The notes under the pieces were generated by a model. It was not told the DNA's origin. It was given only the letters and a program-made list of their open reading frames with translations, and did not search any database. A DNA stretch of 64,000 bases, taken from assembly GCF_940670765.1 (NCBI RefSeq), contig NZ_CALNVW010000036.1, positions 1 through 64,000 of the forward strand, given 5' to 3'. The stretch's first letter is position 1. The number at the start of each line of letters is the position of its first letter. The stretch is from Streptomyces sp. A 4/2 (GTDB taxonomy: Bacteria; Actinomycetota; Actinomycetes; Streptomycetales; Streptomycetaceae). Positions 1 through 64,000 of the stretch are shown here, one piece after another. A program made the position numbers and the translations under genes.

Positions 1-1
1 G

Positions 2-661
2 CCCGACCACAACAGCAAAGCCGGACGCGCACGCTCCAAACAGCTCGCAGCCGCTATCGACGCGCCCCGCTACTGCTACGGCGGCAGCCAATCCGCAAGC
101 TGCTCCTCGAACACCTCGAAGGCGACAGCGCATCGGAAATCTAAGACCAATAACATGATGAAGGCGCAGGCCAACGCTCGGGCCAAGAAAAAAGCCGAAG
201 CTGAACGCCGCAAGAAGGACGGCATCTTCGGATGGGTGAAGAAGGGAGTCAGCGCGGCACACGGGTTCATGCAGGAGCACAGCACGCTCCTGGGAGGGAT
301 CGGCGTGGTGCTTGGCGTGGCCGCTATGATCACGCCAGTCGGATGGATAGTGGCAGCTGGATTTGCGCTTGCTGCCGTCACCACAGCTGACGCGTGTTTC
401 TCTAAGCAATGGGGAAGTTGCGCGATTGGCGCTGTAAGCTTCGGGCTGGCTGGGGGCGGGGCTGCTCTCGCAAAATCGGCAGATTCGCTTAGTGCCGTTC
501 CGAGTGCAGGAGGTTTCGGTCGCGAGGTACTTCAATCAGCGTATGAGGGAGGTATGCGCGGTATCGGACGTGTTTCCGATGGTGCCTCTGTAGCCTTTGC
601 CGGAATCGGAACTCTGACGGGAGGGAATCTTGGCCACTCCCGCACAGAGGACGACTATTAA
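2..661 (+). CDS. C-terminal part of a probable RHS/polymorphic-toxin-type protein (5' end outside window)
   Basis: The frame is open from base 2, so this is the last 219 residues of a longer protein; the first ATG (155) is internal. A polar Ser-rich segment leads into a Lys/Ala-rich helix (residues 52-75), then a Gly/Ala-rich hydrophobic stretch (about 97-160), and the protein ends TEDDY. This arrangement (KKDGIFGWVKKG followed by hydrophobic Gly-rich sequence) resembles the pretoxin region of Streptomyces RHS-repeat proteins, which is an inference from composition. No catalytic toxin domain is visible. Insertion sequences and a small membrane protein follow, as is common around polymorphic toxin tails. 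Another large secreted protein is possible. Confidence 0.4.
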   Translation, partial: PDHNSKAGRARSKQLAAAIDAPRYCYGGSQSASCSSNTSKATAHRKSKTNNMMKAQANARAKKKAEAERRKKDGIFGWVKKGVSAAHGFMQEHSTLLGGIGVVLGVAAMITPVGWIVAAGFALAAVTTADACFSKQWGSCAIGAVSFGLAGGGAALAKSADSLSAVPSAGGFGREVLQSAYEGGMRGIGRVSDGASVAFAGIGTLTGGNLGHSRTEDDY

Positions 662-1121
662 TTAGTCATAACCTGCGATGGTTCCAACAGTTCAACTGGC
701 GGAACCATGCAAGAGGTGCCAGGGTTTCGATCACGGCACATTAATCTCGATCTTTCGTCACGGTCCGTCGGTTTCCACGGCGGGCCGTTTCGATTGTTCC
801 GGCTGTTGATGGCAGGGTTGATGACTCGGCCGTCGGTCATGGTGGAGGGCGTTGAGCGACTGGTTCCGGTCGAGGTGGTGCTGTCCGCAGGGACGGGAAC
901 TGGCTGGCATCTGTGGCACTGATGCCTGTCGGCCTCGGGGCGCTCGATCTGGGAAAGGTCCCGAACCTGGACCGACGTGATCATCAACGCTCTTGCGCAG
1001 CTCGAAGTTCTCCCAAACCTCAGCTGACCAGCATTTACCGCCCCTGCGAACAGCACCACCTCGACCGGAACCATCGAACCCAGCTCCCGCCCCGCCGCGC
1101 CAGCCGGGCGGCCCAAAGCCC
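662..1121. other. Non-coding, decayed stretch between the toxin-like tail and the IS element
   Basis: No reading frame here has convincing codon usage or a recognisable product. It contains one complete arm of an imperfect inverted duplication (about 770-908) and the beginning of the second arm (about 1026 onward), which the IS element interrupts. Confidence 0.5.
1110..1121. repeat. Left 12-bp target-site duplication of the IS
   Basis: The sequence GGCCCAAAGCCC directly abuts the left inverted repeat and occurs again immediately beyond the right inverted repeat at 2624-2635. A 10-13-bp duplication is usual for the IS4 group. Confidence 0.85.
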
Positions 1122-2623
1122 AAGGCCGTGAAGTTACGGCTCCGGGTGGGTTGGCGATTGTGCTCTGATCTGCCGCGTTCTCGTATGTGAGAAGCGGAGC
1201 CCCGGTAGAACTGGCAGTCGACCAAGACAGCCGTTCACAGCACCGGAGGCTCCGCTGTCCGATCAGTGTGTCATCACGCGTGAAATCATGGTAACCAAGG
1301 GCCTGTTCGCCCCCGGGCACCTACCAGATCGTCCCGTTCGAGATGGTCGATGCGGCCCTTACCGAGACGGGTGCCGTCCAGCAACGGCTGCGGAAGATCC
1401 CCGCCCGGGTCGTGGTCTACCTGCTGTTAGCCGCAGCCCTGTTCGAGGACTGCGGCTACCTGGCCGTCTGGCGCAAGCTCACTGCCGCACTGGAGGCGAT
1501 ACCGGGTCGTGAAGGTCACCGGCCCCGCGCTCTGGGACGCCCGGACCCATCTGGGTGTCCGCCCGATGCAGGCCCTGTTCGACCTGCTGCGCGGGCCGGC
1601 CACGGCGATCCGTACCGCCGGCGCCCGTTTCAAAGGTCTGCTGACCGTCGCGATCGACGGCACCTGCCTCGATGTCCCCGACAGCCCGCTGCACCGGGCC
1701 CGACTCGGCAAGGGCACCAACCAGTACGCAGCCTCCGGCTACCCGCAGATCTGCCTGACCACCCTGGTGGCCTGCGGCACCCGCGCGGTCCTGGACGCCG
1801 CCTTCGGACCCCCGCTCCAGCGGAGAGACCGTCTACGGCAAGCGGCTGACGCGTTCCCTGCACGCCGGGATGATCGTCCTGCTGGACCGGGGTTTCTCCG
1901 GCAATCCGTTTCCTGGCTGCGGTCGCCGCCACCGAGGCCGCGTTCCTGGCTCGCCTCTCGGCCGCCCGCAAGCCACCGATCCTGGCCCGCTTCGACGACG
2001 GCTCCTACCTCTCCCGCTTCGGCGCCCTCGAGGTCCGCATCATCGAGTGCGAGATCACCATCACCACCAGCCGGGGCCGTCAGACCGGGCTCTACCGACT
2101 GGCCACCAACCTCCTTGACCACCACCGCTACCCAGCATCCGACCTGGTCAGCCTGTATCACGAAAGGTGGGAAGTGGAGAGCGCCTACTTCGCGATCAAG
2201 AAGTCCATGCTGGGCCGCCGGGTCCTGCGCTCGAAGACCTGGGCCGGCATCGCCCAGGAGGTCTACGCCCTGCTCAGTGCCTACCAGGTCCTGCGGATCG
2301 CGATCGCCGACGCCACCGAGACCACACCCGGAACGGACCCGGACCGCGGCAGTTTCAGCGTCGCGCTTCGATGCGCCCGCGATCAGATCGTTCAGGCCGC
2401 GGGCATCATCGCCGACACCGCCATCGACCTCGTCGGAACGATCGGCCGAGCCGTCCTGGACCAGCTCATGCCCACCCGCCGCCTCCGCATCAGCCCTCGC
2501 GCAGTGAAACGGCCCTTGTCCCGGTACGCGTACAAGAGCCTCAAGGTCGACCGACGCAGCTACACGGCCACCCTCAGCATCAACATCTTGACGCCCACGA
2601 TCAGCCCGTAACTTCACGGCCTT
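1122..2623 (+). mobile_element. IS4-family insertion sequence, complete ends, 1502 bp
   Basis: Both ends carry a perfect 18-bp terminal inverted repeat: AAGGCCGTGAAGTTACGG at 1122-1139 and its complement at 2606-2623. They are flanked by the identical 12-bp direct repeat GGCCCAAAGCCC at 1110-1121 and 2624-2635. The interior encodes one IS4-type transposase that is now frameshifted. Element length, 18-bp ends and a 12-bp target duplication all fit the IS4 group. Intact ends and an exact target duplication suggest recent arrival, or silencing of the transposase after insertion; the ends might still be moved in trans. Confidence 0.88.
1288..2611 (+). pseudogene. IS4-family DDE transposase, disrupted by several frameshifts
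   Basis: Conserved IS4 transposase segments occur in order but in changing frames: GLFAPGHL (about 1300), YQIVPFEMVDAAL (from about 1322), ALFDLLRGP and VAIDGTCLDVPDS (about 1570-1690), VLLDRGFSGNPF (about 1880), then FLAAVAATEAAFLARL and YHERWEVESAYFAIKK (about 2158-2205). Frame changes fall near 1320, 1505, 1815 and 1910. The DDE aspartates (AIDGT, LLDRG) and the exact IS4 signature Y-x2-R-x3-E-x6-K are still legible. The stop codon TAA lies inside the right inverted repeat. Four shifts rule out a simple programmed frameshift, so no functional protein is expected. Confidence 0.88.
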
Positions 2624-2635
2624 GGCCCAAAGCCC
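2624..2635. repeat. Right 12-bp target-site duplication of the IS
   Basis: An exact second copy of GGCCCAAAGCCC directly follows the right terminal inverted repeat and pairs with the copy at 1110-1121. Confidence 0.85.
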
Positions 2636-2741
2636 GGCCGCCTACAGCCCGAACAACAGGCGGAACGGCCCATCGAAGAAACCGACGGGCCGTCACGAAA
2701 GTCGAGACTGAACAGTCGCCCGTTTCTGTAGCATCACGAGT

Positions 2742-3197
2742 ATGACCAATGCATGGATCACTCTCGACACTGCCGGACGGCGTAAGATCTGGTGGAGAAT
2801 TGCCGGATTGACGCTTATATGTGCTGGTCTAGCGGCGGTGATGTCACTATCTGAGCCTACGGTGCCCTGGTGGTGGATCGGAGGTGTAGCCGTGTTCTGG
2901 TTGATCGCGCTTTCCACTATGGTCAAGCGCGGATACGGCAGGTCGCTCCTTACTTCTGACCATCTAGTTTTCCGGACCCTTGTGAGCCGGAGGCCGATAC
3001 CCTGGGTCGAGATAGCGCAGATCGAGAAGCGGCGTCACCAGTCACGTAGCTTTGAATGGTGGGACGTACGCGTTGTTCGGGTCAGCGGAAGATCGCTTAC
3101 CGTCCCCGGCACCTTCACTAGCAAACGGTACGATGCCGCACTTGAGCAGAAGTTGGCTTTGATCCGTGAATACTGGTCTCGCTCGACCAGTCGCTGA
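2742..3197 (+). CDS. Small membrane protein with a PH-like C-terminal domain
   Basis: The protein has 151 residues and I do not recognise an exact family. Residues about 18-38 and 46-62 form two hydrophobic membrane segments (WWRIAGLTLICAGLAAVM; WWWIGGVAVFWLIAL). The rest is soluble with alternating beta-like pattern (LLTSDHLVFRTLVSRRPIPW) as in bacterial PH-like or YdbT-type domains. The base composition is less GC-biased than core genes, which fits acquired DNA. Its place just after a toxin-like C-terminus is suggestive of an immunity protein, but that is inference only; a generic PH-domain membrane protein is equally possible. Confidence 0.6.
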   Translation: MTNAWITLDTAGRRKIWWRIAGLTLICAGLAAVMSLSEPTVPWWWIGGVAVFWLIALSTMVKRGYGRSLLTSDHLVFRTLVSRRPIPWVEIAQIEKRRHQSRSFEWWDVRVVRVSGRSLTVPGTFTSKRYDAALEQKLALIREYWSRSTSR

Positions 3198-3281
3198 TTA
3201 CGCTTTGCGCTCGTAACATGATCTTGGCGAAACGTGCTGGTTGTCCGTGCCCGGTGTGAAGATTCGGTCGTTCGTGATGGT

Positions 3282-4082
3282 GTGAGTAATCGGCCGTGGA
3301 TCGTGGACGACGACTTGTGGGCGCTGATTGAGCCGCTCCTGCCTCCTTGGCCGGAGCGGTCGCCGGGGCCGAGACCGGTGCCGGATCGGCTCTGCCTACA
3401 GGACATCCTGTTCCGTCCTCTACAACGACATGGCGTGGCAACTACTACCGCTGGAGTCGGAGTTCGGCTCGGGTCAGACGTGCTGGCGGCCGTCTGGACC
3501 GGTGGCAGGAGGCGGGGGTCTTCGACCGGCTGCATCAGGTTCTGCTCGCAGAGCTGAACGCGGTCGGCGAACTCGATTGGTCCCGGGCCTGCGTGGATGG
3601 TTCCCACATCCGCGCGGAAAAGAGTGCGCCGACACCGGTCGACCGAGGGAAGACGGGCAGCAAACACCACCTGGTCTGCGATGGACGCGGCACCCCGCTC
3701 AAAGTCATCGCCACTGCGGTGAACGTTAACGACATCATCCAGACCCTTAATCTGGTCGATGGCATCCCGCCCGTCGCTGGCCGGCTCGGCCGACCGCGAC
3801 GGCACCCCGAGTCTGTCCTGGGCGACAAGGCGTACGACTCGAAGGCCGTACGCCGGGAACTGCGGCGCCGCAGGGATCCCGCCGGTCATCTCCCGCAAGG
3901 GCGCCCCGAACATCAAGGGCCTGGGCAAGCTCCGCTACGTCGTCGAGCAGACCTTCACCCTGCTCCACCAGTTCAAACGTCTCGCCGTCCGATGGGACCG
4001 ACGCATCGAACTCCACGACGCCTTGGTCTCGTTGGGCTGCAGCCTCATCTGCTGGAGGCGCCTCAAGAAGATCGGATCATGA
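3282..4082 (+). pseudogene. IS5-type transposase, disrupted by frameshifts
   Basis: Segments of one IS5-type transposase lie in three frames: VSNRPWIVDDDLWALIEPLL (from GTG 3282), VLYNDMAWQLLPLE (about 3415-3490), RLDRWQEAGVFDRLH through CVDGSHIRA and VLGDKAYDS (about 3490-3865), and VISRKGAPNIKG to RRLKKIGS (about 3880-4079). Shifts fall near 3415, 3490 and 3870. The DDE residues can be placed in CVDGSH, LGDKAYD and YVVEQTF. I could not define convincing terminal inverted repeats; only a short CATGATC match near 3218 and 4075 is visible, so the element's borders are left open. Confidence 0.85.
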
Positions 4083-4097
4083 ACTTGCGCTGCAGTT

Positions 4098-4544
4098 CTA
4101 GGAGTTACGGCTCACGATTGAGTTGGTGTATGACGCGAGATCGTGGACCCAAACCTGCAGACGCCGTCTCCTGAGCATGTCCAGGAGAGGGAGGGTGTGT
4201 CGGTAGGTCGCTGACCAGGTGATGTCGGTGCCGCCATGGGGGGCTCGGGCCAGGTCCACAGACCCTCGATGAGAGGTGAACAGTCCTGCGGCCTGTTCGT
4301 AGCTGAACCGCTGGTCGGGAACCATCTCGACGACGCGCTCGCGGCAGCACACACGCCCAGTGCAGGAACGGATGGTGCGCAGGTCATCCACGCGCGCCGG
4401 TCGGTCAACTCCCGCAGGCACATCCCACTCGACGTCGGCGTAGGCGGACCACAACGGCCAGGATTCTGCATCCAGGAGCGCCGCGTAGACGATGGCGGCA
4501 GATGCCGATGAGTGCGAAGAAGCAGTAACACCGAGAGGCGACAC
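4098..4544 (-). CDS. SRPBCC (polyketide cyclase/START-like) family protein
   Basis: The 148-residue protein shows the SRPBCC pattern: an N-terminal strand followed by SASAAIVYAALLDAESWPLWS, where an amphipathic helix ends with a Trp pair, then strands such as RERVVEMVPDQRFSYE and GTDITWSATYRHTLPLLDML leading to the long C-terminal helix. Members bind hydrophobic ligands or act as ring-closing/dehydrating enzymes; no specific ligand can be inferred. The start is GTG at 4544 with only a weak ribosome site. It stands alone between a broken transposase and non-coding DNA. C-terminal residues (SYTNSIVSRNS) show no further motif. Confidence 0.6.
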   Translation of the reverse strand: MSPLGVTASSHSSASAAIVYAALLDAESWPLWSAYADVEWDVPAGVDRPARVDDLRTIRSCTGRVCCRERVVEMVPDQRFSYEQAAGLFTSHRGSVDLARAPHGGTDITWSATYRHTLPLLDMLRRRRLQVWVHDLASYTNSIVSRNS

Positions 4545-4605
4545 CCTAACAAGGGTAGACCGCGTCTCACCGTGATCTGTTACGAGCTCTTAGGATCGCG
4601 GTATC

Positions 4606-4640
4606 AGGGGCGCGTCCATAATTCTTATGGACGCGCCCCT
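4606..4640. terminator. Perfect 16-bp hairpin, probable bidirectional terminator
   Basis: AGGGGCGCGTCCATAA at 4606-4621 is perfectly complementary to 4625-4640, leaving a three-base loop (TTC). No gene ends here on the plus strand, so an IS-end or small-RNA role is an alternative. Confidence 0.5.
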
Positions 4641-5258
4641 CCTTGTTGTAACCGGGTCTGGGCAGCGCCCTTCGGGATGAGCCCTGTTCCGCTTGCTCCG
4701 CTTTCGCAAGCCGAAAGGCCGGCGCGCCGGAGGTCCGTTGGACGTAATACTCCGCGGCCGGCGGGCCGGACGGTTCGACCCGTTCGTCGCCCCCGCGCCC
4801 GCGGCCACCTCGGCACGGAGAGTGGGGGGACCCCGGAAGCGTCGGCGCCGCGGCTGCGGGGATACTCCGGCGCACGGTCACGTTATTTCTGTCCAGTTTT
4901 CGTCGTCCCCGGCATGGTGCTGGTCCGGCGTACGGCAGAGGCCCAGACCGGTGCGTACGGCTGACCCCGCCCGGTGCTTCCGCCGGATGATCTTTCGCTA
5001 CGCAGGGTCATCGCGCCCGCCGCGAGTAATGGTGAGGAAGGAGGCTCGAATCCCGTTGCAGCGCAGAGGTGATCCGTGGCCGTGGGTGCCGAGCCCCCAT
5101 ACTGCTCGGGGGCGGCGGTCGTGCTGGGCGAAAAGAAACTGGTGTGGCGAACGCCTAACCGCTCCCGATCGAGCTGGATCAAGGAGAACGTAGCCGGATG
5201 GAATCGGGCCTATATATCCGTTTCTTCGGCATCGTCGCAGGTGAGAACCGTCACCGGT
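4641..5258. other. Stretch without a supportable gene
   Basis: Open frames exist on both strands but have no coherent codon bias, no plausible ribosome sites and no recognisable motifs. Two GC-rich segments near 4786 and 4841 resemble the type I-E repeats found downstream at 5534-5684. Confidence 0.4.
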
Positions 5259-5285
5259 TTGGGTTCGAGTCCCACCCGCCCCACC
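5259..5285 (+). other. tRNA 3'-end fragment (T-arm plus acceptor strand), candidate attachment site
   Basis: The stretch carries a T-stem/loop (TGGG, loop TTCGAGT, CCCA), then CCGCCCC, a discriminator A and CC. This is the expected 3' half of a tRNA with a GGGGCGG acceptor strand. No matching 5' half lies at tRNA distance upstream, and the outer T-stem pair (5259/5275) is mismatched, as if sequence homology starts at 5260. A strong terminator follows immediately. Integrative elements often leave such 3'-end duplications at one border. The tRNA identity cannot be assigned. Confidence 0.5.
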
Positions 5286-5287
5286 GC

Positions 5288-5319
5288 CCGCAGGTCAGGC
5301 GAAACGTTCTGACCTGCGG
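5288..5319 (+). terminator. Intrinsic terminator behind the tRNA fragment
   Basis: CCGCAGGTCAG at 5288-5298 pairs perfectly with CTGACCTGCGG at 5309-5319 across a ten-base loop. It lies two bases after the tRNA-like 3' end, where a native tRNA terminator would be expected. Confidence 0.6.
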
Positions 5320-5469
5320 AAACGTGGGTTTCCCTTTGCTGGGGTGCCATGAATCGGTGCGGCGAGCGTGCATCGTTGTGAGCCTCCGCCGATTTTGGGC
5401 CGTCGCCGTCCGTACCGCAGGCTGTGACCGCTGGCAAGCCGTTGACTTCGACGGACTGGTCCTCTCGGT

Positions 5470-5533
5470 TCGCCCCCCAAAGCAACTAAATGAAAACGGC
5501 CACTTCGCCGGGTAAAGTCCCAGCTCAGGAAGT
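5470..5533 (+). promoter_or_regulatory. Candidate CRISPR leader
   Basis: This segment is visibly less GC-rich than its surroundings (AGCAACTAAATGAAAACGGC and GGTAAAGTCC) and directly abuts the first repeat. The degenerate repeat lies at the opposite end, so the leader is expected on this side, with transcription on the plus strand. Confidence 0.5.
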
Positions 5534-5684
5534 GTTGCCCCCGCGCCCGCGGGGATGGTCCCCCGATGAACACCACCGCCGCCGCAGACACCGCGTTGCC
5601 CCCGCGCCCGCGGGGATGGTCCCCAGACCTTGTCGATCGAGCCGAGGAGCTTGCCGTTGCCCCCGCGCCCGCGGGGGATACTCC
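5534..5684 (+). CRISPR. Three-repeat type I-E CRISPR array with two 32-nt spacers
   Basis: Repeats at 5534-5562, 5595-5623 and 5656-5684 are 29 nt. The first two are identical, starting GTTGCCCCCGCGCCCGCGGG and ending ATGGTCCC; the third keeps the first 21 bases but ends GATACTCC. Repeat-to-repeat distance is exactly 61 nt, giving spacers of 32 nt at 5563-5594 and 5624-5655. The palindromic CCCCGCG...CGCGGGG core, 29/32 geometry and degenerate last repeat are all type I-E features. No cas gene is present in this window, so activity would depend on Cas proteins encoded elsewhere. Confidence 0.9.
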
Positions 5685-5828
5685 GTCCTTGTGCTCAAGG
5701 GGCTTCAGCGGGCGTTAAGTCCGTTACTGGTAGCGGCCTCATTGGCGGACCGGGCTTCACGGCAGATCACCCGGCCGAGCCGAGGTCAGTGACGTGTGCG
5801 CGAAGTCGGAAGAGAGGGGTAGGTCACC

Positions 5829-6502
5829 GTGACGGACAACGGCTTGGTGTGGATCGGTGAGCACTGGTACAGCGGTGCGATCGTCAAGCACGGGATGCTC
5901 TCGGACATCAGCCTCACGGCGGTGCGTGGCGTGGATCCGGTGGACTTCGTGGTGCGCCTCGGCGCCGACCGCGGCATGGCCGAACGGCCGACACGGTTCA
6001 AGGACTTCGACAGGCTGAGCGTGAGCCCGGGTGACAGCGTGGCGACGTTCGGCCGGAACGGCGAGTGGGCGTATGTCCTGGAGGTCGAGCGGTCCACCTG
6101 GCACCTCGTCTTCCTCGACCGGCTGGGCCAGGACACCTTGGTGGAGCAGGGTGACGAACTTGTCTGCCTGGACCGCTTCCTGCACGAGTCCCCGTGGGTG
6201 TGCTGCGTTGACGCAGCCGGCGAAGTGAGTTCCGGCGAGCTTGGTGACAGCCTGTTGGAGACCGCGGTCCCGCCCGGGGACCGGTTCGGGACGTTTGCCG
6301 CGCTGAACGCGGCCATGCGCCGGTCCGGGGCGGTGCGGGACACCTTCCCCGGCTGCGAGGACCCCGAGAACCCTGAGGACAGGACGAGGAGTTGGCGAAG
6401 CGGCTGTTCGTGGCGGTGGGCGAGCATCTCGGGCTGTCGCTGCCGCGTCGGGAGATCGAGCTGGGGCTGCTGCCCGCGGTGCACCTGCCCTCGCCGGTGT
6501 GA
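5829..6502 (+). CDS. DUF6461-like protein with a C-terminal frameshift
   Basis: GTG at 5829 follows AGAGGGGTAGG. The frame encodes a hydrophilic protein (ISLTAVRGVDPVDFVVRLGA, then VSPGDSVATFGRNGEWAYVLE) resembling the DUF6461 family common in Streptomyces; its function is unknown. Around base 6385 the coding signal leaves this frame: the same DNA one base over reads DEELAKRLFVAVGEHL and stops with TGA at 6502, 12 bases before a strong terminator. The original frame instead runs through that hairpin to 6554 as an Arg/Cys-rich tail. A small indel at about 6375-6390, natural or a sequencing error, is the best explanation. Family assignment is from pattern memory. Confidence 0.6.
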
Positions 6503-6514
6503 ACCGGTAGCGGC

Positions 6515-6551
6515 CAGGAGGCGCCGCGCCTTCTCGGCGCGGCGCCTCCTG
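6515..6551. terminator. Bidirectional terminator between convergent genes
   Basis: A perfect 16-bp stem, CAGGAGGCGCCGCGCC at 6515-6530 with its complement at 6536-6551, encloses the loop TTCTC. It follows the TGA at 6502 on one side and the stop of the minus-strand nuclease remnant at 6566 on the other. Confidence 0.8.
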
Positions 6552-6565
6552 TGAGCGGGTTGGTG

Positions 6566-6955
6566 CTACTGGTTCTTCGTGGTCATGGTGCACTTCACGG
6601 TCGTGCTGTCGGCGGAGCGCGCCGAGCCCGTGTTCGTGTTCAGCCGGTACGGGTCACGGTTCAGCAGTCGCTGGTTCGCGTTGAAGTCCCCGAAACCGGC
6701 TGTCGAACCGCTGTTGTCGTTCCTGGGGATCGCGGACCGTCCGCAGACCTCTTTCCACGTCGGCGTGTGGCCGTCGATGTTGAATGGGTGAACGGTGCTG
6801 CCCTGCTTGCCCGCAAGGGTCTGCACGCAGGCGTCCCCGCTGCTGCCCGGGTTCAGGTCACCCGCGAGCGAGGGTATCCCGCCCCTGTTGCAGGTGGCGT
6901 TGAACGCGAACTCGTCGCAGGAAGAGAGCCTCGATCCGTACCTGTGCGCCGCCCC
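6566..6955 (-). pseudogene. NucA/NucB-type nuclease, C-terminal remnant
   Basis: The minus frame ending at 6566 encodes CDEFAFNATC, then GDACVQTLAGK, TWKEVCGRSAIPRNDNSG, GFGDFN and QRLLNRDPYRL. This order is characteristic of the NucA/NucB secreted DNase domain (the CDEF segment carries expected active-site acidic residues). N-terminal to CDEF the reading becomes Arg/Pro-rich nonsense and runs into the neighbouring gene, and no signal peptide or start is found, so only the last 110-120 residues survive. It is a decayed extracellular nuclease gene lying next to a secreted hydrolase. Confidence 0.65.
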
Positions 6956-7082
6956 CGCCGCCACTCGTCGCCCAGGCAAGCATCGATGTTGAACCCGGCT
7001 GCACGAATCACGCCGATCAGTCGGCAACCTGAAGCCCTCGCTGACCGTCAAGTGGCGGTCGCGCGTAGGCCCGCAGTTTTTC

Positions 7083-7943
7083 TCAGTAGACGAAGAGGCT
7101 CTTGCGCGCCAGCTGTTCGGCCTCCATCGCCGCAATTGCGTCACGGCAGGCATTGGTGAACTTCCAGAAGTCCGCGTTGGTGGTGGCCGCACGGTTGCTC
7201 GCACCGGAGTAGTTGCCGAAGAGACTCTGACGGAGTTCGGTGGTGATCTCCAGCTGGCCGCCGCCTTCGCCCGTCAGCGTGCGGTTGCAGATGTTCTCCG
7301 GCAGGTTGCCGTTGATGTCCTCCGGGTCACTGTCGAGTACCTGGAAGCCCGCGCCGCGAAGCTTCGCGGACAGCAGCTGGCGGAGACGGGTGTTGATGCC
7401 GCCGACCACGACCGCCTTCGGCTGACCCGTGGGCGCGCCGGCCTGAGTCGCGGTGCAGCCGTGCAGGCTGAGGACATTGGCGCTGCCCGCGGCCATGGAC
7501 CGTGCGACCGGGTCGTCGCAGTGTGACGCGGTGACGTGCAGCTCGCCGTTGTTGGAAGAGCGCAGGCCTTCGAGCATCCAGTAGTCGTGCACCGGGGCGC
7601 CCGCGGTGACGGGGGCGAGGGTGTCGGGCCGGTAGCCCGCTATGCCCAGGCAGAGCTCGGAAGTGCCCATCTCGATTCCACCGCCGTGGATGGCCAGCAC
7701 GCTGGTCAGACGGGGAAGCGGCGTGGTGGTCTTGTCGTTGTCGAAGGCCTCGTGCCGCTTGAACCGGCGGGCGAAGTCCTGGCCCTCGACCGCCTTCGTG
7801 TACAGGTCCGAGTTCGAGGCGTAGAGGTCACCGCCGGCGGCGGCAGCCGGAGTCGCGGCGAGGCCGGTCAGGAGCGGGCCACCTGCGGCTGAGGCCACGA
7901 GGGAGGCGAGGACGGTTCTGCGACTGGTGTGGGACGGGGACAT
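7083..7943 (-). CDS. Secreted poly-gamma-glutamate hydrolase family protein
   Basis: The start at 7943 is preceded by GAAGGAAC. The first 30-35 residues form a Tat-type signal (SHTSRRTVLASLVASAAGG ending ATPAAAA). The mature part has the family's zinc-binding HGGGIE segment (VLAIHGGGIEMGTSE), then ASHCDDP and LSLHGC. This family (phage PghP and relatives) cleaves gamma-glutamyl bonds in poly-gamma-glutamate. Total length is 286 residues, normal for the family. It lies in a decayed stretch between a nuclease remnant and a plasmid-stabilization remnant, with no obvious operon partner. An earlier in-frame start (8036) would bury the signal peptide, so it is rejected. Confidence 0.85.
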   Translation of the reverse strand: MSPSHTSRRTVLASLVASAAGGPLLTGLAATPAAAAGGDLYASNSDLYTKAVEGQDFARRFKRHEAFDNDKTTTPLPRLTSVLAIHGGGIEMGTSELCLGIAGYRPDTLAPVTAGAPVHDYWMLEGLRSSNNGELHVTASHCDDPVARSMAAGSANVLSLHGCTATQAGAPTGQPKAVVVGGINTRLRQLLSAKLRGAGFQVLDSDPEDINGNLPENICNRTLTGEGGGQLEITTELRQSLFGNYSGASNRAATTNADFWKFTNACRDAIAAMEAEQLARKSLFVY

Positions 7944-8379
7944 CGTTGTTCCTTCAGCGCTGTGCGGGTCGATCCGCGGATGCGTGCGACGCCGGGTTAC
8001 CCGGCACGGAAGCAGGAAGGACGGCGCATGCCACACGATGGCGCGACTGAAAAGTCGGATCCCCCTTCCGATGGCCGGAATTGTATCGGCTGATTCGAGG
8101 AGGCGGAATGCGGGAGAAGGGCTGTACCCCCCACCGGTCAGGTGCGCCGGACCCGGCGTTCGCCGGACAAGTCGCGTGGGTACGGCTTGCGTTCGCTCCC
8201 GCAGTCACCTCGGCAACCCCGAGCGAAAACACGGGGATCGGCAGAACAGCCCCGTGCTCACCGGCTTTGAGGGAGTGATCCGAGTCGTGCAGGCGGGCAC
8301 CGTACGTTGACCACCCGTCCTGCGCGAGGGCGGATCTTGGGTTCTGGCCGCCGCCGGCGCGGTCTCGGTCGGCCCACCG

Positions 8380-8546
8380 GTGTCGCGCCGGAACCGGAGC
8401 GCCGGGCAGAGGAGATCGCCTCGCGCACCGTCAACAAGGAGCGGGCGCGATCCGGGGAGGTCAACTCTTCCAGCCGTGTCTCCACCACTGACCCGAAGTC
8501 CGCCTCCCGGCGTGGTGGCGAGCGTTCGCACAGCCTCGGCCGCTGA
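8380..8546 (+). pseudogene. Remnant of a small basic 'plasmid stabilization'-type protein
   Basis: Within an open frame, the segment RAEEIASRTVNKERARSGEV followed by SSRVST and ASRRGGERSH matches the core I remember of small basic actinobacterial proteins often annotated as plasmid-stabilization or Rho-N-domain proteins (AKEIAARTVNKERARSGE... RRGG.RSH). The usual N-terminal part (KRERQYEHIK-type) and C-terminal Rho-N domain are absent, and the frame stops at 8546. It is probably a truncated gene copy. The flanking bases, 7944-8379 and 8547-8700, show no other gene. Confidence 0.45.
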
Positions 8547-8711
8547 GGCCCGGCGACATCCTGACATCTCGCTCCTGCCGCGAGCAGCCAGGATTTCTCC
8601 CGTAGAAGCGAGGTGAATCGGCCTTTCTTTGCCGCACATGTGGTTCGTTCGCCGCCGGGCGGGCATGACGTGAGGGCAGTCACCGAATGGACTCTCCGCA
8701 GGGGGAACCGG

Positions 8712-9197
8712 ATGAGTGGAATCGGCACGCCGTCCCGCACCGCGTCCATACCGGCGGCCTGTCTTCGGCTGGACGGGGAGTTGGCCCGGCCGGCCTCGTT
8801 GACCGTGGCGGATCTGCGGGCGCGCTGGGGGCAGCGCCATGCGGAAGTGGTCTTCGACTGCGCGAAGAACGGGCCGCAGCGTCACACCTTCGACGGGCCG
8901 CTGCTGCGTGAGGTCGTCGCCGATGCGCGGCCGGCCTTCGATGCGGCGCGGCGCAAGGACCGCTCGCGGTTCCTGCTGGCCGTCACGGGCGGGGACGGTC
9001 ACCGTACGGTGCTGTCCTGGGCGGAGATCGACGCGGACTTCGCCGACTCGCCCATCCTGCTGGCCACCGCCATGGACGGGCGGGACCTCGACCTGACGGG
9101 CAGTCAACTGGTGGTGCCGTCCGACCGGTGCGGGGCCCGCTACATCAGTGCGATCACCCGCGTCTGGGTCGGTGCCTGCGCCTTCCCGGCGCCGTAG
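8712..9197 (+). CDS. Stand-alone oxidoreductase molybdopterin-binding (sulfite-oxidase-type) domain protein
   Basis: ATG 8712 is preceded by AGGGGGAACC. The 161-residue protein corresponds to the SUOX molybdopterin fold without a heme or dimerisation domain. Recognisable segments are LRLDGELARPASLTVADLRA, then FDCAKNGPQRHTFDGPLLREVV, LLAVTGGDGHRTVLSWAEID and SQLVVPSDRCGARYISAITRVWVG. Full sulfite oxidases are more than twice as long. No signal peptide or Tat motif is seen, so it is likely cytoplasmic. Its position beside molbindin, HTH-TOBE and molybdate-transport genes suggests a molybdenum-linked role, perhaps cofactor binding; a reaction cannot be assigned. Confidence 0.75.
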   Translation: MSGIGTPSRTASIPAACLRLDGELARPASLTVADLRARWGQRHAEVVFDCAKNGPQRHTFDGPLLREVVADARPAFDAARRKDRSRFLLAVTGGDGHRTVLSWAEIDADFADSPILLATAMDGRDLDLTGSQLVVPSDRCGARYISAITRVWVGACAFPAP

Positions 9198-9221
9198 GGG
9201 GCGTGGGGCGCCGGGGTGCCG

Positions 9222-9434
9222 TTACCGGTCGGTGGCGAGGGAGACTTCGGTGGACTTGATCAGGGCGCGCACCGATGAGCCCTCGGTGATGCCCAGTTCC
9301 CGCACCGCCTCCAGGGTGATCGCGGCGGTGATCTCCTGACCGCCGTCGAGGCGGACCTTGACGGACGCCATGACCCCTCCCTCGGTGACGCCGGTAACGG
9401 TGCCGGGCAGCTGATTTCGGATGCTCAAGCTCAT
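9222..9434 (-). CDS. Molbindin (Mop/TOBE domain protein)
   Basis: The 70-residue protein is a single Mop domain: MSLSIRNQLPGTVTGVTEGG, then VMASVKVRLDGGQEITAAIT, then EAVRELGITEGSSVRALIKSTEVSLAT. These are the two beta halves plus the conserved IKSTEV-type end that binds molybdate or tungstate oxyanions, usually at oligomer interfaces. The chosen start is ATG 9434 with GAGG about eight bases upstream; an in-frame upstream ATG (9449) lacks a better site. It converges with the molybdopterin-domain gene and is divergent from the HTH-TOBE regulator, so the 9435-9615 gap probably holds both promoters. Confidence 0.85.
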   Translation of the reverse strand: MSLSIRNQLPGTVTGVTEGGVMASVKVRLDGGQEITAAITLEAVRELGITEGSSVRALIKSTEVSLATDR

Positions 9435-9615
9435 GGGGGATCGCCTCACGTGCGGAGTGGGATGTCTGGTTTCAGATGCTACGTCCGCGTTCTGGTTGGT
9501 GCGCTCCCGGATGCGCGACAGGTTTTAGGGGCTTCCTCCAAGCAGGGTGGCAGGTGCCATATAGCTTCGCCCTATGAATTGCAAATGCGAGCTGACTGGG
9601 GCTACCTTGCCGCAT

Positions 9616-10011
9616 ATGCAGTCCTACACAATCGGTCAGGCGGCACGTCTGCTCGGAGTCAGTCCCGACACCGCGCGCCGCTGGGCGGATGCCGGCAAGG
9701 TCGCGACCCACCGCGACGAAGTCGGTCGCCGTCTCATCGACGGACGCGATCTGGCCGCCTTCTCCATCGAGGTCGCACAGAACGCCTCCAGTGAGGACGG
9801 AGCGTCCTACACCTCGGCGCGCAACGCTTTCCCGGGCATCGTCACCGCCGTCAAACTCGGCGACGTGGCAGCCCAGGTCGAGATCCAGGCGGGTCCGCAC
9901 CGGCTGGTCTCCCTGCTCACCCGGGAGGCCGTCGAGGAGCTCGGGCTGGAGGTCGGCATGCAGGCCACCGCCCGCGTGAAGTCGACCAGCGTGCACATCG
10001 ACCGCACCTGA
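9616..10011 (+). CDS. HTH-molbindin fusion regulator (ModE-like role)
   Basis: Residues 1-50 are a MerR/excisionase-type winged helix-turn-helix ([20 protein letters not shown], followed by [19 protein letters not shown]). Residues about 68-131 are a Mop domain ([20 protein letters not shown] through [20 protein letters not shown]). A DNA-binding domain joined to an oxyanion sensor suggests a molybdate-responsive repressor of the adjacent modA-modBC genes, the role ModE has in proteobacteria with a different HTH. ATG 9616 is preferred over 9574 because homology begins there, although the ribosome site is poor and a leaderless transcript is possible. Confidence 0.82.
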
Positions 10012-10023
10012 GTCCGGCCGCAC

Positions 10024-10127
10024 CGCATCTCCGCCCGCATCGCATCTCCGCCCGCACCGCATCGGATCTCCGACCGCATCGCATCTCCGCCCGCATCGCA
10101 TCTCCGCCCGCACCGCATCCGAGTCCG
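10024..10127. repeat. 17-bp tandem minisatellite
   Basis: About six copies, some imperfect, of the unit CGCATCTCCGCCCGCAT lie between the HTH-TOBE stop and modA. The stretch 10012-10334 contains no gene. Confidence 0.8.
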
Positions 10128-10334
10128 ACCGCGCCGTTCTCGCTCCCGGCACTCCGATCGGCGCCACCAGTACCACTGTTCGGACCGTCAGGACTGTCCG
10201 CCGCTGCCCGTGGAGCGGCGTCGGCCTCCCCGAGCCCGCGAACGGGCCCGAGCGGGGGAGGTCTTGTCCCGCGTGGCTCGTCCCCATTCGTTCGGGCGGC
10301 ACAAGTCGCCTGTTCCCCAAGGAGTCCCACTCTT

Positions 10335-11141
10335 ATGTCTCCCACCTTCACCCGTCGCCGTACCGCCGCCGCGATAGTGACTGCCGCTCTGGTCCTGCCG
10401 CTTGCGGCTGCCTGCGGCAGCAACGACGACAGCAAGAAGGACAGCGGCTCCGCGTCCACCGCCGGTGGAACGAAGAAGACCGACCTGACCGTCCTCGCGG
10501 CCTCCTCGCTCACCGATGTGTTCGCCACCGCGGGCAAGGCGTACGAGAAGGAACACCCGGGTACGAAGGTCCACTTCTCCTTCGCGGGATCGCAGGAACT
10601 CGCCGCTCAGGTGAAGCAGGGCGCCCCGGCCGACGCGCTCGTCACGGCGGACACCAAGACCATGGACGGCCTGAAGTCCGACGCCGGTACGCCCACCGTG
10701 ATCGCCAAGAACCGTCTGGTCATCGCCACCGGCAAGGGCAACCCGGACAAGATCGCCAACCTCAAGGACCTCTCCGACACCAAGCTGAAGGTCGTCCTCG
10801 CCGCCCCCGAGGTGCCGGTGGGCCGGTACAGCAAGCAGATCCTGGACGCCCAGAAGATCACGGTGAAGCCGGTCTCGCAGGAGGTGAACGTCCGGGCCGT
10901 CCTGAGCAAGGTCGAGCTCGGTGAGGCGGACGCCGGTCTCGTCTACAAGACGGACGCCGCCACCGCGACCGACAAGGTCGACACCGTCGACATCCCGGAC
11001 GCGCAGAACGCCGTCGCCTCCTACCCGGCAGCGGCCTTGAAGACGTCGAAGCACTCGGCGGCAGCCGCCGAGTTCGTCGCCTGGCTCTCGTCTCCCGAGG
11101 CCCAGAAGATCCTTCAGGGCGCGGGCTTCCAGAAGCCGTAG
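10335..11141 (+). CDS. modA: Molybdate ABC transporter substrate-binding lipoprotein ModA
   Basis: The 268-residue protein begins with a lipoprotein signal ([22 protein letters not shown]; lipobox LAAAC). Typical ModA motifs follow: [13 protein letters not shown] at the N-lobe, [42 protein letters not shown] and [13 protein letters not shown]. It binds extracellular molybdate or tungstate and delivers it to the permease. The gene is followed 243 bases later by the fused permease-ATPase gene. The gap contains GC-rich repeats but no clear terminator, so co-transcription is likely. Confidence 0.93.
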
Positions 11142-11269
11142 CGAAGCCGGCCGTACGGCGAGTCGTAGTACGGCTCTGCCCACACGGCTCACCGCTCACC
11201 GCGTCGCGGGCTCACCGCGTCGCGGGCCGGGCCTCCGCCAGAGGCCCGGCCCGAGCCGCCTGCCGCAGG

Positions 11270-11375
11270 GGTCCCGGTCACCGGAACCGGGCAGGGGACC
11301 GGGCACAGGTCCGGGTCACCGGAACCGGCTACCGGCCCGGACACCGGAACCGGGCACAGAATCACCGATCACAGG
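11270..11375. repeat. GC-rich degenerate repeat between modA and modBC
   Basis: Short units such as CCGGAACCGGGCA and GTCACCGGAACCGG recur several times (11275-11360). There is no open frame with coding character here. Confidence 0.6.
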
Positions 11376-11384
11376 GAACCGCCG

Positions 11385-13343
11385 ATGAGACGTCTCCGCA
11401 CCCGCACACCCGGCACCGGCACCCCCCTGACCCTGGTCCTGCCCGCGCTGCTGGCGATCGCGTTCCTGCTGATGCCGCTGATCGGCATCCTGGCCCGGAC
11501 CAGTTGGAGCGACCTCGGTACCCATCTGACCAGCCCGGGAGTCACCCAGGCGCTGCGGCTGTCGCTGCTGGTCTCCTTCTGGGCGCTGGGACTCTCGCTG
11601 CTGTTCGGGGTGCCGCTGGCCTGGCTGCTCGCACGGGTCGAGTTCCCGGGCAAGACGCTCGTACGCTCCCTCGTCCTGCTGCCGATGGTGCTGCCGCCCA
11701 CCGTCGGGGGGGTGGCGCTCCTGCTCGGTTTCGGCCGCCGCGGGCTGCTCGGCCCGTGGCTGGAGGGCACCTTCGGGATCACGCTGCCGTTCCACACCTC
11801 GGGGGCGGTGGTCGCCGCGACGTTCGTCGCCATGCCGTTCCTGGTCATCAGCCTGGAGGGCACACTCGCCGGTCTGCGCCCCCGCTACGAGGAGACCGCA
11901 GCCTCGCTCGGCGCCTCGCCGGTACGGGTGTTCTTCACCGTGACCCTGCCCATGGTGGCCCCGGGGCTGGCCGCCGGTGCCGCGCTGACCTGGGCGCGGG
12001 CGCTCGGTGAGTTCGGCGCGACCATCACCTTCGCCGGGAACCTCCCCGGCTCCACGCAGACGCTGCCCCTCCAGGTCTATCTGCTGCTCCAGGACTCCCC
12101 GGAGGCGGCGACCTCCGTATCGCTGCTGCTGCTCGTCATCGCGATGGCCGTGCTGATCGGGCTGCGCGGGCGCTGGACCGGCGGGGCCGCGGGGCGCCCC
12201 CGGCGCGCCGAACGCCCGGTGGACGACGACGCCACGCAGCCACCGGCCGGCTTCGCGGCAGCCGGAAACCTCCGGCCCGCCGCCCCCGAACCGACCGCCC
12301 CGCAGGAACGCTGGCCCCTGCACGCCGATGTCACCGGCTTCAACGAGCTGACCCTGGACGCGGATCCCGGCACCACCATCGCGGTCGTCGGCCCCAACGG
12401 GGCGGGCAAGACCACGCTGTTGCGCGCCCTCCTCGGACTGACGCCGCGCGCCCGTGCCGTACTGCGCCTCGGCGACACCGACGTCACCTCGCTGCCCCCG
12501 CACCGCCGCGGGGTCGCCTGGGTACCCCAGGACGGCGCGCTCTTCCCGCATCTCAGCGCGCTGACCAACACCGCGTACGGGCTGCGGGCCCGCCGGGTGC
12601 CGCGCGCCGAGGCCCGCCGGGAGGCGCAACAGTGGCTGGAGCGGCTGGGTGTCGGTCAGCTGGCCGCCCGCAAACCCTCCCAGCTCTCCGGTGGACAGGC
12701 CCAACGGGTCGCCCTTGCCAGGGCGTTGGCGGCGCGGCCCCGTCTGCTGCTGCTCGACGAACCGCTCGCCGCGCTCGACCAGACCACCCGCGCCCAGGTA
12801 CGGCACACCCTCCGCGCGCACCTCGGCAGTTTCGGCGGGGTGTGCCTGATCGTCACGCACGATCCGGTCGAGGCCGTCTCGCTGGCCGATCGGGTGCTCG
12901 TACTCGACGAAGGCCGCACCCTGCAGGACGCGTCGCCCGCCGAAGTGACCCGGCACCCCCGCTCACCGTGGGTGGCCCGGATGCTGGGCAGCAACGCCTG
13001 GGCCGGAACGGCCGCCGACGGCGGTCTCGCGCTGGCCGACGGCGGCCGGCTCGTCGTCGCCGAGGGGCTGGCCGACGGAGCACGGGCGCTGGCGATCATC
13101 ACTCCCGAGGCCGTGTCCGTACACCGCGACAAGCCCGCGGGCAGCCCGCGCAACGTCTGGCCCGGTACCGTCCGGGAGATCACCTCGGCGGGCAGCAGAC
13201 TGCGCGTCCTCGTCACGTCCGACCTGGCCCCCGACCTGATAGCCGAGATCACCCCGCAGGCCGCCGTCGAACTCGGCCTGGCGGACGGCGTATCCGTATG
13301 GACCAGCGTCAAGGCCACCGAGGTCACGCTCGTCGGGCTCTGA
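11385..13343 (+). CDS. modBC: Single-chain molybdate ABC transporter: ModB permease fused to ModC ATPase and TOBE domain
   Basis: The 652-residue protein joins parts that are usually separate. Residues 1-262 are a ModB-type permease with five to six membrane helices and the EAA loop (EETAASLGASPVRVFFTVTLP, about 170-190). A Pro/Ala-rich linker (263-300) leads to an ABC ATPase with Walker A GPNGAGKTT (about 336), signature LSGGQAQRVALARAL (about 434) and Walker B LLLLDEP (about 455). Residues about 582-652 form a TOBE/Mop sensor ending SVKATEVTLVGL. The protein imports molybdate delivered by ModA. Coding density is continuous across the junction, so this is a true fusion and not two genes misread. 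Confidence 0.93.
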   Translation: MRRLRTRTPGTGTPLTLVLPALLAIAFLLMPLIGILARTSWSDLGTHLTSPGVTQALRLSLLVSFWALGLSLLFGVPLAWLLARVEFPGKTLVRSLVLLPMVLPPTVGGVALLLGFGRRGLLGPWLEGTFGITLPFHTSGAVVAATFVAMPFLVISLEGTLAGLRPRYEETAASLGASPVRVFFTVTLPMVAPGLAAGAALTWARALGEFGATITFAGNLPGSTQTLPLQVYLLLQDSPEAATSVSLLLLVIAMAVLIGLRGRWTGGAAGRPRRAERPVDDDATQPPAGFAAAGNLRPAAPEPTAPQERWPLHADVTGFNELTLDADPGTTIAVVGPNGAGKTTLLRALLGLTPRARAVLRLGDTDVTSLPPHRRGVAWVPQDGALFPHLSALTNTAYGLRARRVPRAEARREAQQWLERLGVGQLAARKPSQLSGGQAQRVALARALAARPRLLLLDEPLAALDQTTRAQVRHTLRAHLGSFGGVCLIVTHDPVEAVSLADRVLVLDEGRTLQDASPAEVTRHPRSPWVARMLGSNAWAGTAADGGLALADGGRLVVAEGLADGARALAIITPEAVSVHRDKPAGSPRNVWPGTVREITSAGSRLRVLVTSDLAPDLIAEITPQAAVELGLADGVSVWTSVKATEVTLVGL

Positions 13344-13349
13344 GTATCC

Positions 13350-13384
13350 GGGGGCAGGCCCGGCTACCTCCTGGGCCTGCCCCC
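13350..13384 (+). terminator. Terminator of the molybdate transport genes
   Basis: GGGGGCAGGCCC at 13350-13361 pairs perfectly with 13373-13384 across an 11-base loop, seven bases after the modBC stop. Two copies of a 25-bp unit (GGCTACCCGAAACGGG plus CAGGCCC) follow to about 13435. Confidence 0.8.
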
Positions 13385-13473
13385 GGCTACCCGAAACGGG
13401 ACAGGCCCCGGCTACCCGAAACGGGGCAGGCCCGCCCTGGCTAGGTGTAAGGGGAAGCCGGTTAGCATCCCGT

Positions 13474-14742
13474 GTGACCCCGATACGCCCGCCCAAGGAG
13501 CTGCCGATACGGCGGCGCATATTCGCCGACCTCACGCCGCTGCGCACCTCGCCGGATTTCCGGCGGCTCTGGTTCGGCAACACCATCTCCTGGGTCGGCC
13601 AGGGCATGACCGCCCTCGCGATCTCCCTCCAGGTCTACGACCTCACCCGCTCCAGCTTCTCCGTCGGCCTCGTCGGGCTGTTCTCACTGGTGCCGCTGGT
13701 CGCCTTCGGCCTGTACGGCGGGGCCGTCGCCGACACCCTCGACCGGCGCAAGCTCGGGCTCTACAGCGCCCTCGGCTCGGCGGTCCTCTCGGTCGGGCTC
13801 TCGGCGGCCGCGTTCGCCGGATTCGACCATGTCTGGTTCCTGTACGGCATCGTGGCGCTCCAGTCCGTCTGCGCGGCCCTCAACGCCCCGGCCAGATCGG
13901 CCATGATTCCCCGGCTGCTGCCCGCCGAACAGCTGCCCGCGGCCAACGCGCTCTCCTCCATGACGAGCACCTTCGGCATGCTGATCGGGCCGATGCTCGG
14001 CGGTCTCATCGTCGGGTTCCAGGGCTACCAGGCGGCCTACCTGGTCGACGCCCTCTCCTTCGTGGCGGCCCTGTACGCGATGTGGCGGCTGCCCTCGATG
14101 CTTCCCGAACGGGCCGCCGGGGCCAAGAAACGGGCGTCGGTCCTGGACGGTCTGCGCTTCCTGGCGACCCGGCCCAACCTCCGGATGACGTTCTTCTCCG
14201 ACTTCTGCGCCATGATCCTGGCCCAACCGCGGGCCCTGTTCCCCGCGGTGGCCGTGCTCTGGTACGGAGGCGACGCCCGGACGACCGGACTCCTGGTGGC
14301 GGCCCCCGCGCTGGGCGCCCTGCTCGGCGGGGTCTTCTCCGGCTGGCTGGGCGGCGTCCGCAGGCACGGTCTGGCGATCGTGGTGGCGGTGGCCGGATGG
14401 GGGCTCGCCGTCGCGGTGTTCGGACTGACCAGGAACCTCTGGCTCGGGCTGTTCTTCCTCGCGCTGGCCGGGGCCGCGGACACCGTGTCGATGGTGTTCC
14501 GCAACACGATGATGCAGGTGGCGGCGCCCGACGAGATGCGCGGCAGGCTCCAGGGCGTCTTCATCGTGGTCGTCACGGGCGGCCCGCGGCTCGGCGACTT
14601 CCTGGCCGGCTCGACGGGCGACCTGGCATCCCCGGAGGTCGCCGTGGTCGGCGGCGGCATCGCCTGCGTACTGGCGGTCGCGCTGCTGGGCCTGACCCGT
14701 CGCGGCTTCCTCCGGTACGACGCGCGGTCGCCCGTACCGTAG
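13474..14742 (+). CDS. MFS transporter (EntS-like exporter subfamily)
   Basis: The 422-residue protein has about twelve membrane segments. Its N-terminus (LTPLRTSPDFRRLWFGNTIS) and the loop GGAVADTLDRRKLGLYSA are characteristic of the MFS_3/EntS-like group that exports siderophores, drugs or other metabolites. A second loop motif, NAPARSAMIPRLLPAEQLPAANAL, also fits that group. The substrate is unknown. GTG 13474 is the only sensible start, but the purine-rich GGGGAAG lies about 18 bases upstream, so initiation may be leaderless or weak. It is separated from modBC by a strong terminator and converges on the GAF-kinase-like gene. Confidence 0.85.
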   Translation: MTPIRPPKELPIRRRIFADLTPLRTSPDFRRLWFGNTISWVGQGMTALAISLQVYDLTRSSFSVGLVGLFSLVPLVAFGLYGGAVADTLDRRKLGLYSALGSAVLSVGLSAAAFAGFDHVWFLYGIVALQSVCAALNAPARSAMIPRLLPAEQLPAANALSSMTSTFGMLIGPMLGGLIVGFQGYQAAYLVDALSFVAALYAMWRLPSMLPERAAGAKKRASVLDGLRFLATRPNLRMTFFSDFCAMILAQPRALFPAVAVLWYGGDARTTGLLVAAPALGALLGGVFSGWLGGVRRHGLAIVVAVAGWGLAVAVFGLTRNLWLGLFFLALAGAADTVSMVFRNTMMQVAAPDEMRGRLQGVFIVVVTGGPRLGDFLAGSTGDLASPEVAVVGGGIACVLAVALLGLTRRGFLRYDARSPVP

Positions 14743-14759
14743 CCGGGCCGACCGTTACC

Positions 14760-16187
14760 TCACGACCGGGACTCCCACACCACCGTGTTCCCGTCCCCGT
14801 CCCCGTCCCCGTCCCCGTGGTCCGGCGTCCCGTCGTGCGTGACGCTCAGCCGGACCCGTTCCTCCCGCGCGTCGACCACCACGGCGATGTGCGTGACGTC
14901 CGGCAGCCGGTGCGCGCGGGCCAGCGCCTGCCGCAGTTCCGCCAGCAGTTGCTCGCCCACCTGCTCGGTGATCCGGGTGTCGACCGGGCCGAGGAAATGC
15001 ACCGAGGGCGCGAACCCGAGCAGCGCCCCCGCGCCCTCCGTCTCCCGCAGCACCTTGCCGCGCAGCGTCGACGGAGCGTCGGCGGGCGGCTGCTGAAGGG
15101 CGAAGATCGCGGTCCGTACGTCCTGGATCGTGGAGTCGAGTTCGTCGACCGCCCGGCCGACGAGTTCGCCGAGTTCCGTCCCGGCGGCCCGCCGTTTGGT
15201 GGACTCCAGCATCATCTCGGTCGCGAACAGCCGCTGGACGACCAGGTCGTGGAGGTCGCGGGCGATCCGGTCGCGGTCCTCGTACACCGCGAGCTGCTCC
15301 CGGTTGTGCTGGGCGTCGGCCAGCACCAGCGCGAGTGCCGCCTGCGAGGCGAACTGGAGGGCCAGTGTCCGGTCCGCCGCGTTGTACGGACGGCCGCTGC
15401 GCCGCCGTGGCAGCGCGAGTGTGCCGATCAGCTTCCCGCCGCTCTGCAGCGGCAGCATCATGCTCGGCCCGAAGCGGGCCCGCACATGGGTGGTCATCCG
15501 GGGATCGGTCGACGAGTCCTCGATGAACACCGGGTCCCCGCCCAGCAGTTGGATCAGGACCGGGGAACCTGGCTCGATCGTCGTGCCGATCAGGTCGCCC
15601 GGGTCCTCGAAGGTGGAAGCGGCGACGATCTCCATGCCGCCGCTCTCGGTCGGCAGGAGCACCACTCCCGCCACCGCGTCGGCGAGACCGCGGGCCTGCT
15701 CGGCGACGGTGGTCAGGGCGTCGGTGGCGCTCTCCCCGGTGAGCAGCGCGTTGGTGACGGCCGCGGCCCCCTTGATCCAGCGCTCCCGCTGCCTGGCCGT
15801 CTCGTACAGCCGGGCGTTGCCGATGGCGATGCCCGCCTGCGAGGCCAGCACCCGCAGCAGTGCCCGGTCGTCCTCGTCGAAGGCCCCGTCGCGCTTCTGC
15901 GCCAGATGAAGTGTGCCGAAGACCGCGTCGTGCACCCGGATGGGGACCCGGAGCAGCCCGGGGGTTCCGTCGGGGAGGCCGATCAGCGAGTCGCCGTCCT
16001 CGCCGGTCGCGAACAGGTCGGTGAGGCGGTCGCGTTCGGGGTCGATGATGCCGAGCGCGCCCTGCCGCGCGCCGGTCAGACCGGCCGCCGAGTCCACGAT
16101 GTGCTGGAGGGTGCTGTGCAGTTCGAGGTCGGTTCCGACGCTCAGCACCGCTTCGAGGAGCACCGGCAGCCGTGCGTTCTCGGTCAT
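14760..16187 (-). CDS. GAF-GAF sensor protein with a histidine-kinase-like core lacking a normal ATP site
   Basis: The 475-residue protein has two GAF domains (about 12-130 and 145-290) as in DevS/DosS-type sensors, then a HisKA_3 dimerisation helix with the phospho-acceptor motif DRIARDLHDLVVQRLFA (His313). The C-terminal ATPase is degraded: the N-box position reads RQALARAHRLPDV instead of an EAxxNxxRHA-type motif, and the expected DxGxG box reads HDGTPD before a GDGDGDGDG tail encoded by a CCCCGT repeat. It therefore probably cannot bind ATP normally and may act as a sensor or phosphotransfer partner. It lies 62 bases downstream of mbl on the same strand. Confidence 0.85.
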   Translation of the reverse strand: MTENARLPVLLEAVLSVGTDLELHSTLQHIVDSAAGLTGARQGALGIIDPERDRLTDLFATGEDGDSLIGLPDGTPGLLRVPIRVHDAVFGTLHLAQKRDGAFDEDDRALLRVLASQAGIAIGNARLYETARQRERWIKGAAAVTNALLTGESATDALTTVAEQARGLADAVAGVVLLPTESGGMEIVAASTFEDPGDLIGTTIEPGSPVLIQLLGGDPVFIEDSSTDPRMTTHVRARFGPSMMLPLQSGGKLIGTLALPRRRSGRPYNAADRTLALQFASQAALALVLADAQHNREQLAVYEDRDRIARDLHDLVVQRLFATEMMLESTKRRAAGTELGELVGRAVDELDSTIQDVRTAIFALQQPPADAPSTLRGKVLRETEGAGALLGFAPSVHFLGPVDTRITEQVGEQLLAELRQALARAHRLPDVTHIAVVVDAREERVRLSVTHDGTPDHGDGDGDGDGNTVVWESRS

Positions 16188-16249
16188 CCCGGTCCCCCGG
16201 ACATCTCGGCCCCCGCTCGCCTTCGGTCCGTCCGCCGCGGCCTCGCCGC

Positions 16250-17287
16250 TCAGCCGCTCAGCGGTGCGAGGGTCATGGGCGCGATCTTGCCCTCCAGCAT
16301 CGCGCCCAGCCCGAGGACCGAGCAGACGTCGGGCCGTTCGGCGATCTGGACCGGCATGCCCGTCGCGTTGCGCACCATCTGGTCGAGGCCGGGCAGCAGG
16401 GCGCTGCCGCCGACCATCATGATGCCGCGGTCCGACAGGTCGGCCACCAGATCGGGCGGGCAGCCGCGCAGCACCCGGCCGATGCCGTCGAGCACGGCGG
16501 TCAGCGGGGTGTGGATCGCCTCCCGCATGGCAGCGGTGTCGACCTGGACCGAGCGGGCCAGCCCGGTGGCCACGTCACGGCCGTGGATCTCGGTGGACGC
16601 GGGACCCTCGGTGGTCAGGCCGTTGCCGCTGAGCGCCAGTTGCAGCGGACGCACGGACTGGCTCGGCAGCAGCAACTCGTGGTGCTGGCGCAGATGCTGC
16701 ACGATGGCCCGGTCGATGGCCTCGCCGCCCACCGGGACACGCTCCGCGGTGACGATCGATCCGAGCGAGAGGACGGCGATCTGGGTGGTCGCCGCGCCAC
16801 AGACCATGATCATGGTGGCGGTCGGCTGTTCCACGGGGAGCCCGCAGCCGACGGCCGCCGCGATCAGGGTGTCGACCAGCTCGACCCGCCGGGCGCCGAG
16901 CCCGACCAGGGTCTCCACCGTGGCGCGCTGCGCCAGCGGATCGGAGTCGTGCGGGGTGCATGCGGCGGCGCGCAGCATCGGGGTGCGGCGCAGCCTGCGT
17001 CGGAGCTTCTCGCCGAGGAGCTGGCCGAGCATCCGCTGAGCCATCTCGATGTCGACGACGCTGCCGCCCGACACGGGGCGCACGACCCGGATGTAGCCGG
17101 GGGTACGGCCGGTCATCTGCTCGGCGAAGGTGCCGACGGCGATGAGCGCCCCGCTCCGGACGTTCACGGCGGCGACGCTCGGCTCGTCCACGACGAGACC
17201 GGCGCCCTTCACGAACACCCGGGTGCGGGCGGCCCCGAGGTCGACGGCTACCTGGCAACGGCGCAACTGCTCAAGGCTGACGGTCAC
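16250..17287 (-). CDS. mbl: MreB-like actin homologue Mbl
   Basis: The 345-residue protein has the actin/MreB fold signatures: phosphate-1 loop VAVDLGAARTRVFVKG (about 13-28), the domain II segment TATMIMVCGAATTQIAVLSLG, and the adenosine-binding motif GIMMVGGSALLPGLDQMVRNATG. It is more divergent than true MreB (DLGTANTLV is DLGAARTRV here), matching Mbl of Streptomyces, which contributes to spore-wall integrity together with MreB. Start GTG 17287 follows GGGAGATCCC. The GAF/kinase-like gene follows on the same strand, and a hypothetical gene lies 200 bases upstream. Confidence 0.85.
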   Translation of the reverse strand: MTVSLEQLRRCQVAVDLGAARTRVFVKGAGLVVDEPSVAAVNVRSGALIAVGTFAEQMTGRTPGYIRVVRPVSGGSVVDIEMAQRMLGQLLGEKLRRRLRRTPMLRAAACTPHDSDPLAQRATVETLVGLGARRVELVDTLIAAAVGCGLPVEQPTATMIMVCGAATTQIAVLSLGSIVTAERVPVGGEAIDRAIVQHLRQHHELLLPSQSVRPLQLALSGNGLTTEGPASTEIHGRDVATGLARSVQVDTAAMREAIHTPLTAVLDGIGRVLRGCPPDLVADLSDRGIMMVGGSALLPGLDQMVRNATGMPVQIAERPDVCSVLGLGAMLEGKIAPMTLAPLSG

Positions 17288-17487
17288 GGCGGGATCTCCC
17301 GAGAGGCGCGGAGGTGGAGCACCGGCGGCAACCGGTCCTCCTCGCATCCTGCGACGGCCGGGGCCCGTGCGCGCGCCGGGCTGAGCCGGCCGGGTGCCTG
17401 CCTGACGTCCCGGCTCGACGCTCCAGCCGTCCTGACATCCCGGCCGCGACGCCCCAACCGTCCAGACCCCCGAACGGGAGGCACCCG

Positions 17488-18066
17488 CTACTGCGCTGTG
17501 CCGGTGTACGCCACCTCCTGCAGCAGCCCCCAGGTGAACCCGGCGACACAGGGCCGCCCGCCGGGCGGGGTGAAGGCCAGCCGCCAGCGGGTCGGTGCGG
17601 TGCCCTCCAAGGGCCGTACGGGGGCGAAGGCACGGGCCACCTCGTCCACCGTGCACGACCAGGGGACCAGGTCCTCCGCCGTACGCAGCACGGGCCCGGC
17701 GGCTCCCGGCGCACGGACCAGCCACTCGTTCCACACCCCGCCGCCCGGCGCGGTCAGCACCTCGAACCGCAGACCGGGCCAGAGCGGTACGGGCCACTGA
17801 CGGGCCTCGCACTCCAGGTCGCCGATTCTGCGGCGGACCGTGGCCACCGGCTCGCCGAGCACGGACCGGTAGCGCCGCAGCGCCCCGTGGGACCTGGGGG
17901 AGCGGACCATCGCCTGCCAGCGCCGGTTGGCCTCGCGCATGTCGGCGAGCGAGACGCCCAGCTCGGCGCGGGCATCGTCGACGAGGGCCGGCTGGTGGTC
18001 GGCCATCCTGCGCAGCAGCACCAGCTGGAAGTCGAGCGGCCCGAACGGGGTGGCTGATTGCGGCAT
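17488..18066 (-). CDS. Conserved hypothetical protein
   Basis: The 192-residue protein is soluble and Trp/Arg-rich, with no family I can name. The N-terminal half is helical (FQLVLLRRMADHQPALVDDARAELG and VSLADMREANRRWQAMV); the C-terminal half is beta-like (PGLRFEVLTAPGGGVWNEWLVRA; RWRLAFTPPGGRPCVAGFTW). There is no signal peptide or membrane segment. It lies upstream of mbl on the same strand, separated by 200 bases of Arg/Pro-biased sequence without a clear terminator, so shared transcription is possible. The ATG at 18066 is the first in-frame start; upstream is only repetitive DNA. Confidence 0.7.
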   Translation of the reverse strand: MPQSATPFGPLDFQLVLLRRMADHQPALVDDARAELGVSLADMREANRRWQAMVRSPRSHGALRRYRSVLGEPVATVRRRIGDLECEARQWPVPLWPGLRFEVLTAPGGGVWNEWLVRAPGAAGPVLRTAEDLVPWSCTVDEVARAFAPVRPLEGTAPTRWRLAFTPPGGRPCVAGFTWGLLQEVAYTGTAQ

Positions 18067-18084
18067 GCGTCCATCCTGCCCGTA

Positions 18085-18245
18085 CCGGTGCACGGACCCG
18101 CGCCCGCGCCCGTTCCCGGACCCGCGCCCGTTCCCGGACCCGCGCCCGTTCCCGTACACGGACCCACACCCGTACACGGACCCACACCCGTACGCGGACC
18201 CACACCCGTTCCCGTACACGGACCCGCACCGGTACCCGTGCGCGG
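18085..18245. repeat. Tandem GC-rich minisatellite upstream of the hypothetical gene
   Basis: Units of about 18 bp, such as CCCGTTCCCGGACCCGCG and CCCGTACACGGACCCACA, are repeated eight to nine times with drift. Both flanking genes are on the minus strand, so the array lies between the MarR gene's 3' end and the next gene's start. Confidence 0.75.
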
Positions 18246-18250
18246 ACCCG

Positions 18251-18700
18251 TCAGGGCTTGGCCGGTGGCTGGTCCGCCGTGCCGCCGAGCATCCGCCGCA
18301 GCAGATCGCGCAGCACCGTGCGTTCTTCGGCGGACAGCTCGCCCAGCGGTTCCCGGGCGAACGTCAGCGAGCCGCGCAGCAGGGCCGACGTCTGCCGGCC
18401 CCGGTCCGTGACAGCGGCGAGCTTGACCCGGCGGTCGGCCGGATCGGGGCGGCGCTCGACCAGGCCGCGCGTCTCCAGCCGGTCGACGATCCCCGTGACG
18501 TTCGACGGCTCGCACTTCAGCTTCTGCGCGAGACGGCGCATCGGCATGGCCTCGATGGAGAGCAGACCGAGCACCCGGGCCTGGGCTCCGGTCAGCGCGT
18601 GTCCGGCAGCCACTTCGTCGTACTCCTCGTAGTACCGGGAGACGACGTCACCGATCAGCTCGACGACTTCGAGGGTCAGTGGGTCTGTACGAGTGGCCAT
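18251..18700 (-). CDS. MarR-family transcriptional regulator
   Basis: The 149-residue protein has the MarR winged helix: ALTGAQARVLGLLS, MPMRRLAQKLKCEPSNVTGIVDRLETRGLV as recognition helix, then RRPDPADRRVKLAAVTDRG as wing. The gene is divergent from the reductase-ohr pair, which it probably controls from the 110-bp gap. Unlike OhrR it has no N-terminal redox Cys (its only Cys is in KLKCEPSN), so peroxide sensing by the classical OhrR mechanism is not supported. Start ATG 18700 is chosen; ATG 18709 and GTG 18718 are in frame and also possible. Confidence 0.85.
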   Translation of the reverse strand: MATRTDPLTLEVVELIGDVVSRYYEEYDEVAAGHALTGAQARVLGLLSIEAMPMRRLAQKLKCEPSNVTGIVDRLETRGLVERRPDPADRRVKLAAVTDRGRQTSALLRGSLTFAREPLGELSAEERTVLRDLLRRMLGGTADQPPAKP

Positions 18701-18722
18701 GCCCACCATCGTACCCACTTGC

Positions 18723-18745
18723 TTGACATTCTAAAATATCTAGGC
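18723..18745. promoter_or_regulatory. Candidate promoter/operator between marR and the reductase gene
   Basis: The AT-rich stretch TTGACATTCTAAAATATCTAG stands out in GC-rich DNA. It contains a consensus-like -35 (TTGACA) and an imperfect palindrome (CTAAAATATCTAG) of the kind MarR proteins bind. It lies between the divergent genes. Confidence 0.5.
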
Positions 18746-18809
18746 GCATGGTTGTTTAACGCAGTCGATATTTCATGCAGTGAAGCTTTACTCAGGAGGT
18801 CGAGCCCCC

Positions 18810-19829
18810 ATGTCCGCATCCCCCACGACGAGCCGCGAATGGCACCTCACCGCCCGTCCGAACGGCTGGCCCACCCCGGCGGACTTCGCCCTGCGCGAGG
18901 TCCCGGTGACCGAGCCCGCCGAGGGCCGGATCCTGGTCCGTAACCGCTACTTCTCGGTCGACCCCTACATGCGCGGCAGGATGAACGACGTGAAGTCGTA
19001 CGTCCCGCCCTTCCAGCTCGGCAAGCCGATGGACGGCGGCGCGGTCGGCGAGGTCATCGCCTCCGCCGCGGACGGGTTCGCCGTCGGTGACCACGTCGTC
19101 CACGGGCTCGGCTGGCGCGAGGTGTCGGACGTACCGGCCGCGCACGCCACCAAGGTCGACACCTCGCTCGCCCCGCTCTCCGCGTACCTCGGCGTGCTCG
19201 GCATGACGGGCCTCACCGCCTATGCGGGCCTCTTCGACGTCGCCTCCTTCAAGGAGGGCGACACCGTCTTCGTCTCGGGCGCGGCCGGCGCCGTCGGTAA
19301 CCAGGTCGGCCAGATGGCGAAGCTCAGGGGCGCCGCGCGCGTCGTCGGTTCGGCGGGCTCCGACGAGAAGGTCAGGCACCTCGTCGAGGACCTCGGCTTC
19401 GACGCCGCGTTCAACTACAAGAACGGCCCGGTCCGCGAGCAGTTGGAGGCCGCCGCCCCCGACGGCATCGACGTCTACTTCGACAACGTCGGCGGGGACC
19501 ACCTCGAAGCCGCGCTCTCCTCCTTCAACGTGCACGGCCGCGCGACCATCTGCGGCATGATCGCGGCCTACAACAACACCGAGCCGACGCCGGGCCCGCG
19601 CAACATGGCCCTGATCATCGGCAAGCGGCTGCGGCTCCAGGGCATGCTCGTCAACGACCACGCCGCGCTCCAGCCGCAGTTCGTCAAGGACGTCGCGGGC
19701 TGGATCGCCTCCGGCGAGCTGAAGTACGAGGAGACGGTGGTCGAGGGCGTCGAGCAGGGCGTCGAGGCGTTCCTCGGCATGCTGCGCGGGGAGAACACCG
19801 GGAAGATGATCGTCGCGGTCAACCAGTAG
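18810..19829 (+). CDS. NADP-dependent medium-chain reductase (CurA/leukotriene B4 dehydrogenase-like)
   Basis: The 339-residue protein is a zinc-free MDR enzyme: NRYFSVDPYMRGRMNDVKSY near the N-terminus is typical of the LTB4-dehydrogenase/CurA group, followed by the nucleotide site VFVSGAAGAVGNQVGQMAKL and DVYFDNVGGDHLEAAL. Such enzymes reduce the double bond of alpha,beta-unsaturated carbonyls. Start ATG 18810 has a strong CAGGAGG site. It is divergent from the MarR gene and 63 bases upstream of ohr on the same strand, suggesting a reactive-carbonyl/peroxide defence unit. Confidence 0.9.
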   Translation: MSASPTTSREWHLTARPNGWPTPADFALREVPVTEPAEGRILVRNRYFSVDPYMRGRMNDVKSYVPPFQLGKPMDGGAVGEVIASAADGFAVGDHVVHGLGWREVSDVPAAHATKVDTSLAPLSAYLGVLGMTGLTAYAGLFDVASFKEGDTVFVSGAAGAVGNQVGQMAKLRGAARVVGSAGSDEKVRHLVEDLGFDAAFNYKNGPVREQLEAAAPDGIDVYFDNVGGDHLEAALSSFNVHGRATICGMIAAYNNTEPTPGPRNMALIIGKRLRLQGMLVNDHAALQPQFVKDVAGWIASGELKYEETVVEGVEQGVEAFLGMLRGENTGKMIVAVNQ

Positions 19830-19892
19830 TCTCACTCCCAGGCCGTCGCGGTCGTGGGCGCGAGCCGCGGCGTACACAACAGAAGGAACCTC

Positions 19893-20321
<429 letters not shown>

Positions 20322-20368
20322 CCCGGCTGCGCGCAGGGCCGTCGGGCCGTCGGCCGGACGGACCCTGG

Positions 20369-20404
20369 GAGGGCCGCATTCCGCTCGGGCGGGGTGCGGC
20401 CCTC
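20369..20404 (+). terminator. Terminator after ohr
   Basis: GAGGGCCGCA at 20369-20378 pairs with TGCGGCCCTC at 20395-20404 over a 16-base loop, about 50 bases after the ohr stop. Confidence 0.55.
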
Positions 20405-20442
20405 CGCGCGTGCTGCCCGGCGCGTACGTTGTGTTCGCTCCG

Positions 20443-20505
20443 CCGCACGAGCCGCACGAGCCGCACGAGCCGCACGAGCCGCACGAGCCGCACGAGCCGT
20501 ACGAG
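20443..20505. repeat. 9-bp tandem repeat (CCGCACGAG)
   Basis: Six exact copies plus one variant (CCGTACGAG) lie just upstream of the SMP-30 gene. Read in that gene's frame they give PHEPHEPHE, but the preferred start is downstream. Confidence 0.9.
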
Positions 20506-20556
20506 CAGCACAAGTGGAACGGGCAGAGCAGTGGAACAGGGGAGGCGGGCAGCGTG

Positions 20557-21396
20557 ATGCGTCCGGAAGTGGCGGTACGCGAGCGGGCCGAACTCGGCGA
20601 GGGCCCCACCTGGGACACGGCGGCCGGCCGGCTGATCTGGGTGGACATCCTCTCCTCGCGGGTCCACACCTTCGACCCCGCGACCGGCCGGCGCACGGTC
20701 CTGGACACCGGGCAGCACGTCGGCGCCGCCAAACCGCGGTCCGGCGGGGGGCTGGTGGTCAACCTCAGGGACGGCGTGGCGCTCTACGGCGCCGACGGCG
20801 CCTTCTCGTGGCTGGCGCACGACCCGGTACCGGGCCGCCGTGGGAACGACGCCGCGGTCGCGCCCGACGGGGCGCTCTGGGTCGGAACCATGCGGTACGA
20901 CGACGCCGAGGGCGGCGGCACGCTCAGCCGTGTCGCGCCGGACGGCACGGTCACGCGGACGCTGGTGATGAGCTGCTCCAACGGCACCGGCTGGAGCCCG
21001 GACGGCTCCCTCATGTACCACGTCGACACCCCGACCCGGCGGATCGATGTGTTCGACTTCGACGGTGAACTCCCGTACCACCGAAGGGAGTTCGCGACCA
21101 TCGAGGAGGGGGCGGGCTTCCCCGACGGTTTGGCGGTGGACGCGGCCGGATGTGTCTGGGTGGCGCTCTGGGACGGCTCGGCGCTCCGCCGGTACACCCC
21201 GGACGGCGCCCTCGACCGTACGGTCCCGCTGCCCGTACGGCGCCCCACCTCCTGTGCCTTCGGCGGCCGGGAACTGCGCGACCTCTACATCAGCACGGCC
21301 CGCGCGGGTCTCGACGCACCGCACCCGCTCGCCGGCTCCCTGCTGGTCCTGCCGGACGCCGGACAGGGGCTTCCACAGCCAGCGTTCCCGGGCTGA
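20557..21396 (+). CDS. SMP-30/gluconolactonase-like (LRE family) protein
   Basis: The 279-residue beta-propeller has the family landmarks: ELGEGPTWDTAAGRLIWVDI with the first metal-site Glu, GRRGNDAAVAPDGALWVGTM, SNGTGWSPDGSLMYHVDTPT and GFPDGLAVDAAGCVWVALWDG. Members hydrolyse sugar lactones using a divalent cation. The start is placed at ATG 20557 (GTG 20554 is equivalent) because GGGGAGG lies 8-11 bases upstream. An upstream in-frame start at 20410 would add a PHE-repeat tail unlike the family. Confidence 0.85.
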   Translation: MRPEVAVRERAELGEGPTWDTAAGRLIWVDILSSRVHTFDPATGRRTVLDTGQHVGAAKPRSGGGLVVNLRDGVALYGADGAFSWLAHDPVPGRRGNDAAVAPDGALWVGTMRYDDAEGGGTLSRVAPDGTVTRTLVMSCSNGTGWSPDGSLMYHVDTPTRRIDVFDFDGELPYHRREFATIEEGAGFPDGLAVDAAGCVWVALWDGSALRRYTPDGALDRTVPLPVRRPTSCAFGGRELRDLYISTARAGLDAPHPLAGSLLVLPDAGQGLPQPAFPG

Positions 21397-21407
21397 CCCC
21401 GGGCCCG

Positions 21408-21491
21408 TACGCCGGACATCCGGACGCCGGATCGCCGAGCGCCGGACATCCGAACGCCAGGCCGCCGAGCGCCGGACATCCGAGCGCCGGA
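21408..21491. repeat. About 30-bp tandem repeat
   Basis: Three imperfect copies of a unit containing GCGCCGGACATCCGAACGCC separate the SMP-30 stop from the EI24 gene. Confidence 0.8.
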
Positions 21492-21526
21492 CGGGCGTGT
21501 CGGTGCACCCCGCTAGGCTGGAACCC

Positions 21527-22363
21527 ATGGGTGAACTCGGGGCGGGCTTCGGTTATCTCGTGAAGGGCCATCGCTGGGTCGCCCGGCACGGCAAGCAGTA
21601 CGGATTCGCGCTGCTGCCCGGCCTGGTCACCCTGGTGCTCTACATCGCCGCGCTGATCGCGCTCGTCTTCTGGGCGGACGACGTGACCGCCTGGGCCACA
21701 CCGTTCGCCGACGGCTGGAACTCCCCCTGGCTCGGGCTGTTCCGCGGCTTCCTGACGGCGCTGCTCTGGGCGCTCTTCCTGCTGTTGGCCGTCATCTCCT
21801 TCACCGCGGTGACACTGCTCATCGGCGATCCCTTCTACGAGGCGCTCTCGGAGCGGGTCGACGCGTCGGACGGCTACGCGGCCCACGGGTCCGGACTGCC
21901 GCTCTGGCGTGACCTGTGGGTCTCGGCGCGCGACAGCGTCCGCGTCCTGGTACGGGTGACGTTCTACGGGCTGCTGCTCTTCGCTGCGGGATTCGTCCCG
22001 GCCGTCGGCCAGACGGTCGTCCCGGTGATCGGCTTCTGCGTCTCGGGCTTCTTCCTCGCGGAGGAGCTGACAGCGGTGGCGCTGCAACGCCGGGGCATGG
22101 AGTTCAAGGCGCGGCTGGCCCTGCTGAAGAGCCGCCGCCTGCGCACGCTCGGCTTCGGCGTCCCGCTGACGCTGGCCTTCCTGGTGCCGCTGGTCGCCGT
22201 CTTCCTGATGCCGGGTGCGGTGGCGGGGGCGACGATGCTGGCCCGCGACCTGGTCGGCGAGGAGCCGGTGGCAGCGCCCGAACCGGAACCCGAACTCGAA
22301 CCGGAACCGGCCCCGGAGCCCGTACGGACGACCGGTGAGGCACCGGGGCCCGCCGCGTCCTGA
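21527..22363 (+). CDS. EI24-domain integral membrane protein
   Basis: The 278-residue protein has four or more hydrophobic segments (YGFALLPGLVTLVLYIAALIALVFW; GFLTALLWALFLLLAVISFTAVTLL; VTFYGLLLFAAGFVPAVGQTVV; GFGVPLTLAFLVPLVAVFLM). It also has the EI24/CysZ-like motif IGDPFYEALSERVD. The C-terminus is a PEPEPELEPEPAPEP cytoplasmic tail. Family members include CysZ-type sulfate permeases, but the Streptomyces group has no assigned function. The ATG at 21527 is immediately before the first membrane-proximal helix. Confidence 0.82.
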   Translation: MGELGAGFGYLVKGHRWVARHGKQYGFALLPGLVTLVLYIAALIALVFWADDVTAWATPFADGWNSPWLGLFRGFLTALLWALFLLLAVISFTAVTLLIGDPFYEALSERVDASDGYAAHGSGLPLWRDLWVSARDSVRVLVRVTFYGLLLFAAGFVPAVGQTVVPVIGFCVSGFFLAEELTAVALQRRGMEFKARLALLKSRRLRTLGFGVPLTLAFLVPLVAVFLMPGAVAGATMLARDLVGEEPVAAPEPEPELEPEPAPEPVRTTGEAPGPAAS

Positions 22364-22415
22364 CCGGCGCGGGCCATCCCCCGGCCGGCCCCGGGCCGAA
22401 CCGGACGGCCCGGCG

Positions 22416-22520
22416 TCACTTCCGGGGCAGGCACTCCGCGCGACGCCACGAACGCCCGGAAAGCGGCCGGCTGTCCACCGACTCCGGATCCAGCAGCCAC
22501 GGGTACTGCAAGCCGTCCAT
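22416..22520 (-). CDS. Candidate 34-residue small ORF
   Basis: On the minus strand ATG 22520 follows GGAGGTGG with a six-base gap. The peptide MDGLQYPWLLDPESVDSRP and onward to PRK has Streptomyces-like third-position GC and no known family. The ribosome-site sequence is also part of a GCCACCTCC-type repeat, so the match may be accidental. The frame stays open upstream through that repeat (VAPLVVAPLEVAPPEVAV), so a longer protein starting at a GTG downstream of galM is possible. Confidence 0.3.
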   Translation of the reverse strand: MDGLQYPWLLDPESVDSRPLSGRSWRRAECLPRK

Positions 22521-22526
22521 GACCGC

Positions 22527-22592
22527 CACCTCCGGCGGTGCCACCTCCAGCGGTGCCACCACCAGCGGTGCCACCACCAGCGGTGCCACCTC
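22527..22592. repeat. 15-bp tandem repeat downstream of galM
   Basis: Four to five copies of ACCAGCGGTGCCACC-like units lie between the galM stop and the small ORF. Confidence 0.7.
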
Positions 22593-22612
22593 CTCCGGCG
22601 GGAGCCCGCCGG

Positions 22613-23587
22613 CTACCGCACCCCGAACCCGTACACCGTCGACGAGACATACGCACCGCCCGGCCGGAGCACCGCACCGGGGAACTCCGGCCGGTTCGGC
22701 GTATCGGGGAAGCGCTGGGTCTCCAGCGCGATCCCGGCGCCGGGCCCGTACGGACCGTCGTCGATGTGGTCACCGGTGTAGAGCTGCAGCCCCGGCTCGG
22801 TGGTCGTGACGCTCAACGTCCGCCCCGACACCGGGTCGTACAGCTCGGCCGCGTCCGCCCCGTCGAGCACGAAGTTGTGGTCGTACCCCGGACCCACCTG
22901 CCGCGCCCGGCGGAAGTCGAAGCGCGTCCCCGCCACCGGCGCCAGCTCCCCGGTGGGGATCAGATCCGCGTCCACCGGCGTCAGCCGCGACGCCGCGATC
23001 CGCAGCTCGTGACCGGTCGCGCTGCCCGACCCCTGGCCGCCGAGGTTCCAGTACGAGTGGTTCGTCAGGCTCACCACGGTCGGCGCGTCGGTCGTCGCCC
23101 GGTAGGCGATCCGCAGCGCACCGCTCTCCTCCAGGCTGTAGGTCACCGAGACGTCCAGCCGCCCGGGGAACCCTTCCTCGCCGTCGGGGCTGACGCGGAA
23201 GAGCCGCACCCCGTGCTCCACGGCCTCGGCGTCCCAGACCCGCTTGTCGAAGCCGCGCTCACCGCCGTGCAGGCTGTTGGGCGGGTTGTTGCGGGCCAGT
23301 CGGCAGGTCCGTCCGTCGAGCACGAAGACACCACCCGCGATCCGGTTCGCGTACCGCCCGACCAGCGCCCCGAAATACGGGCCGGTGTGCTCCAGGTACC
23401 CGCTCAGCACGGGGAAGCCCAGCACCACATCGGCCACGGCCCCCGCGCGGTCGGGCACCTCGACCGACTGCACGATCCCGCCGTACGTCAGCACCCGCAC
23501 CCGCGTACCGCCCCGTTCGAAGGTCCACCGGTGGACAGGGGTGCCGTCACCGAGACGGCCGAAGGGTTCCGGCTGCGCGCTGTTCAT
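22613..23587 (-). CDS. galM: Aldose 1-epimerase (mutarotase)
   Basis: The 324-residue protein contains the catalytic His in SLTNHSYWNLGG (His177) and the catalytic Glu in GAGIALETQRFPDTPN (Glu289), plus GRYANRIAGG and NSLHGGERGFDKRVWDA near the substrate site. It interconverts alpha- and beta-aldoses. Length is normal for the family. ATG 23587 lies 10 bases after the upstream SGNH hydrolase gene's stop, so the two genes form an operon. Confidence 0.93.
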   Translation of the reverse strand: MNSAQPEPFGRLGDGTPVHRWTFERGGTRVRVLTYGGIVQSVEVPDRAGAVADVVLGFPVLSGYLEHTGPYFGALVGRYANRIAGGVFVLDGRTCRLARNNPPNSLHGGERGFDKRVWDAEAVEHGVRLFRVSPDGEEGFPGRLDVSVTYSLEESGALRIAYRATTDAPTVVSLTNHSYWNLGGQGSGSATGHELRIAASRLTPVDADLIPTGELAPVAGTRFDFRRARQVGPGYDHNFVLDGADAAELYDPVSGRTLSVTTTEPGLQLYTGDHIDDGPYGPGAGIALETQRFPDTPNRPEFPGAVLRPGGAYVSSTVYGFGVR

Positions 23588-23597
23588 GATCGGGACC

Positions 23598-24497
23598 CTA
23601 CGCCGGGGGCCTTACGGCCGTGACGTTGCGGTAGGCGATGGCCGCGAGCTGCTCCTGGCCGTTCCTGCCGGGGTGGAACCAGTCCCACCGGCTCAGCTGC
23701 GCCTGGGTGAACGGGTAGTCGAACACCGCCCCGCCGTCGTACCGGCAGTGCCGATCGGTGGCGCACACGTCCTTGAGCACCTCGTTGTACGCGATCACCC
23801 GGTCCCGCACGGTGTCGCGCCGCCGCACGGCCGCCGGGTCCATCGCGTCCGAGTCCCGCAGCATCGAGGAACAGATCCCCAGCTTCCAGATCTCCTTGCC
23901 CAGCGGGTTGGTGCGCCCCTGCGACCAGAGCCGCTTGAGGTCCGGGACGCTCGACACGTAGACCTGGCTTTCGGGCAGCGCGGTGCGCAAACGTTTCAGC
24001 GCCGTCTCAAACGAAGTCCGGAATTCATCCACCGGTGTCATGTGCGAAACCGAGGTCCGGCAGGCGTCATTGGCACCCGCCATGATCGTCACCAGCTCCG
24101 GCCGGTGCGCCACCGCCCTGTCGATCTGCGCGGGCACATCTGCCATCAGCGCGCCGGTCTTCGCGTCGTTCCAGCTCTCCTTCGCACCGAGCCGGGAGAC
24201 GAGGCTGTGCACCGCGGTGTCCGTACCGGTCGCCCAGGAGACCCGGGGGCAGTCGGACAGCACCGAACACGCGTCGAAGCCACGGGTTATCGAATCGCCC
24301 ACTGCGGCCACCGACCGGGGACGCGTGTCCCAGGCGGGTGAGGGAGAGGGTGACGCACGGTGCGCGGACTCGGACCGGGCGCCGTTCCCACTGTCGGAAG
24401 AGTCACAGCCCGTCAGCGCTCCGAGCGGGACCAGAAGTACGGCCGTCAGAGCGGCTACGGCGCCGCGACTGCGGCGGATCCGGCGGGAATCCGGCAT
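23598..24497 (-). CDS. SGNH/GDSL-type hydrolase lipoprotein
   Basis: The 299-residue precursor has a lipoprotein signal ending in LGALTGC (Cys31) followed by a Ser-rich linker. The mature part has SGNH block I VAAVGDSITRG (Ser69), block III MAGANDAC, and block V DWFHPGRNGQEQLA with catalytic Asp/His. It is a surface-anchored esterase or lipase-like enzyme of unknown substrate. It is the first gene of a two-gene unit with galM. The 290-base gap upstream contains an inverted repeat. Confidence 0.87.
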   Translation of the reverse strand: MPDSRRIRRSRGAVAALTAVLLVPLGALTGCDSSDSGNGARSESAHRASPSPSPAWDTRPRSVAAVGDSITRGFDACSVLSDCPRVSWATGTDTAVHSLVSRLGAKESWNDAKTGALMADVPAQIDRAVAHRPELVTIMAGANDACRTSVSHMTPVDEFRTSFETALKRLRTALPESQVYVSSVPDLKRLWSQGRTNPLGKEIWKLGICSSMLRDSDAMDPAAVRRRDTVRDRVIAYNEVLKDVCATDRHCRYDGGAVFDYPFTQAQLSRWDWFHPGRNGQEQLAAIAYRNVTAVRPPA

Positions 24498-24577
24498 CCC
24501 ACTGCCCCCTCCATGTGGCGGACCCAGGCGTCCTGCCGAGTGAAACCTGTGTGTTCAACAGCCTTTGGACCGACCGT

Positions 24578-24595
24578 ACGTCACACGAGTGACGT
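24578..24595. promoter_or_regulatory. Inverted repeat in the divergent gap before DUF3145
   Basis: ACGTCAC and GTGACGT form a perfect 7-bp inverted repeat around ACGA. It lies between the divergently transcribed SGNH hydrolase and DUF3145 genes, a plausible operator position. No regulator is identified. Confidence 0.35.
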
Positions 24596-24789
24596 CGCAG
24601 CGCGGTACGTTTTTCCCCGTCGACCAGTGGCAACTTCGCCGCACCCAACGGCTCCGATAAATTACATCACGTCACATACTGTCCCATTTCAGGAGATTAA
24701 CTCCCGATGCTGTTTACTGTTGCACCCCGGGGCAGAACGGGCGAGAGGCTGCTGGGGAAGGCGAACCTCGAACCGCACTGGAGGTCCCG

Positions 24790-25284
24790 GTGACGACACG
24801 TGGAGTTCTGTACGTGCACTCCGCACCGCGCGCGCTCTGCCCGCACGTTGAATGGGCAGTGGCGGGTGTTCTCGGTGCGCGGGTCAATCTCGACTGGATC
24901 AGGCAGCCCGCCTCTCCCGGCACCTGGAGATCGGAATTCTCCTGGCAGGGCGAGACGGGCACCGCGTCCAAACTCGCCTCGGCGCTGCGTGGCTGGAACC
25001 TGCTGCGCTTCGAGGTGACCTCGGAGCCGTGCCCCACGGCGGAGGGCGAGCGGTACAGCGCCACGCCCGAGCTCGGCATCTACCACGCCGTCACCGGCAT
25101 GCACGGCGACATCCTGATCCCCGAGGACCGGCTGCGCGCCGCACTCGCGCGGTCACTGGGCGGCGAGAGCGACCTGGAGGCCGAGATCGCCCGCCTGCTC
25201 GGCAAGCCGTGGGACGACGAGCTGGAGCCGTTCAGGTACGCGGGCGAGGGCGCCCCGGTGCGCTGGCTGCACCAAGTCGTCTAG
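24790..25284 (+). CDS. DUF3145 family protein
   Basis: The 164-residue soluble protein matches the actinobacterial DUF3145 pattern: GVLYVHSAPRALCPHVEWA at the N-terminus, then WIRQPASPGTWRSEFSWQG and LGIYHAVTGMHGDILIPEDRLR. The function is unknown, but the family is highly conserved in actinomycetes. GTG 24790 follows GGAGGTCCC. The next gene starts 21 bases downstream, so an operon is likely. Confidence 0.87.
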   Translation: MTTRGVLYVHSAPRALCPHVEWAVAGVLGARVNLDWIRQPASPGTWRSEFSWQGETGTASKLASALRGWNLLRFEVTSEPCPTAEGERYSATPELGIYHAVTGMHGDILIPEDRLRAALARSLGGESDLEAEIARLLGKPWDDELEPFRYAGEGAPVRWLHQVV

Positions 25285-25304
25285 ACGCCCCCTACGGTGG
25301 CCGT

Positions 25305-26180
25305 ATGGCTGACAACACCGCAGTAGCTGTCCTCGGTACGGGCATCATGGGCGCCGCGATGGCCCGCAACCTCTGCCGGGCCGGACTCGACGTGCGGGTC
25401 TGGAACCGGACCCGCTCCAAGGCGGAGCCGCTCGCCGGCGTCGGCGCCCGCGTCACCAGCACGCCGGGTGAGGCCGTCGAGGGCGCGGACGTGATCCTCA
25501 CGATGCTGTACGACGGCGCGGCGGTGCTCGACACGATGACCGCCGCGGCGCCCTCGCTGACCCCCGGGGCGGTCTGGCTCCAGTCCACCACCGCGGGTAC
25601 CGGCGCACTCGCTCCGCTGACCGAACTGGCCCGCACCACCGGTCTCGTCTTCGTCGACGCGCCGGTCCTCGGTACCAAGGCCCCGGCGGAGAGCGGACAG
25701 CTGACGGTTCTGGCGGCCGGTCCCGACTCCGTACGCGAAGCGGTCGCGCCGGTCCTGGACGCGATCGGATCGCGTACGGTCTGGGTCGCCGACAGCGGCA
25801 GCACCGGAGCGGCCACCCGCCTCAAACTGGTCTGCAACAGCTGGGTGCTGACCCTCACTCATGGCACGGCCGAGGCGCTCGCGCTGTCGGCGGGCCTGGG
25901 GGTGGACCCCGCGCGTTTCCTGGACGCGGTGGCGGGCGGCTCGCTGGACTGCGGATATCTGCGTCTCAAGGCGGACGCGATCCGCAACGGCGACTACACG
26001 CCGAGCTTCTCGGTCACGACGGCGGCCAAGGACGCCCGGCTGATCGTCGAGGCGGGACGGGCGGCCGGGGTCCGGATGGACGTGGCGGCGGCGGGCGGCG
26101 AACGGTTCCGGCGGGCCGAAGCGCTGGGGCACGGGGGCGACGACATGGCGGCGTCCTACTTCGCCAGCTTCGAGGCGTAG
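25305..26180 (+). CDS. NAD(P)-dependent beta-hydroxyacid dehydrogenase (3-hydroxyisobutyrate dehydrogenase family)
   Basis: The 291-residue protein begins with a Rossmann motif, VAVLGTGIMGAAMARNL, and a cofactor-discriminating Arg segment (VWNRTRSKAE) suggesting NADPH preference. The substrate-site strand DAPVLGTKAPAESGQL and the catalytic Lys region GAATRLKLVCNSW are also present. The family oxidises or reduces small beta-hydroxyacids, including glyoxylate or succinic semialdehyde reductases; the substrate cannot be chosen here. ATG 25305 is the only good start. A very strong terminator follows. Confidence 0.88.
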   Translation: MADNTAVAVLGTGIMGAAMARNLCRAGLDVRVWNRTRSKAEPLAGVGARVTSTPGEAVEGADVILTMLYDGAAVLDTMTAAAPSLTPGAVWLQSTTAGTGALAPLTELARTTGLVFVDAPVLGTKAPAESGQLTVLAAGPDSVREAVAPVLDAIGSRTVWVADSGSTGAATRLKLVCNSWVLTLTHGTAEALALSAGLGVDPARFLDAVAGGSLDCGYLRLKADAIRNGDYTPSFSVTTAAKDARLIVEAGRAAGVRMDVAAAGGERFRRAEALGHGGDDMAASYFASFEA

Positions 26181-26280
26181 CCGGGCCAAGAGGCGTGGGA
26201 CGGCACCCGGCGCGGGACCACGGCTTCGAGGCGGCGGCTACGAGGCGTAGAACGGAATCCGGGCGAGCACGGTATCGACG

Positions 26281-26331
26281 ACGACGGCGAGGGGCCCGGG
26301 GAGGACGAATCCCCGGGCCCCTCGCCGTCGT
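26281..26331. terminator. Perfect 22-bp bidirectional terminator
   Basis: Bases 26281-26302 (ACGACGGCGAGGGGCCCGGG, GA) pair without mismatch to 26310-26331, with a seven-base loop. It separates the convergent dehydrogenase and fabF genes. Confidence 0.9.
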
Positions 26332-26342
26332 GCTGAGCGGTG

Positions 26343-27605
26343 TCAGACCGAGCGGAACGCGAGCACCACGTTGTGCCCGCCGAATCCGAACGAGTTGTTG
26401 ATCGCCGAGATCGAACCCTGGGGCAGCGTGCGCGGCTTGTCGCGCACGATGTCCGCTTCGATCTCCTCGTCGAGGTCGTCGATGTTGATGGTCGGCGGGG
26501 CCGTGCGGTGGTGCAGCGCCAGCACCGTCGCGACGGTCTCGATGCCACCGGCGCCGCCGAGCAGGTGCCCGGTCATCGACTTCGTGGCGGAGACCGCGAC
26601 ATGGTCGAGCTCGTCGCCGAGGACCTGGCGGAGCGCCTTGATCTCGGCGATGTCGCCCTGCGGCGTGGACGTCGCGTGCGCGTTGAGGTGCACGACCTCG
26701 GCCGGCTTCAGATCGGTCGATTCGAGCAACTGCCGCAGAGCCGCGGCGATGCCGCGCCCCGTCGGCTCGGGCTGCGCGATGTGGTGGGCGTCCGAGGACA
26801 GGCCCTGGCCCACGACCTCGCAGTAGACCTTGGCGCCGCGCGCCGCGGCGTGCTCGGCCGACTCCAGGACCACGATGCCGGAACCCTCACCGAGGACGAA
26901 GCCGTCGCGGGCCTTGTCGTACGGGCGGGAAGCCGTCTCGGGCGTCTCGTTCTTCTTGGACATCGCCATCATGTTGGCGAACGCCGCGATGGGCAGCGGG
27001 TGGATGGTCGCCTCGGTGCCACCGGCGACGACGACGTCGGCGCGGCCCGAACGGATCATCTCGACCGCGTACCCGACGGCCTCGGCACCGGACGCGCACG
27101 CGCTGACCAGTGCGTGCACCCCTGCCTGCGCGCCGAGTTCGAGCCCGACGTTGGCGGAAGGACCGTTCGGCATGAGCATGGGGACGGTGTGCGGGGAGAC
27201 GCGGCGGACGCCCTTCTCCTTCAGCACGTCGTACTGGTCGAGCAGGGTGGTGATGCCGCCGATCCCGGAGGCGATGACCGTACCCAGCCGCTCGGGCCGG
27301 ATCTGCTCGTCCTCGCCCGCCTTCGCGGTGAAGCCCGCGTCGGCCCACGCCTCGCGGGACGCGATGACCGCGAACTGGGCCGAGCGGTCCAGCTTGCGGG
27401 CGAGCGGGCGGGCCAGGACCTCGCTCGGGTCGACAGCCGCGGAGGCGGCGATACGGACCGGAAGTTCGGCGAAGCGCTCCCCGGTGAGAGGCTTCACGCC
27501 GGAACGGCCTGCGAGCAGTCCGTCCCAGGTCGATGCGCTGTCGCCGCCCAGCGGTGTGGTTGCGCCGATACCGGTGACGACCACGGTGCGATTGGTCGGG
27601 CTCAC
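26343..27605 (-). CDS. fabF: Beta-ketoacyl-ACP synthase II
   Basis: The 420-residue condensing enzyme has the active-site Cys in LVSACASGAEA (Cys170), the two catalytic His in NAHATSTPQGD and KSMTGHLLGGAG, and the glycine-rich end NNSFGFGGHN. It extends malonyl-ACP onto acyl-ACP in type II fatty-acid synthesis. GTG 27605 is preceded by GGAGAAG. It is the last gene of fabD-fabH-acpP-fabF, 132 bases after acpP. Confidence 0.96.
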   Translation of the reverse strand: MSPTNRTVVVTGIGATTPLGGDSASTWDGLLAGRSGVKPLTGERFAELPVRIAASAAVDPSEVLARPLARKLDRSAQFAVIASREAWADAGFTAKAGEDEQIRPERLGTVIASGIGGITTLLDQYDVLKEKGVRRVSPHTVPMLMPNGPSANVGLELGAQAGVHALVSACASGAEAVGYAVEMIRSGRADVVVAGGTEATIHPLPIAAFANMMAMSKKNETPETASRPYDKARDGFVLGEGSGIVVLESAEHAAARGAKVYCEVVGQGLSSDAHHIAQPEPTGRGIAAALRQLLESTDLKPAEVVHLNAHATSTPQGDIAEIKALRQVLGDELDHVAVSATKSMTGHLLGGAGGIETVATVLALHHRTAPPTINIDDLDEEIEADIVRDKPRTLPQGSISAINNSFGFGGHNVVLAFRSV

Positions 27606-27737
27606 TGGAATTTCTTCTCCACGTGTAGAGGGGATTGAGAGGGACCGGCGATGGTGGGGCGGCGACGCTGCCCCCTCCATCGCCGGTCCCTCCGCATCAC
27701 GGCGCCACCGCCGGGTGGCGTCAGCCGCGGGCCTGGA

Positions 27738-27986
27738 TCAGGCCTGGTGCTTCAAGATGTACTCGGCAGCATCGCCGACGGTCTTGAGGTTCTTGACGTC
27801 GTCGTCGGGGATCTTGACGTCGAAGCGCTCTTCGGCGGCGACGACGACCTCGACCATGGACAGCGAGTCGACGTCCAGGTCGTCGGTGAAGGACTTGTCC
27901 AGCTGGACGTCCTCGACCGGGATACCGGCGATCTCGTTGACGATCTCGGCGAGACCGGTGACGATCTCTTCCTGAGTGGCGGCCAT
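27738..27986 (-). CDS. acpP: Acyl carrier protein
   Basis: The 82-residue acidic protein has the phosphopantetheine attachment site DLDVDSLSMVE (Ser41), the four-helix pattern, and the conserved IPDDDVKNLKTVGDAAEYI end. It carries acyl intermediates of type II fatty-acid synthesis. ATG 27986 has a GAAGGAGCG site. The context between fabH and fabF shows it is the primary-metabolism ACP, not a polyketide one. Confidence 0.97.
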   Translation of the reverse strand: MAATQEEIVTGLAEIVNEIAGIPVEDVQLDKSFTDDLDVDSLSMVEVVVAAEERFDVKIPDDDVKNLKTVGDAAEYILKHQA

Positions 27987-28065
27987 GGTGGCGCTCCTTC
28001 GATGTGTAACCGTGTGTGACGGGACTTCTGGGGTGTTCGAACGAACCGGATTGCTCCGGAATGCA

Positions 28066-29070
28066 CTAGGGGAGGGTAACGACCGCCGCGGCGTAGACGA
28101 GACCCGCCCCGAAGCCGATGACCAGCGCCGTGTCGCCGCTCTTCGCCTGACCGGTCGCCAGGAGCCGCTCCATCGCGAGCGGGATCGAGGCTGCCGAGGT
28201 GTTGCCGGTGGTCTCGATGTCACGGGCGACCGTGACGTGCTCCGGCAGCTTCAGTGTCTTCACCATCGAGTCGATGATCCGCATGTTGGCCTGGTGCGGG
28301 ATGAAGACGTCCAGGTCGTCCGCGGTGATTCCGGCCGCGTCCAGCGCCTGCTGGGCAACCTTCGCCATCTCGAACACGGCCCAGCGGAACACCGCTTGGC
28401 CCTCCTGCGTGATCGCAGGGAACTTGGCGCGGCCCTTGCCGTCCCGGTAGTCCGTCCAGGGCACGGTCTGCTTGATGGTCTCGGACTTGTCGCCCTCGGA
28501 GCCCCATACCGTGGGCCCTATGCGCGGCTCGTCGGAGGGGCCGACCACGACCGCGCCCGCGCCGTCGCCGAAGAGGAAGGCCGTCGCGCGGTCCTCCAGG
28601 TCGGTGAGGTCGCTGAGCCGCTCGACGCCGATGACGAGTACGTACTCGGCGGAGCCCTCGACGACCATGCCCTTGGCGAGCGTCAGTCCGTAACCGAAGC
28701 CCGCGCAGCCGGCGGAGATGTCGAAGGCCGGGGCCTTGTCGGTGCCGAGCTTGTGCGCGATCTCGGTGGCGATGGCCGGGGTCTGCTTGAAGTGCGAGAC
28801 GGTCGAGACGATCACCCCGCCGATCTGGTCGGCGGTGATTCCGGCGTCGGCGATGGCCTTGCCGGACGCCTCGATGGACATCGCTGCCACGGTCTCCTCG
28901 TCGGAGGCCCAGTGGCGGGTCGCGATGCCGGAGCGGGAGCGGATCCACTCGTCGGACGAGTCGATCGTCTCCAGGATCACCTCGTTGGGCACCACCCGGG
29001 TCGGGCGGTAGCCGCCGACGCCCATGATGCGTGCGTACGGGGAGCCCTGGCTGGGCTTGATCTTCGCCAT
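28066..29070 (-). CDS. fabH: Beta-ketoacyl-ACP synthase III
   Basis: The 334-residue enzyme carries the Cys-His-Asn triad: FDISAGCAGFGYG (Cys122), FIPHQANMRI and TGNTSAASIPLAM. It condenses an acyl-CoA starter with malonyl-ACP and sets the branched-chain pattern of Streptomyces lipids. The gene starts 15 bases after fabD ends, with only a short gap, indicating one transcript. Confidence 0.96.
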   Translation of the reverse strand: MAKIKPSQGSPYARIMGVGGYRPTRVVPNEVILETIDSSDEWIRSRSGIATRHWASDEETVAAMSIEASGKAIADAGITADQIGGVIVSTVSHFKQTPAIATEIAHKLGTDKAPAFDISAGCAGFGYGLTLAKGMVVEGSAEYVLVIGVERLSDLTDLEDRATAFLFGDGAGAVVVGPSDEPRIGPTVWGSEGDKSETIKQTVPWTDYRDGKGRAKFPAITQEGQAVFRWAVFEMAKVAQQALDAAGITADDLDVFIPHQANMRIIDSMVKTLKLPEHVTVARDIETTGNTSAASIPLAMERLLATGQAKSGDTALVIGFGAGLVYAAAVVTLP

Positions 29071-29085
29071 GCTCTCTCGGACTCC

Positions 29086-30030
29086 TTAGGCCCCGGCCGC
29101 GTCAGCGGCAGGTGATTGGGTCTCGGCGATGAGGGCGCGGGCCGCGTCGAGGTCGTCGGGTGTCTTCAGCGCCAGCGTCCGTACGCCCGGCATGGCGCGC
29201 TTGGCGATGCCCACGAGGGTGCCGCCGGGGCAGACCTCGATGAGCGCGGTGGCGCCCAGCTCCTGGAAGGTCTCCATGCACAGGTCCCACCGCACCGGGT
29301 TCGAGACCTGGTTGACCAGACGGGCGATGACATCGGCGCCGCCGGTGACCACCTTGCCGTCGGCGTTCGACACGTACGGCACGGCCGGATCGGCGACGGT
29401 CAGGTCCTGCGCGGCGCTGCCGAGCCCGGCGACCGCCGGAGCCATGTGGCGCGTGTGGAAGGCGCCCGCGACCTTGAGCGGCAGGACGCGTCGTACGCCC
29501 TCCGGCTTGTCCTCGGCGAGCGCGGCGAGCTGTTCGGCGGTGCCCGCGGCCACGATCTGGCCCGCACCGTTCACGTTCGCCGGGGTCAGCCCGAGCTTCT
29601 CCAGGTGCGGCAGGACGACCTCGGGGTCGCCGCCGAGCAGCGCGGCCATCCCGGTCTCCGTGACGGCGGCGGCCTCGGCCATGGCGAGCCCGCGCGTCCG
29701 TACGAAACCGAGCGCGGCGGTGTCGTCCAGGACACCGGCGAAAGCGGCGGCCGTGATCTCGCCGACGCTGTGTCCGGCGACGGCGCCGGGCACGAGGTCA
29801 CCCAGCGCGGCGGCGGACAGCAGACCGGCGGCGACCAGCAGCGGCTGGGCCACGGCGGTGTCGCGGATGGCGTCCGCGTCGGCCTTCGTGCCGTAGTGGG
29901 CAAGGTCGAGCCCGATGGCGTCCGACCACGCGGCGATGCGGTCGGCAGCGCCGGGGAGGTCGAGCCAGGGAGTCAGGAAGCCGGGCGTCTGAGCGCCTTG
30001 GCCGGGAGCGACGAGTACGAGCACCCTCAC
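29086..30030 (-). CDS. fabD: Malonyl-CoA:ACP transacylase
   Basis: The 314-residue protein has VLVAPGQGAQTPG at the N-terminus, the nucleophile motif GHSVGE (Ser88), the malonate-binding Arg in VRTRGLAM and the catalytic His in GAFHTRHM (His192). It loads malonate onto ACP. GTG 30030 (or GTG 30024) is the start, with AGAGAGAG upstream. First gene of the operon; the 83-bp gap to fasR contains a near-perfect inverted repeat. Confidence 0.96.
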   Translation of the reverse strand: MRVLVLVAPGQGAQTPGFLTPWLDLPGAADRIAAWSDAIGLDLAHYGTKADADAIRDTAVAQPLLVAAGLLSAAALGDLVPGAVAGHSVGEITAAAFAGVLDDTAALGFVRTRGLAMAEAAAVTETGMAALLGGDPEVVLPHLEKLGLTPANVNGAGQIVAAGTAEQLAALAEDKPEGVRRVLPLKVAGAFHTRHMAPAVAGLGSAAQDLTVADPAVPYVSNADGKVVTGGADVIARLVNQVSNPVRWDLCMETFQELGATALIEVCPGGTLVGIAKRAMPGVRTLALKTPDDLDAARALIAETQSPAADAAGA

Positions 30031-30092
30031 ACTCTCTCTTGTGGATGGCCCCGAACGCCCGTGGGGACAGGGACGAAGAACCGTCGGGGTAA

Positions 30093-30109
30093 TTGTTGGT
30101 GTCCGACAA
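30093..30109. promoter_or_regulatory. Candidate FasR operator upstream of fabD
   Basis: TTGTTGGTGTCCGACAA is a 17-bp inverted repeat (half sites TTGTTGG and CCGACAA, one mismatch, three-base spacer) lying 63 bases upstream of the fabD start, between fasR and fabD. FasR is known to activate this operon in S. coelicolor; assignment of this exact site is inference. Confidence 0.5.
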
Positions 30110-30113
30110 AAGT

Positions 30114-31319
30114 CTAGAGCTGCGTATCCCCGTCGGCCAGGCGCCCCAGGATGAGCGCGATTCGCAGCGTGAACGCCGAGCGCACATCGGACGGCGACCA
30201 CCCGGTGACGTCGGTCACACGTCGCAGCCGGTAGCGGACGGTGTTGGGGTGCACGAACAGCATCCTGGCCGCGCCTTCGAGGCTGCTCGCCTGCTCCAGA
30301 TAGACACTCAGCGTCTCCAGGAGAGCCGAACCGGCTTCCTCCAGCGGTCTGTAGATCTCCTCCACCAACTGCTCGCGCGCGGCCGGGTCGGAGGCGATGG
30401 CGCGCTCCGGCAGCAGATCGTCGGCGAGCACCGGGCGCGGCGCGTCCTGCCAGGCGTACCCGGCTTTCAGCCCGGCGGCTGCCGCCTGCGCGGACCTGGT
30501 GGCGGCCAGCAGATCGGGCACGATCGGCCCGGCGACCACCGGGCCCGCCGCGTACGGACCGATCAGCGCCTTGGCGACCTGGAGCGGGTTGTCGTTGCCG
30601 CCCGCGATGACGACGAGCCGGTTGCCGAGCACCCCGGTCAGCACCTGGACCTTGGCGTGCCGCGCGGCGCGGCGGATCGCCTCGACGGTCAGTTCGCTGT
30701 CGCCCTCGGGCGCGGTGCCGAGAATCACGCAGACGTGGTCGGGGGAGTTCCACCCCAGCGCGGCGGCGCGGGACACGGCCCCCTCGTCCGCTTCGCCGGA
30801 CAACACCGCGTTGACCACCAGGGATTCCAGCCTGGCGTCCCACGCGCCACGGGCCTCGGCCGCCTGCGCGTACACCTGTGCGGTCGCGAAGGCGATCTCC
30901 CGGGCGTACACCAGCAGCGCCTCGCGGAGGATCGACTCGTCACCGGGCGCGGCGACTTCCTCGATCGCGGTCTCCATGACCTCGATCGTGGTGCGCACCA
31001 TCTCGACGGTCTGCCGCAGGGTGATCGCCCGGGTCAGCTCGCGCGGCGCGGTGCCGAACACATCGGTGGAGATGGCCTGCGGCGCCTCGGGATGCCGGAA
31101 CCACTCGGTGAACGCGGCGATACCGGCCTGGGCGACCAGGCCGATCCAGGACCGGTTCTCCGGAGGCATCGCCCGGTACCACGGCAACGTCTCGTCCATC
31201 CGGGCGATCGCGTTCGCCGAGAGCCGGCCGGAGGACTGTTCCAGCCGCTTCAGGGTCGCGGCATGCGGGTGTGCGGCATGGGGTGCGGGCTGCGCGGAAT
31301 CGGGTGGGGGCACGTGCAC
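30114..31319 (-). CDS. fasR: FasR, PucR-type activator of fatty-acid synthesis genes
   Basis: The 401-residue protein has a GGDEF-like middle region (LVVIAGGNDNPLQVAKALIG) and a C-terminal PucR/CdaR helix-turn-helix: SALLETLSVYLEQASSLEGAA and RMLFVHPNTVRYRLRRVTDVTG. Upstream of fabDHPF in Streptomyces, this protein is FasR, which activates the fab operon. GTG 31319 is the start; the first 20 residues are His/Pro-rich and an internal start is possible. It is divergent from the pirin gene across 53 bases. Confidence 0.9.
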   Translation of the reverse strand: MHVPPPDSAQPAPHAAHPHAATLKRLEQSSGRLSANAIARMDETLPWYRAMPPENRSWIGLVAQAGIAAFTEWFRHPEAPQAISTDVFGTAPRELTRAITLRQTVEMVRTTIEVMETAIEEVAAPGDESILREALLVYAREIAFATAQVYAQAAEARGAWDARLESLVVNAVLSGEADEGAVSRAAALGWNSPDHVCVILGTAPEGDSELTVEAIRRAARHAKVQVLTGVLGNRLVVIAGGNDNPLQVAKALIGPYAAGPVVAGPIVPDLLAATRSAQAAAAGLKAGYAWQDAPRPVLADDLLPERAIASDPAAREQLVEEIYRPLEEAGSALLETLSVYLEQASSLEGAARMLFVHPNTVRYRLRRVTDVTGWSPSDVRSAFTLRIALILGRLADGDTQL

Positions 31320-31372
31320 AAGACTGCCTTATCGGGACGTCGGCACAGCGCGGCGGGGCTACGGTGGGCTGC

Positions 31373-32029
31373 GTGATTGATGTACGGCGCTCCGGCGAGC
31401 GCTACCGCGGAGGCGACCCGCAGGCCGGTATCGACTCCCTGCACGCCTTCTCGTTCGGCACCTTCTACGATCCGGACAACCTCCGCTTCGGCCCGGTCCT
31501 CGCCTGCAACGAGGAACGGCTCGCACCCGGCGCGGGCTTCGACGAGCACCCGCACAGCCACACCGAGATCGTCACCTGGGTGACCGAGGGCGAACTCACC
31601 CACCGCGACTCGACGGGCCGTACGACGCTGGTGCGCGCGGGCGACGTCCAGCACCTCTCCTCGGCGGGCGGGGTCCGCCACGAGGAGCGCAACGAGGGCC
31701 CGGATCCTCTGGTCTTCGTCCAGATGTGGCTCACCCCGCTGAAGCCGGGCGGCGACCCGTCGTACGAGATCGTGCACGGCATCGCGGACTCCACGCCGTA
31801 CGCGGTACCGGCGGCGGGCGCCCTGCTCTCCGTCCGCAGACTGGCCACCGGCGAGCGCACGGCGGTGCCGGATTCGCCGGGGGTGTACGTCCATGTCGTA
31901 CGGGGTGAAGTCGGCCTCGGCGGTGAGCAGTTTGGGCCTGGCGACTCGGCGCGGATCACCGGACCCGAGGACCTGGAGCTGACGGCGTTGCGGCCCGCCG
32001 AGGTGCTGATCTGGGAATTCGCGCTCTAG
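31373..32029 (+). CDS. Pirin family protein
   Basis: The 218-residue bicupin has the pirin metal site FDEHPHSHTEIVTWVTEGEL and the following HRDSTGRTTLVRAGDVQHLSSAGGVRHEERNEG motif set. Pirins bind iron or another metal; some have quercetinase activity and others regulate transcription factors. Only the N-terminal cupin keeps metal ligands here. GTG 31373 is used because homology starts there. It is divergent from fasR and convergent with the questin-oxidase-like gene. Confidence 0.9.
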   Translation: MIDVRRSGERYRGGDPQAGIDSLHAFSFGTFYDPDNLRFGPVLACNEERLAPGAGFDEHPHSHTEIVTWVTEGELTHRDSTGRTTLVRAGDVQHLSSAGGVRHEERNEGPDPLVFVQMWLTPLKPGGDPSYEIVHGIADSTPYAVPAAGALLSVRRLATGERTAVPDSPGVYVHVVRGEVGLGGEQFGPGDSARITGPEDLELTALRPAEVLIWEFAL

Positions 32030-32065
32030 CAGGCTGTCGGTCTGTCGGACATGCCAGGACCGCGC

Positions 32066-33079
32066 CTATACGAGCGGTTCGCTCAGCTCGATGGAGCGCA
32101 GAGCCGCAGCCAGGGCCCGTTCGTCGCCGATGTCGAGGGCCGTGTCGGTCAGCTTGATGACATGTTCGTCGCCGTGCGCCAGCGCCCGTTCGAAGACCTC
32201 TTCGGCGGTGACGGTGCCCGGCGGGACGTACGCGACCGGGGCCGTGGATGCGTACATCGCGGTCACCGCCGCGGAAGCCGTCCAGGCGGCCCGCAGGCTC
32301 GGCACCCACAGGGACTGCGGGAGCGCGGGCAGGGTGCGCAGCACCGCGTTGGGGGCTGTGGCCGCGTGGACCAGCATCGTCTCCTCGCCGTGGCCGTGAG
32401 TGGCGTACCGGTGGGTGGCCGCCTGCACCAGCTCGGTGAGGCGCCTGCGTGCTTCGTCCGGGTCCGTGATCGCGGCTGCCCACACCGGCATGCCCGTGAC
32501 GCGGCTGAACCGGTCGGCGAAGCCGCCCTCCTGGTCGGCGATCGGTGCCACCGCGTCGAGGGCGGCGGCTGCGCTGTCGGCGCCGGGCAGCGCGGCGAGG
32601 TGGTCCGCGACGGGGTGGTAACGGGCGGCCCAGTAACCGAGGCCATGGGCGAGTTCGAGCAGCCGCGGCTCGGTCTCCTCGCTGGTCAGAAGAGTGCGTA
32701 CGGAGTGTCCCACCCGGATCACCGGATGGGTGGAGCCGCCGTACATGCCGGGCAGGAGACGGGGCCACCACGCGGTGAGCACGTCGCGCCAGGGGCGCTC
32801 GGCGATCTCGCGGCCGAAGTAGTCGATCCAGTCGGCGGCGCGGCGCGAATCACCCAGCGCCGAGCGCCAGTTGGCGGCCGTGACCGGCTCGATCCCGGAC
32901 GGGAACTCCTCAAGCTTGGGCGCGTACAGGTCGAGCCACCGGTGCACCGAGCCGGCCCGACCGTGCGCGGCCAGGGCCTCGACGGCCATGGGCGCGTGAT
33001 TGGTGAGCCGCCCGAGCCGCTCGGGCCCTGAAGTGTGCAGTCGCTGAAGCGCCTCGTCGAGAATGCCGGTCGTATCCAT
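32066..33079 (-). CDS. Questin oxidase-like protein
   Basis: The 337-residue protein matches the questin oxidase family pattern: LTNHAPMAVEALAAHGRAG and RWLDLYAPKLEEFP near the N-terminus, LLPGMYGGSTHPVIRVGHSVRTL as the central signature, and later WAARYHPVAD. In fungi such enzymes open anthraquinone rings (Baeyer-Villiger-type); bacterial members have unknown substrates. ATG 33079 is the first start. A 14-bp palindrome lies 50 bases upstream, a possible operator. No biosynthetic cluster is adjacent. Confidence 0.82.
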   Translation of the reverse strand: MDTTGILDEALQRLHTSGPERLGRLTNHAPMAVEALAAHGRAGSVHRWLDLYAPKLEEFPSGIEPVTAANWRSALGDSRRAADWIDYFGREIAERPWRDVLTAWWPRLLPGMYGGSTHPVIRVGHSVRTLLTSEETEPRLLELAHGLGYWAARYHPVADHLAALPGADSAAAALDAVAPIADQEGGFADRFSRVTGMPVWAAAITDPDEARRRLTELVQAATHRYATHGHGEETMLVHAATAPNAVLRTLPALPQSLWVPSLRAAWTASAAVTAMYASTAPVAYVPPGTVTAEEVFERALAHGDEHVIKLTDTALDIGDERALAAALRSIELSEPLV

Positions 33080-33128
33080 GGCACGGACGCTAGGCGAGGC
33101 GCCATGGCGGCGTAACGGGCGGAAGCCT

Positions 33129-33142
33129 TAGGACCGGTCCTA
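33129..33142. promoter_or_regulatory. Palindrome upstream of the questin-oxidase-like gene
   Basis: TAGGACCGGTCCTA is a perfect 14-bp palindrome 50 bases upstream of the start; GGTCCTAG recurs about 20 bases further upstream. It is a plausible operator or an AT-poor promoter element. Confidence 0.4.
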
Positions 33143-33162
33143 GTCCTGTCGTCCGCGAGGTC

Positions 33163-33501
33163 CTAGCGGAGCCCGTCCACGAAGGCCTGCCAGGCTCCCG
33201 CGTGGATGAACAGGGTGGGTCCGGCGGGGTTCTTGCTGTCCCGGACCGGGACGGCGCCGGGGAGGCCGTCGGCCACCTCGACGCAATCACCGCCGGTGCT
33301 TCCGCTGTACGTCGACTTCCGCCACGCCGCGCCGTCGGTCACGGTGCACTCCACGCATTCGCCGCCGTTGGTGCCGCTGTACGACGACTTGCGCCACGCC
33401 GCGCCGTCGGTCACCGTGCACTCGACGCAGTCACCGCCGTTGGTGCCGCTGTACGACGACTTGCGCCAGTGCGCTCCGGTCAGGTTATGACGGGTCCCCA
33501 T
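33163..33501 (-). CDS. DUF397 protein with a triplicated N-terminal motif
   Basis: The 112-residue protein has three tandem 24-residue copies of the DUF397 start motif: HWRKSSYSGTNGGDCVE, AWRKSSYSGTNGGECVE and AWRKSTYSGSTGGDCVE, each followed by about eight linker residues, before the usual VPVRDSKNPAGPTLFIHAG end. Typical DUF397 proteins have one copy (60-80 residues). The first two repeats are almost identical in DNA, so the expansion is recent. Such proteins are encoded with DUF5753-type HTH regulators, as here, where the start overlaps the regulator's end by 17 bases; BldB is a distant relative. Confidence 0.9.
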   Translation of the reverse strand: MGTRHNLTGAHWRKSSYSGTNGGDCVECTVTDGAAWRKSSYSGTNGGECVECTVTDGAAWRKSTYSGSTGGDCVEVADGLPGAVPVRDSKNPAGPTLFIHAGAWQAFVDGLR

Positions 33502-34309
33502 AACGTTCCTCCATCACGCGAGCGATCAGTGTCGCCGAGTCCTCGGGGGAGAGGGCAGTGGCTTGCAGGCGAGCGTAACCGACCGAACGCTCCTTGATCA
33601 CTTGAGGATTGGCCGTCATGTGCCCCTGGTCGTAGCTCTCCACATAGAAGAGGTCGGGGTCATCGTCCAGCCGAAGAAGTGTGAACGAGCCCATCATCGC
33701 AGTGTGTTGGCCAACTGAGAACGGAAGAACCTGGATCTGCACCCACGGATCGTCCCGGAACTTCAACAGGCGGGCCAGTTGCCTGCGCATGACGTCCCGT
33801 CCGCCGACCTCCTGGAGCAGTACGGCCTCGCTCAGGATGATCCACAGGGCAGGCGGATTCTCGCCCTCCAGGATTCGCTGACGCTCCAGCCGGGCTGCCA
33901 CCATCTCGTCGACCTTGCCCGGGTGGTCGACGCCGAGCAGGGCCCGCGCATACTCCTCCGTCTGAAGCAGCCCGTACACCAACTGCGCCTGGTACGTGGA
34001 GATGTACGCCGCGCGGGCCTCCATCTCCGCGTACGGCTGGAACCAGGTGGGCAACTGGCTCCGCAGGACCAGGCCGACCAGCCGGGAGAACGTCCCGTCC
34101 GTGCCGAGTGCCGCGTCCACCCGTTCGGAGAAGTCGCGGGTGGGGATCTTCTTCGTGGTCTCGACCTGGCCGACCAGGGAGCCCGTGCAGAACATGATGT
34201 CGCCGAGCTGAGCCTGTCTGAGGTTGTTGGCCTCGCGCTGGCGGCGGAGCTCCCAGCCGTAGTAGTCCAACGGGGAAGCGCTGGGGTCGAGCGAGTGGAT
34301 GTTGGCCAC
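33485..34309 (-). CDS. XRE-type helix-turn-helix regulator with DUF5753
   Basis: The 274-residue protein has an N-terminal XRE HTH (GWELRRQREANNLRQAQLGD and SLVGQVETTKKIPTRDFSERVD) followed by a DUF5753 effector domain (QAQLVYGLLQTEEYARALLG; ERQRILEGENPPALWIILSE; LPFSVGQHTAMMGSFTLLR). These WhiJ-like regulators pair with DUF397 proteins to control development or secondary metabolism in Streptomyces. GTG 34309 has CGGAGG eight bases upstream; the upstream GTG 34318 would place the ribosome site too close. Confidence 0.9.
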   Translation of the reverse strand: MANIHSLDPSASPLDYYGWELRRQREANNLRQAQLGDIMFCTGSLVGQVETTKKIPTRDFSERVDAALGTDGTFSRLVGLVLRSQLPTWFQPYAEMEARAAYISTYQAQLVYGLLQTEEYARALLGVDHPGKVDEMVAARLERQRILEGENPPALWIILSEAVLLQEVGGRDVMRRQLARLLKFRDDPWVQIQVLPFSVGQHTAMMGSFTLLRLDDDPDLFYVESYDQGHMTANPQVIKERSVGYARLQATALSPEDSATLIARVMEERYGDPS

Positions 34310-34393
34310 GACGGGCACCTCCGGCCTGCAACGCCTCGCGGCGTTCGGTTCAGTTCGTGGCCGAGCGTAATCGAAGCGTTGCACTCTGGGGTC

Positions 34394-34852
34394 ATGAATG
34401 ATGCAACTGGTCTGTCGGCGGACGCCGCTGAGGAGATCTACCGCGCTGCCCTCGCGGTGAACGAGCACTCGGCGCGGCACCTGCGCCGCCTCCTGCGCCT
34501 GTACCTCACCGGCTGGGACCTGCTGGAAGTGGCCGACGCGGCCGAGTTGGCGCTCACCGAGCTGATCGCCAACGTCGTACGGCACGTCCCCGGCCGCTGC
34601 TGTCAGGCGTGCATCCTGCTGCTTCCGGCCGGGGGCGTGCGGGTCGAGGTCGCGGACGGTTCGCCCCGACTGCCCTGCGTGGTCATGGGGGATGAGCTCG
34701 ACGAGGGCGGGCGCGGGCTGCTCCTGGTCGCCGCTCTCACCGACAGCTGGGGTGTGGAGCTGCGCCGCGACGGGTGCGGCAAGACGGTGTGGTTCGAGTG
34801 TCTGGCCGCGAAAGCGGCCGACGCGCCCGTGCCGGGGACGGCCGGGGCGTGA
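34394..34852 (+). CDS. ATP-binding protein of the RsbW/SpoIIAB-like anti-sigma class
   Basis: The 152-residue protein is a stand-alone GHKL ATPase: N-box ELALTELIANVVRH, G1 region VEVADGSPRLP and G2-like DEGGRGLLLVAALTD. Small kinases of this type act as anti-sigma factors or modulators; many Streptomyces copies lie beside DUF397 and DUF5753-HTH genes, as here. The G1 box has Ser/Pro where DxGxG is usual, so kinase activity is not certain. It is divergent from the HTH gene and converges on the next gene with only four bases between stops. Confidence 0.82.
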   Translation: MNDATGLSADAAEEIYRAALAVNEHSARHLRRLLRLYLTGWDLLEVADAAELALTELIANVVRHVPGRCCQACILLLPAGGVRVEVADGSPRLPCVVMGDELDEGGRGLLLVAALTDSWGVELRRDGCGKTVWFECLAAKAADAPVPGTAGA

Positions 34853-34856
34853 CGCG

Positions 34857-35678
34857 TCACCGTACGGTACGGACCTCCGCGAGTACCGCGTCCGTGAACG
34901 GCGGCCAGGCATCGATCGCCCACGGCCCGAAGTCGCGGTCGGTCAGGGCGACACAGGCGGCCCCCGCGTCCGGGTCGACCCAGAGGAAGGTGCCCGACTG
35001 GCCGAAGTGGCCGAAGGTGCGCGGGGACGACGAACTGCCTGTCCAGTGCGGGGACTTGGTGGTGCGGATCTCGAAGCCGAGGCCCCAGTCGTTCGGGTTC
35101 TGCAGACCGTAGCCCGGCAGGACGCCCTTCAGCCCGGGGTGCACCACCGAGGTGGCCTCGGCGACGGTGCGCGGGTCGAGGAGGCGCGGTGCCTGGAGCT
35201 CGGCGGCGAACCGGGCGAGGTCGTCCACGCTCGACACGGCGTCCTTGGCGGGGGAGCCGTCCAGCGAGGTCGACACCATCCCGAGCGGTTCGAGCACCGC
35301 CTGGTGGAGGTAGTCCGCGAAGGGGATGTCGGTGGCCCGGGTGAGGTGGTCGCCGAGCGCCTCGAAGCCCGCGTTGGAGTAGATGCGGCGCTCACCGGGG
35401 CCCGCCATCACCCGCTGCTCGTCGAAGGCCAGCCCGCTGGTGTGGGCGAGCAGGTGCCGGACGGTGGCGCCGGGGGGACCTGCGGGCTCGTCCAGTTCGA
35501 TCGCGCCCTCCTCGTACGCCACGAGCACGGCGTAGGCGGCGAGCGGCTTGGTGACCGAGGCGAGCGGGAAGCGGCGTCCGGTCGGGCCGTGCGTACCGGC
35601 GAGGGCGCCGTCCGCTCGTACGACGGCAGCGGCCACCGTGGGTACCGGCCAGTTCTCGGTCATCGCCAGACTCTTCAT
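34857..35678 (-). CDS. Serine hydrolase of the beta-lactamase/DD-peptidase fold
   Basis: The 273-residue protein has the active-site trio of this fold: SVTK (Ser41/Lys44), YSN (Tyr100) and HFGQSG near the C-terminus (in the KTG position). The HLLAHTSGL motif is characteristic of class C-like esterases. There is no signal peptide, so it is likely a cytoplasmic esterase or peptidase; the substrate is unknown. ATG 35678 is used; an alternative ATG is five codons in. Confidence 0.87.
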   Translation of the reverse strand: MKSLAMTENWPVPTVAAAVVRADGALAGTHGPTGRRFPLASVTKPLAAYAVLVAYEEGAIELDEPAGPPGATVRHLLAHTSGLAFDEQRVMAGPGERRIYSNAGFEALGDHLTRATDIPFADYLHQAVLEPLGMVSTSLDGSPAKDAVSSVDDLARFAAELQAPRLLDPRTVAEATSVVHPGLKGVLPGYGLQNPNDWGLGFEIRTTKSPHWTGSSSSPRTFGHFGQSGTFLWVDPDAGAACVALTDRDFGPWAIDAWPPFTDAVLAEVRTVR

Positions 35679-35712
35679 GGGGAACGAGCCTAACGACCCC
35701 GGTGTACGTGCC

Positions 35713-36183
35713 TCACCGCAAGGTCAGCCGCATCGCCGGATCGGGGGTCCGGACGAATCCGAGCGAGGTGTACAGCGGCTCGCCGTCGGACGAGGCGCGC
35801 AGATCCACCTTGGGGACGCCGCGCTCCCGGAACCAGCCGAGCAGCGCTTCCATGCAGCCCCGGGAGAAGCCGCGTCGGCGCATGTCCTCGTCGGTGGCGA
35901 CGCTGAAGACGTAACCGGACGTCCCGTGGGGATTGCCGGGGCCGCCCAGCCGGTACTCGATGGTGCCGACCACGCACGCCGCCAGTCCGCCGTCCGGCCG
36001 GTCGACGACGAACGCGGTGAGATCGCCCGTCGGATCGGCGAGCCTCTTGCGGAGCGTCTCGACGGCGGCGGGCTGCCAGCTGACGTCGGGGTCCGGTGCC
36101 GGGGAGAGGGAGTCCTGCATGATCTTGCGCAGGCGTACCAGTTCGGAGGCGTCGTCGGGTGTCGCGCGGCGGATGGTGCTCAT
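35713..36183 (-). CDS. GNAT-family N-acetyltransferase
   Basis: The 156-residue protein starts IRRATPDDASELVRLRKIM and has the acetyl-CoA-binding motif A, FSVATDEDMRRRGFSRGCMEALLGW, followed by the B motif GEPLYTSLGFVRT. The substrate is unknown. It is divergent from the MerR gene. The start at ATG 36183 fits the family's first strand. Confidence 0.87.
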   Translation of the reverse strand: MSTIRRATPDDASELVRLRKIMQDSLSPAPDPDVSWQPAAVETLRKRLADPTGDLTAFVVDRPDGGLAACVVGTIEYRLGGPGNPHGTSGYVFSVATDEDMRRRGFSRGCMEALLGWFRERGVPKVDLRASSDGEPLYTSLGFVRTPDPAMRLTLR

Positions 36184-36247
36184 GGTCCGGCAGGCTAACG
36201 GCTCGGTGCGGGACCTGGCCAGGAAGTTCTGCGCGGTTCCGCTTGCT

Positions 36248-36261
36248 TGGAGTGCACTCCA
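36248..36261 (+). promoter_or_regulatory. MerR-type operator upstream of the MerR-reductase operon
   Basis: TGGAGTGCACTCCA is a perfect 14-bp palindrome within CTTGGAGTGCACTCCAGG. This is the classic MerR-type site that sits between the -35 and -10 elements; AATTAG follows. It lies 48 bases before the merR start. Confidence 0.7.
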
Positions 36262-36308
36262 GGCAATTAGCGTTGAGGTCGTTGCGAGGATGAAGGAGCT
36301 GGGACCGC

Positions 36309-36782
36309 ATGACTGTGACCGCCACCGTTCCCGAGGCCGTGCGCGAGTCCGCCAGGGAGGACCTCTGCGTGGCCCCGCCGGTGGTGGGCCGTCGCCCCGA
36401 CGGCCAGGACCAGTACACGATCAGCGAGGCCGTCGCCTTCACCGGTCTCACCGCGCACACCCTGCGCTGGTACGAAAGGATCGGGCTGATGCCGCACATC
36501 GACCGGTCGCACACCGGCCAGCGGCGCTTCACCAATCACGACCTGGACTGGCTCTCGTTCGTCGGCAAGCTGCGGCTGACGGGAATGCCGGTCGCGAGCA
36601 TGGTCCGGTACGCGGAACTCGTCCGTGAGGGCGAGGGCACCGCCGAGGCGCGGAAGGAACTGCTGGAGCAGACCCGCACGGATGTGCGTGCACGCATCGC
36701 GGAGCTCCAGGACACGCTCTCCGTACTCGACTTCAAGATCGGCACTTATACGGACGCCCAGCGGGCGTCGGAGAGGGTCTGA
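36309..36782 (+). CDS. MerR-family transcriptional regulator
   Basis: The 157-residue protein has the MerR DNA-binding domain: YTISEAVAFTGLTAHTLRWYERIGLM and HTGQRRFTNHDLDWLSFVGKLRLTGMPVASM, then an antiparallel coiled-coil helix (about 95-150). It has no effector domain and its only cysteine is near the N-terminus, so it resembles NmlR/AdhR-type regulators without the conserved mid-protein Cys. It is followed five bases later by an aldo/keto reductase gene, the usual target. ATG 36309 starts right after GGACCGC. Confidence 0.9.
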   Translation: MTVTATVPEAVRESAREDLCVAPPVVGRRPDGQDQYTISEAVAFTGLTAHTLRWYERIGLMPHIDRSHTGQRRFTNHDLDWLSFVGKLRLTGMPVASMVRYAELVREGEGTAEARKELLEQTRTDVRARIAELQDTLSVLDFKIGTYTDAQRASERV

Positions 36783-36787
36783 ACCCG

Positions 36788-37804
36788 ATGAGCATCGAGA
36801 AGATCGCCAAGGTACGGCTGGGCCACGACGGACCCGAAGTGGGTGTACAGGGCTTCGGCGCCATGGGCATCAGCGAGTTCTACGGGGACACGGACGAGGC
36901 GGCGGCCCGGGACACCCTGGAGGCCACGGTCGAGGCCGGCGTCACCCTGATCGACACGGCCGACATCTACGGCGAGGGCGCCAACGAGACGTTCCTGGCG
37001 CCGTTCGTCGCCGCCCACCGCGACGAGATCACCCTGGCCACCAAGTTCGCCGTCGAGCGGCGCCCGGACGACCCGCACTACCGGGGCGTACGCAACGACG
37101 CCGCGTACATCAGGCAGGCCGTCGACCGCAGCCTGAGCCGGCTGGGCGTCGACGTGATCGACCTCTACTACATGCACCGCCGTACCCCCGAGGTGCCGCT
37201 GTCCGAGTCCGTCGGAGCGATGGGCGAACTGGTCAAGGCGGGCAAGGTCAAGTACCTGGGGCTGAGCGAGGTGACCGGGGCGGAGCTGCGCGAGGCCCAC
37301 GCCGTGCACCCGATCACCGCCGTGCAGTCCGAGTGGTCGCTGTTCAGCCGGGACGTGGAGATCAGCCTGGTCGGCGCCGCCGCCGCACTCGGGGTGGCCG
37401 TCGTGCCGTACTCCCCGCTGGGGCGCGGCTTCCTGACCGGGGCGTTCGCGGACGCGTCCAAGGACCTGGCGGGCAGCGACTTCCGCAAGCTCCAGCCCCG
37501 CTTCACCGGCGACAACGCCGCGGCGAACGCGGCGCTCCTCGAACCCGTGCACAAGATCGCCGCGGCGCACGGTGCGACCGCCGCGCAGGTGGCCCTGGCC
37601 TGGGTGCAGCAGCGGGCCGAGGTGCACGGGCTCACCGTGGTGCCGATCCCCGGTACCCGTAAGCGCAGCCGGCTGCTGGAGAACACCGGCGCCACCCGGC
37701 TCCGGCTGACCGACGGGGAACTGGCCCTGCTGGAGCCGATCGCGGCACAGGTCAAGGGCGACCGCTACCCGGACATGTCGTCGACCTCGGCGGCTCGCGA
37801 GTAG
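36788..37804 (+). CDS. Aldo/keto reductase
   Basis: The 338-residue TIM-barrel protein has the catalytic tetrad Asp56 and Tyr61 (IDTADIYGEG), Lys86 (LATKFA) and His130 (YYMHRR), and the phosphate-binding end VVPIPGTRKRSRLLEN for NADPH. It reduces aldehydes or ketones. It is operonic with the upstream MerR gene, which likely induces it under carbonyl or electrophile stress. A strong terminator follows the stop. Confidence 0.93.
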   Translation: MSIEKIAKVRLGHDGPEVGVQGFGAMGISEFYGDTDEAAARDTLEATVEAGVTLIDTADIYGEGANETFLAPFVAAHRDEITLATKFAVERRPDDPHYRGVRNDAAYIRQAVDRSLSRLGVDVIDLYYMHRRTPEVPLSESVGAMGELVKAGKVKYLGLSEVTGAELREAHAVHPITAVQSEWSLFSRDVEISLVGAAAALGVAVVPYSPLGRGFLTGAFADASKDLAGSDFRKLQPRFTGDNAAANAALLEPVHKIAAAHGATAAQVALAWVQQRAEVHGLTVVPIPGTRKRSRLLENTGATRLRLTDGELALLEPIAAQVKGDRYPDMSSTSAARE

Positions 37805-37830
37805 CCGGACAGGATCGGACCGGACCGGAA

Positions 37831-37865
37831 CCGGAGGGGGCCCGTGGTGTGCGGGCCCCCTCCGG
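37831..37865 (+). terminator. Terminator after the aldo/keto reductase
   Basis: CCGGAGGGGGCCCG at 37831-37844 pairs with CGGGCCCCCTCCGG at 37852-37865 over a seven-base loop. Confidence 0.85.
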
Positions 37866-37916
37866 CGTGGGGCGGGCGTACGGCGGGGAGCACGCTCGCT
37901 GTCGTGCACCGGGCCG

Positions 37917-38765
37917 TCACAACTCGGCGAGCAGGTCCGCCTTCTTCGCGGTGAACTCGTCGTCGGTGACCAGGCCGGAGTGGTGCAGCTCGCTCAAATG
38001 CCGTATGCGCTCCGCGATCTCCGCGGGACCGCACCGCCCGGCGGCGGCGGGCACCGGCGCCGGGCGTGAGTGGCGGGCCGCCCCCAGGACGGCTGCGGCG
38101 AACGGCAGCGACTCGTGCACCGGTCCGTAACCGAGGCCGAACACGACCGCCGAGGGGTCCTGATCCGCCTGCTCCACACCGTCCTCGCCGTGCCGCCGCA
38201 GCCGCAGGTAGCCGTCGACGGCATCCGGGGAGCGCCAGTCGACACCGGTCAGCTCCGACACGGGGAAGTTCTGGTCGCCGCACTTCCACTTGGCGGACGA
38301 CGCGCCTGTCCGGGACCACCGGAAGGAGACCTGCGCGCCGTCGAAGGACGCCTTGCCGTCGTACGCCTTGAAGTGGCGCGGCGCCTCGGGCGCGGCGACC
38401 AGGAACCGCTCGGCCGGTTCCTTCGCCTCCGGCACGAGCCGGGTGGCCAACTCCTCGGCGTAGTACGAGGCCTGGGGCTCCCGCGCCGCGGGCAGCACCA
38501 GGCGGTACGGGTCGCACCCCTCCTTCAGCTGCCCGGAGGCCGCCTCCATCAAGGGGTCGGCGCCCACGCGTGGCACCGCGCGCAGGATCACCGTCCCGCG
38601 TCTGCCCCCCGTCAGCGTCACGGACTCCAACGCCTCGTGGGGGATGCGTCGCTGACGCAGCGCCTGGAAGAGCTTCGGCGTGCGAATCCCCCGTTCGAAG
38701 CGGATGAGCACGGAGTCGCTCGCGAACTCCCAGGTGGCTTGATTTCCGGCCAGCACATCACCCAT
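37917..38765 (-). CDS. DUF4429 domain protein with a C-terminal SHOCT segment
   Basis: The 282-residue protein contains two DUF4429-like halves: ATWEFASDSVLIRFERG with IPHEALESVTLTGGRRGTVILR (about 10-70), and HFKAYDGKASFDGAQVSFRW with FPVSELTGVDWRSP (about 130-185). It ends with a SHOCT oligomerisation motif, IAERIRHLSELHHSGLVTDDEFTAKKADLL. The function is unknown. No membrane segment is found. ATG 38765 is preferred; ATG 38774 is three codons upstream. The gene lies between terminators and a convergent reductase gene. Confidence 0.82.
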   Translation of the reverse strand: MGDVLAGNQATWEFASDSVLIRFERGIRTPKLFQALRQRRIPHEALESVTLTGGRRGTVILRAVPRVGADPLMEAASGQLKEGCDPYRLVLPAAREPQASYYAEELATRLVPEAKEPAERFLVAAPEAPRHFKAYDGKASFDGAQVSFRWSRTGASSAKWKCGDQNFPVSELTGVDWRSPDAVDGYLRLRRHGEDGVEQADQDPSAVVFGLGYGPVHESLPFAAAVLGAARHSRPAPVPAAAGRCGPAEIAERIRHLSELHHSGLVTDDEFTAKKADLLAEL

Positions 38766-38876
38766 GTGCCACATCGTAGGGGGCGTGCGCCCGCGCGTCG
38801 CCCCTCGGCGCCGTACCTGATTCACCTGGGGTCCACGCGCGTGGAGCGCCCGGGACCAGGCTGACCGCGGTTGCCT

Positions 38877-39686
38877 TCAGGGGCGCGTGGGGGCAGCGCC
38901 GGGCTGAGGCTGCTGGAGGATGGAGAGCGGGTCACTGGTGGGGGCGACGAGGTATTTGGCCAGATAGGCCGGGGTTCCGGCCAACATCGCGGTCTGCGTG
39001 AGGACGAGGACCGGATCGGACGGGCGCAGCCCGAGGAGCTTGCCGCGGGTGGCTCCGGCGATGCCCGCCGTGACCGTGCATTCGCCGGGACCGAAGACCG
39101 GGCCGAGCATGCCCGTCATGGCGCTGAGCAGAGTGCGGTCGGTGTCGTGCAGCTCCTGCATGCGGGCGGCCACCACGGGGGAGAGGTCGCGGAGGTCCGA
39201 ACCGGCCGGGATGTGCTCCTGGACCAGGGCCAGCGGCTCCTCGCCGCGGAGCAGGCGGGTCTCGCAGAACCAGGTGTTGCTGTCCTCGTCGAGCTTGAGG
39301 CCGTTCATGACGAAGTCGGTGGTCCGCTGGAGGGCCATCTCCACGCGCTCCTGGCGCACGGGCTGTCCAGGGGTGGCGAGCGTGTCCTCGAAAGGCTGCA
39401 GCTGCTCCAGGCCCGGACGCGGAAGCACCTGACTGACGAAGCGTCCCACCCCGCGACGGGTGCGGATGAGCCCGTCCTCCTCCAGCAGCATGAGCGCCTC
39501 CCGCACCACCGTGCGGCTCACCCCGAGGGCGACGCCGAGGTCGACCTCCTTGGGCAGGGCCGAGCCCAGGGGGAAGACCTGGTCGCGGATGCCGTGCGCG
39601 AGGCGCGAGTAGACCGCCACCCGCAGCGGCTGTCCGACGGGAACGGTCATGGGCTCGGCCAGAAAACCGTCGACGGTGACAGCCAA
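38877..39686 (-). CDS. GntR-family regulator of the HutC/UTRA subfamily
   Basis: The 269-residue protein has an N-terminal GntR winged helix (LRVAVYSRLAHGIRDQVFPLGSALPKEVDLGVALGVSRTVVREALMLL) and a UTRA ligand-binding domain. It is divergent from an MFS transporter and a nucleoside hydrolase, which it probably represses until a nucleoside or related ligand is present. The operator-like sequence lies in the 125-bp gap. ATG 39686 gives the normal spacing before the HTH. Confidence 0.88.
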   Translation of the reverse strand: MAVTVDGFLAEPMTVPVGQPLRVAVYSRLAHGIRDQVFPLGSALPKEVDLGVALGVSRTVVREALMLLEEDGLIRTRRGVGRFVSQVLPRPGLEQLQPFEDTLATPGQPVRQERVEMALQRTTDFVMNGLKLDEDSNTWFCETRLLRGEEPLALVQEHIPAGSDLRDLSPVVAARMQELHDTDRTLLSAMTGMLGPVFGPGECTVTAGIAGATRGKLLGLRPSDPVLVLTQTAMLAGTPAYLAKYLVAPTSDPLSILQQPQPGAAPTRP

Positions 39687-39762
39687 GGCACACCTCGCTT
39701 CGCTACGGGCTGGTAGTCGGCTCCATCTAACCAGAATTCACACACTAGACGCATGTCGGACC

Positions 39763-39780
39763 GAGAGGTATAACATCTCA
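39763..39780. promoter_or_regulatory. Candidate GntR operator
   Basis: GAGAGGTATAACATCTCA is an imperfect palindrome around GGTATAAC in the divergent gap, resembling the GT-x-TA-x-AC operators of HutC-type GntR proteins. It lies 31 bases upstream of the MFS start. Confidence 0.45.
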
Positions 39781-39810
39781 CATCAGCCAACAGTGTGACT
39801 CAATGTAACG

Positions 39811-41238
39811 ATGAGGTTCCTTGTGAACACAGGCAGTCCAGGACTCAGAGACGCAAACCAGCTGGAAAACGGTGGAAAAGCACCCCTGCAAGGGGGGAAG
39901 GTGACCGCTCTCGTGGCGGCGCTGTTGCTGAGCGTCATCGCCTACCAGTTGAACGCCAGCATGATCACCCCCGCACTGCCGGAGATGGCGCGGGCACTCG
40001 GGGGGAGCGTGGGGGACATCTCCCAGGTCTCCTCGCTGTTCTTCCTGGCCGGAGCGATCTGCGGTGTCGTCCTCAGCCGCGTCAGCGATTTCTGGGGGCG
40101 CCGCCGGATACTCCTCGCGGTCCTGGCCGTGACCACCGTCGGCACGATCCTGTGCATCGCCGCCCCGAACCTGCCGGTCCTGCTCACCGGCCGGGTCCTC
40201 CAGGGTGCGTCGAGCTCCGCCTTCCAGATCGCGTACGTCGTCCTCAACGAGCGGCTCAGCAAGAAGGTCTTCGCCGCCGCTCTCGGCGTGATCACCGCGA
40301 TCAACGGCGGTGTCGGCGGTGTGGACGGCCTGTTCGGCGGCTGGCTCTCCGACGCCTTCGGCTACCGGTCGATCTTCGCCGTCATCCTGGTCGTCGGAAT
40401 CGCCGCGGCGGGCTGCGTGGCCCTCGTCCTGCCCAAGGACGGTCCGCCGGTGACGGCCGGCCGGATGGACTGGTGGGGCGCCGGCGCCCTGTCGATCGCC
40501 CTGTACTGCGTCACCTATCTCGTCTCGCACGGCTTCGCCGACGGCTGGGACAGCGCGAGCACCCTCGGATACCTGGCGGGCACCGTCGTCTCGGCGGTCG
40601 CCTTCGGGTTCATCGAGCGGCGCAGGACCACCCCGCTGATCGCCCTGAGCCACCTCAAGTCCCGTGAGGTGTGGCCCGTCATCGCGACGACCGTCGTCGT
40701 CCTGTCCGGGATCTTCGCGGTCATCAACTTCACCGTCGTCGTCATCAGCCAGAACCCGGAGACCGGCTTCGGCCTGTCCGCCACGGAATCGTCCCTGCTC
40801 TTCCTCACCCCGGCAGCGCTGATCGGCCTGGCCGCCGCCCCGATGGCGGGATGGCTGGCCGACCGGAAGGGCTGGCTCGGTACCCTCCGCGTCGGCCTCG
40901 TACTGAGCATCGTGGGCCTGTGCGTGATCGCCGCCTTCCCGCTGCAGAAGTGGACCGTCTTCGCGGCGGTCGCCTTCCTCGGCATCACGTACAACGGCCT
41001 CGTCCTGACCACGCTGAACGGCCTGGGCGTCCTCAACTCACCCAAGGACGCGCCCGCGGCGCTGCCCGGCCTCAACAGCGCCGCCTTCGGGACCGGCGCG
41101 AGCATCGGCATCGGCCTCGTCGCTCCGTACGCCACCCGCGGCACCCTCGGCGGCTACAGCACCGCCCTGTGGATCTCCGTGGGTATCACCGTCCTGGCGC
41201 TGGCCACCAGCCTCTTCATCACCCGGCGCGAGGACTGA
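39811..41238 (+). CDS. MFS transporter, probably for nucleosides
   Basis: The protein has 475 residues and about 14 membrane segments with a DHA2-like layout (SVIAYQLNASMITPALPEMARAL at TM1; FLAGAICGVVLSRVSDFWGRRRILLA with the loop 2-3 motif). Its partner gene is a nucleoside hydrolase and both are next to a GntR regulator, suggesting nucleoside uptake; the drug-efflux assignment is an alternative. ATG 39811 is used, with GTG 39823 as alternative. The stop is 53 bases before the hydrolase start. Confidence 0.85.
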   Translation: MRFLVNTGSPGLRDANQLENGGKAPLQGGKVTALVAALLLSVIAYQLNASMITPALPEMARALGGSVGDISQVSSLFFLAGAICGVVLSRVSDFWGRRRILLAVLAVTTVGTILCIAAPNLPVLLTGRVLQGASSSAFQIAYVVLNERLSKKVFAAALGVITAINGGVGGVDGLFGGWLSDAFGYRSIFAVILVVGIAAAGCVALVLPKDGPPVTAGRMDWWGAGALSIALYCVTYLVSHGFADGWDSASTLGYLAGTVVSAVAFGFIERRRTTPLIALSHLKSREVWPVIATTVVVLSGIFAVINFTVVVISQNPETGFGLSATESSLLFLTPAALIGLAAAPMAGWLADRKGWLGTLRVGLVLSIVGLCVIAAFPLQKWTVFAAVAFLGITYNGLVLTTLNGLGVLNSPKDAPAALPGLNSAAFGTGASIGIGLVAPYATRGTLGGYSTALWISVGITVLALATSLFITRRED

Positions 41239-41291
41239 CCCGTCCCGCCGACGGGTCCCGCACCATCCGCAACCGACACCAAGGAACCGCC

Positions 41292-42245
41292 ATGACAGCC
41301 CAGCCGCTCTACTTCGACTGCGACACCGGCATCGACGACTCGATGGCCCTCGCCTACCTGCTGGCCTCCCCGGAGATCGAACTGGTCGGCGTCGGCACCG
41401 TCAGCGGCAACGTCGACTCCGCGCAGGCGGCCCGCAACACCCTGGCGCTCATCCAGCTGGCCGGCCGGGACGACATCCCCGTCGCCGTCGGCGCCGCCGA
41501 TCCCCAGGCCGGTACCTACAACGGTGCTGTCCCGCACATCCACGGCCACAACGGCATAGGCGACATCACCGTCCCCGACTCCACCCGGCCGGCCGTCCCC
41601 CGGCACGCGGCGGACCTGATCATCCATCTCGCCCGCGTCCACCAGGGGAAGTTGCGGCTGCTGACCACCGGCCCGCTCACCAACATCGCCGAGGCGCTCC
41701 GCCGGGAGCCCGAACTGCCCTCGCTGGTCAAGGACATCACCATCATGGGCGGCGCGGCCCACCAGAGCGGAAACGTCTCCCCGGTCACCGAGGCCAACAT
41801 CGGCAACGACCCCGAGGCCGCCGCCGAGGTCCTCGCCGCGCCCTGGGACATCACGCTCGTCCCGCTCGACGTGACCCTCGCGCACACCCTCGAAGAAGCC
41901 GACCGTCAGCTCCTGCTCGACTCCGGCCGCCCGCTGCCGACCGCCCTGGGCGAGATGCTCGACCTCTACTTCGAGTTCCACCGGGACACCTACGGCCGCC
42001 GCTGCTGCGCCCTGCACGACCCCCTCGCCGCGGCCATCGCCGTCGGAGGTGTGGTGCCCACCCTCGCGCCCGTCGTCGATGTGGTGGTCGACGACACCCG
42101 GGGTCCCGGCCGCGGCCAGACCATCTGCGACCTGCGCGGCCAGTTCCGTGACTATCCGCCGCAGCCCGGTGCGCACTGCCGTGTCGTCCTGGAGACCGGA
42201 CCCGACACCGCAGCCCACCTCGTCCGGCGGCTCCTCACCCTCTGA
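41292..42245 (+). CDS. Nucleoside hydrolase
   Basis: The 317-residue enzyme has the Ca2+/ribose motif DCDTGIDD (Asp9, 11, 15, 16), plus TTGPLTNIAEALRREP and the C-terminal ALHDPLAAA Asp. It hydrolyses the N-glycosidic bond of ribonucleosides to base and ribose. The specificity cannot be told. ATG 41292 has AAGGAACC. It is in an operon with the MFS transporter and forms a nucleoside-salvage unit under the divergent GntR regulator. Confidence 0.92.
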   Translation: MTAQPLYFDCDTGIDDSMALAYLLASPEIELVGVGTVSGNVDSAQAARNTLALIQLAGRDDIPVAVGAADPQAGTYNGAVPHIHGHNGIGDITVPDSTRPAVPRHAADLIIHLARVHQGKLRLLTTGPLTNIAEALRREPELPSLVKDITIMGGAAHQSGNVSPVTEANIGNDPEAAAEVLAAPWDITLVPLDVTLAHTLEEADRQLLLDSGRPLPTALGEMLDLYFEFHRDTYGRRCCALHDPLAAAIAVGGVVPTLAPVVDVVVDDTRGPGRGQTICDLRGQFRDYPPQPGAHCRVVLETGPDTAAHLVRRLLTL

Positions 42246-42251
42246 CCGGCC

Positions 42252-42272
42252 CGGCCGGCGGCCCGCCGGCCG
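42252..42272. terminator. Weak candidate terminator between convergent genes
   Basis: CGGCCGGCGG at 42252-42261 is complementary to CCGCCGGCCG at 42263-42272 with virtually no loop. It lies just after the nucleoside hydrolase stop. Confidence 0.35.
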
Positions 42273-42287
42273 CCGGTCCGCAACCGG

Positions 42288-43472
42288 TCAGCTGTGACAG
42301 GTGTCGCTGCCGTTGGCGCAGCTGACCGCGTCGAACTCGCCGGTGCCCACCGCGGCGAAGTTGCGGAGGCTCTCGGTACCTGGCGCGAAATAGCCGGTGT
42401 GGCCGTGCGCCTGTCCGGCCGAGACGATCCGGGCGCCGAACTGGGGCGCGACCGGGTCGGCGCCGTGGCCGAGGCCGCCGACGTCCAGGTGCGGCACGTC
42501 CTGGATCCAGTCGTCGCTGTCCCGCATCGCCCACACCCGGGCGTCCGTGTCCAGCTGACCCGCGTTCTCGACCCGCATCCCCGGGCTGCCCGCCACGGCG
42601 ATGTCGGTGACGCGCGGGGGCAGGTCATGGGCGGCGACCCCGCACAGCACCGAACCGTAGCTGTGGCAGAACAGCGCGACGGGCGCGTCACCGGGCAGCG
42701 AGTCGACGAGTGCGTGGAGCCGCAGGGACCCCTCCGCCGCGAGCCGTCCGATGGCCGCGTCCACGCCGAGCCCGACGGGCGTGGTGTAGTCGGCCCAGGC
42801 GATGACCGCGGTCCGGGAACCCGGGGCCGCGCTGTGCTCGGCCGCGTACAGCGAGGTCGCCATGCCCACCGGAGCGGTGTACGGGTTCTTGGACTTCTGG
42901 AAGGTCAGCAGATTGGTGTCGACGCCCGGCACCACGATCGAGATGTGCCGGGCGCGCGGCAGATCGCCGATGACCTCGGCCACCCGGCCGGTCCCGGTCG
43001 GATCGAACGCCAGGATCTGCCGGCCGGGCTGCAGCAGTGCGGTGTAGCGGTCGTACGTGCGCCGGGCGTCCTGATGGCCCAGTTCGCTGAGCGACGGATC
43101 GGTCAGCCGCTGCCGCTCCGAGGTGCGTGCCTGGCGGAGCGCGTCCTGGTTGGCCTGGTAACGCAAGGTCACCGGGGCGCCGTTCAGATTGCCGACGACC
43201 AACGGATAGCGGTCGGCGAGCCGGCTGCGCTCGGCAGCCGTGAGCCCGGCGAAGAAGCGCGCCAGCCGGTACGGCGACGCACTCGTCGGCGGCAGCGGGT
43301 GCCCCGCCAGAGAGCCTTTGCCCCAGGCGGTGAGTGCGGCCTGGCGGGGTCCGGCGGTTCTCTGGTGGTGCACGGCGGTCCAGCCGGTGGTTGCCAGCAT
43401 CACGAACACCACCGCGAGCGCGAGCAGCGTGCGCCAGACGGTCAGAGTGGGGGAGGAGTCGAAGGAAGTCAC
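42288..43472 (-). CDS. Membrane-anchored DUF1023 alpha/beta hydrolase
   Basis: The 394-residue protein starts with an N-terminal membrane anchor (VWRTLLALAVVFVMLATTGW) and has the DUF1023 alpha/beta-hydrolase core: HISIVVPGVDTNLLTF, then VIAWADYTTP and the nucleophile segment VALFCHSYGSVLCG, with a distal Asp and His toward the C-terminus. The substrate is unknown. GTG 43472 with AGGGTGGCGGG upstream is chosen; a start at 43529 would add 19 unlike residues. It lies between convergent and divergent operons on its own. Confidence 0.82.
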   Translation of the reverse strand: MTSFDSSPTLTVWRTLLALAVVFVMLATTGWTAVHHQRTAGPRQAALTAWGKGSLAGHPLPPTSASPYRLARFFAGLTAAERSRLADRYPLVVGNLNGAPVTLRYQANQDALRQARTSERQRLTDPSLSELGHQDARRTYDRYTALLQPGRQILAFDPTGTGRVAEVIGDLPRARHISIVVPGVDTNLLTFQKSKNPYTAPVGMATSLYAAEHSAAPGSRTAVIAWADYTTPVGLGVDAAIGRLAAEGSLRLHALVDSLPGDAPVALFCHSYGSVLCGVAAHDLPPRVTDIAVAGSPGMRVENAGQLDTDARVWAMRDSDDWIQDVPHLDVGGLGHGADPVAPQFGARIVSAGQAHGHTGYFAPGTESLRNFAAVGTGEFDAVSCANGSDTCHS

Positions 43473-43557
43473 TGCCCGCCACCCTAGGAGACGCGGAGCG
43501 GCGCTTGCGAAGTCAGTGACGTACCTCACGTTTCAGAACATGAATGTAGTCGGATGG

Positions 43558-44238
43558 CTACAGTCCGTGTGCGCCCGTCGCACGCCAGTTCCCTGCGAGC
43601 GCCGGGCCGAAGTGGTCGAGGTAGGTCACGGTCAGTTCCCGCATGGCGGCGATGCTGACGTCCTGCCCCTGGCCCCACACCCGGCCGCTCGCCCGCATCA
43701 CCCCGTCGAACGCGGCGACGGCCACCCGCGGTCGCGGATCGGTGTCCAGGTCGAGTCCTTCGCGGGCCGCGATCAGGTGGACGATCTTGTCCTCCAGCTC
43801 GGCGGAGCGGCGCAGATGGATGGCGAGCAGTGCGGGCGACGACTCGATGACCTGGAAGGTGCGCAGGTACAGATCGAGGGGGACGACGTCCTCGATCGTC
43901 AGGCCGATGTCGTCCCAGGACGCGAGCACGGCGTTGCGCATCGCCTCGAACGGGCTCTCCTCCGGCGGGCGGGCGTGCAGGGCCGTGAAGTACTGGGACT
44001 CCACCAGGTCCTGGACCGCGAAGGCGACCTCCTCCTTGTTGGCGAAGTACCGGAAGAAGGTGCGCTGGGAGACCTGGACGGCCTCGGTGATCTCGTCGAC
44101 GGTGGTCCGCTCGTACCCCTTCGTCGTGAAGAGTTCCAGCGCGACGCGCAGCAGGGCCTCGCGGGTGCGCTGCTTCTTGCGCTCCCGCAGTCCCCCCGGC
44201 GCGTCGGGCGTCGAGGGTGCTGTCTGCTCCACCGTCAC
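43558..44238 (-). CDS. TetR-family transcriptional regulator
   Basis: The 226-residue protein has an N-terminal TetR HTH (REALLRVALELFTTKGYERTTVDEITEAVQVSQRTFFRYFANKEEV) and an all-helical C-terminal ligand domain of the type found next to EmrB/QacA pumps. It is divergent from an MFS pump, which it probably represses. The inverted repeat TGTCAG-CGA-CTGACA overlaps the pump's start region. GTG 44238 is the start. Confidence 0.92.
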   Translation of the reverse strand: MTVEQTAPSTPDAPGGLRERKKQRTREALLRVALELFTTKGYERTTVDEITEAVQVSQRTFFRYFANKEEVAFAVQDLVESQYFTALHARPPEESPFEAMRNAVLASWDDIGLTIEDVVPLDLYLRTFQVIESSPALLAIHLRRSAELEDKIVHLIAAREGLDLDTDPRPRVAVAAFDGVMRASGRVWGQGQDVSIAAMRELTVTYLDHFGPALAGNWRATGAHGL

Positions 44239-44331
44239 TTGCTGGTCCTCTTTCCGTTTTCCGCCGTTTTGCGGGAATAGATTACCTGTGAGCTACCTGA
44301 CAGTTACCGACGGGCGAAATGGTTGGTCAAC

Positions 44332-44346
44332 TGTCAGCGACTGACA
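44332..44346. promoter_or_regulatory. Candidate TetR operator
   Basis: TGTCAG, CGA, CTGACA is a perfect 6-bp inverted repeat 15 bases upstream of the MFS start, with another CTGACAGTT half site near 44297. Binding here would block transcription of both divergent genes. Confidence 0.65.
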
Positions 44347-44360
44347 TTATTCTGACTTGT

Positions 44361-45959
44361 ATGACTAGTCAGACCACTGTCGACAAGGTGCCGCAGGATA
44401 TTGCGGCACCGCCGGCCAAGGGGCTCCGCGGCCACCCTTGGCTGACGCTCTTCTCCGTTGCCATCGGCGTGATGATGGTCGCGCTCGACGGAACCATCGT
44501 CGCGATCGCCAACCCCGCCATCCAGAAGGACCTCGGGGCCACCTTCTCCCAGGTCCAGTGGATCTCCAACGGCTACTTCCTCGCGCTGGCCGTATCCCTG
44601 ATCACCGCGGGCAAGCTCGGTGACCGCTTCGGCCACCGGCAGACCTTCCTCATCGGCGTGGTCGGCTTCGCCGCGGCGTCGGGTGCCATCGGCTTCTCCC
44701 ACAGCGTGGGCCTGGTCGTCACCTTCCGGGTCCTCCAGGGCCTGTTCGGCGCGCTCCTGATGCCGGCCGCCCTCGGGCTGCTGCGCGCCACCTTCCCCGC
44801 CGAGAAGCTCAACATGGCCATCGGTATCTGGGGCATGGTCATCGGCGCCTCCACCGCGGGCGGCCCGATCGTCGGCGGCCTGCTCGTCCAGCACGTCAGC
44901 TGGCAGTCCGTCTTCTTCATCAACGTGCCGGTCGGTGTGGCCGCGCTCGTCCTGGGTGTGCTGATCCTCAAGGACCACCGCGCGGAGAACGCGCCGAAGT
45001 CCTTCGACATCCTCGGCATCCTGCTGCTCTCGGCCGCCATGTTCTGTCTCGTCTGGGCGCTCATCAAGGCCCCGTCCTGGGGCTGGGGCGACACGAAGGT
45101 CTGGACGTTCCTGGTCGTCTCGGTGGTCTGCTTCGTCCTCTTCGGTTTCTGGGAGACGAAGGTCAAGGAACCGCTCATCCCGATGGCGCTGTTCCGCTCC
45201 GTGCCGCTGTCCGCCGGTGTGGTGCTGATGGTGCTCATGGCCATCGCCTTCATGGGCGGTCTGTTCTTCGTCACGTTCTACCTGCAGAACGTGCACGGCA
45301 TGAGTCCGGTCGACGCGGGACTCCATCTCCTGCCGCTCACCGGCATGATGATCGTCGGCTCTCCGCTGGCGGGCGCGGTGATCACCAAGCTCGGCCCGCG
45401 CATCCCGCTCGCGGGCGGCATGCTGTTGACGGCCGTCGCCATGTACGGCATGTCCACGCTGGAGACCGACACCGCCGGCCTCACCATGTCGATCTGGTTC
45501 GCGCTGCTGGGCCTCGGTCTCGCACCGGTCATGGTCGGTGCGACCGAAGTCATCGTCGGCAACGCCCCGATGGAGCTCTCCGGTGTGGCGGGCGGCCTCC
45601 AGCAGGCCGGTATGCAGATCGGCGGCAGCCTCGGCACCGCGGTGCTCGGCGCCGTCATGGCCTCGAAGGTCGACAGCGCCCTGCCGGAGAAGTGGGCGGC
45701 GGCCAAGCTTCCGCCGTTCGGTCCGGGCCAGCTGGACCAGGCTTCGCAGGCGGTCCAGGTCGGCATGGCTCCGGTGCCGCCCAAGGCACCGGCGGACCTC
45801 GCCGCGAAGATCACCACCGTCGCGCACGACACGTTCATGTCCGGCATGGGCCTGGCCTGCCTGGTGGCCGCGGTGGTGGCCGCCGCGGCGATCTTCGTCG
45901 CGCTGCTCACCAAGCGTGGCGAGAACGCCGAAACGGGCGCGGGCGCGGCCCACATCTGA
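44361..45959 (+). CDS. MFS drug-efflux transporter, DHA2 (EmrB/QacA) type
   Basis: The 532-residue protein has 14 predicted membrane segments, with MMVALDGTIVAIANPAIQKDLGA (TM1 motif D1), the loop motif GKLGDRFGHRQTF, and GGPIVGGLLVQHVSWQSVFFINVPVG (motif C) as in drug/H+ antiporters. Substrate unknown. ATG 44361 has no ribosome site in the preceding 20 bases, so it may be translated from a leaderless transcript. It is divergent from the TetR gene and ends at a strong terminator. Confidence 0.9.
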   Translation: MTSQTTVDKVPQDIAAPPAKGLRGHPWLTLFSVAIGVMMVALDGTIVAIANPAIQKDLGATFSQVQWISNGYFLALAVSLITAGKLGDRFGHRQTFLIGVVGFAAASGAIGFSHSVGLVVTFRVLQGLFGALLMPAALGLLRATFPAEKLNMAIGIWGMVIGASTAGGPIVGGLLVQHVSWQSVFFINVPVGVAALVLGVLILKDHRAENAPKSFDILGILLLSAAMFCLVWALIKAPSWGWGDTKVWTFLVVSVVCFVLFGFWETKVKEPLIPMALFRSVPLSAGVVLMVLMAIAFMGGLFFVTFYLQNVHGMSPVDAGLHLLPLTGMMIVGSPLAGAVITKLGPRIPLAGGMLLTAVAMYGMSTLETDTAGLTMSIWFALLGLGLAPVMVGATEVIVGNAPMELSGVAGGLQQAGMQIGGSLGTAVLGAVMASKVDSALPEKWAAAKLPPFGPGQLDQASQAVQVGMAPVPPKAPADLAAKITTVAHDTFMSGMGLACLVAAVVAAAAIFVALLTKRGENAETGAGAAHI

Positions 45960-45976
45960 CGTCAACCTCGCGCCAC

Positions 45977-46010
45977 GACAGCCCCGCCGGATCGTTCCGG
46001 CGGGGCTGTC
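45977..46010 (+). terminator. Terminator after the MFS efflux gene
   Basis: GACAGCCCCGCCGG at 45977-45990 pairs with CCGGCGGGGCTGTC at 45997-46010 over a six-base loop. Confidence 0.85.
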
Positions 46011-46106
46011 GCCTATCAGGGTGGTGTACGCCCTGGCCCCTTCCGGCGGTACCGGGCCACGGACCAGGCTGCGGTCAACTGATCCGCACGACACGGGGGA
46101 CGCACC

Positions 46107-46553
46107 ATGAACACGAACAACACCCGGCCCACGAGCAACACCCGGCCCACGAACGCCGCGACGCCCACGAAAGCCACCCGCCGGGCCCTGCTCCGTACGA
46201 CCGTCACCGCCGGAATCCTGACGGCCGCCGTCCTCGCGCCGCAGACCTCACCGGCCGCCGCGCAGCCCCGGATGGGGGACTGCGCGACCGGCCAGCTCTG
46301 CCTCTGGGAGAAGGGCGAATTCAAGGGCAGCCGCCGCACCTACGAACTCTCCGGCCTCGACATCGAGAGCTGCACGGCGCTCCCGAAAGGAACGGCCGTC
46401 GGATCCCTCGCCAACCGCACCGGACGCCCCGTCACGACGTACCAGTCGCAGGAGTGCGGGGACACGGGTGAGTTCGAGACGTACCCGGGCGGCGGCACGT
46501 GGCTGCCCCGATCCCCGTACCAGGTAAGGGCGTTCAAGATCTGGGAGAACTGA
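46107..46553 (+). CDS. Secreted peptidase-inhibitor I36-like (beta/gamma-crystallin fold) protein
   Basis: The 148-residue precursor has an extended N-terminus with a doubled NTRPT motif and a secretion signal (RRALLRTTVTAGILTAAVLA ending SPAAAQ, with a twin Arg). The mature domain (about 55-148) has the I36/SMI pattern: CATGQLCLWEKGEFKGSRRTYE, then VGSLANRTGRPVTTYQSQEC and a C-terminal AFKIWEN. Such Streptomyces proteins inhibit metalloproteases or resemble crystallins. Four cysteines could form disulfides. It ends before a palindromic terminator shared with aceE. Confidence 0.82.
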   Translation: MNTNNTRPTSNTRPTNAATPTKATRRALLRTTVTAGILTAAVLAPQTSPAAAQPRMGDCATGQLCLWEKGEFKGSRRTYELSGLDIESCTALPKGTAVGSLANRTGRPVTTYQSQECGDTGEFETYPGGGTWLPRSPYQVRAFKIWEN

Positions 46554-46579
46554 CGGCGGACGGAGACCGAAGGCAGAAG

Positions 46580-46619
46580 GAGGGGGCGGCCGGGACCACG
46601 TGGTCCCGGCCGCCCCCTC
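46580..46619. terminator. Perfect 40-bp palindromic terminator
   Basis: The 20-base half GAGGGGGCGGCCGGGACCAC (46580-46599) is followed directly by its exact complement (46600-46619). It separates the convergent inhibitor and aceE genes. Confidence 0.88.
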
Positions 46620-46636
46620 GCGTACGGTCCGGCCCG

Positions 46637-49384
<2,748 letters not shown>

Positions 49385-49848
49385 ACTGTTCCTTCGCTGT
49401 TCGGTCGTGCGAGTACGGGTGGTCGTGCGATACGGGTGTACGCCGCCACCATCGTGTACCGCGAAGACGTAAACGTCATCTGTACCGAGGGGTAACCGCC
49501 ACTCGGTGAGACATCCCGTCCGAAGGCAGCGGATGAGTCCGGCCAAATCGCAATCTTACGCCCGGACCGCTCAAGCATTCCCGAAGTCCGCCGGGTCACG
49601 ATTGGCCCACTGCGTGTCCCGGATGTCCGCAGGAGATGCCCGCAAAAGCGGATGAAGGGTGTGGGATGAATCACCGCAGGGCCTCCGAACCTGCCTGAGG
49701 TCGGGATGAGGTGCCTGGAAACGTCACCGTTTAGGCTGTCTCGGCGGCCGGGTACTTGCGCGATCGGTCCCGCCCGTGTGGACTACCGCCAACGCCCCGC
49801 GCCCGCGCGTGGCTGGTGCATTTCCCAAAAACGATCAGGAGGCAAACC
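49385..49848. promoter_or_regulatory. Divergent promoter region between aceE and the DUF3052 gene
   Basis: No gene is visible in these 464 bases. A short palindrome, GACGTAAACGTC (49466-49477), lies 82 bases upstream of the aceE start and is a candidate operator. The AT-richer stretch around 49730 (CACCGTTTAGGCTGTC) may contain the promoter of the DUF3052 gene. Confidence 0.4.
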
Positions 49849-50289
49849 GTGAGCGCGACCGCGGACCACGCGGAGGAGCGGACCAATCAGGCAGCACGCC
49901 TGGGGTTCGAGCCCGGACAAGTGGTCCAGGAGATCGGCTACGACGACGACGTCGAGCAGGAACTCCGTGAGGGTATTGAGAGCGTCACCGGCCTGGATCT
50001 CGTCGACGAGGACTACGACGACGTGGCTGACGCTGTCGTGTTGTGGTTCCGCGACGAGGACGGCGACCTTACGGATGCGCTGGTGGACGCCATCGGTCTG
50101 GTCGACGACGGCGGCGCGGTTTGGCTGCTGACCCCCAAGACCGGCCGTGACGGTTACGTCGAGCCGAGCGACATCAACGAGGCATCTCAGACCGCCGGTC
50201 TGGCCCAGACCAAGAGCATCAATGCGGGTAAGGACTGGACGGGCAGCCGCCTGGTCACCCCGAAGGTGGCAAGGTCCGGCAAGCGCTGA
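49849..50289 (+). CDS. DUF3052 family protein
   Basis: The 146-residue acidic protein matches DUF3052: RLGFEPGQVVQEIGYDDDVEQELRE, then EDYDDVADAVVLWFRDEDGDL and GGAVWLLTPKTGRDGYVEPSDINEASQTAGL. The function is unknown, but it is conserved between aceE and the peroxiredoxin gene in Streptomyces. GTG 49849 has a good CAGGAGG site. It ends before a strong terminator. Confidence 0.9.
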   Translation: MSATADHAEERTNQAARLGFEPGQVVQEIGYDDDVEQELREGIESVTGLDLVDEDYDDVADAVVLWFRDEDGDLTDALVDAIGLVDDGGAVWLLTPKTGRDGYVEPSDINEASQTAGLAQTKSINAGKDWTGSRLVTPKVARSGKR

Positions 50290-50305
50290 GTCGCCCTGAA
50301 CCAGG

Positions 50306-50339
50306 AGAGCCCCCGCCGGTGCACACCGGCGGGGGCTCT
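50306..50339 (+). terminator. Terminator after the DUF3052 gene
   Basis: AGAGCCCCCGCCGGTG pairs perfectly with CACCGGCGGGGGCTCT around a two-base centre (four unpaired bases in practice), 16 bases after the stop. Confidence 0.9.
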
Positions 50340-50425
50340 GCGCTGCCCGGGGGGCGTACGCCGCCGCCGGGGCTGCGCCTAGGCTGGGCATCATTCGAAT
50401 GGCCCCACCGAAGGGATGCGTTTTC

Positions 50426-50884
50426 ATGGCGATCGAGGTCGGCACCAAGGCTCCGGATTTCGAGCTGAAGGACAACCACGGCCGGACGGTTCGGCTCTCG
50501 GACTTCCGTGGTGAGAAGAGCGTCGTGCTGCTCTTCTACCCCTTCGCCTTCACCGGCGTGTGCACCGGGGAACTGTGCGCCCTCCGTGACGAGCTGCCGA
50601 AGTTCGTCAACGACGACGTGCAGCTGCTCGCGGTCTCCAACGACTCCATCCACACGCTGCGCGTCTTCGCGGAGCAGGAGGGCCTGGAGTACCCGCTCCT
50701 GTCGGACTTCTGGCCGCACGGCGCCGCCTCGCGCGCGTACGGCGTCTTCGACGAGGACAAGGGGTGCGCGGTGCGCGGCACCTTCATCATCGACAAGGAG
50801 GGCGTCGTCCGCTGGACCGTCGTCAACGGCCTGCCCGACGCTCGTGACCTGAACGAGTACACGAAGGCGCTCGACACCCTCTGA
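50426..50884 (+). CDS. ahpE: Peroxiredoxin AhpE
   Basis: The 152-residue protein is a one-Cys-type peroxiredoxin: KAPDFELKDNHGRTVRLSDFRG, then the active site YPFAFTGVCTGEL (Cys46), and RGTFIIDKEGVVRW. A second Cys (Cys51) follows in LCALRDE. It reduces peroxides with mycothiol/mycoredoxin or thioredoxin as electron donor in related actinobacteria. ATG 50426 is the start; a purine-rich GAAGGGA lies upstream. Confidence 0.93.
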   Translation: MAIEVGTKAPDFELKDNHGRTVRLSDFRGEKSVVLLFYPFAFTGVCTGELCALRDELPKFVNDDVQLLAVSNDSIHTLRVFAEQEGLEYPLLSDFWPHGAASRAYGVFDEDKGCAVRGTFIIDKEGVVRWTVVNGLPDARDLNEYTKALDTL

Positions 50885-51009
50885 ACCGGCCGGTCAAGAG
50901 TCTGCCGAGTCCGGGAACCCGTCACTAGGATCGATTCGTTGATCCGATGCCACGTACAAACGGGGGCAAGGGCCACTCCTCGGCCCCTCGAAACCAATTG
51001 GGAGGACTC

Positions 51010-51585
51010 GTGGGAGTCAGCCTCAGCAAGGGCGGCAACGTCTCGCTGACCAAGGCCGCACCCAATCTGACCGCGGTAGTCGTCGGTCTCGGATGGGATG
51101 CGCGCACCACCACCGGTGGTGACTTCGACCTCGACGCCAGCGCGCTGCTGACGAACGAGGCCGGAAAGGTCGCCAACGACTCGAACTTCGTCTTCTTCAA
51201 CAACCTCAAGAGCCCCGACGGCTCGGTGGAGCACACCGGTGACAACCTCACCGGTGAGGGCGAGGGCGACGACGAGGTCATCAAGGTGAACCTCGCCGGG
51301 GTTCCCGCCGATGTCGCCAAGATCGTGTTCCCGGTCTCGATCTACGAGGCCGAGAGCCGCCAGCAGAGCTTCGGCCAGGTCCGCAACGCGTACATCCGCG
51401 TGGTCAACCAGGCCGACAACTCCGAACTGGCGCGGTACGACCTCAGCGAGGACGCCTCGACCGAGACCGCGATGGTCTTCGGCGAGCTCTACCGCAACGG
51501 CGCCGAGTGGAAGTTCCGCGCCATCGGCCAGGGGTACGCCTCGGGACTGCGCGGTATCGCGCAGGACTTCGGCGTCAACGTCTGA
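51010..51585 (+). CDS. terD: TerD-family calcium-binding stress protein (first copy)
   Basis: The 191-residue protein has all TerD marks: [18 protein letters not shown] at the N-terminus, [20 protein letters not shown] with the first Ca2+ site, [26 protein letters not shown] with the second, and the [25 protein letters not shown] end. Its calcium-binding fold is tied to tellurite and stress resistance; the S. coelicolor homologue (tdd8, SCO2368 as I recall) affects calcium and development. GTG 51010 follows GGAGGA closely. It is followed by a close paralogue. Confidence 0.95.
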
Positions 51586-51671
51586 GCAGGTAATCGCTCC
51601 GTCCGGCGCCGCACACCCGTGCGGCGCCGGACGCGCTGACCACCGTTCACACCTCGGGGAGGACAACGATC

Positions 51672-52247
51672 ATGGGCGTCACGCTCGCCAAGGGGGGCAA
51701 TGTCTCCCTCTCGAAGGCCGCACCCAACCTCACACAAGTGCTGGTCGGACTCGGCTGGGACGCACGTTCCACCACCGGAGCCGACTTCGACCTCGACGCC
51801 AGCGCGCTGCTGTGCCAGTCGGGCCGGGTGCTCGGCGACGAATGGTTCATCTTCTACAACCAGCTGACCAGTCCCGACGGCTCGGTGGAGCACACCGGTG
51901 ACAACCTCACCGGTGAGGGCGAGGGCGACGACGAGTCGATCATCGTGGACCTCGCCAAGGTGCCGGCGCACTGCGACAAGATCGTGTTCCCGGTGTCGAT
52001 CCATGACGCGGACAACCGCGGCCAGACGTTCGGGCAGGTCGCGAATGCCTTCATCCGGGTGGTGAACCAGGCGGACGGGCAGGAACTGGCCCGTTACGAC
52101 CTGAGCGAGGACGCCTCGACCGAGACCGCGATGATCTTCGGCGAGCTCTACCGGTACGGCGGCGAATGGAAGTTCCGGGCCGTGGGGCAGGGGTACGCGT
52201 CGGGGCTGCGAGGCATCGCTCTAGACTTCGGGGTCAATGTTTCCTAA
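51672..52247 (+). CDS. terD: TerD-family calcium-binding stress protein (second copy)
   Basis: This 191-residue paralogue has the same motif order ([78 protein letters not shown]). It shares an exact 63-bp DNA tract with the first copy, evidence of gene conversion or recent duplication of that part. ATG 51672 has GGGGAGGACAACG. The gap between the two is 86 bases, so they are probably co-transcribed. Confidence 0.95.
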
Positions 52248-52385
52248 AGCATTCTTCCGGTGCGGTTCAAGTCCCGGAGCCGTCCGGGGTTTCGTGCCTG
52301 GAGCCCGGTGCCGGGTCCTCGGGGCGAGGAAACGTACATCCGCGCACGGCGCGGGGGAGATCGAACACACGTGATGGGGTAGGTA

Positions 52386-53528
52386 GTGCTTCTGAAAACC
52401 TTCGGGTGGTCATTCGTGATCACCGTGGTCGGTCTGGTCGTGGCGGTGATCTACGACGGATGGACCGCCCTGGGCATCGTGGCGATCCTCTCCATCCTCG
52501 AGATCTCGCTGTCCTTCGACAACGCCGTGATCAATGCCGGAATCCTGAAGAAGATGAATGCCTTCTGGCAGAAGATCTTCCTCACGATCGGCGTGATCAT
52601 CGCCGTCTTCGGGATGCGGCTGATCTTCCCCGTCGTGATCGTCGCCATCAGCGCCAAGATCAATCCGGTCGAAGCGGTGAAACTGGCGTTCAACGAGAAG
52701 GAGCACTACCAGCAGCTGGTGACCGACGCGCATCCGTCGATCGCCGCCTTCGGTGGGATGTTCCTGATGATGATCTTCCTCGATTTCATCTTCGAGGACC
52801 GGGACATCCAGTGGCTGCGCTGGATCGAGCGCCCGCTCGCCAAGCTCGGCAAGGTCGACATGCTCTCGGTCTGCATCGCGCTCGTCGTGCTGCTGATCTC
52901 CTCCTTCACCTTCGCGGCCCACGCCCACCAGCACGGGGGCGCACACGCCGACAAGGCGCAGACGGTTCTCATCGCCGGGATCGCCGGCCTGATCACGTAC
53001 CTCGTGGTGGGCGGACTCTCCGGGTTCTTCGAGAACCGCCTCGAAGAGGAGGAGGAGCGCGAGCAGGAGGCCGAGGAGGCGGCCAAGAAGTCCGGCTCGA
53101 ACGTCGCAGCGGTGGTGCTGGCGGGCAAGGCCGCGTTCTTCATGTTCCTCTACCTGGAGGTCCTGGACGCGTCCTTCTCCTTCGACGGGGTCATCGGCGC
53201 CTTCGCCATCACCAACGACATCGTCCTGATGGCGCTCGGCCTCGGCATCGGCGCCATGTACGTCAGGTCGCTCACGGTCTACCTGGTCCGCCAGGGCACG
53301 CTGGACGACTACGTCTACCTGGAGCACGGCGCGCACTACGCGATCGGCGCGCTCTCGGTGATCCTGCTCATCACCATCCAGTACGAGATCAACGAGGTCA
53401 TCACCGGCCTCGTCGGTGTCGTCCTGATCGCCTGGTCCTTCTGGTCGTCGGTCCGCCGCAACAAGCGGATCGAGGCCGAGGGCGGAGCGGATCCGAGCGA
53501 GAAGACGGAAGCCGTCTCCGGGGTGTGA
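52386..53528 (+). CDS. DUF475 TerC-like integral membrane protein
   Basis: The 380-residue protein has about nine membrane helices and the TerC signature acidic residues: LSILEISLSFDNAVINAGIL in one helix and YLEVLDASFSFDGVIGAFAITND in another, thought to bind metal ions. A His-rich loop (HAHQHGGAHADK) and an EEEEEREQEAEEAAKK cytoplasmic stretch are added features. TerC-type proteins partner with TerD in metal and stress response. GTG 52386 follows GGGGTAGGTA. It is 138 bases after terD2 and ends before a 17-bp hairpin. Confidence 0.9.
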   Translation: MLLKTFGWSFVITVVGLVVAVIYDGWTALGIVAILSILEISLSFDNAVINAGILKKMNAFWQKIFLTIGVIIAVFGMRLIFPVVIVAISAKINPVEAVKLAFNEKEHYQQLVTDAHPSIAAFGGMFLMMIFLDFIFEDRDIQWLRWIERPLAKLGKVDMLSVCIALVVLLISSFTFAAHAHQHGGAHADKAQTVLIAGIAGLITYLVVGGLSGFFENRLEEEEEREQEAEEAAKKSGSNVAAVVLAGKAAFFMFLYLEVLDASFSFDGVIGAFAITNDIVLMALGLGIGAMYVRSLTVYLVRQGTLDDYVYLEHGAHYAIGALSVILLITIQYEINEVITGLVGVVLIAWSFWSSVRRNKRIEAEGGADPSEKTEAVSGV

Positions 53529-53553
53529 CCCGCACGGGATTGCGGAACGCTCT

Positions 53554-53597
53554 GTACGGGGCGGTCAGGACGCGCGAGCCTCCTGACCGCCCCGTAC
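53554..53597 (+). terminator. Terminator after the TerC-like gene
   Basis: GTACGGGGCGGTCAGGA at 53554-53570 pairs exactly with 53581-53597 around a ten-base loop, splitting the transcription unit before the next Ter-type gene. Confidence 0.88.
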
Positions 53598-53645
53598 GTG
53601 TGGGAAGAGCCGGACAAGAGCCAACGAGACAGCTGGGGGTGGGAC

Positions 53646-54383
53646 ATGGCCTTCTGGGACAGTCTGCGACGGGAGCGGTCGCCGCACTTCGATTCGGGCA
53701 GCGCGGCGTCCAACGCCATCGAGCTGACCAAACGGCACCCGGTGGTCTCCCTCACCAAGCAGGGCGCGACCACCGGAAACCTGCGCGTCAACCTGTCGTG
53801 GCGGATGCGTACGTCGGACTTCGGCGGCAAGTCACGGCCGGGCGGTGGCCTGCTGCGCCATCCGTCCAAGCTGTTCCAGCCCGAAGTCGTCCAGGCGCAC
53901 ACGCAGGGCGTCGTCAACGTCGACCTCGACCTCGGGTGTCTCTACGAGCTGGAGGACGGTTCCAAGGGCGTGGTGCAGCCGCTGGGCGGCTTCCTGGGCA
54001 GCCTCAACGAATCGCCGTACGTCCAGCTGAGCGGCGACGACCGGTTCGGGTCGCCGTCCGGTGAGACGCTGTTCGTCAACCTCGACCACCGCGACGAGAT
54101 CAAGCGGCTGCTGGTCTTCGTGTACATCTACGACCAGACGCCCGCCTTCGACCGTACGCACGCCGTCGTGACGCTCTACCCCAGCAACGGCCCGCGCATC
54201 GAGATCCAGCTGGAGGAGCGCCACCCGCAGGCCCGCTCCTGCGCGGTCCTCTCCGTCGAGAAGGTCAAGGGCGACATGGTGGTGCGCCGCGAGGTGAAGT
54301 TCGTCTACGGCTTCCAGGCCGAGCTGGACCGGCTGTACGGCTGGGGGCTCCAGTGGGGCCGCGGGTACAAGACCAAGATCTGA
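53646..54383 (+). CDS. TerD-like/TerA-like tellurium-resistance-associated protein
   Basis: The 245-residue protein has a TerD-like fold with weak metal motifs: VNVDLDLGCLYELEDGSKGVVQPLGG and LNESPYVQLSGDDRFGSPSGETLFVNL, ending REVKFVYGFQAELDRLYGWGLQWGRGYKTK. It is the shorter, stand-alone type seen in actinobacterial ter loci. ATG 53646 is the first in frame. It is convergent with the next TerD gene. Confidence 0.82.
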   Translation: MAFWDSLRRERSPHFDSGSAASNAIELTKRHPVVSLTKQGATTGNLRVNLSWRMRTSDFGGKSRPGGGLLRHPSKLFQPEVVQAHTQGVVNVDLDLGCLYELEDGSKGVVQPLGGFLGSLNESPYVQLSGDDRFGSPSGETLFVNLDHRDEIKRLLVFVYIYDQTPAFDRTHAVVTLYPSNGPRIEIQLEERHPQARSCAVLSVEKVKGDMVVRREVKFVYGFQAELDRLYGWGLQWGRGYKTKI

Positions 54384-54429
54384 TCCGGCCGGGCTCACCC
54401 GGCGGGCTCACCCGGCGGGGGTGAACTCC

Positions 54430-55224
54430 CTACCGGGTGAGGAACTGCGGCCCCATCGGCGGCAGCCTGAAGTACGGATCTGGGGCGGGCGCGGCTGCCG
54501 CAGCGGGCTGCGGGTAGCCGTAAGCGGGCTGCGCGGCGGGCCGGACGGGGGCGGGATGCGGGTAGCCGTACCCGGCCGGCGGTGCCTGCGGCGGTGGCGG
54601 AAAGGCAGCGGTCGCTGCGGTCACCGGGGCGGCCGTGTGTTCCGGCTGCGGCCCCGGCCCCGAGGCCGGATCGGCCTCGTCCACCGAGATGCCGAACGCC
54701 GTAGCCAGCCCGACCAGGCCGGTCGGGTAGCCCTGCCCCACCGCACGGAACTTCCAGCCGTCGCCGCGGCGGTACAGCTCGCCGCAGATCATCGCCGTCT
54801 CCTCGCCCGTCTCCGGCTGGACGTCGAAGACCGCCAGGGCCGGTGTGCCCTCGCCGGCCGGTGCGGCGGCGTCGTACAGCAGGATCCGCAGATCCCGCAC
54901 GGTCCGGAAGGGCGCGTCGTCGGTGGAAGCGGCCAGCACCACCTGGTCGACCGACGGGTCCAGCGCAGCCAGGTCCGCCTCGACGGTGTCGGTGAGACCC
55001 TCGGTGACGCGTTTCTTCGGCAGCCGCCGTACCAGGCCGGACGGGTGGCGCGGCTGGTTGTAGAAGACGAAGTCCTCGTCCGAGCGCACCCGGCCCCCGG
55101 TACCGAGGAGCAGGGCCGATGCATCGATGTCGGGGACGTCGGGGCCCGGAGTCCAGCGGAGCACGGCCCGTACCGCCATGGCGTTCAGCGGGACGTTCGA
55201 GCCCTTCAGCATCGCGTGCGTCAT
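54430..55224 (-). CDS. TerD-domain protein with a Pro/Ala/Tyr-rich C-terminal tail
   Basis: Residues 1-170 are a TerD domain ([63 protein letters not shown]) but with DDAPFRTV where the second Ca2+ site usually is. Residues about 180-264 are a repetitive low-complexity tail ([30 protein letters not shown]), probably a flexible or interaction segment. ATG 55224 aligns with other TerD starts; ATG 55233 is also possible. It is divergent from the HpcH-like gene. Confidence 0.88.
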
Positions 55225-55411
55225 GCCCGTCATCCTGCCTTCCCCGCCGGGCCGCGGACAACGTGGGGGCACATTGCGGAGAGTTCGGTACATCCCCTCG
55301 AAACGGGCGGGTCAGGTGAATTTCATCTCCGTGGGAACTAGCGACGTACGCCCCTACGTACTATTACCGGCCACACCTCATCAGGACGACACAGCAGTAC
55401 GGGGGGAACCT

Positions 55412-56575
55412 ATGCGTCATTTCGGGCATATTCCGCCCGTTGTCCGGGACCGGCTCTTCCACCGGGAACCGGCCGACTTCACCGCGGCGTCCCCGGCGCC
55501 CACGCTCGCCGCCGCCCTCGGGGCCACGCTCTACAGCCCGGCCACCCGGCCCGCACTCGCCGACGACATACGGAAGCAGGCGGCCTGCGGGGTCGTCTCG
55601 ATGGTCCTCTGCCTGGAGGACTCGATCGACGACGCGGAGGTCGCCGGGGGCGAGGCCAATCTGGTGCGGCAGTTCGCCGACCTGGACGCGGGCGGCGGAG
55701 AGACACCGCTGCTCTTCATCCGGATCCGCGAGCCGGAACAGATACCCGACCTGGTCCACCGGCTCGGCCCGACGGCCCGGCTGCTGTCCGGATTCGTACT
55801 CCCGAAATTCACCGAGGAGCGCGGCAGCGCCTTCCTGGAGGCGCTCACCGGGGCGGAGCCCGACGGCGGCCGGCCGCTGTTCGCCATGCCGGTACTCGAA
55901 TCGCCCGAGCTGTTGCACCTGGAGAGCAGGGCCGACAGCCTCGCCGGGATTGCCCGCACCGTCGACAAGTACCGCGACCGGATCCTCGCGCTCCGGCTGG
56001 GCGTCACCGATTTCTGCTCGGTGTACGGCCTGCGCAGGACGCCCGACATGACGGCGTACGACGTCCAGATCGTCGCCGGGGTCATCGCCGACGTGGTGAA
56101 CGTGCTGGGCCGCTCGGACGGCACCGGCTTCACGATCACCGGACCCGTGTGGGAGTACTTCCGGGTCCAGGAGCGGATGTTCAAGCCGCAGCTGCGCCGC
56201 AGCCCCTTCATGGAGGGCCGGGCCGACCAGCTCCGTACCACCCTGATCGAGCACGACCTGGACGGACTGCTGCGCGAGATCGAACTCGACCGCGCGAACG
56301 GGCTGCTCGGCAAGACCTGCATCCACCCCTCGCACGTGGCGCCGGTGCACGCGCTGTCGGTGGTCAGCCATGAGGAGTTCAGTGACGCCCAGGACATCCT
56401 GCGGCCGGACCGGGACGGCGGCGGGGTGCTGCGTTCCGCGTACACGAACAAGATGAACGAGGTGAAGCCGCACCGGGCCTGGGCCGAGCGGACCCTGCTG
56501 CGGGCCGAGGCCTTCGGGGTGGCAAGGGAAGACATCGGCTTCGTCGAGCTGCTGACCGCCGGACTCTCCGGCTGA
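55412..56575 (+). CDS. HpcH/HpaI-type aldolase/citrate-lyase beta-like enzyme of the Ter biosynthetic module
   Basis: The 387-residue TIM-barrel protein has LGATLYSPATRPALADDI, the acidic metal ligand in VLCLEDSIDDAEV, and later LFAMPVLESPELLHLESRADSL, GVTDFCSVYGLRR and GLLGKTCIHPSHVAPVHAL, typical of CitE-like lyases. In ter loci such an enzyme is proposed to help make a nucleoside-like metabolite. ATG 55412 is preceded by GGGGGGAACC. Its stop overlaps the next gene's start (TGATG), so translation is coupled. Confidence 0.87.
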   Translation: MRHFGHIPPVVRDRLFHREPADFTAASPAPTLAAALGATLYSPATRPALADDIRKQAACGVVSMVLCLEDSIDDAEVAGGEANLVRQFADLDAGGGETPLLFIRIREPEQIPDLVHRLGPTARLLSGFVLPKFTEERGSAFLEALTGAEPDGGRPLFAMPVLESPELLHLESRADSLAGIARTVDKYRDRILALRLGVTDFCSVYGLRRTPDMTAYDVQIVAGVIADVVNVLGRSDGTGFTITGPVWEYFRVQERMFKPQLRRSPFMEGRADQLRTTLIEHDLDGLLREIELDRANGLLGKTCIHPSHVAPVHALSVVSHEEFSDAQDILRPDRDGGGVLRSAYTNKMNEVKPHRAWAERTLLRAEAFGVAREDIGFVELLTAGLSG

Positions 56576-59310
56576 TGCGGCCGATGCGACACACGAGAGA
56601 GACGTGCAACGTGGTCTGGTCGGGAACATGGGTCGAGAACCGGCTCGGCGTACGGCTCGTCGGGGACGACGACCTGCGGGGTCTGCTGGGCCTCGCGCTG
56701 CGACGCAATCCGAAGCGGGCCCATCTGCTGGTCTCGAACGTGCTGGGCAAGCACGTGCCGCAGCGCCCTTCGACGGTCTACGGCCACGGCTACCGGCTCG
56801 GTCTGCGGGTGCGGGAACTGCTGGGCGACGAGGCGGCGGGCCGGGCGGTCGTCCTCGGATACGCGGAGACCGCGACGGGCCTCGGCCACTCGGTCGCCGA
56901 CGGGGTGGCCCTCGCGCCCTACCTGCACTCCACCCGGCGCGCGGTCGCCGGTGTCGCGCCGGCGGGCGGCTTCGAGGAGTCGCACTCGCACGCCACCTCG
57001 CATCTGCTGCTGCCCGAGAACCCGGACCTGCTGGCGGGCGACGGCCCGCTCGTCCTCGTCGACGACGAGTTCTCCACCGGCAACACCGTGCTCAACACCG
57101 TCCGTGACCTGCACGAACGCTATCCGCGCGAGCGGTACGTCGTGGTTGCGCTGGTCGACATGCGCTCGGCCGCCGACCGGGGACGGCTGGCCGACTTCGC
57201 GCGGGAGATCGGCGCGCGGGTCGACCTCGTGACGACGGCCCGTGGCGTCGTGGAGCTGCCGGAGGGCGTACTGGAACTCGGGCAGCGGATCGTGGAGGAG
57301 CACGAGACGCGCGAGACGTGTGAGGTGCGTGGGGGGCGTGAGGCGCGCGATACGTGTGAGACGCGTGAGGCGGACGAGATACCTGAGGCGCGGGAGACGC
57401 GCGAGGCCGGCCCTGCCGAGCCGGTACGGGTGGACCTCGGCTGGCCCACGGGTGTGCCGGACGGTGGACGGCACGGCTTCACCCCCGGACACCGCGCCGC
57501 TCTCGACGCCGCGCTGCCCGGCATGGCGGCCCGTGTCGCGGCCGAGCTGCGGATCACGGGGATCACGGGGATCACGGGGATCACGGGGATCACGGGGATC
57601 ACGGGGGACACCGGGGACACCGGGGACACAGGAGCACCGAGGGGTACGGGGGACCGCCCGCGCGTTCTCGTCCTCGGCTTCGAGGAGCTGATGTACACGC
57701 CGCTCAGGCTGGGCCTCGCCCTGGAGCAGGCCGGGTACGACGTGCGTACCTCGACCACCACCCGCTCGCCCGTCCTCGCGCTGGACGACCCCGGATACGC
57801 GATCCGGACCAGGCTGGTCTTCCCCGACCACGACCGGCCCGGCGACGGCCCCGGCGAGCGCTACGCGTACAACGTGGCCGGAGGCGGCTTCGACGCCGTC
57901 GTCGCCGTGGTCGACTCCGTGGCCGACACCCCCGAACTGCACGCCCCCGGCGGGCTCCTGGCCCAGCTCGGCGCCCACACGCCCCGGGTCCTGCTGGCCG
58001 TGGTGCCCTCGTACGTCCCCGCGCCCGCTCCGGCGGAACAGCATCCGGTACCGCAGGGGCGGTGCCCCCGGCAGGGGGAGCAGCCTCCCGGACCGCAGAA
58101 GCAGCCTCCCGGACCGCAGCAACAACAGAAAGCAGCCCCCATGCCCGAGCCGTTGCGCGGCCCCGCCTTCTCCTCGTACGCCCCGGAAGACGTCGGCTGG
58201 CTGCTCCAGGACCTCTCCGGCGTCGCGCTGGAGGCGCCCGTCGAGGAGCGCGAGGAGGCGGTGCAGACCGGTGGCGCCCATTACGCCGAGTCGCTGCCCG
58301 TCGAGTACCAGCCGAGCGAGCAGTACCAGCAGCTGTTCCGGGCCGCGCTGGAGACCTCGGCGGCGCGGATCGCGCAGGCCGTCGGCACGGTCACCGAGAC
58401 ACTGCTCGCCGAGCACCCCCGGAGCGGGGAGGGGGCGGAGCCCCCGCTCGCGCGCCCGGTGCTGGTCTCGCTCGCCCGCGCCGGTACACCCGTCGGCGTA
58501 CTGATGCGCCGCTGGGCGCTCCACCGCCACGGCCTGGACCTGCCGCACTACGCGGTGTCCATCGTGCGCGGCCGGGGCATCGACGCCAACGCCCTGCGCT
58601 GGCTGGCCGCCCACCACGACCCGGCCGACATCGTCTTCGTGGACGGCTGGACCGGCAAGGGCGCGATCACCCGCGAACTGGCCGAAGCCCTCAAGGAGTT
58701 CCCCGGTTTCCGCCCGGAGATCGCGGTCCTCGCCGATCCGGGCGGCTGTGTCCGTACGTACGGCACCCGCGAGGACTTCCTGATCCCCTCCGCCTGCCTC
58801 AACTCCACGGTGTCCGGGCTCATTTCGCGCACCGTGCTCCGGGCCGACCTGGTCGGGCCCGAGGATTTCCACGGCGGGAAGTTCTACCGGGAACTGGCCG
58901 GATCCGATGTCTCCGCCCACTTCGTCGACACCGTCGCCGCCCGCTTCGACGAGGTGTCCGGAGCGGTGGACACCCAGGTGAAGGAGCTGCTGACGGCGGA
59001 CCGTGCGCCGACCTGGGAGGGCTGGGCCGCCGTCGAGCGGATCAGTGAGGAGTACGGCATCCGCGACGTCAACCTCGTCAAGCCAGGGGTCGGCGAGACC
59101 ACCCGCGTCCTGCTGCGCCGTGTCCCCTGGAAGATCCTCGCCAGAAGTGGTGCGGGCGCCGACCTCGACCACGTACGGCTGCTCGCCGAACAGCGCGGCG
59201 TCCCGGTCGAGGAGGTCGACGGCCTGCCGTACACCTGCGTCGGTCTGATCCACCCGCGCTTCACCCGTGGCGCGACCGGCGCCGACGGCACCGCGGCGGT
59301 GGCCCGATGA
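56575..59310 (+). CDS. PRTase-TRSP-StiP/PELOTA fusion protein of the Ter biosynthetic module
   Basis: The 911-residue protein joins modules. Residues 15-240 are a phosphoribosyltransferase with the PRPP loop LVLVDDEFSTGNTVLNTV (about 160-175). Low-complexity linkers follow (about 243-283, with repeated ETRE/ARETRE units, and 325-350, ITG/DTG repeats). Residues 362-495 are a TRSP domain (PRVLVLGFEELMYTPLRLGLALEQAG). A Pro/Gln linker leads at residue 523 to a StiP-type Cys-protease-like domain (LVSLARAGTPVGVLMRRWALHRHG; FVDGWTGKGAITRELAEAL), ending in a PELOTA-like part (about 818-905). These are often two separate genes in ter loci. It is coupled by TGATG to the upstream lyase and overlaps the HAD gene. 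A start at GTG 56611 is also possible. Confidence 0.87.
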   Translation: MRPMRHTRETCNVVWSGTWVENRLGVRLVGDDDLRGLLGLALRRNPKRAHLLVSNVLGKHVPQRPSTVYGHGYRLGLRVRELLGDEAAGRAVVLGYAETATGLGHSVADGVALAPYLHSTRRAVAGVAPAGGFEESHSHATSHLLLPENPDLLAGDGPLVLVDDEFSTGNTVLNTVRDLHERYPRERYVVVALVDMRSAADRGRLADFAREIGARVDLVTTARGVVELPEGVLELGQRIVEEHETRETCEVRGGREARDTCETREADEIPEARETREAGPAEPVRVDLGWPTGVPDGGRHGFTPGHRAALDAALPGMAARVAAELRITGITGITGITGITGITGDTGDTGDTGAPRGTGDRPRVLVLGFEELMYTPLRLGLALEQAGYDVRTSTTTRSPVLALDDPGYAIRTRLVFPDHDRPGDGPGERYAYNVAGGGFDAVVAVVDSVADTPELHAPGGLLAQLGAHTPRVLLAVVPSYVPAPAPAEQHPVPQGRCPRQGEQPPGPQKQPPGPQQQQKAAPMPEPLRGPAFSSYAPEDVGWLLQDLSGVALEAPVEEREEAVQTGGAHYAESLPVEYQPSEQYQQLFRAALETSAARIAQAVGTVTETLLAEHPRSGEGAEPPLARPVLVSLARAGTPVGVLMRRWALHRHGLDLPHYAVSIVRGRGIDANALRWLAAHHDPADIVFVDGWTGKGAITRELAEALKEFPGFRPEIAVLADPGGCVRTYGTREDFLIPSACLNSTVSGLISRTVLRADLVGPEDFHGGKFYRELAGSDVSAHFVDTVAARFDEVSGAVDTQVKELLTADRAPTWEGWAAVERISEEYGIRDVNLVKPGVGETTRVLLRRVPWKILARSGAGADLDHVRLLAEQRGVPVEEVDGLPYTCVGLIHPRFTRGATGADGTAAVAR
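57553..57633 (+). repeat. In-frame 9-bp minisatellite inside the fusion gene
   Basis: Six exact copies of ATCACGGGG (57553-57606) are followed by GACACCGGG, GACACCGGG and GACACAGGA (to 57633). They encode ITG repeats, then DTG repeats, between the PRTase and TRSP domains. Confidence 0.95.
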
Positions 59311-60134
59311 GCCGGTCGGCACCCGTCCTCGTCGCCAGCGACCTCGACCGCACCCTCATCTACTCGGCGCCCGCCCTGGACCTGACCGGGCCCGACGCTC
59401 AGGCGCCCCGGCTGTTGTGCGTGGAGGTGTACGAGAGCAGGCCGCTCTCGTACATGACGGAGACCGCCGCCGGGCTGCTGCGCGCACTCGCCGCCGACAC
59501 CGTCTTCGTACCGACGACCACCCGCACCAGGGAGCAGTACCACCGCATCCAACTGCCCTGCGCCACACCGGAGTTCGCGATCTGCGCGAACGGCGGCCGA
59601 CTGCTCGTCGACGGGGTGTCCGACCCCGACTGGGAGTCCGCGGTGGCCGGACGCCTCGCCGAGGAGTGCGCCCCGCTGGCCGAGGTGCGCGCCCACCTCG
59701 TCTCCGCCGCCGACCCCGCCTGGCTGCTCAAGGAGCGCGTCGCCGAGGACCTCTTCGCCTATCTGGTCGTCGAGCGGAGCCTGCTGCCCGAGGGCTGGGC
59801 CGGTGAGCTCGCCGACTGGGCCGGGGCGCGCGGCTGGACGGTCTCCCTCCAGGGCCGCAAGCTCTACGTCGTTCCCGAGCCGCTCACCAAGAGCGCGGCC
59901 ATGCGTGAGGTGGCCCGCCGTACCGGCGCCGAACTCACCCTGACCGCAGGCGATTCGCTCCTGGACGCGGATCTGCTGCTGGCCGGCGACCGGGGCTGGC
60001 GTCCGGCGCACGGTGAGCTGGGGGACTCCGGCTGGAGTGCACCGCATGTCACCGTGACCGCCGGGCGTGGGGTCGCCGCGGGCGAGGAGATCCTGCGGGA
60101 ATTCGGCCGTGCGGCCGACGCGCACCGGGGGTGA
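59307..60134 (+). CDS. HAD-superfamily hydrolase of the Ter biosynthetic module
   Basis: The 275-residue protein has HAD motif I SDLDRTLIY (Asp12 and Asp14), motif II as VPTTTRTREQYHRI, the motif III Lys (LTKSAAMREV) and motif IV as LTAGDSLLDADLLLAG. It is a phosphatase, likely acting on a nucleotide- or sugar-phosphate product of the upstream enzymes. ATG 59307 overlaps the preceding stop by four bases (ATGA), so it is co-translated with the fusion gene. Confidence 0.9.
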   Translation: MSRSAPVLVASDLDRTLIYSAPALDLTGPDAQAPRLLCVEVYESRPLSYMTETAAGLLRALAADTVFVPTTTRTREQYHRIQLPCATPEFAICANGGRLLVDGVSDPDWESAVAGRLAEECAPLAEVRAHLVSAADPAWLLKERVAEDLFAYLVVERSLLPEGWAGELADWAGARGWTVSLQGRKLYVVPEPLTKSAAMREVARRTGAELTLTAGDSLLDADLLLAGDRGWRPAHGELGDSGWSAPHVTVTAGRGVAAGEEILREFGRAADAHRG

Positions 60135-60194
60135 CGGGCGCCGTCGGGCCCGCCGTTCCTCCCGGTATCGCCGTCCTGCCGGCACCGGTTGTTC

Positions 60195-60407
60195 CTACCC
60201 GCAGCACCCTCCGCCGCAGCAACCGCCTCCGCCGCCTCCGGACGGTGCGGCGGCCGTCGACGATCCGCCGACAGCCACCGCGGACAGCAGCTTCACCGTG
60301 TCCTCGTGGCCGTCGGGGCAGGCGGCGGGCGCCGAGGACTCCGCCATCGGGCGGCTGATCTCGAAGGTGTCGCCGCACGTGCGGCAGCGGTACTCGTAAC
60401 GGGGCAT
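60195..60407 (-). CDS. FmdB-family zinc-ribbon protein
   Basis: The 70-residue protein has the FmdB zinc-ribbon start MPRYEYRCRTCGDTFEISRPMAE and a second Cys (ACPDGHEDTVKLLSAVAVGG), followed by a Gly/Cys-rich tail (GGGGGGCCGGGCCG). It is a putative regulatory or metal-binding protein. ATG 60407 is the family start. It is convergent with the HAD gene and follows a terminator of the VOC gene upstream. Confidence 0.9.
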   Translation of the reverse strand: MPRYEYRCRTCGDTFEISRPMAESSAPAACPDGHEDTVKLLSAVAVGGSSTAAAPSGGGGGGCCGGGCCG

Positions 60408-60466
60408 GGCGCCAAGGTTAGAGGGGGACCGCCCCTCGGCGCACCACCCCCGTCCCACCCCGTACC

Positions 60467-60513
60467 ACTCCGCCCCGCAGGACCGGACAGAGCCGGGTCC
60501 TGCGGGGCGGAGT
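60467..60513 (-). terminator. Terminator of the VOC gene
   Basis: ACTCCGCCCCGCAGGACC at 60467-60484 pairs exactly with 60496-60513 (18 bp, 11-base loop), just past the VOC stop on the minus strand. Confidence 0.88.
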
Positions 60514-60532
60514 GACGTGCCCGGGTGGGGGA

Positions 60533-61339
60533 TCAGGTGGCTTCGGGTCCGGCCGTCCTGATGACCGCGAAGGTGCCGCCCTGCGGGTCCTGGACGACGG
60601 CCATCCGGCCCGCCATCATGTCGAACGGCGGCTTGAGGACATTGCCCCCGGCCCGGACCAGTGCGTCGACCGTGCTGTCGGTGTCGTCGACAGCGAAGTA
60701 CGTCAGCCAGTGCGAGGGCGTTCCCGGCGGCAGGTCGTCGATGTTGGACAGGCCCTGCAGGCCGCCGACCGCGCGGCCCTCCACCGACAGCGAGAAGTAG
60801 CCCTCCCCGCCCTCCATGGGCGCGACGGTGATACCCAGCGCCTTGGAGTAGAAGGCCGAGGCGGCGGCGGGGTCACTGGTGTCGACCTCGTTCCAGATGA
60901 CCGCCCCGGGCTCGTTGACGATCCCCGCACCGGGGAAGTCGCGAGCCTGCCAGAGGCCGAAGGCGGCGCCCGTGGGGTCGGTCACCACGGCCATCCGGCC
61001 GAGCGTGAGCACGTCCATGCCGGGCATCACGACCTGGCCGCCGTTGCCGGTGACCGCCTTCTCGGTGGCGTCCACGTCGGCGGTGGCCAGGTAGGTGGTC
61101 CACACGGTCGGCGGCGTCGGGTCGGGCCGGCTGCCGTCCGGGTTGAGCGCGGCCATGATCCCGGCCACCGGCTTGCCGTTCAGGGTGCAGAGCGCGTAAC
61201 CCCCGGTGTCGGGTAGTCCGACTTCTCCCTGCCAGCCGAAGAGGTCGCGGTAGAAGTCGAGAGCGGCCTGCTGGTCGGCGACCAGGAGATCGACCCAGCA
61301 CGGGGTACCAGTTGCGTAGGGGCCGGTGACGTCGGGCAT
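60533..61339 (-). CDS. VOC-family protein with two glyoxalase-type domains
   Basis: The 268-residue protein has two tandem VOC modules: GTPCWVDLLVADQQAALDFYRDLFGW with TTYLATADVDATEKAV and MAVVTDPTGAAFGLWQ, then GAVIWNEVDTSDPAAASAFYSKALG with LTYFAVDDTDSTVDALV and MAVVQDPQGGTFAVIR. This type is common in Streptomyces as glyoxalase/bleomycin-resistance-like (hydroxylase-like) proteins; the substrate is unknown. ATG 61339 is the start. A 23-bp direct repeat lies just upstream. Confidence 0.9.
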   Translation of the reverse strand: MPDVTGPYATGTPCWVDLLVADQQAALDFYRDLFGWQGEVGLPDTGGYALCTLNGKPVAGIMAALNPDGSRPDPTPPTVWTTYLATADVDATEKAVTGNGGQVVMPGMDVLTLGRMAVVTDPTGAAFGLWQARDFPGAGIVNEPGAVIWNEVDTSDPAAASAFYSKALGITVAPMEGGEGYFSLSVEGRAVGGLQGLSNIDDLPPGTPSHWLTYFAVDDTDSTVDALVRAGGNVLKPPFDMMAGRMAVVQDPQGGTFAVIRTAGPEAT

Positions 61340-61353
61340 GAGGAGCCTCCAAA

Positions 61354-61399
61354 GACTGAAGCGGGGCTGTCCCGAAGACTGATGCGGGGCTGTCCCGGA
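61354..61399. repeat. 23-bp direct tandem repeat upstream of the VOC gene
   Basis: Two copies of GACTGAAGCGGGGCTGTCCC plus three bases occur back to back (61354-61376 and 61377-61399), differing by two bases. They may contain duplicated promoter or operator elements. Confidence 0.8.
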
Positions 61400-61571
61400 G
61401 TGGCGTACCCATCTCTGAGCAGCCCTTTGTTCTCTGCCGGTACACGGTCCACATCAGTCTTCCACCGGCTCACGGCACGTGCATCTTCGCGGGCGACGGC
61501 TCGGGTGTGCTCGTTCCCCGGGAGCGAGCGGCCCGCTCGGTACGGCCCGCTGCCTACCTCGGGGGAGGCCG

Positions 61572-62927
61572 TCAGTGCCCGGAGCCGCGCTCCTCGCGGA
61601 TCTGCTCGACCACCCGGGTGGCGGTCTTCCGTACGTCCTCGGTCTCGGTGAGGAAGTGCCAGTAGTCGGGGTGCCGCCCCTCCAGTCCGGCGACCGCCTT
61701 GTCCAGCCGCTCCACCGCGAGGTCCAGCGGACGGGCGTGCCGCGGCTCGGGGGTGCTGCGGCCGGCCATCGCCAGCCGCTGGGCGTCCCGGATCGCGAAC
61801 CGGGTCCGCTCGATCTCCTGCTGGGGATCCCTGGCCACGGCATTCAGCCGTTCCAGCCGCGCACCGGCCGCGGACACGGCCTCGTCGGTGCTGTTCAGCA
61901 GCGCCCGTACCGTACCGAGCAGGGACGTCGCGTCGGGCCAGCGCTGCTCGGCGCGGGCCTTGGCCGCGTCCTTCAGCTTCTCCTCGGCCTGCCGCACGGA
62001 CGCCGCGGCCTGCTCGGGCACCTGCTGGAGGTCCTGCCAGCACGGCGCGGTGAAACGCCGCCGCAACTCGCTGAGGACCGGGGCGACCGTGCCCGCCCGG
62101 GTGGTGAGCGCCTGCGCGCGGGTGCGCAGCGAGACCAGCCGCCGGTCGATCTCGGCGGCCCGCTCGGGCAGTTGGGCGGCCTCCGCCCGTACCGCTTCCG
62201 CGTCGCGCAGCACCTGGTCGGCGCGTTGCAGTGTCGCCGTCACGCCGTGCTGGCCGGCGCCCTGGTTGAGCCTGGTCAGCTCCGGCCCGAGCGCCGCGAG
62301 CCGGGCGGCCAGGTCGTCGGCCTTGAGTCCGGCGCCGCGTACCGCGTCCAGCGCGTTGCTCGCGGACAGCAGTGCCTGGCGGGCCCGCTCCACGGCGGGC
62401 GCCAGCCGGGCGAGTTCGGTCTCGGCCTTGCCGAGCAGCGGTTCCAGCCCCTGCGCGAACCGGTCGAGCTCTCCCTTCACCCGGAGGAGATCGTCCTTGG
62501 CCCGGGTCAGCTCCGTACGCGCCTGGGAAGCCGCGGACGCCTCCAGGCCGTCGCGGTCCAGGTCGTGGGCGTCGACCGCGGTGATGTACGAGGTGCTGAC
62601 CTCGTCGATGCGCTGCCCCAGCGAGGCGAAATCAGCCAGGGCCTTGCGCGCCGCGGGTGAATTGTCCACCGCGGAGATCGTCTCGATCGAGATCCGCAGA
62701 TCGCGCTGCGCGGTGTCCAGGTCGTAGAAGGCCGCAGCCGCGGCGTCCTTCGCGGCCTGCGCCTCCGCCCGCTGGCTCTCACCGCGCCCGCCGAACCAGC
62801 GCCGCGTACCCCCACCGGCGAACGCCCCGGCCAGTGAGGCCAGCAGCGGCACCGGAAGGACCATGAGCGTCAGGACATCCCGGACGGCACTCGCTCGCGC
62901 ATACGGCTGTCCACGTCTTGCCGTCAC
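61572..62927 (-). CDS. N-terminally anchored coiled-coil protein
   Basis: The 451-residue protein has one N-terminal hydrophobic segment (DVLTLMVLPVPLLASLAGAFAGGG) followed by an Ala/Leu/Arg/Glu-rich region (about 50-380) with heptad-like periodicity, consistent with long coiled coil or spectrin-like helices (KDDLLRVKGELDRFAQGLEPLLGKAETELARL). No catalytic motif is seen. A structural, septation or scaffold role is possible, but no family can be named. GTG 62927 follows GGGAGCGGGAT. Confidence 0.75.
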   Translation of the reverse strand: MTARRGQPYARASAVRDVLTLMVLPVPLLASLAGAFAGGGTRRWFGGRGESQRAEAQAAKDAAAAAFYDLDTAQRDLRISIETISAVDNSPAARKALADFASLGQRIDEVSTSYITAVDAHDLDRDGLEASAASQARTELTRAKDDLLRVKGELDRFAQGLEPLLGKAETELARLAPAVERARQALLSASNALDAVRGAGLKADDLAARLAALGPELTRLNQGAGQHGVTATLQRADQVLRDAEAVRAEAAQLPERAAEIDRRLVSLRTRAQALTTRAGTVAPVLSELRRRFTAPCWQDLQQVPEQAAASVRQAEEKLKDAAKARAEQRWPDATSLLGTVRALLNSTDEAVSAAGARLERLNAVARDPQQEIERTRFAIRDAQRLAMAGRSTPEPRHARPLDLAVERLDKAVAGLEGRHPDYWHFLTETEDVRKTATRVVEQIREERGSGH

Positions 62928-62998
62928 ATCCCGCTCCCGTGCTGGTCCGCCCTGCCCCGGCCATTCTCCCACCAGGTAGGGACGAACACACAGGCCGG

Positions 62999-63763
62999 TC
63001 AGTTCGCGCTTCGCACCGTGACTTCCCCGTTGCTGCTGTGTGCACGCACGGTGTGGCCGCTGGCGTCGTTCTTGGGCACGCTGACCCTGACCCGTCCGTT
63101 GTGGCTCCTGGCGTCGACCTTGTAGGAGACCCCCGGCTTCTTCGGCAGCGTGATCCTGATCGACCCGTTGTCGCTGCCGCTGTCCACCCGGTCGGGCACC
63201 GCGGCGAGCGAGAGGCGGACCTGCCCGTTGCTGGAGTCCGCCGAGATGCTCCTGGACGAGAGGGCATCGCCGTTGATCTGCCCGTTGTCGCTGTGCAGAT
63301 CCAGCGCCCCGCTGGAATCCTTGACGGTGACCTTGCCGTTGTCGGAACGGAGCTTCAGCGCCGTGTCGAACCCGGAGGCGGTCACGCTCCCGTTGTCGTC
63401 CTGCACGGTCACCGCGACGCCGCGCGGCACCTTGATCTGATGGCGCGCCTCACAGTTGTTGACCAGCCCACTGCATTTCAGCTTCAGGGTGAGCCGGTCG
63501 TTCTTCATCGACCAGGAGGCGTTCGGCCCGCTCCCGACGAGAACCCACCCGTCCACGCGCCGGCTGACCTCGACCTTCTTCACATCGGCGGGCACCAGCT
63601 CGATGGTCGAGTTGTCGGATTCGATGGTCAGCGTCTTCCCGCTGAGGGGAAACGACTTGTGCTCGACCGGCGCACTCGACGCATCCGCACCGCACCCGGT
63701 GAGCGCGACAGAGACGAGAACAGCTCCGCCGGCGGCGAAGAGCGTACGGGTTCGGAGTGCCAC
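62999..63763 (-). CDS. DUF4097-type surface lipoprotein with beta-helix-like repeats
   Basis: The 254-residue precursor has a lipoprotein signal ending VALTGC. The mature part has repeated SDNG/SSNG/SHNG units about 20 residues apart (LRSDNGKVTV; LHSDNGQING; SSNGQVRLSL; GSDNGSIRIT; SHNGRVRVSV; SSNGEVTVRS), as in DUF4097 adhesin-like solenoids. It is anchored outside the membrane; function unknown. GTG 63763 with GGGGA nine bases upstream is preferred over TTG 63772, which directly abuts the ribosome site. Confidence 0.87.
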   Translation of the reverse strand: MALRTRTLFAAGGAVLVSVALTGCGADASSAPVEHKSFPLSGKTLTIESDNSTIELVPADVKKVEVSRRVDGWVLVGSGPNASWSMKNDRLTLKLKCSGLVNNCEARHQIKVPRGVAVTVQDDNGSVTASGFDTALKLRSDNGKVTVKDSSGALDLHSDNGQINGDALSSRSISADSSNGQVRLSLAAVPDRVDSGSDNGSIRITLPKKPGVSYKVDARSHNGRVRVSVPKNDASGHTVRAHSSNGEVTVRSAN

Positions 63764-64000
63764 GGTGATCAATCCCCCAGGTCGGTGCGGCAGAGTTCCC
63801 CTACGGTACGAACCTGGACCACCGGAGGACGATCCGGCCGCCCACCGGATCGAGGGTGGGGTTAGCCCCCGGTCGGACGGGTTCCGGTCCGCTTCCGTCC
63901 GCTTCCGTCCGAGGGGCCCGGCCGGCTTCCGGTCCGCGGACTCCGGCGGCTCCTCGCGTCGGCGGGAGCGTCCGTACGAGGTCTCACGCCGGGATCCAAC
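63764..64000. other. Window end, no gene seen
   Basis: The region upstream of the DUF4097 gene contains short CTTCCGTCCG repeats (about 63890-63910). No open frame here is convincing. The gene beyond may start outside the window. Confidence 0.4.

Follow-up and report, generated by a model that had tools for sequence, protein, structure and literature searches.

Does a single reading frame that unites the domains of two Ter-linked genes yield one protein or two? This question is raised by a locus in the window, i.e. the 64,000 nucleotides of Streptomyces sp. A 4/2 DNA analysed here. Ter-linked PRTase_2-TRSP and StiP(PRTase_1)-PELOTA_1 genes were reportedly described by Anantharaman, Iyer and Aravind in 2012. 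This Ter study is cited in PMC7824862 and PMC5571608. In a literature search with most subscription journals outside its scope, neither the fusion nor its internal start was the topic of any title among the matches listed.

Results

One reading frame with four domains in a Ter module

The following features make up the locus.

51672-52247 (+): TerD gene, domain scan
54430-55293 (-): TerD gene, domain scan
55127-56575 (+): C-C bond lyase (Pfam PF15617, E 3.8e-119), ending on the base with which the fused ORF begins
56575-59310 (+): fused ORF PRTase_2 - TRSP - StiP - PELOTA_1, 911 amino acids (translation and Pfam)
56683-57246 (+): PRTase_2 domain, residues 37-224, with the loop VLVDDEFSTGNT (Pfam PF15609, E 1.1e-66)
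57655-57963 (+): TRSP domain, residues 361-463 (Pfam PF12500)
58171-58935 (+): StiP domain, residues 533-787, predicted phosphoribosyltransferase-like fold, invariant cysteine absent (Pfam PF11202, alignment and model)
59014-59253 (+): PELOTA_1 domain, residues 814-893 (Pfam), L7Ae-like
59307-60134 (+): downstream ORF, possibly a HAD phosphatase (S6PP 16.5 bits, cut-off 20.3), with a 4-nt overlap with the fused ORF

Translation of 56575-59310 (+) gives 911 codons without internal stop, the whole-genome match is likewise free of stops inside, and all four Pfam matches lie above the curated cut-offs, which confirms the one continuous frame claimed by the sequence-only reading. No NCBIfam match to the fused ORF was obtained. 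With the four domains and with the C-C bond lyase and TerD genes nearby, the locus is a Ter PRTase_2-TRSP / StiP-PELOTA module, and all these components are shared with the known Ter-linked genes, including the upstream position of the lyase. None of the scanned subset of ORFs between 51489 and 62972 matched an ATP-grasp family. PADLOC gave no match for four proteins, and assignment to a phage-defence family was dropped on this ground.

The fusion is the standard form in Streptomyces

Fusion was scored by frame continuity from TRSP to StiP. The length of the open frame was abandoned as a proxy, because high-GC DNA yields long open frames by chance; locus L113, for example, has an open frame of 928 amino acids and is nevertheless split. 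By frame continuity, the TRSP-StiP junction is fused in all 55 decidable named Streptomyces loci and in 119 of the 122 non-redundant loci of the window's genus, the junction being broken by frame or stop in the other three. PRTase_2 lies within the same open frame in 106 of the 119 fused genus loci; in five, a frame or stop break occurs further upstream, as assembled. Kitasatospora, Embleya, Actinomadura, Williamsia, Sphingomonas and other examined loci carry the split form instead of the single chain of Streptomyces, and on a broader tree, comprising 95 loci, the state switches between fused and split at least 8 times. A second genus with fusions (the g51 set) comprises 22 fused and 10 split forms, with start codons at scattered positions. 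A phylum-wide TRSP search, mostly of genomes without the module, gave a match in 9 of 198 genomes.

A rare or recent fusion is ruled out by these counts. The earlier claim that the fusion is unusual fails because most Streptomyces orthologues are fused, an outcome that the sequence-only reading had itself named as refuting; the four-domain chain is how the Ter-linked PRTase-TRSP / StiP-PELOTA pair is ordinarily encoded in Streptomyces. The merging of two genes by an assembly or sequencing error is very unlikely: in the assembled sequence the frame runs from residue 495 to residue 523 uninterrupted by a stop or shift, and the same in-frame junction recurs in 119 of the 122 genus loci.

Two ancestral operon genes joined through a variable linker

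The TRSP and StiP halves are separated by a linker with the following features.

58021-58152 (+): Pro/Gln-rich interdomain linker, 132 nt, predicted to be disordered (residues 486-523 with pLDDT under 50; alignment and model)
58079-58119 (+): perfect tandem repeat within the linker, with units of 21 bp or 7 codons (repeat search)

As had been read from the sequence, residues 495-522 are Pro/Gln-rich and the first codon of MPEP (M523) lies at 58141. Across the window's genus the linker varies from 12 to 273 nt. The further suggestion that it is former intergenic DNA gains support from split loci that have a candidate StiP start near 58141: in L116 and L136, of the window's family, a candidate ATG lies 15 nt before the StiP anchor, and in L176 and L177, of the window's genus, a stop is followed by an ATG at the same place. 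Two ancestral operon genes have been joined in frame via a fast-changing disordered linker. Solved-structure matches to the repeat region are due to chance.

StiP looks like a phosphoribosyltransferase relative

A protease tethered to a synthetase had been proposed for this chain, and the Pfam copy used here does name PF11202 a cysteine protease; in PMC13109261 this accession goes under the name PRTase_1. Over 42 StiP sequences no cysteine is invariant, the best cysteine columns reaching 36/42 and 35/42, and the columns that are invariant or nearly so include no cysteine; a cysteine protease was rejected as an assignment for this reason. The AlphaFold2 model of StiP (pLDDT 90.7) aligns with 4p81_A over 145 residues (VIA-align Z 9.6, rmsd 3.2), and many PyrR/HPRT rows have Z of about 9 to 9.6. 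Foldseek returned PyrR and HPRT rows at probabilities of 0.93-1.00 (best E 8.7e-4), with other folds in 12 of 50 rows at 0.21-0.47. Taken over the fold searches, matches were mostly phosphoribosyltransferases, with some low-probability PLP enzymes and L7Ae-like rows; protease rows were absent, which is no proof against a protease. StiP has the invariant stretch DGWTGKG and shares its predicted fold with the type I phosphoribosyltransferases PyrR and HPRT, from which it differs in that its PRPP-loop-like stretch VFVDGWTGKGAI has no second acidic residue. An origin of StiP as a sequence-level duplicate of PRTase_2 was unsupported, as there is no profile-level similarity within the chain. Sequence searches for solved relatives gave only weak L7Ae-type matches, to the PELOTA portion, together with a few L24 rows.

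On its predicted fold, StiP looks like a phosphoribosyltransferase relative, and its identity as a protease is doubtful. The chain would therefore join two synthetic domains rather than a synthetase and a protease. Beyond the Pfam label, the proposal of an unusual chain in which metabolite synthesis is covalently coupled to a cysteine protease is faced with the missing invariant cysteine, the predicted fold, the PRTase_1 listing and a fusion that is the rule in Streptomyces, and we consider it very improbable.

A putative internal start in the linker

Less ordinary than the fusion is that the variable linker usually retains a ribosome-binding site and a start codon; judged from sequence comparison, the second half is probably also made separately. 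The window has these features.

58127-58132 (+): putative internal Shine-Dalgarno sequence AGAAAG, located 8 nt upstream of the ATG and of low to medium strength (duplex energy, -5.7 kcal/mol)
58141-58143 (+): putative internal start codon ATG (M523); a start is kept nearby in most relatives
58141-59310 (+): predicted second product, free StiP-PELOTA, 389 amino acids, from sequence comparison

The AGAAAG of the window is not among the strict motifs (GAAAGG/AGGAG/AGGAA) and is weaker than the site in most relatives; an internal start in this copy is nonetheless likely.

A start codon occurs in the linker of 111 of the 119 fused genus genes (ATG in 108, GTG in 3), in most cases shortly ahead of StiP and preceded by a Shine-Dalgarno match, the last linker ATG lying 15 nt before the StiP anchor in 76/108. 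A strict motif is in place at 78 of 108 linker ATGs, compared with 5 of 528 other in-frame ATGs. Among 31 protein clusters, 22 have a start with a Shine-Dalgarno-like motif, 2 a start only and 7 neither. Of 68 Glu-Arg pairs in linkers, 52 are encoded by GAA AGG; of 744 elsewhere in the same ORFs, none is. AGG accounts for at most 3.7% in 23 invariant arginine columns; GAA alone is not special, since it also reaches 98% in one of 17 invariant glutamate columns and about 70% in two others. P values for such comparisons overstate independence because the loci are related. Duplex energy with the genus 16S tail is -6.7 at linker sites and -4.0 at other ATGs. This test depends on the UUUCU tail, because the 7-nt anti-Shine-Dalgarno core alone barely separates the linker sites (-3.86) from other ATGs (-3.46) and places them below synonymous recodings (-4.54); the tail was seen in 17 of 26 genus genomes, and no 16S end with it was found in the window's own assembly. 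Local mRNA structure is weaker at the linker sites (-12.0 vs -16.5). Shine-Dalgarno letters and start codon are conserved across the genus beyond the need of the protein.

A plain fusion, with the 911-amino-acid protein as sole product and the start and Shine-Dalgarno letters as relics of a separate StiP gene, would agree with the candidate start that some split relatives place at the same position and with the existence of fused forms without internal start, which occur outside the genus and in 8/119 cases within it, where the linker has neither ATG nor GTG. A relic should drift to common codons, but AGG is kept in 51 of the 54 loci whose linker Met is preceded by Glu-Arg. Moreover, on a tree of 120 genus loci the linker underwent 74 length changes and 22 changes of Shine-Dalgarno type against only 4 changes in the presence of a start. 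We regard this explanation as unlikely.

A pausing effect on ribosomes has been proposed for Shine-Dalgarno-like codons within genes. The purine-rich motif could accordingly slow ribosomes between domains and aid folding, with no start site involved. Pausing needs no start codon. Of the 77 cases with a typed motif, however, 65 have it 6 nt upstream of the ATG; the motif is missing from all 8 linkers without ATG or GTG, and the three ATG-less loci with a GTG have this other start codon near the site. Pausing as the sole role of the motif is improbable.

Discussion

We propose, at a probability of roughly 70%, that the standard Streptomyces Ter fusion carries an internal start and that one mRNA gives both the 911-amino-acid fusion and a free StiP-PELOTA from M523; two proteins are most likely because the linker keeps both a ribosome-binding site and a start codon. 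After the in-frame merging of the operon pair PRTase-TRSP / StiP-PELOTA into one ORF, ribosomes would start at the linker ATG, and the purpose may be to supply additional StiP-PELOTA subunits beside the tethered one. Family knowledge suggests that both halves may contribute to synthesis of the nucleoside-like Ter metabolite. PRPP-linked steps would fall to PRTase_2 and to the phosphoribosyltransferase-like StiP, and PELOTA would be an L7Ae-like end piece, perhaps RNA-binding.

A comparable arrangement is cas8b, in which, according to PMC11899642, an internal in-frame start gives Cas11b, whose extra copies are subunits of the complex. There, as proposed here, a start inside a longer ORF follows an upstream Shine-Dalgarno-like motif and the product is the C-terminal part. 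Unlike that case, the present site lies in a linker between ancestrally separate genes, its letters are conserved across a genus, and the second product is predicted from sequence.

For Streptomyces as a whole, it seems probable from these comparisons that the pair was fused with the ribosome-binding site of the second gene retained, and that selection maintains the open frame as well as the internal start, with the result that each cell would contain tethered and free StiP-PELOTA at a set ratio; other actinobacteria may reach the same end via two genes or via fusion alone. The single-ORF reading suggests one protein; if the second product is made, deletion, tagging and structural work on Streptomyces Ter genes would be misread if it were overlooked. 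The rare GAA AGG codons kept at the linker offer a sequence mark for finding other dual-product fusions in high-GC genomes. If tethered and free StiP-PELOTA do coexist, the module would offer a natural series in which to test the reasons for gene fusion and splitting.

A fused four-domain gene in a Ter-linked module

The sequence-only reading had described a single frame within a Ter-linked module, and this description holds. The frame is open throughout and encodes four Pfam domains, all above cut-off, in the following arrangement.

56575-59310, + strand: fused ORF, 911 codons
residues 37-224 of the fused ORF: PRTase_2
residues 361-463 of the fused ORF: TRSP
residues 533-787 of the fused ORF: StiP
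residues 814-893 of the fused ORF: PELOTA_1
51672-52247, + strand: TerD
54430-55293, - strand: TerD

The first base of the fused ORF is the last base of a C-C bond lyase gene upstream, and the next ORF downstream is overlapped by 4 nt. The lyase and TerD genes beside the four-domain ORF identify the module as Ter-linked. The spacer between PRTase_2 and TRSP contains a 9-bp tandem repeat (57551-57626, residues about 326-350) encoding ITGITG...DTGDTG, a pattern matched in none of 153 other spacers measured. A second, imperfect 9-bp repeat in the same spacer (57304-57405) encodes a run of RET/REA-like units, part of which is predicted to be disordered.

StiP is probably not a protease

The fusion had been thought to tether a cysteine protease to metabolite synthesis. 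A diverse set of 42 StiP-PELOTA sequences was chosen from 198 loci, with Psychrobacter, Sphingomonas and Melainabacteria among them. None of the cysteines is invariant; the two best StiP-domain columns have Cys in 36/42 and 35/42 sequences, the remaining six in the first column being V, L or I. RAG.P.G and DGWTGKG are among the invariant stretches. The StiP model (pLDDT 90.7) resembles the type I PRTases PyrR and HPRT in predicted fold, with Foldseek probabilities of 0.93-1.00. Among the rows listed the E-values are modest (best 8.7e-4, two below 0.001), and 12 of 50 are other folds at probability 0.21-0.47. VIA-align gave Z 9.6 to 4p81_A (rmsd 3.2, 145 residues); for the capsule multienzyme 8a0c_A it gave Z 11.4 (rmsd 3.9, 194 residues). 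The PELOTA part resembles L7Ae-like proteins, and a profile comparison of StiP with PRTase_2 found no similarity. StiP is thus probably not a protease. PF11202 bears the name PRTase_1 in a passage of PMC13109261, and in a passage of PMC5571608 the linkage of a PRTase with PELOTA in Ter operons is referred to Anantharaman and co-workers; the PRTase view of StiP is therefore a return to an earlier reading.

The fusion is the ordinary state in the genus

A locus was called fused when TRSP (or PRTase_2, where TRSP was unmatched) and StiP share a frame with no stop between, a definition that describes the TRSP-StiP junction and not the whole ORF. A scan of genome contigs found 79 distinct loci, of which 56 were fused, 20 split and 3 undecidable. 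The junction is fused in all 55 decidable loci of named Streptomyces, one more (L069) being cut by a contig end; the sole other fused locus was Nocardia L053. The set was then extended to 170 rows by loci from further genomes, with identical StiP DNA dropped and TRSP required within 500 nt. Here the window's genus, comprising named Streptomyces records and further genomes assigned to it, which intermix in the trees, has 119 fused junctions (55 named Streptomyces, 63 from the further genomes, and the window) against 3 split, as compared to 18 fused and 30 split outside it. The genus rows are a non-random sample that includes best-scoring StiP matches. Fourteen added stretches, all of this genus except that of genome G308, were chosen for short or broken frames, which biases sampling towards finding splits. 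StiP was found in 242/246 genomes of the genus. The fusion, formerly reported as an oddity, is ordinary.

PRTase_2 lies in the same open frame in 106/119 fused genus loci and is unmatched in the stretch in 8; in the other 5 (L051, L054, L087, L179, L183) the junction is in frame but the ORF is interrupted, by a frame change or a stop, at some point 5' of it, reflecting either a pseudogene or a sequencing error. The three genus splits are two close relatives with TGA just 5' of the StiP start and one locus with TGATG.

A wider tree was built from 95 of these rows, 62 fused and 33 split, with every non-genus row and a subsample of the genus. On it the state changes at least 9 times, 8 of them forced by well-supported branches, so fusion and fission recur in actinobacteria. 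The trees are quick FastTree runs in which long-branch placement is unsure. In g51, a second genus with fused forms, 22 loci are fused and 10 split among the 32 rows listed (L053 included, duplicates kept); StiP occurs in 64/78 g51 genomes, 30 of these loci being among the matches listed, and two members branch with Nocardia L053. In L185, from G308 of the window's family, a frame change splits the StiP domain itself, which is matched in two frames, indicating a decayed gene or a sequencing error, and the TRSP-StiP junction is in frame. In one group of loci (Sphingomonas, Obscuribacterales, Melainabacteria, Novosphingobium and Psychrobacter) StiP lies about 800-1800 nt from TRSP (L071-L074, L076) or from a PRTase match instead (L077, L080); another gene may lie between the halves.

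The linker changes in length and keeps its frame

The TRSP-StiP linker ranges from 12 to 273 nt in the genus and is mostly Pro/Ala-rich. Its length changes 74 times on the genus tree (120/122 loci, two short rows left out), and the junction is broken in only 3/122 loci. As frame defines "fused", this is the fair statistic, and so few breaks despite so many length changes argue from sequence for a need for the full-length protein. A model of the window's whole fused protein has mean pLDDT 75.8 and pTM 0.57, with pLDDT below 50 at linker residues 486-523, as for a flexible tether. The L162 linker (genome G462) duplicates the StiP start in tandem, with LPEPLRGP repeated, showing one route of linker growth by whole codons.

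A conserved, probable internal start in the linker

The linker has an ATG in 108 of the 119 fused genus loci, a GTG in 3 more and neither in 8. In 76/108 the final ATG is placed exactly 15 nt upstream of the StiP anchor. The linker is C-rich, except that purines occupy positions of about -12 to -7 relative to the ATG. Two main motif types occur there, GAAAGG and AGGAG or AGGAA, spaced 6 nt from the ATG in 65/77 cases of these types; others include ACAGG and GAGAG. The main types encode unlike peptides (ERP..M versus RQEP..M), so the protein sequence is not enough to account for them. These strict motifs are in position at 78/108 linker ATGs versus 5/528 other in-frame ATGs, and in 0/8 genus linkers without ATG or GTG. 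Glu-Arg is written GAAAGG in 52/68 linker cases versus 0/744 elsewhere in the same ORFs. In 54 loci with Glu-Arg just 5' of the linker Met, Arg is AGG in 51, a codon whose share never exceeds 3.7% at the 23 Arg positions invariant in these proteins. Glu is GAA in 52/54; the 17 invariant Glu columns average 19% GAA, although one reaches 98% and two about 70%. The 98% column (alignment column 310) uses GAA in these 54 loci though GAG is the common codon, and may mark a further element conserved at the level of letters.

With the anti-Shine-Dalgarno tail ACCUCCUUUCU, mean duplex energy was -6.7 kcal/mol at 111 linker sites versus -4.0 at 528 other in-frame ATGs, -3.0 for codon-permuted linkers and -5.0 for synonymous recodings. 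With ACCUCCU only, the gain nearly vanished (-3.86 versus -3.46) and synonymous recodings were stronger (-4.54); an E. coli-like tail gave -4.48 versus -4.21, and -4.82 for synonymous recodings. Codon permutation is the sole control clearly weaker than the linker sites with all three tails, and the energy test thus rests on the longer Streptomyces tail. This 16S end is present in 17/26 genomes of the genus and was not found in the window's own assembly. Over a 50-nt stretch the mRNA folds less strongly around the linker start (-12.0, n=108) than around other ATGs (-16.5, n=478), perhaps partly by base make-up.

The window's copy reads CAG AAA GCA GCC CCC ATG, with AGAAAG 8 nt 5' of the ATG at 58141. 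This site (-5.7 kcal/mol) lies outside the strict motifs and includes the rare codon AAA, which accounts for 49 of 1285 Lys codons across the ORF segments compared.

On the genus tree, start presence changes 4 times and Shine-Dalgarno type 22 times, counting "other" and "no start" as types. A site kept while its letters turn over is the pattern that selection on initiation would give. Against this, related loci are non-independent; regrouped as 31 protein clusters, 22 combine a start with an SD-like match, 2 have just a start and 7 have neither. The fused linkers of the g51 set have ATG in 8/22 listed rows and ATG or GTG in 17/22, at scattered places, so a fixed-place start is no automatic by-product of fusion; five g51 linker ATGs among the rows listed have a strong match, two being identical in sequence.

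Discussion

According to a passage of PMC7824862, the Ter system produces nucleoside-like signals through PRTases and HAD phosphatases. The fused chain would join two PRPP-linked domains of such a route, and the internal start would add free StiP-PELOTA, meeting a putative need for extra copies. We propose that it works much like cas8b, which yields Cas11b (PMC11899642). An internal start is likely in the window's copy and very likely across the genus. The new point is a conserved, predicted internal ribosome-binding site inside the fused gene, genus-wide.
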